A DNA stretch of 24,906 nucleotides. Origin: a virus. The stretch is from the IMG/VR virus record IMGVR_UViG_3300043446_002209, positions 1 to 24,906 of that record; one strand, given 5' to 3'. Positions 1 through 24,906 of the stretch are shown here, piece by piece (position 1 is the first letter of the stretch; each line of letters opens with the position of its first letter). The notes beneath the pieces were generated by a model. It was not told the origin of the DNA and searched no databases. It saw nothing but the letters and a program-made list of their open reading frames with translations. The translations under genes and the position numbers were made by a program.

Positions 1-849
1 CATCTGAACATATGCCGCGTCTCTCGGGTTTGCTGATGTATCTATGTAGTCAGCACCATCATCAGAAGCAATAACTGACGTGTATCCAGTCCTGGATAGA
101 TTTCCCCGAAAACGGCTCTTAAGCTCTTCTTTATCGTCATCATCGATTTCTCCACGTAGTACGAGAAGTCCTCCTGGGCGGCCGTCGTTCAACAGGTAGT
201 TTCTGTTATAAAGCTTGGCAAGATTCTCAATTTCAACTGCTACGCCACACGCCTCAAGAGGCGTTAGCGAAAGGTATGGGTCAAGTGGGTGTGGCCTTCT
301 AATCCATAAGACATCATCTGGGTCAAGTGTCATTGTCTGACCAAATGGCATTCTTACTTCATAGCCAGAAACGAACTTCTTGGCATCCGGAATTGGAGCG
401 GTTGACTGAGGGGGTAACAGGTTTAACCCAATAATTCCACCGTCGCGACCCTTTACTTTCTCAATGAATACTCCGCGCGTTCCAAGGAGTAGCTGTGCCG
501 AAAGTCTGTACCTAAAGATAAAAGAGTTTTCTCCGATATTTGACTTTGTATTCAGCAGCTCTAGAAGTGTTGAATTTTTTGCTTCTCGGCCAACAACGAC
601 TTCGCCGTCTGGTGAATTGTCTTTGCGCAAGATAATCGGAAGACGCGCTTGGTTGCCAGCGATTGCATCTATGCATCTAGCCACCCACGTGACCTTTTGC
701 ATTCCTTCTCTATATGCGCGTTCGATATCCCATGTATCTCGATATGGGCGTCCTGCAAATCCTGGGTTTTGCGCTACTGGGGCACCGGGACCGAGCGCTT
801 TACCATTAACACCATTTATGGATTTATTACTAGGAGAGTTCCATGCCAT
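1..849 (-). CDS. HK97-type phage portal protein (C-terminal part beyond left edge)
   Basis: The minus strand is open from the ATG at 849-847 to base 1, giving 283 residues without a stop; the gene runs off the window. A portal forms the dodecameric ring at one head vertex through which DNA is packaged and to which the connector and tail attach. Visible HK97-portal features are an N-terminal stretch with VTWVARCIDAIAGNQARLP (about residues 53-71), the segment LLPPQSTAPIPD (about 144-155), DPDDVLWIRRPHPLDP (about 176-191) and the hallmark YNRNYLLNDGRPGGLLV (about 216-232). The start lies 5 bases after the stop of the small membrane-protein gene at 855-1034, so the two are probably co-transcribed. 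The gene is divergent from the terminase at 1082, which is unusual because these two genes normally lie on the same strand. The family call is from motif recognition. Confidence 0.9.
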   Translation of the reverse strand, partial: MAWNSPSNKSINGVNGKALGPGAPVAQNPGFAGRPYRDTWDIERAYREGMQKVTWVARCIDAIAGNQARLPIILRKDNSPDGEVVVGREAKNSTLLELLNTKSNIGENSFIFRYRLSAQLLLGTRGVFIEKVKGRDGGIIGLNLLPPQSTAPIPDAKKFVSGYEVRMPFGQTMTLDPDDVLWIRRPHPLDPYLSLTPLEACGVAVEIENLAKLYNRNYLLNDGRPGGLLVLRGEIDDDDKEELKSRFRGNLSRTGYTSVIASDDGADYIDTSANPRDAAYVQM

Positions 850-854
850 ATTTT

Positions 855-1034
855 TTACTCACGACCCAAGAGGTAACCAAAAATGCCACAGGTAGCCCCT
901 GCAGTAATAAAACCCGCAGGAATGAATACCAAACCCGCGCCAATACTCGATAATAGTATAAATGAGAGCATCATTATGTAGGCGAAAGTTGAACGATTTA
1001 GTCGTGCTTTTATCCGCAGAAGAAAATTTCGCAT
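855..1034 (-). CDS. small membrane protein with two predicted helices, unknown function
   Basis: An ATG at 1034 gives 59 residues. A short basic N-terminus (MRNFLLRIKARLNRS) is followed by two hydrophobic segments, about residues 17-35 (FAYIMMLSFILLSSIGAGL) and 36-55 (ending GIFGYLL), with a Gly-rich second helix. It is probably a small inner-membrane protein. The stop is 5 bases before the portal ATG on the same strand, so it looks like the upstream partner of the portal gene. A longer form starting at a TTG at 1088 would overlap the terminase start and has no good ribosome binding site. The ATG at 1034 also lacks a strong Shine-Dalgarno. Size and charge are compatible with a holin-like protein, but lysis genes do not usually sit next to the portal and no lysin is adjacent, so I assign no function. 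Confidence 0.55.
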   Translation of the reverse strand: MRNFLLRIKARLNRSTFAYIMMLSFILLSSIGAGLVFIPAGFITAGATCGIFGYLLGRE

Positions 1035-1081
1035 ATGATACACAGTAGCGTACTCAAGGCAGCAGGCAGCGACGGTAACAA

Positions 1082-2389
1082 ATGACAACTGACTGGAATA
1101 AGGTTTTAGAATACCTCAGTCCCAAACTTCCACCATTCTGCCCTGAGGAACCTTCCGTAAACCAGAAGGTTTTTTTGAGGACAAATGCAATCGAAGGCCT
1201 GTTTGGCGGAGCAGCTGGGGGTGGGAAATCTTCTGCTCTACTTATGTCTGCACTACAATATGTAGACGTTCCAAATTATTCAGCAATTCTTTTTAGACGT
1301 ACATTTGCGGACTTATCACTTCCCGGCGCTCTTATGGACCGCTTCAAAAGTTGGATAAATCTTTACGATGATGTTCACTGGAATAACAACAGTTTCGTTG
1401 CTACATTTCCCTCTGGGGCCAGAATTTCATTCGGATACCTAAATAATGCCGGCGACTATCTTCGGTACAAGGGCTCAGAATTCCAGTTTGTAGGCATGGA
1501 CGAAGTTACAGAAATTAGAGAATCTGATTACAGATACTTGTTCTCCCGTTTGCGTCGCCCATCATCTGGCCCACTTGCCAAAGTCCCCCTCAGGATGAGG
1601 TGCGCCTCTAACCCTGCACCAAACTGGGTAAGACAACGCTTTATTGTTGAGGGGCCGACTACAGGGCGAATATTTGTACCCAGCAAACTTACTGACAACC
1701 CCGGAATTGACGCGGCCTCGTATCGCCAAGCCCTTTCGGCACTTGACCCAATCGAACGTAGGCGACTTGAAGAAGGCGACTGGTGGAGCACCACCCTTGG
1801 AAGCCTTTTTGACCGAACATCAATGGTCATACTTGATTCTAGTGAAGTTCCTCAAATATCTAGTACTGCCCGAGCGGTCCGTTTTTGGGACCTTGCGGCT
1901 ACCGAGCCATCCCCGGGGAACCCAGACCCAGACTGGACTGTTGGTACATTAATGCTGTTTGACCAAGGAATTGCCTATGTCATGGACGTTAAGCGCTTCA
2001 GATATAGGGGCGAAAAGGTCGAACATATGATTGCCCAGACCGCCTATGAGGATGGCCACGGTGTCCCTATAAGAATGGAACAGGAGCCTGGCTCAAGCGG
2101 AAAGGCCCTGGCTGACCAATATGCCCGATATGTCCTTCCGGGATATGACTTTCAGGCTATACGGTCAACTGGAGACAAGGTGACCAGAGCGCGTCCATTT
2201 GCCGCAGCAGCGGCCAACGGCAATGTCAGGGTTGTCCGTGGGGCATGGCTAACGGAATGGCTGGACGAGTTCTCTTCCTTCCCCGAAGCCTGCGACCACG
2301 ACGACCAAGTTGACTCGGCAGTTGGGGCTTTTACATTTTTAGCTGGTTTGGGGTTGTCTCAGAAGCGAGCTATCTCTATAGTTGTCTAG
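1082..2389 (+). CDS. terL: phage terminase large subunit (TerL)
   Basis: The 435-residue protein is the packaging motor: an N-terminal ATPase drives DNA into the head and a C-terminal RNase H-fold nuclease cuts concatemers. A Walker A-like P-loop, GGAAGGGKS, is at residues 42-50, with a preceding Q/N-rich segment that fits the adenine-binding region. A Walker B-like FQFVGMDE is at 134-141 with D140/E141. The nuclease domain begins near 267 with RFWDLAATEP, where D270 is the likely first metal ligand. HDDQVDSAVGAF at 406-417 supplies the C-terminal acidic residues (D407/D408, D411). Length is normal for TerL. No small terminase subunit is recognisable next to it. The gene points away from the portal and opens the long plus-strand series. 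ATG at 1082 is the first start in the frame; its Shine-Dalgarno is weak. Confidence 0.95.
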   Translation: MTTDWNKVLEYLSPKLPPFCPEEPSVNQKVFLRTNAIEGLFGGAAGGGKSSALLMSALQYVDVPNYSAILFRRTFADLSLPGALMDRFKSWINLYDDVHWNNNSFVATFPSGARISFGYLNNAGDYLRYKGSEFQFVGMDEVTEIRESDYRYLFSRLRRPSSGPLAKVPLRMRCASNPAPNWVRQRFIVEGPTTGRIFVPSKLTDNPGIDAASYRQALSALDPIERRRLEEGDWWSTTLGSLFDRTSMVILDSSEVPQISSTARAVRFWDLAATEPSPGNPDPDWTVGTLMLFDQGIAYVMDVKRFRYRGEKVEHMIAQTAYEDGHGVPIRMEQEPGSSGKALADQYARYVLPGYDFQAIRSTGDKVTRARPFAAAAANGNVRVVRGAWLTEWLDEFSSFPEACDHDDQVDSAVGAFTFLAGLGLSQKRAISIVV

Positions 2390-2431
2390 GTTAACAACCA
2401 CCTATATCAGAAGTACAAAGGAATACTAAAA

Positions 2432-2929
2432 ATGAGCATTGAAGCAATATCTGCTTTGCGTAAGTCCATTGTTGAACTTGAGGAAACTTTAATGTCCTCT
2501 CTGTCGGAGGAAACCACAGTCGAAGAGGCGGGAGCCATTCTGCTTGAGGTAAATCTAGCGAAGCGTGACCTTGGGTTCGTTTACGACACATTCAGCAATG
2601 CGTTCGCGTCCATGCTGAAAGATGCGGATTTGGTGCAGTTGCCAAATGGGGCACAAATTGAGAAAAAGTGCTCATACGACCGAAAGGGATGGCAACACAA
2701 GGAACTTGGCTCAGCAGTTGCTGACAAGTTAGTTCAAATGTCGGTCGATATGGACACTGGGGAAATTACCAAGACCCCATATCAAATCGCCACAGAGATT
2801 CTTAACTACTGTGCTCCTTCATATTGGAAAATCAAGGAGTTGCAAAAGTTGGGTATTAATGCAGATAATTACTGCGAAGTTGGTCAATTGAAAACAAGCA
2901 TTATCGTTAGAAAAGGTGATAACCAATGA
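2432..2929 (+). CDS. hypothetical phage protein in recombination module
   Basis: This 165-residue protein has no family I recognise. The N-terminal third (about residues 1-60) is acidic and probably helical. The middle contains QLPNGAQIEKKCSYDRKGWQHKEL (about 70-93), a polar patch rich in Lys, Arg and Trp. The C-terminus holds a YCEVGQLKTSIIVRKGD segment that looks like a beta hairpin. The start has AAAGGA about 9 bases upstream. Its stop overlaps the Rad52-family start by four bases (ATGA at 2926-2929), which implies translational coupling. A role with the annealing protein, such as a partner or single-strand DNA accessory factor, is inferred from position only. Confidence 0.8.
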   Translation: MSIEAISALRKSIVELEETLMSSLSEETTVEEAGAILLEVNLAKRDLGFVYDTFSNAFASMLKDADLVQLPNGAQIEKKCSYDRKGWQHKELGSAVADKLVQMSVDMDTGEITKTPYQIATEILNYCAPSYWKIKELQKLGINADNYCEVGQLKTSIIVRKGDNQ

Positions 2930-3597
2930 GTTCAGTTAATCCCTATCAGCAACTGTCCGAACCATTTGCTCCAGAGATGGAACGCACAATGTCTAAGGGC
3001 GGAACGCGCCTTGTATACATTCCAGTTAGCGAAGTAATCAATCGCTTGAATAAGGTGCTCGGTGTTGAAAGGTGGTCGTTCGAAATCATCTCATGCTCGC
3101 GCGACGCAATCGACCCAGACTACGTTGTCGCGCATGTGCGACTGACATGGAACCCAGACGATGACCACGCCTACGTTCAGCGTGACGGTTTTGGTGGTCA
3201 GAAGATTAAGCGCACCAAGTCCGGAGACATCGTTGACCTTGGCGATGAGATGAAGGGTGCTGTTTCTGATGCTCTCAAGAAGGCGGCCCAGACACTTGGT
3301 GTTGGCCTATATCTTGCTCGTTCGGAAGAGGCGATGGACATTGAGGATGCAATGGATGCAATGCCTACTCAACCGGAAATCGATGTGGAAATTCTCGCAA
3401 AGTGGGACAAGTTCACTGCGCTCGTTAAAGATTTGACCGATACGCAAAAGTCGGAACTCAATTCATTCTGGGCAAACTTCAGTGGTGGAAAGCCGAAGCC
3501 AACGAAAGCGACAGCAACGCACGAATCCCTTGATGCGCTCATTGCTGAAACGGTACGACTTTCGTTTGGCGGTGAGTATGCAGAGCCAGCAAACTGA
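2926..3597 (+). CDS. Rad52-family single-strand annealing protein
   Basis: The protein of 223 residues matches the Rad52/Rad22 core fold by motif: YIPVSEVINRLNKVLGVERWSFEI at about residues 31-54 (the conserved region in which Trp follows a Leu-Gly), a beta-rich segment to about 90 with the aromatic-Gly turn DGFGG (87-91), and GDEMKGAVSDALKKAAQTLG at about 106-125, the typical Rad52 helix. The family binds single-stranded DNA as rings and anneals complementary strands, and phages use it for recombination-dependent replication. The C-terminus (about 150-223) is variable and contains Lys-rich GGKPKPTKATATHE. The gene overlaps the unknown gene upstream by 4 bases and the nuclease gene downstream by about 20 bases. 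Together they resemble an annealase/nuclease pair such as Red beta/exo, with non-homologous components. Confidence 0.88.
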   Translation: MSSVNPYQQLSEPFAPEMERTMSKGGTRLVYIPVSEVINRLNKVLGVERWSFEIISCSRDAIDPDYVVAHVRLTWNPDDDHAYVQRDGFGGQKIKRTKSGDIVDLGDEMKGAVSDALKKAAQTLGVGLYLARSEEAMDIEDAMDAMPTQPEIDVEILAKWDKFTALVKDLTDTQKSELNSFWANFSGGKPKPTKATATHESLDALIAETVRLSFGGEYAEPAN

Positions 3598-4360
3598 ACT
3601 AACCCCTCCACCACATCTATCCGTATCATCAATACAGACATTCAATCAATGCCCTCTTAAATTTAAGTATGGCAAGATTGACCTATTGCCTGATGCTCCA
3701 AGTGAAGCTTCAATAATGGGTAATTTTGTTCATGACGTTCTAGAAGAGCTCTACAAGCTGGATGCAGAATCACGAACAAAAGATGCTGCCAGAGTTTTGG
3801 CTCGTCAACTATGGGAGGACAGGTGGAAAGAACCTGTATCTAACCTCCTAGTTCGCGATGATGTAATCAAGCAATTCCGCTGGAACTCATGGTGGTGCAT
3901 CGAAAACCTTTGGTCACTTGAATCACCGTCCTCAATAAGCCCTATTGGTCTCGAATATGAGGTAAATGCCAAGATTGAGGGCGTAGTAATTAAGGGATTT
4001 ATAGATAGATTTAGCGTTAGTAGTGATTCATTAATGCTTACTGTTTCTGATTATAAAACCGGAAAAACACCGCGTGAACCATATGTTGACGACAAGTTTT
4101 TTCAGCTCAACGTTTACGCCAAGATGCTTTCAGTGCTTGGAGTTGGAGATGTTGATACGGCTGAGTTGCTTTATCTGAAAGACGGTAAGCGACTAATCAG
4201 AAAAGTAAAAGACTCGGATATCCAGTCAGCAGTTGAAATAATCTGCGAAACAAAAGAAACAATCGATAAGTGCTGCGCTAGTGGCTATTTCGAACATAAC
4301 AAATCAATTCTTTGTAATTGGTGTAACTATAAAAGTATTTGTCCAGCATGGAGTAAGTAA
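3578..4360 (+). CDS. PD-(D/E)XK nuclease, Cas4/RecB-like, with likely Fe-S cluster
   Basis: From ATG 3578 the product is 260 residues. The N-terminus SVSSIQTFNQCPLKFKYGK (about 15-33) is the conserved start of Cas4/AddB-type RecB nucleases. H52 lies in GNFVHDVLEEL. The metal-binding core is D143 in KGFIDRF, and D158 with K160 in VSDYKTGK. FFQLNVYAKML (174-184) is the QxxxY motif. Four cysteines, C25 plus C246, C249 and C255 (CNWCNYKSIC), have the spacing of a 4Fe-4S cluster. The family degrades DNA ends to give single strands, which suits the Rad52-family gene that it overlaps. The frame is open back to 3482, but that part lies inside the Rad52 gene and shows no nuclease features. ATG 3578 has GGTGAG immediately upstream (close spacing), so the exact start is uncertain. 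No CRISPR genes are present, so this is a recombination nuclease and not part of adaptation. Confidence 0.9.
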   Translation: MQSQQTELTPPPHLSVSSIQTFNQCPLKFKYGKIDLLPDAPSEASIMGNFVHDVLEELYKLDAESRTKDAARVLARQLWEDRWKEPVSNLLVRDDVIKQFRWNSWWCIENLWSLESPSSISPIGLEYEVNAKIEGVVIKGFIDRFSVSSDSLMLTVSDYKTGKTPREPYVDDKFFQLNVYAKMLSVLGVGDVDTAELLYLKDGKRLIRKVKDSDIQSAVEIICETKETIDKCCASGYFEHNKSILCNWCNYKSICPAWSK

Positions 4361-4867
4361 ATGATTAGTGATGACGCATTCGCAAGCATGGTTGCTGAAG
4401 AAGTAAAGAATAAACTTTCGCAGAAACAGCGCCAAGAGCTTTTGAAGCCAGAAAACTGGGAGCGCTGGAAGGAAACACTTCTTGCTCTCGTTGACAATCT
4501 GCAGGAACAAATTGAACAAATTGACGAGGACTCTGAAGCAGACAGAATTCGTTATGAAGCTATGGGTTCCGATGGGCGACGTTTGGTGCGCGAATCAACG
4601 CAGGCTTACAACTCACGTAAGATGAAAGTAAATCGCTTTCTCTACCATGTAAATAAGCGACTTGATGAAGTCATGCACATGATTGAAACCGGTGAGGCTA
4701 TTAAGTCCGATGGTTGGGCTGAAGCAGAATTGTTTAAGAAGGCAATTATCAAGCACCGTTCAATGCTTAGGGATTTTGACCTTGAGGAAACATCAATTGA
4801 CCGAGCACTGTGGGATACTCTGAATGGCAAATGGAGCTTTGACTCCATTGATGCATCATCTTTGTAA
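4361..4867 (+). CDS. hypothetical helical phage protein
   Basis: The 168-residue protein is strongly charged and mainly helical. Residues about 15-60 (EVKNKLSQKQRQELL through NLQEQIEQIDED) have heptad-like spacing of hydrophobics suggesting a coiled coil, and NRFLYHVNKRLDEVMHMIE (about 90-108) is another amphipathic helix. I recognise no catalytic motif and no named family. The ATG follows the TAA of the nuclease gene directly, so the two are surely in one operon. An accessory role in DNA recombination or replication is inferred from position alone. Confidence 0.8.
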   Translation: MISDDAFASMVAEEVKNKLSQKQRQELLKPENWERWKETLLALVDNLQEQIEQIDEDSEADRIRYEAMGSDGRRLVRESTQAYNSRKMKVNRFLYHVNKRLDEVMHMIETGEAIKSDGWAEAELFKKAIIKHRSMLRDFDLEETSIDRALWDTLNGKWSFDSIDASSL

Positions 4868-4886
4868 CTAGCAATAAGGGGGCTTC

Positions 4887-5273
4887 ATGCTCAATCGCAG
4901 AAAACCCTTAAAAAGTAAAACACCACTGAAAGCGAAGACTGGTCTTAAGAAAACTGGTCAGTTGAAGAAACGCTCCAAGAAAATGGAAGACACATATAAA
5001 GAACGTCGACCATTTGTTGAGCGCATTCTTCGTGAGCGACCATTATGCGAGGCATGCAGAATATTTGCTGCCCACGATGGCAAGCAGGTATTTAATCATC
5101 ACATGAGCAGAGATGTGCATGAGATAATTCGCCGTTCTCAGGGTGGGTCAATACTTGATGATTCAAATGTTCTTGCTGTATGCAGGCCATGCCATATGCG
5201 CATTGGGAACTATCCGGAACTGGCATTTCAGCTTGGTTTAGCTAAGCATGGCTGGGAAAGAGATAATTCATAA
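4887..5273 (+). CDS. HNH endonuclease with Lys-rich N-terminal tail
   Basis: This 128-residue protein has a clear HNH nuclease domain. Zinc-binding knuckles are C54xxC57 (CEAC) and C99xxC102 (CRPC). The beta-beta-alpha-metal core contains DVHEIIRRSQGGS (76-88) with catalytic H78, then N94 in LDDSNVLAVC and H103. Residues 1-32 form a basic low-complexity tail with repeated Lys-Thr/Leu units (PLKSKTPLKAKTGLKKTGQL), likely for DNA binding. AGGGGG lies 4-5 bases before the ATG. In phages such HNH proteins either help the terminase at packaging, often when adjacent to terminase, or act as free-standing homing nucleases. Here it sits at the end of the recombination module, about 2.5 kb from terL, so either role is possible. 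Confidence 0.9.
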   Translation: MLNRRKPLKSKTPLKAKTGLKKTGQLKKRSKKMEDTYKERRPFVERILRERPLCEACRIFAAHDGKQVFNHHMSRDVHEIIRRSQGGSILDDSNVLAVCRPCHMRIGNYPELAFQLGLAKHGWERDNS

Positions 5274-5314
5274 AACTTTTGCTCATTTCTGTAATTGTTT
5301 TGAAACTAAAATAA

Positions 5315-5340
5315 GTGTTAGGTAGTACCTAAAGCAACAC
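5315..5340. repeat. inverted repeat, possible operator
   Basis: TTAGGT-AGT-ACCTAA (5318-5332) is a perfect 6-base inverted repeat with a 3-base centre. GTG at 5315-5317 and CAC at 5338-5340 could extend it around a 5-base bulge. It overlaps the -10 position of a weak promoter-like pair (TTGAAA at 5300-5305, 17-base spacer, TAGTAC at 5323-5328). It could be a repressor site or a small hairpin; no regulator gene is nearby to decide. Confidence 0.4.
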
Positions 5341-5356
5341 TAACTTTCGAGACAAG

Positions 5357-5437
5357 AAAGGCGAGGTGGTCCAATGTCTAGTGGTTTCATCCACGGCAAG
5401 GAAGCTGAGGTCGCGTAGGGGGACATCACCTACCTTT
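5357..5437 (+). ncRNA. candidate structured RNA / leader enclosing a mini-ORF
   Basis: AAAGG 5357-5361 pairs with CCTTT 5433-5437, and AGGTGGT 5364-5370 pairs with ATCACCT 5425-5431 (one G-U), separated by a CG/A internal loop. This 12-pair stem contains the Shine-Dalgarno of the 14-codon ORF in its 5' strand. Inside is a GTGG/CCAC hairpin (5381-5394). A competing hairpin GTAGG 5415-5419 with CCTAC 5429-5433 would free the Shine-Dalgarno. Mutually exclusive pairings of this kind are typical of translational switches or attenuators. It matches no named riboswitch that I recognise. Pairings were found by eye; no energy was calculated. Confidence 0.4.
5374..5418 (+). CDS. candidate 14-residue leader peptide
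   Basis: ATG 5374 to TAG 5416-5418 encodes MSSGFIHGKEAEVA. GAGGTG at 5363-5368 lies 5 bases upstream, one of the best ribosome binding sites in the window. After the TAG the same frame reads GDITYL and then TGA, so it could also be the remnant of a longer gene. The placement of the Shine-Dalgarno inside a predicted stem makes a leader-peptide role plausible. Coding is not shown by anything beyond the ribosome binding site. Confidence 0.35.
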   Translation: MSSGFIHGKEAEVA

Positions 5438-5449
5438 GACTACAAGCCC

Positions 5450-5485
5450 ACAACCGCTGGCAGCTCTGCAGGCTCCGGCGGTTGT
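5450..5485 (+). terminator. strong GC-rich stem-loop, possible terminator
   Basis: ACAACCGCTGG (5450-5460) pairs with CCGGCGGTTGT (5475-5485) over 11 positions with one G-U. After a bulged C, AGC 5462-5464 pairs with GCT 5472-5474 around a 7-base loop. The 3' side continues TTGCTGCTTG, which is not a clean T tract, so an intrinsic terminator is possible but it may simply be an RNA stem. Confidence 0.4.
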
Positions 5486-5492
5486 TTGCTGC

Positions 5493-5520
5493 TTGGGAAC
5501 ATATTTTATTGTGCTATAAA
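5493..5520 (+). promoter_or_regulatory. promoter-like sequence before the resolvase gene
   Basis: TTGGGA (5493-5498) and TATAAA (5515-5520) are separated by 16 bases and match the sigma70-type consensus at 4 of 6 and 5 of 6 positions. Transcription would start near 5527, giving a leader of about 90 bases that contains the stem-loop at 5564-5603 before the RuvC-like start at 5620. Confidence 0.35.
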
Positions 5521-5563
5521 TAATGTGCTGGGCGTGCTCATCAAAACCTTAGGACCGTTACAG

Positions 5564-5603
5564 GTGCAGAAGCCGGGGGGCTAGTTCTCCTCGGCTTCTG
5601 CAT
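5564..5603 (+). terminator. long stem-loop followed by T-rich run, terminator or attenuator
   Basis: GCAGAAGCCG (5566-5575) pairs perfectly with CGGCTTCTGC (5592-5601). GGGGG 5576-5580 pairs with CTCCT 5587-5591 (two G-U), leaving the 6-base loop CTAGTT; outer T5565-A5602 and G5564-T5603 add two more pairs, about 17 in all. A T-rich run (5611-5618) follows about 8 bases later, longer than the usual distance. It sits just before the resolvase start at 5620, so it either ends upstream transcription or attenuates entry into the next genes. Confidence 0.5.
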
Positions 5604-5619
5604 GTAGTAGGTTATTTTT

Positions 5620-6153
5620 ATGATTTGCATTATGGGATTGGACCTATCCCTCACCTCAACCGGATATTCAGTTGGTGGGAAAACTGGAACTATCGCCACA
5701 AAGACAAGAGGGGCAGAGCGTCTATCAGTCATATCAAATGACATAATTGATATAACATGTTCGGCTGATGTAGATATTGTTGTTGTAGAGGGTTACTCGT
5801 TTGCTTCTAGAAATAGCCAAGCTCACAGCATCGGTGAACTTGGTGGGGCCGTCAGGATGAGGCTTTGGGAATGTGGGACTCCTTACATAGATATCCCTCC
5901 AACGTGTAGAGCAAAGTTTGCTACTGGAAAAGGTAATGCATCCAAAAATGAAGTCATATCTTCGATATCGGCAAAAACTGGAATTGTTTGGTCTGGAGCT
6001 GGAGCTGATGACATGTGCGACGCATGGATTTTGGAACAAATGGGAATAGCAAAATTAGGTTCGTCTCTGTATGATTGGACCGAATCACAGTTATCAGCCT
6101 TAGAGAAGGTGGACTGGAGCCCAATGGAGGGGATGCTTGCTAAAGACAAATAA
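5620..6153 (+). CDS. RuvC-like Holliday junction resolvase
   Basis: The 177-residue product has the RuvC/RNase H-fold layout: GLDLSLTSTGYS (6-17) with D8, DIVVVEGYSF (52-61) with E57, a Lys-rich segment TGKGNASKNEV (102-112) typical of RuvC, and GADDMCDAWIL (128-138) with D130/D131/D134. The four acidic positions expected for two-metal catalysis are therefore present. It would cut four-way junctions formed by the annealing protein or branched DNA before packaging. ATG 5620 is preceded by AGTAGG about 7 bases upstream. The M at residue 5 is an alternative start with no ribosome binding site. The gene is separated from the rest of the recombination module by the structured non-coding region. 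Confidence 0.9.
   Translation: MICIMGLDLSLTSTGYSVGGKTGTIATKTRGAERLSVISNDIIDITCSADVDIVVVEGYSFASRNSQAHSIGELGGAVRMRLWECGTPYIDIPPTCRAKFATGKGNASKNEVISSISAKTGIVWSGAGADDMCDAWILEQMGIAKLGSSLYDWTESQLSALEKVDWSPMEGMLAKDK
6126..6139 (+). promoter_or_regulatory. ribosome binding site that fixes a TTG start
   Basis: GGAGGGG at 6126-6132 lies 4 bases before TTG 6137, inside the end of the resolvase gene. No ATG occurs in that frame until well into the protein, so this site decides the start. Confidence 0.6.
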
Positions 6154-6478
6154 TCCAATAAGTCAGATTGATATCGAGAATGAACTTATTCGGTTACTCG
6201 GAGACCTTGAGTCAGAGACTGAAGCATTTGAAGTTCTCGCGATTGATGCTTCTAAAAAAGAAGCACTTTATAAGTCAAATTGGGCGAAAGAATATCTTTC
6301 TGCAAAGGGTTCTATTAAAGAGCGAGAATCATGGGCTGATTACAAGATGGACGAAATGGCCTATGACTTCAAAATTGCAGAAGCGCTAGTTAAGACAAAG
6401 CGTGAAAAACTCACGTCATTGCGTACCGCCATTGATGCTATGCGGACACTTAACGCAAATGTTAGGGTTCAAGTATGA
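6137..6478 (+). CDS. small helical phage protein, unknown function
   Basis: The product has 113 residues. It starts at TTG and overlaps the resolvase by 17 bases. Charged, helical sequence runs throughout: IDIENELIRLLGDLESETEAFE, then ALYKSNWAKEYLSAKGSIKERESWADY, then two helices ending RTAIDAMRTLNANVRVQV. The arrangement of an N-terminal acidic helix, a YKxxWAKxxL motif, a GSIKERE turn and a C-terminal RxLNANVR segment resembles a widespread family of small proteins from replication or recombination modules of phages of Gram-positive bacteria. I know no established biochemical role. The stop overlaps the next start (ATGA at 6475-6478). Confidence 0.8.
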   Translation: MLKTNNPISQIDIENELIRLLGDLESETEAFEVLAIDASKKEALYKSNWAKEYLSAKGSIKERESWADYKMDEMAYDFKIAEALVKTKREKLTSLRTAIDAMRTLNANVRVQV

Positions 6479-6786
6479 GACTCAGCAAAAATGGATTGAA
6501 ATTATTCCCGAATCGACTTACTAAATCCTGGATTAAAACGATTGACGGGAGTACGAAATCTTATACAGAATTTCGCTCACAAATAACTGAAGCACTTGGC
6601 TGCCCATGGAATACAGCTCCCAAAAACATCGATGAATTTATCGAAGTCTGTGATGCTCGCGCCAAATGGGAAAAAGAAAACAATGCCTCAGCACCATTGA
6701 ATTGGAGCTGCATAATCTCGCACTCATTATTTGAAGATATGGCTAGAGAAGTAAAGGAATTACGCAATGCCAAACGGAATACATGA
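6475..6786 (+). CDS. hypothetical phage protein
   Basis: This 103-residue protein belongs to no family I can name. The N-terminus is basic (MRLSKNGLKLFPNRLTKSW). The middle contains SYTEFRSQITEALGCPW and FIEVCDARAKWEKENN, probably helical. It overlaps its upstream neighbour by 4 bases and the ParB-like gene downstream by 20 bases, so it is part of one translationally coupled series. The overlaps and the lack of a better frame support it as a real gene. Confidence 0.75.
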   Translation: MRLSKNGLKLFPNRLTKSWIKTIDGSTKSYTEFRSQITEALGCPWNTAPKNIDEFIEVCDARAKWEKENNASAPLNWSCIISHSLFEDMAREVKELRNAKRNT

Positions 6787-7546
6787 ATCCTTACTGCCTC
6801 TTGCGGTAGATATTGAAACGTTGCAACTTCTTGATGGAAATCCACGCATTGGTGATGTTGATGCAATCATGGCTTCATACCAAGAATTTGGACAGGTCAA
6901 GCCAATAGTTGCTAAAAAGAATGATGATGGTACCGCAACGGTTATTGCTGGAAACCACCAGTTACAGGCTGCAACAATGCTTGGCTGGGACAAAATAGCT
7001 GTTGTATTCCTTGATGCAGATGATAAGCGTGCAGTGGCATTCGCAATAGCCGATAACCGAACAATGGAGCTTGGCTACACAGAACCTGAATTGTTAGAAG
7101 GGCTGCTTACTGAAATTAGTGACTTCTATCCGGAGCTTCTTGAAGGTCTTGGGTGGGATGAATTTGATATGGCCGAAATCGGTTACGAATCGAACAGAGG
7201 GGCATCTGATTTAGTTGATACTGGTGCGTATGTTCCGCCAGTAATTACCGCAGTTCCCGTAGAGCAACCACAGAGAGTCCTCCATGTCGCTGAAGATAAC
7301 TCTGGAGAACGCCGTATCGTTGCTGACCCAACCGCAAATCAGGCTGACGTAGCCGTTCGTGGCTCAACAGTTTCCGGAACAAATGCTCCACAAGCTGTTG
7401 TCCAGTACACGATTGTGTTTGACAACCCGCAACAGCAGACAAAATGGTACGACTTTATTAAGTGGCTCAAATCAGATGCCGGAACAGATGGCGGAACCAC
7501 TGCAGAGCGCCTAATCAATTTCATTGAGGACCATACGCCAGCATGA
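6767..7546 (+). CDS. ParB/Srx-type N-domain protein (first of two)
   Basis: The 259-residue protein has an N-terminal ParB/sulfiredoxin-like domain: NPRIGDVDAIMASYQEFGQVKPIV (25-48), VIAGNHQLQAATMLGW (59-74), and AFAIADNRTMELG (91-103). The position that is usually GERR or GHxR in ParB box II reads GNHQ here, so the usual arginine for CTP/phosphate contact is absent. Residues about 104-145 are acidic and helical. The C-terminal 110 residues have no recognisable domain, with a low-complexity part near 170-205. In phages and in the IbrB/IbrA pair such domains lie next to PAPS-reductase-like genes, exactly as here: the stop overlaps the start of the next gene by 4 bases (ATGA at 7543-7546). Biochemical activity (nuclease, NTPase or other) cannot be read from sequence. 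Confidence 0.85.
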   Translation: MPNGIHESLLPLAVDIETLQLLDGNPRIGDVDAIMASYQEFGQVKPIVAKKNDDGTATVIAGNHQLQAATMLGWDKIAVVFLDADDKRAVAFAIADNRTMELGYTEPELLEGLLTEISDFYPELLEGLGWDEFDMAEIGYESNRGASDLVDTGAYVPPVITAVPVEQPQRVLHVAEDNSGERRIVADPTANQADVAVRGSTVSGTNAPQAVVQYTIVFDNPQQQTKWYDFIKWLKSDAGTDGGTTAERLINFIEDHTPA

Positions 7547-8682
7547 CCCGCCAAAGAATGTTCCTTGACATGAGTTGCGTTGAGGCAGCTCGTCAGAGGA
7601 TACGCCATGTGTATGACACATTCGATACTGTCTGTGTTCAGTTTTCTGGCGGAAAAGATTCAACTGCAGTTCTGTATCTTGCAAAAGAAGTTCATGACGA
7701 ACGAGGCCTTGGACCAGTAAAAGTCATCTTTAGAGATGAAGAGATGGTCAGTCCATCTGTAGTCGAATATGTTGAAAAGGTCAGAAACTATGACTGGGTT
7801 GATATGGAATGGTATTGCCTTCCATACCCAGCAGAGATATGGGTTCTCGGTACTCGGGTAACTACTCTTTTATGGAGCAATATTAGAAAAGAAATGGGCA
7901 CTCTCGTACGGGATATGCCTCCGTGGGCTATTCACGGTGGTCATTTTGGTCTCAGTCACGATGTCTCACTTCCTGAACAAACCGACTATTACACAATGCA
8001 AGGCAAGGTTGGAAACGTTGCTTTCATAACCGGAGTTCGCGCCAGCGAATCAATGGTTCGCTATAGGTCCATAGTTCAAAAACTTCACGAAAACTATATT
8101 GTCACTCCATACAAACTAAAGCGCGGAATCCCGCTGAAGTTCGCAAAAGTCATTTATGACTGGAATACGGATGATGTTTTTAAATTCATTGCTGAAGAGC
8201 ACGGAGCAGAATTCTGCGAATACTATGACCTTGCTGCGCTAACTGGCAGCAATACGCGAGTCGGCATTCCACTACATAGCGTTGCAATTCGTCGCATAGG
8301 TGATGTTGTGGCTACTGAACCCGAATTTTACGACAGATTGTTCGAGTGCTTCCCAGAGGTAGATGCCCAAAGGAGATGGTGGCCAGATTTTGATATTGAA
8401 AAATTAATATCTGGTTATTCTAAATATGGTTTTGCTGGTGCTGGTTATTTTATAAATGATTATATGATTGGTGAAATTAGACAACGGGATGCCAGAGCAT
8501 ATGTAGCACGATTTAGAAAAAAGCATCTGGAGGACCCATACGGCTATCCGGTCAGTTGGCTAATACGAAACCTTGCACTTAATGACATAGATGTCAATTC
8601 TCCAACCCCGGTTGGACCAAGGACGCGAGCAAATACAGTTCGGATAATTGAGGCAGAAAGAGAAGATTCTGATGGATATTAA
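7543..8682 (+). CDS. PAPS reductase-like PP-loop protein (IbrA/DndC-type)
   Basis: The product has 379 residues. The PP-loop SGGKDS at residues 35-40 follows a hydrophobic strand (TVCVQF) and marks the adenine nucleotide alpha-hydrolase fold. FRDEEMVSPSVVEYVE (63-78) corresponds to the acidic stretch of IbrA-like proteins, and ITGVRASESMVRYRS (162-176) is the second substrate/nucleotide motif. YDWNTDDVFKFI is the conserved motif of the reductase group. True PAPS reductases end in an ECGLH motif with the catalytic Cys, which I do not see. Sulfate reduction is therefore unlikely; adenylation or thiolation-type chemistry, or regulation, is more likely. It is sandwiched between two ParB-like genes with 4- and 11-base overlaps. 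DndC-like DNA modification is one conceivable role but no other dnd genes are present. Confidence 0.88.
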   Translation: MTRQRMFLDMSCVEAARQRIRHVYDTFDTVCVQFSGGKDSTAVLYLAKEVHDERGLGPVKVIFRDEEMVSPSVVEYVEKVRNYDWVDMEWYCLPYPAEIWVLGTRVTTLLWSNIRKEMGTLVRDMPPWAIHGGHFGLSHDVSLPEQTDYYTMQGKVGNVAFITGVRASESMVRYRSIVQKLHENYIVTPYKLKRGIPLKFAKVIYDWNTDDVFKFIAEEHGAEFCEYYDLAALTGSNTRVGIPLHSVAIRRIGDVVATEPEFYDRLFECFPEVDAQRRWWPDFDIEKLISGYSKYGFAGAGYFINDYMIGEIRQRDARAYVARFRKKHLEDPYGYPVSWLIRNLALNDIDVNSPTPVGPRTRANTVRIIEAEREDSDGY

Positions 8683-9220
8683 ATACGTAAACGTATCTGA
8701 ATTAGTTATTCCGGACTGGCGTTGCACATATATTCTACGTCCAGACCTTATGGTTATCTCTTCTTCATTGTCTGAGTATGGTTTTATACAGCCAATACAT
8801 ATACGCCGTGGAACAAATGAAGTGATTGATGGTTCAGAACGTGTGAAGCTTACGCTCAATGTCAAGCAAATAAATAAAAAAACTGGTGGTGTCATTCCAG
8901 TAATCGAGCATGATATTGATTCTCTATCCGCAATAATGATGCATCTTCAACTCAATAGGGGCAGGGGGATGATTATGGCGAAGAAAATGTCAGACGCCAT
9001 AAAGAAATTGTATTTGTCAGGAAAATATGAAGCTCGCCATTTTGATTCAATGCTCTGCATGAAGCGAGAAGAAATTCAATTAATGCTTAACGGTTCTCTT
9101 TTAAAAACTAGAAATATCCCAGAACATACATATTCAAGAGCGTGGGTGCCCGTAGAAGCACCGCCTGGAACAATTGATGGCGGGCAAATCATAGAAAGAC
9201 CGCCCAATTCGGATAGGTGA
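8672..9220 (+). CDS. ParB-like protein (second), N-domain plus helical DNA-binding part
   Basis: From ATG 8672 the protein is 182 residues. VNVSELVIPDW (7-17) and LMVISSSLSEYGFIQPIHIRR (26-46) form the first ParB segment. EVIDGSERVKLTL (50-62) is the GERR-like box. IMMHLQLNRGRGMIMAKKMSDAIKKL (88-113) resembles ParB box III and its following helices, and RHFDSMLCMKREEIQLMLNGSL (122-143) looks like the helix-turn-helix. This ParB is thus closer to classical ParB than the first copy. A longer version from TTG 8648 is less likely. The gene overlaps the PAPS-reductase-like gene by 11 bases. A promoter-like site follows immediately, suggesting the end of the operon. Confidence 0.85.
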   Translation: MDIKYVNVSELVIPDWRCTYILRPDLMVISSSLSEYGFIQPIHIRRGTNEVIDGSERVKLTLNVKQINKKTGGVIPVIEHDIDSLSAIMMHLQLNRGRGMIMAKKMSDAIKKLYLSGKYEARHFDSMLCMKREEIQLMLNGSLLKTRNIPEHTYSRAWVPVEAPPGTIDGGQIIERPPNSDR

Positions 9221-9221
9221 A

Positions 9222-9248
9222 TTTACTAAATACCGATAATGCTATAAT
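9222..9248 (+). promoter_or_regulatory. promoter-like sequence before the connector/tail module
   Basis: TTTACT (9222-9227) and a perfect TATAAT (9243-9248) are separated by 15 bases. Transcription would start near 9255, about 28 bases before the ATG at 9284. It lies at the boundary between the ParB cassette and the structural genes, where a late promoter is expected. The spacer is shorter than optimal. Confidence 0.5.
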
Positions 9249-9283
9249 TTGCTCTACTTTACTCTCTACAAAGTGAGGCAAAT

Positions 9284-9826
9284 ATGCCAGGCGTACGCTG
9301 GGGAAATGACATTACGGATGAAGCAGCGCTTCGCGTAGAAAATATTGATGCTTTGGAGAGGGAGCTATCCAATCCAAAAATTGGAAAAGAGAGACAAGCT
9401 AATTTATTGAAAACACTTGCTGACGTTCGGGCAGAGACTAAGTCTGTATTTGGTTCGGAGCGCGGGGCAAGGAGTTTAGCTAAATTCGCAACTTACGATG
9501 GTGGAACCGTCGAGGCCCCAAATGGCGTTACATATAAATCTCGGCCAAAACTTTCTAAATCTGCTCATAGAATTGCTGCTCGCGCTGGTGCAACCCAGGG
9601 AGGAAATCCGCTTGGTACATCAAGCTACAACGCAGGACGAACCGCACGTACTTCAGCACGCAACCCCGTCGGCCGCGAGGGGGCAAGTCCGCTTAGAGCA
9701 ACAAGCGAACGGTTGAGAGAGCAGGATGCTGCAAGAAGAATTGACAATGCAGGTCGCGGAATGCGTGCAGATAGTAGAACTGGGCGTGTAAATACATCAA
9801 ATAAGAAAAAGCCAAAAACTTCGTAA
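9284..9826 (+). CDS. basic hypothetical protein before the connector genes
   Basis: This 180-residue protein is unrecognised. The first 70 residues contain a charged helical part (ALRVENIDALERELSN; ANLLKTLADVRAETK). Then comes YDGGTVEAPNGVTYKSRPK (about 71-89). The C-terminal half is rich in Arg, Ala, Gly and Ser (for example GREGASPLRATSERLREQD) and ends in Lys (NKKKPKTS), so it is probably disordered and strongly basic. GTGAGG lies 7-8 bases before the ATG. Being first after the promoter-like site and next to the connector gene suggests a minor virion or assembly protein, and the basic tail would suit DNA contact inside the head; this is inference. Confidence 0.75.
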   Translation: MPGVRWGNDITDEAALRVENIDALERELSNPKIGKERQANLLKTLADVRAETKSVFGSERGARSLAKFATYDGGTVEAPNGVTYKSRPKLSKSAHRIAARAGATQGGNPLGTSSYNAGRTARTSARNPVGREGASPLRATSERLREQDAARRIDNAGRGMRADSRTGRVNTSNKKKPKTS

Positions 9827-9839
9827 CCGGAGGTGACTG

Positions 9840-10490
9840 ATGTTGGTCACCGTTTCTGACCTAACAAACTACATGGACATCCGTTTTAGCCTGCGCCAGC
9901 AGGACGCGGCTGAGATGGTTCTTGCCGGATTGCAGAATGAGCTAGAGGCTTTTTTACGTCGTCCTATAGAGGTGGAGGAATTCACCGAGGAATACGTCCT
10001 TCCATCTAGCCAGCACGGTGTGCCCATGGGCACATTCTTAAGCATGCCCAACAGCTACATGTACAGCGACTCGTTCTATCGAACAAATCCGGTTGACAAC
10101 ATGCTTTACGCGGAACCACCAAACACTATTTACCTCCGCAACTCACCAGTAGTTTCTGTATCTTCCGTAGTGGTAAAGCCACAACATGGCAATATACGTA
10201 CATTAACGGTAAATAATGATTATGTCGTTCGTAGATACGGAATTGACTACTTCTATGGGTTTGATAATGACCTAGTAACAATTACGTATACGGCTGGAAT
10301 AGATGGCGCGAATATCCCAATGTTTAAATTACTGATATTACGCGCAGCCACGAGAGAAATGCAGAACATGCATGATGATGTTGTGGGCGTAAAGGACCTT
10401 AATACCCGCAACGTTGCACCATTAATTACTGGATTCCTAGATTCAGAACTTAACTCTGTTAGAAAGTACAGAAGAGTTAGAGTTGCTTAA
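9840..10490 (+). CDS. head-tail connector (adaptor) protein
   Basis: The 216-residue product looks like the first connector that binds below the portal (gp6/gp15-type adaptor). The N-terminus LVTVSDLTNYMDIRFSLRQQDAAEMVLAGLQNELEAFLRRPI (2-43) has the typical pattern of two helices ending in a Leu-x-Arg-Pro motif. A beta-rich middle follows (IYLRNSPVVSVSSVVV, then LVTITYTAGID), then a C-terminal helix (LLILRAATREMQNM) and an Arg-rich end. This order matches connector proteins of HK97-like heads. GGAGGTG lies 6 bases before the ATG. The next gene starts directly after its stop. Confidence 0.75.
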   Translation: MLVTVSDLTNYMDIRFSLRQQDAAEMVLAGLQNELEAFLRRPIEVEEFTEEYVLPSSQHGVPMGTFLSMPNSYMYSDSFYRTNPVDNMLYAEPPNTIYLRNSPVVSVSSVVVKPQHGNIRTLTVNNDYVVRRYGIDYFYGFDNDLVTITYTAGIDGANIPMFKLLILRAATREMQNMHDDVVGVKDLNTRNVAPLITGFLDSELNSVRKYRRVRVA

Positions 10491-10952
10491 ATGACAACAG
10501 TAATAGTTGAAGTAGATATCAATATAAAGAATGCCAAGGAGATGATGGACCGCATCTCCAAAAATGCACGCGATATGCGTCCGGTCTGGAAATATGCCAA
10601 AAGGGAGCTAGAGGTAGCGTTTACAACCAACTTCCTTAGTGGCGGAAGTTTGGTCCCCGGAGGATGGGCCCCATTGGATAGGGGATACGCGGCATGGAAG
10701 GCAGTACATTTCCCAGGAGCTAGAAAGCTCGTTATAGATGGACGACTCTTTAAAAGCGTTGCGGACCTTGACTCTCCTGCTGTTAATAAAATTACGCCTC
10801 TTAGTGCCGAATTTGGAACAGATGTTGAATATGCAAAGTTCCATCAATATGGAACTACAAAGATGCCGGCCCGTAAAATCATCTTTGAGCCCAAGGGATT
10901 TGCTAGAGACATAGCCCGTAAAGCAAAAGAACACATACTTAGCGAGGACTGA
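10491..10952 (+). CDS. tail completion / virion morphogenesis protein (Mu gpG-like)
   Basis: The protein has 153 residues. The segment EYAKFHQYGTTKMPARKIIFEP (about 114-135) is the signature of the phage virion morphogenesis and HK97 gp10-like families, in which (F/Y)HQxG and PARxF are conserved. WAPLDRGYAAWKAVHFPGARKLVIDGRLFKSV in the middle is also typical (a Lys-Leu...Gly-x-Leu motif after the WxPL). These proteins sit at the head-tail junction and complete tail or neck assembly. It lies between the connector and the probable tail terminator, which fits this job. Confidence 0.8.
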   Translation: MTTVIVEVDINIKNAKEMMDRISKNARDMRPVWKYAKRELEVAFTTNFLSGGSLVPGGWAPLDRGYAAWKAVHFPGARKLVIDGRLFKSVADLDSPAVNKITPLSAEFGTDVEYAKFHQYGTTKMPARKIIFEPKGFARDIARKAKEHILSED

Positions 10953-10953
10953 A

Positions 10954-11613
10954 ATGGCTGATGCTCCTGGCTACTTCTTAATGAACGGTTCGCATATGGC
11001 CAAGGCCTATGTGAATGACTACCTAAAAACGGACATCCCCGTTCGTCTAGTTGATTACAGAAATGGTTGGCAGGTAGATGATATCCACCTTCCAACACCA
11101 GAAGAGTTCATAACCTACGAACCTCTTGCAATAGATGCTTGGCCAACGGTTATAACAGTCGCGATATCTACCAGCAAATTCGACAGATTCGGACATTTTG
11201 GGGCCGACCCGACATATCGAGTTTCCTATCAGATGCGTACATATGTATGGGTACGAACCGAGGGAAATGAAGAAGTAACCCTTATGCGTGACCGTTTAGC
11301 AACTGTCCTGCGTGCTGCACTTCTTGACTATCCGTGTCTGAAGGCTTATGACGCACGAACATCGTTCAGGGCAATGATTGATGAAGGAACAATGTCAGAA
11401 GAATTTTCCGACATCACTTTACTTAAGGGCGACAGGTCGATGGCGGGTGCATACATTGGCTACACCTTAGATATAGATGAAATTGTTGCACGTAGAAATA
11501 TCGGCACAGTTAACCAGATTGGCCTCACATTTCTATCTGCATCACCAGAAGAAGCACTATCCGTATCTGATGAATCAACGCTTCCGGTTGCTGCAAGTGT
11601 CAATATTTCGTAG
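10954..11613 (+). CDS. probable tail terminator / neck protein
   Basis: This 219-residue protein starts one base after the previous stop. PTVITVAISTSKFDRFG (about 64-80) followed by TYRVSYQMRTYVWVRT (87-102), VTLMRDRLATVLRAALLDYP (108-127) and AYIGYTLDIDEIVAR (165-179) give the beta-beta-helix-beta order of tail terminator proteins, which cap the tail and bind the neck. The family cannot be named with certainty from sequence alone. Its position, between the completion protein and the sheath, is where the terminator gene lies in many myophages. A 113-base gap follows before the sheath. Confidence 0.6.
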   Translation: MADAPGYFLMNGSHMAKAYVNDYLKTDIPVRLVDYRNGWQVDDIHLPTPEEFITYEPLAIDAWPTVITVAISTSKFDRFGHFGADPTYRVSYQMRTYVWVRTEGNEEVTLMRDRLATVLRAALLDYPCLKAYDARTSFRAMIDEGTMSEEFSDITLLKGDRSMAGAYIGYTLDIDEIVARRNIGTVNQIGLTFLSASPEEALSVSDESTLPVAASVNIS

Positions 11614-11726
11614 CAACTATTTACATTATTCTTTTTAAAGTTGCATCAAAAAATCGTTTGTCATCTGTACAATATAAAACGTTGGATGGGATTTATCCCC
11701 ACGACATGAGTCAATAGGAAGGTCTT

Positions 11727-13220
11727 ATGCCAGGCGTAGTCATCTCCACAGCAGTAAGAACAGGACCATCAGCAGATACGGTTCGCGAAACGTCACAGCT
11801 ATTTGTCGTCGGCTTGGCCGAGCGTGGTCCATCAAATGAAGCTGTTTTGGTTGAGAGCCTTCAGGACTTTGAATTTAAGTTTGGCGAATATATCGCAGCA
11901 TCTTACCTTCACCCAACAATCGAAACATTCTTCGAAGAGGGCGGCACCCGTGCTTATGTATCGCGCGTTGTAGGTGGTGACGCAACATCTGGTACAAAGA
12001 ATCTAAATGGTGTTCTTTCGCAGTCTGGCTCAACAGTTCTTACGCTCGATGCAAATGGTGCAGGCGACTGGAGCCACAATGTCACAGTAACAGTAGAACA
12101 CATTGTTACAAACGTTAGTTTCAGAGTCAAGCTCTACTACAACGGTGACATTGTTTACAACACTGGAACTGTTACTTCGGTTGCGCAAGCTGCTGGTCGA
12201 ATCAATACAAACGTAGTTGCCTCAAAGTACGTAACCGCAACTCCAGCATCATACGCAACAACAATTCCTGCCGCAGTAACAGGTCAAGCTCTCACGGCGG
12301 GAGATTCAGACAACGGTGCAGTAACAGATTCAGACCTCATTGCTGGACTGGACCTCTTTAACGATGCGCTTGGTGCTGGTGCTGTATGTATTCCTGATGC
12401 AGAAGTTGCAGAGGGCAATACTGACTACACAGTGTCGGAAGCTCTGATTGCACATGCCAATTCAAATAATAGAATTGCCATTCTTCACTCAGCCCAGAAT
12501 GACTCTGCTGCTGACGTAAAGGATAAGTCAACTGCGCTTCAGACGGTAGAAAATGCTGAACATGCAGCAATCTACTACCCATGGATTTCAATCCCAACGT
12601 CAATAACTGGCATCACACGCTCAATACCGGCTGACGGTTATGTAGCTGCAAAGCGCGCAATGGCCCACAATACAGCCGGTCCACACACGCCAGCAGCTGG
12701 TGTTATGTCAGCATCCCAGTTTGTATCTGCAACAGAGACGGATATCAGCAAGGCAGTCGGTGACGACCTTGATGAGAATGGCGTAAATGCAATTCGTGTC
12801 ATCCAAAACAGCATTCGCATCTACGGTGCGCGCTCGCTTTCAGCAGATGTCGAAAACTTCCGCTATATCACAACCCAAGATATCGTGAATAGCGTTGTTG
12901 TAGAAGCTCAGCGTTCACTGGAAGACTTGGTCTTCAGCGCAATTGATGGTCGCGACACGATTTACTCAAATATCTCATCACGCCTTACAGCAATATGCGC
13001 ACGCATGAAAGACCTCGGAGCACTCTTCGAGGCACGCCAGGCTGATGGAAAGCTCATCGACCGTGGATACACGGTTCGCTGTGATGCAACTCTTAACCCA
13101 ATCTCGCAACTTGCCGGAGGAACGGTTAAGGCAAAAGTTGGTCTCCGCACAAGCACGGTCGGTGACAAAATCGAAGTCGAAATTACAAAGTCCAACCTAA
13201 CAGCTAGCGTTGTTCAGTAA
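11727..13220 (+). CDS. contractile tail sheath protein
   Basis: The 497-residue protein is the contracting outer tube of the tail. Typical sheath motifs are FVVGLAERGP (26-35) near the N-terminus, FFEEGGTRAYVSRVVG (68-83), and a C-terminal domain with IRIYGARSLS, VVEAQRSLEDLVFSAI, a GYTVRCDATLNP segment and the final KVGLRTSTVGDKIEVEI strands that form the inter-subunit mesh. A variable domain inserted between about residues 95 and 190 is Thr/Val-rich and probably exposed. AGGAAGG lies 5-6 bases before the ATG. The upstream 113-base gap (11614-11726) is AT-rich, with TACAATATAAA at 11668-11678 as a possible -10 region but no convincing -35. Confidence 0.95.
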   Translation: MPGVVISTAVRTGPSADTVRETSQLFVVGLAERGPSNEAVLVESLQDFEFKFGEYIAASYLHPTIETFFEEGGTRAYVSRVVGGDATSGTKNLNGVLSQSGSTVLTLDANGAGDWSHNVTVTVEHIVTNVSFRVKLYYNGDIVYNTGTVTSVAQAAGRINTNVVASKYVTATPASYATTIPAAVTGQALTAGDSDNGAVTDSDLIAGLDLFNDALGAGAVCIPDAEVAEGNTDYTVSEALIAHANSNNRIAILHSAQNDSAADVKDKSTALQTVENAEHAAIYYPWISIPTSITGITRSIPADGYVAAKRAMAHNTAGPHTPAAGVMSASQFVSATETDISKAVGDDLDENGVNAIRVIQNSIRIYGARSLSADVENFRYITTQDIVNSVVVEAQRSLEDLVFSAIDGRDTIYSNISSRLTAICARMKDLGALFEARQADGKLIDRGYTVRCDATLNPISQLAGGTVKAKVGLRTSTVGDKIEVEITKSNLTASVVQ

Positions 13221-13234
13221 CGGAGGAATAAACA

Positions 13235-13717
13235 ATGGCAAAGGTATCTCAGAGGCAAGTACTAGCTTCAATTGCTCCGCCAACTGGCGTCACTGCTCCA
13301 AAATGGGAAAAGTTCTTATTTGCTCAGGTCTCCGGTGGTGAAATCACGGCAAACGTCGAAAAGATTTATGAGGGCGGCAAGCTTCGCCCAACAATAATCT
13401 GCGCACCTTCTGAAGTTGGTGACGTAACTCTTACTGCTCACTACGATAACGACCTAACAACAAACGAAGACGGCGTTAATGGCCTTGGTATCGAGGCAAA
13501 GCTCAATGCCCTCCGCCCCCTCGTTGGCCGCGTTACATATGACATCACCGTAAGCTCATACGACTGCGACCTTGGTGCGCCGGTTACTGGAACGGCCCGT
13601 CTTTACAAGTCTGCTCTTCTTGTTGGCATTACCGAGCCGGATGGTGACTCGTCGTCTGGTGCTCCGGCAACATTTGCCCTGACATTTGCGGTATCAGACG
13701 TAACTCGCGCTGCCTAA
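13235..13717 (+). CDS. tail tube protein
   Basis: The product has 160 residues, a normal length for the inner tube of a contractile tail. The sequence is beta-rich and acidic: KFLFAQVSGGEITANVEKIYEGGK (about 27-50) is the tube loop region, followed by GDVTLTAHYDN (61-71), GRVTYDITVSSYD (92-104) and a final strand PATFALTFAVSDV (143-155). It directly follows the sheath, with CGGAGGA about 8 bases before its ATG. The order sheath, tube, chaperone, tape measure is standard in myophages and supports the call. Confidence 0.88.
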   Translation: MAKVSQRQVLASIAPPTGVTAPKWEKFLFAQVSGGEITANVEKIYEGGKLRPTIICAPSEVGDVTLTAHYDNDLTTNEDGVNGLGIEAKLNALRPLVGRVTYDITVSSYDCDLGAPVTGTARLYKSALLVGITEPDGDSSSGAPATFALTFAVSDVTRAA

Positions 13718-13746
13718 TAACTAACTTTTCTTTAAACTGTTAGTTA
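13718..13746. repeat. AT-rich perfect inverted repeat after the tube gene
   Basis: TAACTAAC (13718-13725) and GTTAGTTA (13739-13746) are perfect complements around a 13-base loop that carries TTTTCTTT. The stem starts right after the tube stop codon. It could be a weak terminator or processing hairpin that lowers expression of the chaperone relative to the abundant tube protein. The stem is poor in GC and no T run follows, so a full terminator is unlikely. Confidence 0.4.
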
Positions 13747-13782
13747 CAATCGGATACGGGATGCTGTGTTAGATTTTGCCTC

Positions 13783-14310
13783 ATGGCAGATAGCACAGAA
13801 CTTTTCACAACATCAGATACAGCACCCAAGCAGCCCGCGAAGGCAGTGAAGGCGACCGAGGAAACACTTCTCGATAAGCTCACTTCTGTTATTAAACAAA
13901 AGGTAGAGCGTCCAGTTGTTCATCTAGATGTTCCAGAACGCCCTGGCGTAACTATTAAGGTCAGCCCAAATATTACCCAGAACCAGATGCGTCAATGGAG
14001 AAAGCAGTCTGGTGAGGATTCGAGAAATGGCATGGATGCAACAAAGTTTGCGTGTCTTGTCATCGGCTCAACGACAGTTGGGATTTGCCTGAATGGCGAA
14101 GAGGTTCATGACGAAGAAGGTTATGAAATCAACTTCGCTTCAGACAAGATGTGGGAAATGACAGAAACGTCTCGCTCCCTTGATGCAGTTCGCGCATTCT
14201 TTGGTGTTGACCCCCACATTGAGGCAGCTGCCCTTGCAATCCTTGATGCCGCCGGATATTCAGATACGGTTGAGACAGTGGACCCTACGAAGGAGTCTTC
14301 GACCAACTAG
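13783..14310 (+). CDS. tail assembly chaperone, upstream (gpG-like) part
   Basis: This 175-residue product is the short form of the tail assembly chaperone, which binds the tape measure during tail building. The N-terminus is polar. The core PVVHLDVPERPGVTIKVSPNITQNQMRQWRKQ (about 45-76) and the acidic middle with FACLVIGSTTVGICLNGEEV resemble chaperones of actinobacteriophage tails. It lies between tube and tape measure, the conserved position. No clear Shine-Dalgarno precedes the ATG, though translation may couple poorly through the upstream inverted repeat. A -1 frame extension begins before its stop (see the next entry), so two products are expected. Confidence 0.85.
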   Translation: MADSTELFTTSDTAPKQPAKAVKATEETLLDKLTSVIKQKVERPVVHLDVPERPGVTIKVSPNITQNQMRQWRKQSGEDSRNGMDATKFACLVIGSTTVGICLNGEEVHDEEGYEINFASDKMWEMTETSRSLDAVRAFFGVDPHIEAAALAILDAAGYSDTVETVDPTKESSTN

Positions 14311-14480
14311 TCGATGACTCCAGGGTTATGTCTGCAGCTCGCATGGGTGAGCTGTTTGGAACAGACCCAATAAAGCTTCTGAATTGCACCGACGAGGAAT
14401 GGTTGATTCGTCTTGCATGTGCTAAAGTTATAAGTAACGACCGCGAAGAGCAAGAACGCCGGGCTAAGGCCTCTCAATAG
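14274..14480 (+). CDS. tail assembly chaperone, -1 frameshift extension (gpT-like)
   Basis: Relative to the upstream chaperone the -1 frame is open from just after a TGA at 14271-14273 to TAG 14478-14480. It reads YEGVFDQLVDDSRVMSAARM, then GELFGTDPIKLLNCTDEEWL and IRLACAKVISNDREEQERR. The LxxTDEEWLIRLACAKVI part is the conserved signature of the downstream chaperone part in phages that use a programmed frameshift, as lambda G/GT does. The shift must happen between 14274 and 14310 and would give about 232 residues. No canonical XXXYYYZ heptamer is visible; slippage of the CCT codon at 14284 onto CCC at 14283 is possible. An independent start at ATG 14328 (50 residues) is the alternative but its ribosome binding site is poor. 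Confidence 0.75.
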   Translation, partial: DSGPYEGVFDQLVDDSRVMSAARMGELFGTDPIKLLNCTDEEWLIRLACAKVISNDREEQERRAKASQ

Positions 14481-14532
14481 GCGCTCGGTTCTTACACTCA
14501 CGCGATTCTAACCAAATCGTGGAGATGCTGTA

Positions 14533-17500
14533 ATGGCCGAAGCAGACGTAAAGGTACAACTTAAAGCGGACATCCTTGGATTTGTCCGCGATATGAAAAT
14601 TGCTGAAAAGCAATTAAAGAGCTTCGGTAACCAAGCGCGTACTACTGCACTTTCTAGCGGCGCAAGTCGAATGGAAAGAGACTTTGCTGGTTCCTCAATA
14701 AAGATTAAAAAACACTTTGACCAAGTGGATAAAGCAATCCAAAATACCGGAAAAATGCTTGGCAAAGTCTTAATGACTGCCATAAAGGGGACAATGCTGC
14801 AGATGGCAGCCATGGGTGCCGTTATGGTTGGTATCCACGCATCGTTCGCGGTTGGTCGGGGAATAATGAAGGCCTATGGCGGCGCAATGAAAATAGTCGC
14901 CCAAGGCGGAGCAGCTGTTGCCGTTGCTCTTTCTACCGCAGCGGCCGCAATGCGAGAGCAGCAAGCAGCAATGTTTGCCTATAAGGGTAAAGGTGCTAGT
15001 CAGCTAGGCGGTGGTCTAAATCAGACGCGTGCGGCTATGCGTGCACTTGCTGCAGATGCAAATCTCGCCGTAATCGGAACACAGGGATTGAATAAAGCCT
15101 ATGCAGCGATGTCAAAGAGCATGACATCGACGCAGATATCCGGTAGCCGAAATATGTTTAAGGCTTTAATGGATTTTGGTTCAGCAGGTCAGGACCCTGG
15201 TGCAGCAGCTGAAAAAGTTGGCGTTTTAATTGCTGCCCTAAATGATACTAAAAAAACAATTGGTGATGTTCAAGCTGCAGCAAAAGGTCTTGGCCCGGAA
15301 ATGGAAAAGGCGTTTAAGCAGTCCGGAATTAAGACAAAAAAGCAATTCAAAGAAATGCTTATGTCTGGTGAACTTGCACGTAAAGGTGGAGTTTTTGGTC
15401 AGTTTGATGCAGTAAACGGAACATTGATTAATCAAGCAAAAGCTTTCTTTTCTCAAATCAAAGTTCAATTTGAGCAATTTGGCGATAAGTTCCTTAATCC
15501 GGCAAAAGAAGCATTCTTTAAAATTAAAAATATTATTCGCAAGGATATTACACGTGTCTATGCTGAATTAGAAAAATTTGGAACTGGCAATCTTTTTGAT
15601 GGAATCGTCAAGTTAGTAGAAAAATTATCTGGATTTTTCGTAACTTTAGTTCGTGACTGGCTTCCAAAAGCCAGCAATCAATTTGGTCGCATAGGTGACT
15701 GGATGGGCAAATTCCGGCGTGGATGGGATTTAGTTCTCGAGAAATTGCGCCCCTTTATTGCTGGCGCTCGCGTCATCGAATCAATATTTACACCAATATG
15801 GAAAACGCTGAAAGAACAAGGCGTTGGGGCAATGAAGGATTTTAATAAAAACCTTCAAGAAAATGCCCCTTATTTCAAGGAGCTCGGTCAAAGAGTTGCT
15901 GGACTTTTAGCTTCAGTAATGGAATTTGGCAGAACATTTCGCCAAATTTTCTTTTCTGCTCTTCCATTCATCAATGATGTTCTTGCTGGTGTCAAGTCAG
16001 TATTCGATGCCTTAAAAGGTTTTATTGGCACATTCAGCAAATCGCTTGGCGGTGCTGGACTTCTCGGCCTAATGATGATTAGCCGTCAAATGAAATCCCA
16101 TAAGGGCGGATATGCAGCATTCGGTGCGGCAGCAAGCCAAAATGTTCAAACAATGAATGTTGCGCAAATGAATGTTGGCGGTGCCCCAATCGGTGGTCAA
16201 GCATCAAGCGGTCGCTCACTCGCCTCTGGAGCAACGTCATCTGCAACGTCATCTGCAGCAATAGCGGCTGCTCAATACAAGTTTGGTGGACCAGTCAATG
16301 CTGGTGCTCAAACTGGAGCATCAGTAGCTAAAGGAAATATTGTTGCTGATTATAGAAATGGCATGACGTTAGCGGCAATTCCGGCTGGTGTCGGCATAGC
16401 TCAAAATCGCAATCCATTTGCACGCATGTTTGGCGGACGCAAATTCAATAAATCTGTTACCAATGCTTTGAGAAATCCAACACCATCAATGGGCTATGGT
16501 GCTGTTGGAAGTGTTGTTTACCCAGTAGGACCAACTATCGGTACCCAGCTAAAAGACCGTTTTGGTGCCAATGCCCTTAAAGGTTCAGCAATGGCAAGCC
16601 TAACCAGGAATAAGCGTCTCTGGAATATGCGAGCTCAAAATGCAGAAACTGGAAAAATTAGCGAAGTTTTAAGTGCCCCAGAACTTAAAGCTGCAGGTAT
16701 TTCGTCTCCTGGAAAATTGTTCAGGTCTTACCGTGAAAGTGCTGGATTCGCCAGAATTTTTGGTAATGAAAAACTTGGTATCAAGGGTTGGAATCAATCA
16801 CTTGGTGCAAAAATGGGCACGTCAATCGGCCTATCACTATTATCTCAAATGGCCCCAGAAGAGATGCGTGGTTCACTTGCCCTTGGCGGAATGATTGGGC
16901 AATTTAACCCCCTAGCAGGCGCTGCTGTTGGATTTGGTGGTGCCGCACTAAAGTCCAAGACTCCGATTCGTGGTGCGCTTTCCGGAGCGGCCGCCGGAGC
17001 GGCTCTTGGTTCAGTCCTTCCAGGTGTTGGAACGGCTGCAGGGGCGGCAATAGGAGCTCTTGGCGGAGCTCTAATGGGCGCGGCGAATAGAACAAAAGAA
17101 CAGGCCAAGAAAGCAAAAGCTGCTGTTACAGAAGGTTTCGACTCGTTGACAAAATCAATGGTCGCAGCTCGTTATTCAATGATGGAGCAAAACGCTAAAA
17201 ATATTGCCGCAGGTAAAAAGATTGCAAATCGTGGAGCATTTGAAGGCTTTGCAACAAAAATCACCGGTGGAGCAATGGCCATCGCAAATCAAAATAGAGG
17301 TGCAACAAAAGGACTTGGCACGCGCGGACGTATCACCAATGCAGTTGATATTGCAACAATGGCTGGTCCTGCATTACGCATATTAAGCGAAATACCCGGA
17401 TTAGCTTCAATTGATAAACCACTAAATTGGGTAAAGGGATTTTTTAGCGGCGGCAACGAAAGGGAAAAGAAACAAAAAGAAGCCGTAAAAAATATTATTA

Positions 17501-19080
17501 AGTATATGGAAGATAATGGTGCTGCATTATCTGAATCACAGATTAAAGATATGAATAAAAATCGCGGTGCCACTATTAAACAATTTGAGAAGACGGCGAA
17601 GGCGGAAAAAGATGCTGCTCAAATGTTGGACACAACGTATTCAAAACGCCTCACTGAGTTAGAAAAAATCAGCGGTAAAACGCGCCCAGAACTAGAGCTT
17701 TTAGCAAAAGATATGGGAGTCAATCTTTACGACAGCACGGTCAAATTTAAAGATGTTGTAAAGCAACTTGGGCTTGGAATGGCCAAGACAGCTGACCAAA
17801 TGCGTCAGGCTTTCACTGATGTTTATGTTGCCGGCTTTGATGTTTTCCAGCAGTATAAGAAACAAGCTGAAGCTGCAAAATCTTATAACGAAGTTGCTGA
17901 AAATTTCCGCGCATTAAGCGCTAACGGTGGAGCCACGAACACTGACTTCTTCCAGTTTATGACGGATTTAAGTTCCGCCTCACTGGACATGTTTGGAGGA
18001 GATGCTCTTACTTCTTTCTATGACATGACTCAGCAACTTGGGTATAAGGGCAAAACTGGTAATGCCCTTAAAACTGGTGGAGTATTTGCCAATGTTGCTG
18101 GGGAGTTTAATACCCCAGAGCGCAGAAAAATGCTGGAATCTGCTTTTGGAACAATGGAGTCTGGTTTTGCAAAAACCGGAGGTCAACAACTATCTGACAT
18201 TCTTGCTGAAAAGGGCTTTACGGCTAATAACCAAGTTCTAACTTCTCAAATACTTGGTCTAGCCCCAGCAAAGCAGGAAGCATTGCTAAGGTCGCTTCAG
18301 GCTGGAACATTTGATGTATTTGGAAATAGAAGAGCTGGTCAAACTAATACAGACCTAATCGCACAAAATCTTGCAGGTGCTGGACTGGATGTTAGTAAGC
18401 TCAATCTTGCAAAAATGCCTACAGATAATCTCGACAAAGTTGCTACAGCTATGGGCACTGCGTCTGATGACTTCTCTAAAGCTGTAACTAAATTTGTTGA
18501 TGGCGCTGACGCTGCATTTAAGAATATAACAACACCTGAATGGTTAAAAAATGGAAATCCAGCCCTTCTTGCTGGGAACTCAGTTCCAGTAAAGGTGGTG
18601 CCTGGTGATACATCATTCCCACGTGGAATTGGTGTTGGAGATACTACATCATCACGCCTCAGCCAGACAATGGCTCGTCACTCGGCAATAGACGGAACGC
18701 TAAGCGGCAAAAGAACTATTACATCTAGTTATAGAACATGGGGCCTTGGCTCGCTTGGTTCCGACCATCTGACGGGTCGTGCAATAGATGTCGTTGGTGA
18801 CAATCTTGTTTCGTATAGGGATGCTGTTAGGAGCAATGGTGGCTTTGCAGAGTTCCATGGAAACGGAGCAAATAGACACGTTCATGCTGTTCCCGGGCCG
18901 ATGGGCGACGGCGCAGCCCCATCCTCTTACACCAGAGCAGCCTCTCAGCGTGTAGTTTCTGGCGGCGGGATGAACGTGACAATACATATCAATGGGGCAA
19001 ATGCATCACCGGATGATATTGCAAATCGCGTTCTAGCAAAAATTAAAGATGCTGAAAGAGCTAAGAGAGAGCGTTCATAA
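14533..19080 (+). CDS. tail tape measure protein with C-terminal M15-type peptidase
   Basis: The 1515-residue protein is by far the longest and sets tail length; about 1.5 angstrom per residue would give a tail of roughly 0.2 micrometre. The N-terminal 100 residues are helical and Lys-rich. Hydrophobic parts lie near 85-130, near 480-520 (FINDVLAGVKSVFDALKGFI) and in a Gly/Ala-rich glycine-zipper-like stretch near 815-850 (GAAAGAALGSVLPGVGTAAG). The C-terminal part (about 1375-1460) has SSYRTWGLGSLGSDHLTG with H1412, D1419 in GRAIDV, and H1449/H1451 in NRHVHAV, the HxxxxxxD...HxH zinc layout of M15 peptidases. That domain would cut peptidoglycan crosslinks as the tail crosses the wall. GGAG lies 8 bases before the ATG. 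A 12-base tandem repeat is at 16231-16254. Confidence 0.95.
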   Translation: MAEADVKVQLKADILGFVRDMKIAEKQLKSFGNQARTTALSSGASRMERDFAGSSIKIKKHFDQVDKAIQNTGKMLGKVLMTAIKGTMLQMAAMGAVMVGIHASFAVGRGIMKAYGGAMKIVAQGGAAVAVALSTAAAAMREQQAAMFAYKGKGASQLGGGLNQTRAAMRALAADANLAVIGTQGLNKAYAAMSKSMTSTQISGSRNMFKALMDFGSAGQDPGAAAEKVGVLIAALNDTKKTIGDVQAAAKGLGPEMEKAFKQSGIKTKKQFKEMLMSGELARKGGVFGQFDAVNGTLINQAKAFFSQIKVQFEQFGDKFLNPAKEAFFKIKNIIRKDITRVYAELEKFGTGNLFDGIVKLVEKLSGFFVTLVRDWLPKASNQFGRIGDWMGKFRRGWDLVLEKLRPFIAGARVIESIFTPIWKTLKEQGVGAMKDFNKNLQENAPYFKELGQRVAGLLASVMEFGRTFRQIFFSALPFINDVLAGVKSVFDALKGFIGTFSKSLGGAGLLGLMMISRQMKSHKGGYAAFGAAASQNVQTMNVAQMNVGGAPIGGQASSGRSLASGATSSATSSAAIAAAQYKFGGPVNAGAQTGASVAKGNIVADYRNGMTLAAIPAGVGIAQNRNPFARMFGGRKFNKSVTNALRNPTPSMGYGAVGSVVYPVGPTIGTQLKDRFGANALKGSAMASLTRNKRLWNMRAQNAETGKISEVLSAPELKAAGISSPGKLFRSYRESAGFARIFGNEKLGIKGWNQSLGAKMGTSIGLSLLSQMAPEEMRGSLALGGMIGQFNPLAGAAVGFGGAALKSKTPIRGALSGAAAGAALGSVLPGVGTAAGAAIGALGGALMGAANRTKEQAKKAKAAVTEGFDSLTKSMVAARYSMMEQNAKNIAAGKKIANRGAFEGFATKITGGAMAIANQNRGATKGLGTRGRITNAVDIATMAGPALRILSEIPGLASIDKPLNWVKGFFSGGNEREKKQKEAVKNIIKYMEDNGAALSESQIKDMNKNRGATIKQFEKTAKAEKDAAQMLDTTYSKRLTELEKISGKTRPELELLAKDMGVNLYDSTVKFKDVVKQLGLGMAKTADQMRQAFTDVYVAGFDVFQQYKKQAEAAKSYNEVAENFRALSANGGATNTDFFQFMTDLSSASLDMFGGDALTSFYDMTQQLGYKGKTGNALKTGGVFANVAGEFNTPERRKMLESAFGTMESGFAKTGGQQLSDILAEKGFTANNQVLTSQILGLAPAKQEALLRSLQAGTFDVFGNRRAGQTNTDLIAQNLAGAGLDVSKLNLAKMPTDNLDKVATAMGTASDDFSKAVTKFVDGADAAFKNITTPEWLKNGNPALLAGNSVPVKVVPGDTSFPRGIGVGDTTSSRLSQTMARHSAIDGTLSGKRTITSSYRTWGLGSLGSDHLTGRAIDVVGDNLVSYRDAVRSNGGFAEFHGNGANRHVHAVPGPMGDGAAPSSYTRAASQRVVSGGGMNVTIHINGANASPDDIANRVLAKIKDAERAKRERS
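16231..16254 (+). repeat. 12-base tandem repeat in the tape measure gene
   Basis: GCAACGTCATCT occurs twice without interruption (16231-16242 and 16243-16254), encoding ATSSATSS within a Ser/Ala-rich linker. It keeps the frame and probably arose by slippage in a flexible part of the protein. Confidence 0.8.
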
Positions 19081-20753
19081 TGGGTGACATACTACTTCCA
19101 TATCAATATGTGAATTTAAGCCAACTAACTGGTTATTCATACTCTTACGAGGAATTACGTAAATTACCCTCTACGTCAGCTTATGCCGGGTATCCAATCT
19201 ATAAAAAGATAAAAATTAATACAAAAACTTTTGCAAGCGAACGTGTTGGTACAGAAGAGTATTGGGTTCCTGTAGAGGGTGAAGGATATAAAGTATTTGA
19301 AACTGGTGATGATGCATCTACGGTTGCACGTTCAACACCACTCAAGGCATCGCTTAATCCATTGCTAAAAGGCAAGAGCGACTATAAAGCGCAACCGGGA
19401 ACTCGTGTCACATATGCTGGAAAACAGTATGTTGCTACAACAAAAACAATTTTATGGGGAGATTTAGCTCCAGGAAATGCCGCGCCTAAGGATTCAGTAA
19501 CCTCACTGCCGGCAATTGGACTATCTACTGGAAGCCTTATATCAAATAAAAAAGTACCGATTCGCATTACAACGAATCCATACTCATACGACGCCATCCA
19601 GATATGGATTCTAGACCCGAATGAATCAGGTTATTCATTTACCAATAGCAGCAATCAGACTGTTTTAGCTCAATTCTGGTATCACCCAATAAATAAACAA
19701 TTTTATGCGCTTAGTGATGCACTGAAGGTGCTTAGCATTAGCCTTCCACAAAGCACTGCAAATATTGGAGCATCGTATTACACATATGTAGCTGACTTGC
19801 TTGGCGATACGTATAAGACAAACCCTAGAGTCCTGACACAGTTTGCAGTCGGTCTGATACCACCAAGTTCTCCGAGCTTAAAAGCTAGTTTGCAGCAAGG
19901 TCTTGTTCAGTACCTAGTAGCAAATAAGGCTTTGTCTTTAGAGGTTGCAATAGATACAGTTACAAAAGGTACAAATAATACTTCAATTATTCAGCAGTTT
20001 GTTGGTGGAACAAGCAAACCATCTGCGGTTTCACAGACAAAACGGCGTAAGAAAAATGTCTCTACCACAACTGGCAAGAAAACAACAGGCCCAGGCGGCA
20101 TATCTCCCTTGTTCAATAACCCAAGTAGGACAGCAACGTCGCGTCCTCAAATGGTGCAAAATTACAATGAGGAGATATTAAATACACCAATATCCAATCG
20201 ATATGTCTTTCTTTTTCCACCGAATCAAATTAACTACACAGGAATTGGTTCGGAATGGACGGACATAGAGCGTTCCGGCCAAACACCATTGATTGACTGG
20301 AAGGGTTATAAATTATTGCAAGTATCGTTCCAGTTCCTCATTGCCCCCGACGGAAATGGGACATTTGAGGGCATAACAGGGGAGTCATTCATAACGCTTG
20401 ACGTAGAGGATGAGATAGCAACGCTACGCCGCATGGCCGTTACGCCGTATCCAGTAACACTGCTTGGATTTGATGCATTGATGAGCGAGCAAATCGGATA
20501 TCCGTATATTCCGGGTCGCGGTGTTGAATTTGTAATATCTGAACTAAACATCACTTCACTATATAGAACTACCGAAGGAAAAATAAATCGCGCTCAATGT
20601 GACATAACTCTGCGAGAGATACATGCAAACGCATCTCCCTTAATCACTTTTCCACGTTTACGCATACCTGGAATAAAACTTCCACCAAAAGATAAATTGC
20701 CAGAGGATGGTGGAAATACTCTACTTTCTCAAACAAGTAATTATGCAAAATGA
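19080..20753 (+). CDS. baseplate/tail protein with XkdP-like C-terminal domain
   Basis: The product has 557 residues. Its ATG overlaps the tape measure stop (TAATG). Residues about 1-150 carry strands and YVATTKTILWGDLAPGNAA (about 117-135). Residues about 160-320 are beta/helical and end in a Lys-rich linker QTKRRKKNVSTTTGKKTTGP (about 320-339). The C-terminal domain (about 365-535) contains ISNRYVFLFPPNQINYTGIG, WTDIERSGQTPLIDWKGYK and LRRMAVTPYPVTLLGFDALM, which resembles the domain of baseplate proteins that link tube and hub (Bacillus XkdP, T4 gp53 and Afp7-type proteins), usually followed by LysM. I see no LysM here. The order tape measure, this gene, hub, spike agrees with such a role. 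Confidence 0.65.
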   Translation: MGDILLPYQYVNLSQLTGYSYSYEELRKLPSTSAYAGYPIYKKIKINTKTFASERVGTEEYWVPVEGEGYKVFETGDDASTVARSTPLKASLNPLLKGKSDYKAQPGTRVTYAGKQYVATTKTILWGDLAPGNAAPKDSVTSLPAIGLSTGSLISNKKVPIRITTNPYSYDAIQIWILDPNESGYSFTNSSNQTVLAQFWYHPINKQFYALSDALKVLSISLPQSTANIGASYYTYVADLLGDTYKTNPRVLTQFAVGLIPPSSPSLKASLQQGLVQYLVANKALSLEVAIDTVTKGTNNTSIIQQFVGGTSKPSAVSQTKRRKKNVSTTTGKKTTGPGGISPLFNNPSRTATSRPQMVQNYNEEILNTPISNRYVFLFPPNQINYTGIGSEWTDIERSGQTPLIDWKGYKLLQVSFQFLIAPDGNGTFEGITGESFITLDVEDEIATLRRMAVTPYPVTLLGFDALMSEQIGYPYIPGRGVEFVISELNITSLYRTTEGKINRAQCDITLREIHANASPLITFPRLRIPGIKLPPKDKLPEDGGNTLLSQTSNYAK

Positions 20754-23665
20754 CATTCTCATCTAATAATGCTGGGACAATAACAATTGTCGATATAGAT
20801 GCTGGTAAACAGTCACGTATTGACGCAAATATTATCAACATAAGCGTCGACTATTCGATGAGCATGTCAAATGAACTTAGTTTTGATGTCATTGACTTCA
20901 ATGGTGATATGTACAGTAATAACTATTTCCAAATAGGAAGTACTGTTGTTTACTCAACAAAAACTGGTTCTCCGTTCGCAGAATTTGCTGATACGGATAA
21001 ATCATCATTTAACCACATCAATCTCGTATTTGAGATAGCGAATGTGACCATTGGTCCCGGACCAGGTTATGCACCACTAGTTCAGGTCAAGTGTTACACA
21101 AAAGCAATACAACAAATGAAACGAGACAGAAAGCCGGGTTCGATTAGTGGAACCGGCACAGACTTCGTAAAACGGGCCGCAAAAAAATATGGCTTGAATC
21201 TCTTTGCAGAAAATACTTCTAAGAAAAGACAAATAAATAAAGCATCAGGAACAAGTCAAGCTGAATCCCTCTGGGAGGTTCTACAGAATCTTGCCAGTGA
21301 AGCGAAATTCGTTCTTTTTGAAGCAGATGGAACATTATTTTTTTGCTCCCAGAAGTTTCTGATGGGTCGCTGGGGGACTGACTCGGAGATTGTTTCAATA
21401 CCCGTAAAGGATAGAAAACCTAAAGGTCCCACGAAGAAAACGCAGCGCTTTGTTCCTCTGATTTTTGACCCACGCAGACAGGCGCTAACCAACTCTTCAA
21501 AGTTCAACGAATTTGAGCTTTTGCAGCGGCCGAGCATAACTAGGTCAGACAACGACCCATTAGATGCAAATGGCTCTGCTGTTATTTCAAGGGCAAATGG
21601 AACACTTCTACGGCCAGGAATGACTATCCAATTCTTTGAATTTGGTGACAATCTTCGATTGGCTAATCCAATATCAAGCACAGATGATGGATTATTTCTG
21701 ATTGAGTCAGTTTCATTTGAGGGCAATTCACCAAACCCTGTTCAAATATCTTTCCGCAAACCAGAGAAAAAACCAAAAGATATTCGCGATGTAGAACTTG
21801 GAAAGCGCTATAAGTTCTCGCTAAAACCAACAGATTTGCAAAACCTAACCGCACTACAGCTTGACAAAAATGGAAAAGCAGTTAGAAGCAAAACAGCATC
21901 TCAAAATGCCAAGGTGAAGCTTGGCATACCAACCGCACAGATGCCTACAAATTTGCGTAATGATAATTTAGTTAATCCACTCCCTATTCAAGAATATCTT
22001 TCTGATGGCAAATATAGGCTGCCAAGATATACGGCCGCTCTATCTATAAATACTGCTACGTCCGGCTCGATGGCTTTAGATATGTACTCGCGACCGATAG
22101 TCGATACTGGACTGAATACAGTCTCATCATTATCGCCAATGGTTGTAGAAAACGTAATAGAGCCTGGTGGAACAAATGGCGGCCTTCCATTTTGTGCAGT
22201 CATACCACGGGTTCTTGTAAATGCATCAACGAATGTCCCTTATCTGCAATCTGCATCTGCTGCTTCTATTGCTTTTGTTAATTCGTCCGCCTCTCTTGAA
22301 AGCCCTTTATATCTAGGGAAATTTTCAACATCTTCTGAAGCTGATGAATATTTACGACTTTGCAATCTTCAGCAAACAATGATTATTGGTCAGAGATTTC
22401 AAAACAGGACACCACCTATTTCATATATTTACCCAGTTCCAACCTCTGCTTCCACCACTAATTACCCACAAATGTCAGTAGACAGTGGCTTGATTGAAGC
22501 TGGAAATATCGACCTCTATAATTTGCCAGTCAAAATAATAGATGGGACTCCAAAAACATTTGTTCCATACATAGTTACTGGATATAGCGAGCCGAATACA
22601 AATATCGCAAAAACAATAACGTCTGCCGTAATTAAAGATGGTTATGCCACTTTAACTGTCTCAAATACAAATACGAAGTTATTCTCTGCAAGTGCTCCAG
22701 TATTTATTAGTAACACATATCTTGAGAATACAAACTCTTCCGATACTTTATTCCCGTCTACATGGCCAACCGCAACTGCAAGTGTTGAGTTTGCTGCCAT
22801 TGAGGGGGACAGAACAGTAGGTTCGGTTACTCATGGTTCCGGCACGAGCACGATTAACTTGCCAATTAGCTCTGTATCAGCATTAAAAAATCTTATATCT
22901 AACTCTTCGTTCGAAGTTAATACAACTGGTTGGTCAACACAAAATGGTGCAACAGTTACACGAATAACAACTGATTATCTATATGGCACAGCATGTGCTG
23001 AAGTTACATCATCATCAAGTAATTACAATAATATTAATAGTGGTTTAATTCCCATAAATGCTAGCGCTACATACACCCTGTCCGCTTATGCGAAAAATAC
23101 ACTTGGGTCGACTAGAAACGTTTATATCGCGATGCAGTGGTATACGTCTTCAAGTGTTTTGATAAGTGAACGCAATTCTGCAAACTCAGGCAGTCTTGCC
23201 ATTTCCGATGGATGGGTACGGCGTAGCTGTAGTGGAAGTGCTCCAGCAAATGCATCATTTGCAAAAGTATCTCTATTAAGTGGCACAACTGGATTATCAG
23301 CCGGATGGAAGACACAGTGGGATGGTGTTTTGCTTGAAGAAACATCATTACTGAATACATACTACGAAACAGGTGGTGCATCATCTGCATCCATAACTGT
23401 TACTTCACCACATGCAAAAATATCTCCAGTTACATATAGCAATAACCAGCATGTATTAGTGTTGAATGGTTTATGGACTAGCGGAAGTAAAACGTCAGTT
23501 CTTTCCCAGACAGATGCACTCAATAAGTACTATGGCGATGGATATTTCCTCGCTCGGTGTAGTACGTATGAAGCTGCTCAAAATTACATTGCGCTACTTG
23601 AAGAACAGCAGAAGATAGTACTTGGGGCACGTTTCCCATCCGGAACTATTACGGAAACATTGTGA
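20750..23665 (+). CDS. baseplate hub protein (XkdQ/gp27-like) with inserted carbohydrate-binding-like domain
   Basis: This 971-residue protein overlaps the upstream gene by 4 bases (ATGA). Residues about 1-345 resemble the hub that joins tube and spike: INISVDYSMSMSNELSFDVIDF (about 28-49), AESLWEVLQNLASEAKFVLFEADGTLFF (about 171-198, a hallmark of gp27/XkdQ hubs) and IESVSFEGNSPNPVQISFRKP (about 323-343). The long C-terminal part is not needed for a hub. Residues about 714-872 begin LISNSSFEVNTTGWSTQNGA and contain ASATYTLSAYAKNT, the pattern of CBM4/9-like jelly-roll domains. Two copies of a motif, FSTSSEADEYLRL...GQRF (about 524-550) and CSTYEAAQNYIAL...GARF (about 937-963), flank it. The extension may bind host surface glycans. 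Confidence 0.8.
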   Translation: MTFSSNNAGTITIVDIDAGKQSRIDANIINISVDYSMSMSNELSFDVIDFNGDMYSNNYFQIGSTVVYSTKTGSPFAEFADTDKSSFNHINLVFEIANVTIGPGPGYAPLVQVKCYTKAIQQMKRDRKPGSISGTGTDFVKRAAKKYGLNLFAENTSKKRQINKASGTSQAESLWEVLQNLASEAKFVLFEADGTLFFCSQKFLMGRWGTDSEIVSIPVKDRKPKGPTKKTQRFVPLIFDPRRQALTNSSKFNEFELLQRPSITRSDNDPLDANGSAVISRANGTLLRPGMTIQFFEFGDNLRLANPISSTDDGLFLIESVSFEGNSPNPVQISFRKPEKKPKDIRDVELGKRYKFSLKPTDLQNLTALQLDKNGKAVRSKTASQNAKVKLGIPTAQMPTNLRNDNLVNPLPIQEYLSDGKYRLPRYTAALSINTATSGSMALDMYSRPIVDTGLNTVSSLSPMVVENVIEPGGTNGGLPFCAVIPRVLVNASTNVPYLQSASAASIAFVNSSASLESPLYLGKFSTSSEADEYLRLCNLQQTMIIGQRFQNRTPPISYIYPVPTSASTTNYPQMSVDSGLIEAGNIDLYNLPVKIIDGTPKTFVPYIVTGYSEPNTNIAKTITSAVIKDGYATLTVSNTNTKLFSASAPVFISNTYLENTNSSDTLFPSTWPTATASVEFAAIEGDRTVGSVTHGSGTSTINLPISSVSALKNLISNSSFEVNTTGWSTQNGATVTRITTDYLYGTACAEVTSSSSNYNNINSGLIPINASATYTLSAYAKNTLGSTRNVYIAMQWYTSSSVLISERNSANSGSLAISDGWVRRSCSGSAPANASFAKVSLLSGTTGLSAGWKTQWDGVLLEETSLLNTYYETGGASSASITVTSPHAKISPVTYSNNQHVLVLNGLWTSGSKTSVLSQTDALNKYYGDGYFLARCSTYEAAQNYIALLEEQQKIVLGARFPSGTITETL

Positions 23666-23681
23666 TTGGAGGTGAGTAAAA

Positions 23682-24632
23682 ATGGCATTAGATAACTTAA
23701 TTATTGCGCGTGACAAGGCTTCAAGCCATCCGCGCAGAATTCATGAAATTTACCAAGGAACAATCACATCCGTGCGAGACGATGGTCGCGTATATGTGCG
23801 CATCCAGTCATTAGACATGACGCTGGGGCCAATAATGCCCATCAATACAACACCTCTAAATATGATGTCGAAAGGCGACACCGTAGTCTGCACCTTTACT
23901 GACGAGACAAATAAACAGTTAGTAATACTTGGTTCGGCAACCAAGAAAGCGGATATCTATGCAGCCGTAGATGCCGGAATATCAGTATTTGCAGACAGTA
24001 CTGAACGCGATGCGGCAATACCATCCCCTTCTGCTGGGCGCATGGCTTATGTCTCGGATGTCCTGGAGTTGCAGTTTTATAACGGTTCCGGATGGGTGTC
24101 GGCTAATTACGTATCAACCCTATCTCAACTGCATATAACCGGCGAGCTAACTGTTGACTCGTCTATATATGGTTCAAGCGCATCGCTTTCTGGTTCTTTG
24201 ATTGCTAATTCTGCATCAGTCTCGACACTTAACGTAACCGGAAATGCATCCATAAATGGTCTTTTGACCACCCAAGAAGTATCAGAAACCGTAACAAGCA
24301 CCTCAATAGCAGCAAATACGCTCACTATTTCACTATCAGATGGATGCGTATTTCATCAATCAGCATCAGCGTCAGCAAACTACACAGTAAATATAACGAA
24401 CGTTCCAACTACGGTTAATAGAGCTACAACGGTGACCCTCATAGCTTCACAGGGGGCATCTGCATATATACCCAATGCCCTGCAGATTGATGGGGCGTCA
24501 GTTGCTATTAAGTGGGCACAGGGTGGGACTCCATCTGGAACGCCCAATAAATATGACATTTTCACATGGAAGCTTCTTAGGACTTCAGCGAGCGCGTGGG
24601 TCGTATTTGGCAATGCGTATACAAACTTCTAA
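23682..24632 (+). CDS. baseplate spike protein, OB-fold fused to fibre-like C-terminus
   Basis: The protein has 316 residues. Residues about 17-88 (RRIHEIYQGTITSVRDDGRVYVRI through KGDTVVCTFTDETNKQLVILG) are the OB-fold of gp5/gpV-like spikes: a strand, a turn with DDGRV, and a final strand with VILG. Residues about 89-150 form a linker with FADSTERDAAIPSPSAGRMAYVSD, a motif common at phage fibre N-termini. Residues about 151-205 are Ser/Ala-rich with repeated strand-forming units (LHITGELTVDS, LSGSLIANSASVSTLNVTG), as in trimeric beta-helical fibres. GGAGGTG lies 7 bases before the ATG. The fusion makes one protein serve as central spike and distal fibre. Confidence 0.75.
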   Translation: MALDNLIIARDKASSHPRRIHEIYQGTITSVRDDGRVYVRIQSLDMTLGPIMPINTTPLNMMSKGDTVVCTFTDETNKQLVILGSATKKADIYAAVDAGISVFADSTERDAAIPSPSAGRMAYVSDVLELQFYNGSGWVSANYVSTLSQLHITGELTVDSSIYGSSASLSGSLIANSASVSTLNVTGNASINGLLTTQEVSETVTSTSIAANTLTISLSDGCVFHQSASASANYTVNITNVPTTVNRATTVTLIASQGASAYIPNALQIDGASVAIKWAQGGTPSGTPNKYDIFTWKLLRTSASAWVVFGNAYTNF

Positions 24633-24676
24633 GCGGAAAGCCAAACTTTAGTAAAATTTAAATAGAGGATTTAGCA

Positions 24677-24906
24677 ATGGACTCAATGAAATTCCCAATA
24701 AAATTTGACAGCACCGGACTAGCAAAACTTGTCGACGGCAGTGATGACTACTATGCCCAGCTGCTCACCATTGCAATATTAACAGAACCATTGACACACC
24801 CATTTTCGCCTCGGTTCGGCGTATATGACCCTGCATTTAGCGGAATCGACAGAGGTCTATTCATTCTTAACGCAGCAAAATTTGTGCCGGAAGTAGAGAT
24901 AACAGA
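24677..24906 (+). CDS. T4 gp25-like baseplate wedge protein (cut by right edge)
   Basis: The ATG at 24677 has GAGG 8 bases upstream. The first 76 residues begin MDSMKFPIKFDSTGLAKLVDG and continue DDYYAQLLTIAILTEPLTHPFSPRFGVYDPAF. The leading PIKFDSTG, the YYAQLL helix and the PFSPRFGV motif match the gp25/GpW (lysozyme-like) family, in which a short N-terminal part is followed by ILTxxGxRxxxPxFG. The protein initiates sheath assembly at the baseplate. The more downstream M4 is a possible alternative start. The C-terminal part lies outside the window. Confidence 0.8.
   Translation, partial: MDSMKFPIKFDSTGLAKLVDGSDDYYAQLLTIAILTEPLTHPFSPRFGVYDPAFSGIDRGLFILNAAKFVPEVEIT

Follow-up and report, generated by a model that had tools for sequence, protein, structure and literature searches.

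A conserved phage cassette of an IbrA-like ATP-pyrophosphatase and two ParB-type proteins is a candidate DNA-modification module

The window analysed here comprises 24,906 nucleotides of a virus (IMG/VR record IMGVR_UViG_3300043446_002209, positions 1 to 24,906) and contains a cassette of three coupled genes, all on the + strand. Gene 1 (ParB1; 6767–7546, 259 amino acids) was assigned from its open reading frame, homology and an AlphaFold2 model; gene 2 (7543–8682, 379 amino acids) as an IbrA-like PP-loop ATP-pyrophosphatase from PAPS_reduct, phrog_2302 and alignment with plasmid IbrA homologues; and gene 3 (8672–9220, 182 amino acids, ATG start at 8672) as an IbrB-like protein of predicted ParB fold from phrog_2159 and AlphaFold2. 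The reading-frame coordinates confirm the overlaps reported in the first-pass annotation, exactly 4 bases (ATGA) between genes 1 and 2 and exactly 11 bases between genes 2 and 3, and the motifs it had named are all present (GNHQ in gene 1, SGGKDS in gene 2, GSER and LNRGRG in gene 3). Sequence comparison indicates that the cassette genes are real homologues, with similarity far above chance.

The gene 1 protein matches Pfam ParB_N (6.7e-7) and phrog_723 (3.8e-38). It consists of a ParB NTP-binding domain and a KorB/Noc-like helical (HTH) domain (residues ~7–150), a linker and a conserved C-terminal segment of two helices, ahead of which lies a strand-like YTIVFD motif. Its model (pLDDT 86.8) superposes on KorB (8qa9) with a Z-score of 11.9 over residues 7–150 and on ParB (7bnr) with 12.7 over residues 11–100. 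The phosphate-binding GERR motif of ParB is replaced by GNHQ (6950–6961, + strand, residues 62–65), of which GNH is invariant across the modification-linked ParB1 sample. The ParB1 proteins of Brownie5 (2.5e-65), Phlyer (3.1e-76) and Shrooms (8.5e-66) also match phrog_723, so that they and gene 1 are one family.

The gene 2 protein matches Pfam PAPS_reduct (PF01507, 4e-9) and phrog_2302 (1.2e-71) and can be aligned with plasmid IbrA homologues; its relatives carry the name “PAPS reductase” in other records. Its PP-loop SGGKDS (7645–7662, + strand, residues 35–40) is intact and invariant in the IbrA family. Because its C-terminus has no match to DUF3440 (PF11922) at E ≤ 1, where the E. coli plasmid homologue scores 1.8e-33, we call it IbrA-like rather than IbrA. 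The database names would make gene 2 a phage PAPS reductase, a cysH-type auxiliary metabolic gene of sulfur metabolism. This is hardly credible given that the CysH/PAPS_reductase equivalog models (TIGR00434, TIGR02057) are unmatched at E ≤ 1, that the PP-loop is intact and the catalytic cysteine not conserved, and that gene 2 is strictly linked to ParB genes. No solved structure related in sequence to gene 2 or gene 3 was found.

The gene 3 protein matches phrog_2159 (4.5e-19) and can be aligned with IbrA's ParB partners. The initial description of gene 3 as the more classical ParB was not borne out, as it has no Pfam match whatever whereas gene 1 has one; the ParB fold on which that description made the cassette depend is nevertheless predicted, the model (pLDDT 86.0) matching KorB (8qa9_B) with a Z-score of 12.3 over 143 aligned residues (gene 3 residues 1–153). 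Both ParB proteins of the cassette are accordingly modelled with a ParB/KorB fold. LNRGRG lies at residues 94–99. The N-terminal NPN motif and the DGFHR found in other IbrB proteins are missing, with PDWRCTY and DGSER (8828–8842, + strand, residues 53–57) instead, and we therefore use the term IbrB-like; a SER-type motif dominates among the IbrB-like proteins of the window's lineage. Since gene 3 can be aligned with plasmid IbrA's ParB partner and in every case comes after gene 2, it, and not gene 1, is the IbrB counterpart, and the pairing of genes 1 and 2 as IbrB and IbrA that had been implied earlier is not supported. Gene 1 is an added ParB, common to preQ0, Mom and methyltransferase loci.

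The ParB fold and the database names would also suit plasmid-prophage partition through the ParB proteins, but GERR is replaced in both of them and a ParA-type ATPase (PF13614) is missing in 14 of 16 records (the other two have a partial match, one over and one under the cut-off; the window's record is a fragment), which leaves partition extremely improbable.

The order ParB1, IbrA-like, IbrB-like was complete in all 80 related contigs that extend as far as gene 1 and in all 44 contigs collected with an independent anchor gene, and an IbrB-type ParB gene adjoins the gene 2 homologue in 84 of 84 related loci. The same order recurs in phages of Mycobacterium, Arthrobacter, Bacillus and Rhizobium. 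The cassette is an old, strictly conserved gene set; far from being rarely together in relatives, the three genes behave as the coherent system proposed at first pass, and the relationship to IbrA/IbrB proposed with it holds as well. The two-gene IbrA–IbrB pairing was found in about 170 loci, and natural fusions among ParB1, IbrA and IbrB in none of 337 loci. Among IbrA loci that seem to have no partner, five adjoin another ParB-superfamily-like (NGQHR) protein, and at one further locus (L121) a downstream ParB-like gene had been missed by the profile.

The IbrA-family tree splits into two clades, with the window proteins in the three-gene clade, which is separate and deep (SH-like support 100). 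One alignment column separates the clades: Cys225 of gene 2 (codon 8215–8217, + strand, in the context F-C-E-Y-Y-D) is Cys in 35 of 36 proteins of the three-gene clade and in 0 of 90 of the two-gene clade, where 89 of 90 have Asn. An association of Cys225 with ParB1 through many independent events was rejected; because the tree holds three changes and three independent pairs, the residue is a clade marker and no proof of correlated evolution.

Conservation of Cys225 in the three-gene clade is one of the points that would favour DndC-like phosphorothioation, in which gene 2 would add sulfur to the DNA backbone with the help of a host cysteine desulfurase. Gene 2 is distantly similar to DndC (PADLOC DndC 1.6e-8; TIGR03183 4e-5), and such a function has been suggested for PAPS-like genes of a Mycobacterium abscessus prophage (PMC8092301). 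Yet a cysteine dyad is a distinct feature of DndC (PMC10853773), whereas the three-gene clade keeps a single conserved cysteine and the gene 2/IbrA family as a whole none. The DndC score is far under the cut-off (22.6 versus 290 bits), and a cysteine desulfurase (PF00266) is absent from 16 of 16 cassette records, though the host could supply one. Phosphorothioation is in our estimation improbable.

The strongest indication of function comes from outside the window, from the position of ParB1 in other phages. Bclasvirinae mycobacteriophages have a swap slot between ParB1 and the terminase. Its content is IbrA–IbrB in the Pipefishvirus Phlyer; queuine transglycosylase–QueC–QueD–QueE–FolE in the Rosebushvirus Brownie5 and in Saguarovirus (the transglycosylase of Brownie5 and Saguaro being identified from record annotation and literature, with no Pfam match for Brownie5 gp2); and a transglycosylase, a TAGT (3e-40) and a deacetylase in Acadianvirus. 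A TAGT (7e-36) also lies between ParB1 and terminase in Nocardia phage NTR1. QueC is present in both preQ0 records and in none of 14 IbrA-cassette records, and LC-MS detected dPreQ0 in Rosebush DNA, at about 28% of G (PMC6884629). The window's own lineage showed no such exchange, 44 of 44 having the same cassette. Slot position argues by association, and the role of ParB1 in preQ0 loci is putative; independent authors have proposed the B-cluster ParB ORF1 as a DpdB homologue (PMC6392294).

In Arthrobacter phage Shade a ParB1 homologue lies two genes away from Mom (PF25680, 4.3e-61), and the homologue in Gordonia phage Valary is a fusion with a DNA methyltransferase. Across 50 dereplicated loci, unambiguous modification families made up 23 of 138 genes near ParB1 and 5 of 114 distant genes (Fisher p 0.002, a value that overstates independence because many of the loci are related Bclasvirinae). 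This strict count omits weak Tet_JBP matches near ParB1, and those checked singly were below the Pfam cut-off. ParBc genes have likewise been found with a 5-carboxymethylcytosine pathway (PMC12783734).

Because the cassette shares its slot with known modification enzymes and ParB1 homologues lie beside Mom or are fused to methyltransferases, we read it as a phage DNA-modification module, consisting of the gene 2 ATP-pyrophosphatase and two ParB-type partners, with a probability of roughly 60%. The cassette probably marks the phage's own DNA chemically; of the roles suggested at first pass, slot, ParB1 family and neighbours lend most support to DNA modification. Gene 2 would adenylate a target group, either the carbonyl of a base or the carboxylate of a base already modified, and a nucleophile would then replace the adenylated group. 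The IbrB-like protein and ParB1, with their ParB-type NTP-binding and HTH-like domains, may act as DNA clamps or switches that hold or position gene 2 on phage DNA, a role modelled on DpdB, which is proposed to serve the preQ0-inserting DpdA likewise. The resulting mark would protect the phage DNA. No measured DNA modification was found in the literature for any cassette-bearing phage.

An RNA (tRNA or rRNA) or a free nucleotide might be the target instead of DNA. The general sequence neighbours of gene 2 include the PP-loop enzymes TilS and LarE, and a recurrent small methyltransferase with weak resemblance to Erm (1.3e-6) adjoins the pair in three phage groups. Two ParB proteins of DNA-binding type and a slot in common with DNA-modifying enzymes make such a target unlikely.

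In E. coli, IbrA/IbrB are named as transcriptional co-activators, which counts against the modification reading. The cassette could comprise a regulatory pair co-activating prophage or host genes, with ParB1 as an extra DNA-binding regulator. Phage records bear the annotation “co-activator of prophage gene expression”, both ParBs are modelled with KorB-like HTH domains, KorB being a transcriptional repressor, and the E. coli K-12 relatives ybdN–ybdM lie in a regulated operon (PMC9068703). Regulation leaves unexplained, however, both the invariant ATP-pyrophosphatase motif and the exchange in one slot with preQ0 and glycosyltransferase enzymes, and we rate it as a minority reading, less than an even prospect by some distance. 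The regulatory and modification readings are compatible, as a DNA mark could itself alter transcription.

ParB-partnered phage DNA modification is already known, and the three-gene ParB1–IbrA–IbrB version is new; in the literature searched, this set was not found treated as a DNA-modification set. Somewhat short of even odds, and put forward tentatively, is a type of modification undescribed so far, in which a PP-loop ATP-pyrophosphatase that lacks a sulfur relay would act with two ParB-type NTP switches on DNA, ParB1 being a general-purpose loader common to preQ0, Mom, glycosyl and methyl systems.

Phage “PAPS reductase” genes are reported as sulfur metabolism and ParB genes as partition or nuclease functions. 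For this large clade the evidence is that both database names are misleading and that the genes are part of a DNA-modification island. The long-undefined pair IbrA/IbrB, which also occurs on enterobacterial plasmids and as YbdN/YbdM in E. coli K-12, thereby becomes open to direct testing, and the otherwise unexplained ParB-like proteins found repeatedly next to DNA-modifying enzymes of phages gain a testable role.

Among known systems, CysH shares the Pfam domain PF01507 with gene 2, which differs in its intact PP-loop, the missing conserved catalytic cysteine and the lack of an equivalog match. DndC belongs with gene 2 to one broad superfamily of PP-loop ATP-pyrophosphatases and often occurs with a ParB-type protein (DndB); the gene 2 locus lacks the cysteine dyad, no DndA was found, and the score is far under cut-off. 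In CmoX/CmoY 5-carboxymethylcytosine hypermodification (PMC12783734), DNA is the substrate of an AMP-forming asparagine-synthetase-like ligase, and many of the system's contigs contain ParBc genes, whereas in the cassette CmoA/CmoX were not recognised and gene 2 comes from the PAPS/IbrA branch. Rosebush-type preQ0 loci (DpdA with a ParB-like ORF1) share with the cassette the ParB1 family phrog_723 and the position before the terminase, but have a transglycosylase and preQ0 synthesis in place of IbrA–IbrB. From IbrA/IbrB, the plasmid and prophage co-activator pair (YbdN/YbdM in E. coli K-12), the cassette is set apart by its separate deep clade, the extra upstream ParB, Cys225 for Asn, an undetectable DUF3440 and DGSER for NPN/DGFHR in the IbrB-like protein; with it the cassette shares the gene order, with the PP-loop protein ahead of the ParB-fold protein, and 23 near-invariant residues, including SGGKDS, GxRxxES and DWxxD.

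We read the cassette of three coupled genes (window 6767-9220, plus strand) as a ParB-assisted DNA-modification module, with a probability of roughly 0.6. Gene 2, an IbrA-like PP-loop protein (7543-8682), would activate its target using ATP, and gene 1 (ParB1, 6767-7546) and gene 3 (IbrB-like, 8672-9220) would position it on DNA under NTP control; RNA or a nucleotide as the target is a rival version. The reading frames, their 4-base and 11-base overlaps and the motifs of the first-pass annotation were all borne out by the sequence. In profile searches, gene 1 proved to be a ParB_N protein, with matches in Pfam (6.7e-7) and to phrog_723 (3.8e-38). Gene 2 is a PP-loop protein of the PAPS-reductase fold, matching at 4e-9 in Pfam and at 1.2e-71 to phrog_2302; gene 3 is ParB-like by its match to phrog_2159 (4.5e-19) and had none in the Pfam search. 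As the window is an entire IMG/VR record of 24,906 bases, it is probably a phage fragment. Neither a portal nor a major capsid gene was identified between its large terminase (1082-2389) and tail sheath (11727), an interval taken up by the cassette together with HNH, RuvC and recombination genes.

The strongest evidence comes from ParB1 relatives without IbrA. In Bclasvirinae mycobacteriophages and their neighbours, the slot between ParB1 (the genome's gene 1) and terminase varies by phage: Phlyer has IbrA-IbrB there; Brownie5 (Rosebushvirus rosebush) and Saguaro have transglycosylase, QueC, QueD, QueE and FolE; Baee combines transglycosylase with a glycosyltransferase of the TAGT family (3.4e-40) and a deacetylase; Nocardia NTR1 has TAGT (6.8e-36); and Gordonia Yago84 has acetyltransferase-like and formyltransferase-like genes. 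In Rosebush DNA, LC-MS places dPreQ0 at ~28% of guanines (PMC6884629). The ParB1 proteins of Brownie5 (2.5e-65), Phlyer (3.1e-76) and the window share phrog_723; preQ0 records carry QueC, which is found in 0 of 14 IbrA-cassette records. Arthrobacter phage Shade encodes Mom (4.3e-61) two genes from its ParB1 homologue, and in Gordonia phage Valary the homologue is fused to a DNA methyltransferase. Around ParB1 relatives at 50 dereplicated IMG/VR loci, counting unambiguous modification families by Pfam, such families accounted for 23 of the 138 genes up to 2.2 kb away and, as a control at the same loci, 5 of 114 genes >3 kb away (Fisher p 0.002, indicative because many of the loci are kin and the figures come from the 25 commonest families listed). 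Among the families listed, the near genes comprised QueC (7), P-loop kinase 3 (7), TAGT (3), ADDT (2), C5 methylase (2) and PTPS (2).

A gene-order search upheld the proposal that the three genes occur together in related phages. The closest viral relatives of gene 2 or gene 3 lie at 84 contig loci; gene 3 was present at every one, and gene 1 at 80 of the 80 with sequence reaching far enough. Because the cassette should not anchor its own count, contigs were also gathered through relatives of the connector gene that lies downstream (9840-10487), and all 44 connector-anchored contigs with enough upstream sequence held the complete cassette. The order ParB1-IbrA-IbrB recurs as genes 5-7 of Arthrobacter Laroyevirus, genes 1, 4 and 5 of Pipefishvirus mycobacteriophages, genes 93, 95 and 97 of an M. 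abscessus prophage and genes 81, 82 and 86 of Bacillus 031MP003; Rhizobium phages and an Amycolatopsis plasmid that resembles a prophage have it too.

The first-pass annotation had implied that gene 1 is IbrB, an assignment that is reversed here: in an alignment with the proteins next to IbrA on plasmids of Klebsiella and E. coli and on elements of Streptococcus, Flavobacterium, Bacillus, Rhizobium, Arthrobacter and Mycobacterium, gene 3 corresponds to IbrA's ParB partner, IbrB, and gene 1 belongs to a second, distinct ParB family. The IbrA/B name carries a rival reading, transcriptional co-activation. Among 336 IbrA-family loci, 152 had ParB1 and IbrB nearby and 167 only IbrB. The tree of 126 dereplicated proteins, for which FastTree gave a long-branch warning and of which we rely on the split and not on the fine order, divides in two with support 100 into a three-gene clade that includes the window and a two-gene clade, with IbrA-IbrB from plasmids, chromosomes and other phages. 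A single alignment column tells them apart (Cys225 in the window; Cys in 35/36 three-gene, Asn in 89/90 two-gene proteins), and Cys225 is a clade marker with only three changes on the tree. Beyond the three-gene clade, one contig from Gammaproteobacteria (L182:244-3762) has a ParB1-like gene and Cys at this position, possibly an independent recurrence of the pairing.

Related loci show variant arrangements. At five (L135:3979-5799, L140, L153, L157, L162), IbrA lies without ParB1 and IbrB downstream of an NGQHR ParB-superfamily-like protein, possibly another partner arrangement; in L135, L140 and L153 a pyrimidine-dimer-glycosylase-like gene intervenes (PF03013, 1.3e-20 in L135). A histone-deacetylase-family gene (PF00850, 1e-24 in L148) between ParB1 and IbrA (L137:4515-5405, L148:4527-5402, L158:5042-6001) might point to a putative modification that includes an acyl or polyamine group. 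A small, weakly Erm-like SAM-methyltransferase adjoins IbrA-IbrB (L086:5589-6164, L088:6977-7579, L089:6088-6636) and recurs in Arthrobacter, Mycobacterium and Bacillus elements; no such gene was seen in the lineage of the window. In L349:6612-8225 and L350:5188-6852, ParB1 adjoins a long protein with another NPR-type ParB motif, with a methyltransferase in L350, a possible further variant of a ParB-paired modification locus.

Genes 1 and 3 are both predicted to be ParB-fold proteins, as their AlphaFold2 models (57-58 homologues in the input alignments; mean pLDDT 86.8 and 86.0) match KorB or ParB structures. The fold suggested earlier for gene 3 thus reappears in its model, which matches KorB (8qa9_B; Z 12.3, 3.7 A, 143 residues, span 1-153) across the NTP-binding and HTH-containing domains; that of gene 1 matches ParB (7bnr_B; Z 12.7, residues 11-100) and KorB (Z 11.9, residues 7-150). 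Partition is the rival that such folds bring to mind, and ParA is absent from 14 of 16 records searched. GERR is replaced by GNHQ in gene 1 and GSER in gene 3; according to a recent survey, which NTP ParB-type proteins bind is not predictable from sequence (PMC12704722). The C-terminal ~45 residues of gene 1, conserved in IbrA-linked ParB1 proteins, form a strand-like YTIVFD and two helices, and may be compatible with a ribbon-helix-helix DNA-binding unit.

PP-loop enzymes adenylate a carbonyl or carboxyl group with ATP, releasing pyrophosphate, and gene 2 would be expected by analogy to share this chemistry. It retains the ATP-pyrophosphatase PP-loop SGGKDS and invariant D65, E67, W111, G164, R166, E169, S170, R173, D206, W207, D211 and Y228. 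An identity as PAPS reductase was rejected: the CysH/PAPS-reductase equivalog models gave no match, and no cysteine is conserved throughout the IbrA-family alignment. These results speak against the rival of sulfur metabolism. Phosphorothioation is another; the authors describing PAPS-like genes of M. abscessus prophages remarked on their resemblance to DndC (PMC8092301), and cysteine desulfurase is absent from 16 of 16 records searched. An E. coli plasmid IbrA homologue has DUF3440 (1.8e-33), whereas the profile search did not find it in gene 2.

The cassette's individual parts are already known, as is ParB-linked phage DNA modification as a kind; what is new is the enzyme pair and its putative product, the literature searched not describing ParB1-IbrA-IbrB as a DNA-modification set. 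The proposed ParB-assisted module has published parallels in DpdB, a ParB-like ATPase paired with DpdA (PMC12839542), in B-cluster ORF1, suggested as a DpdB homologue (PMC6392294), and in CmoY, a ligase that acts on DNA, uses ATP and forms AMP, and many of whose contigs also carry ParBc genes (PMC12783734).
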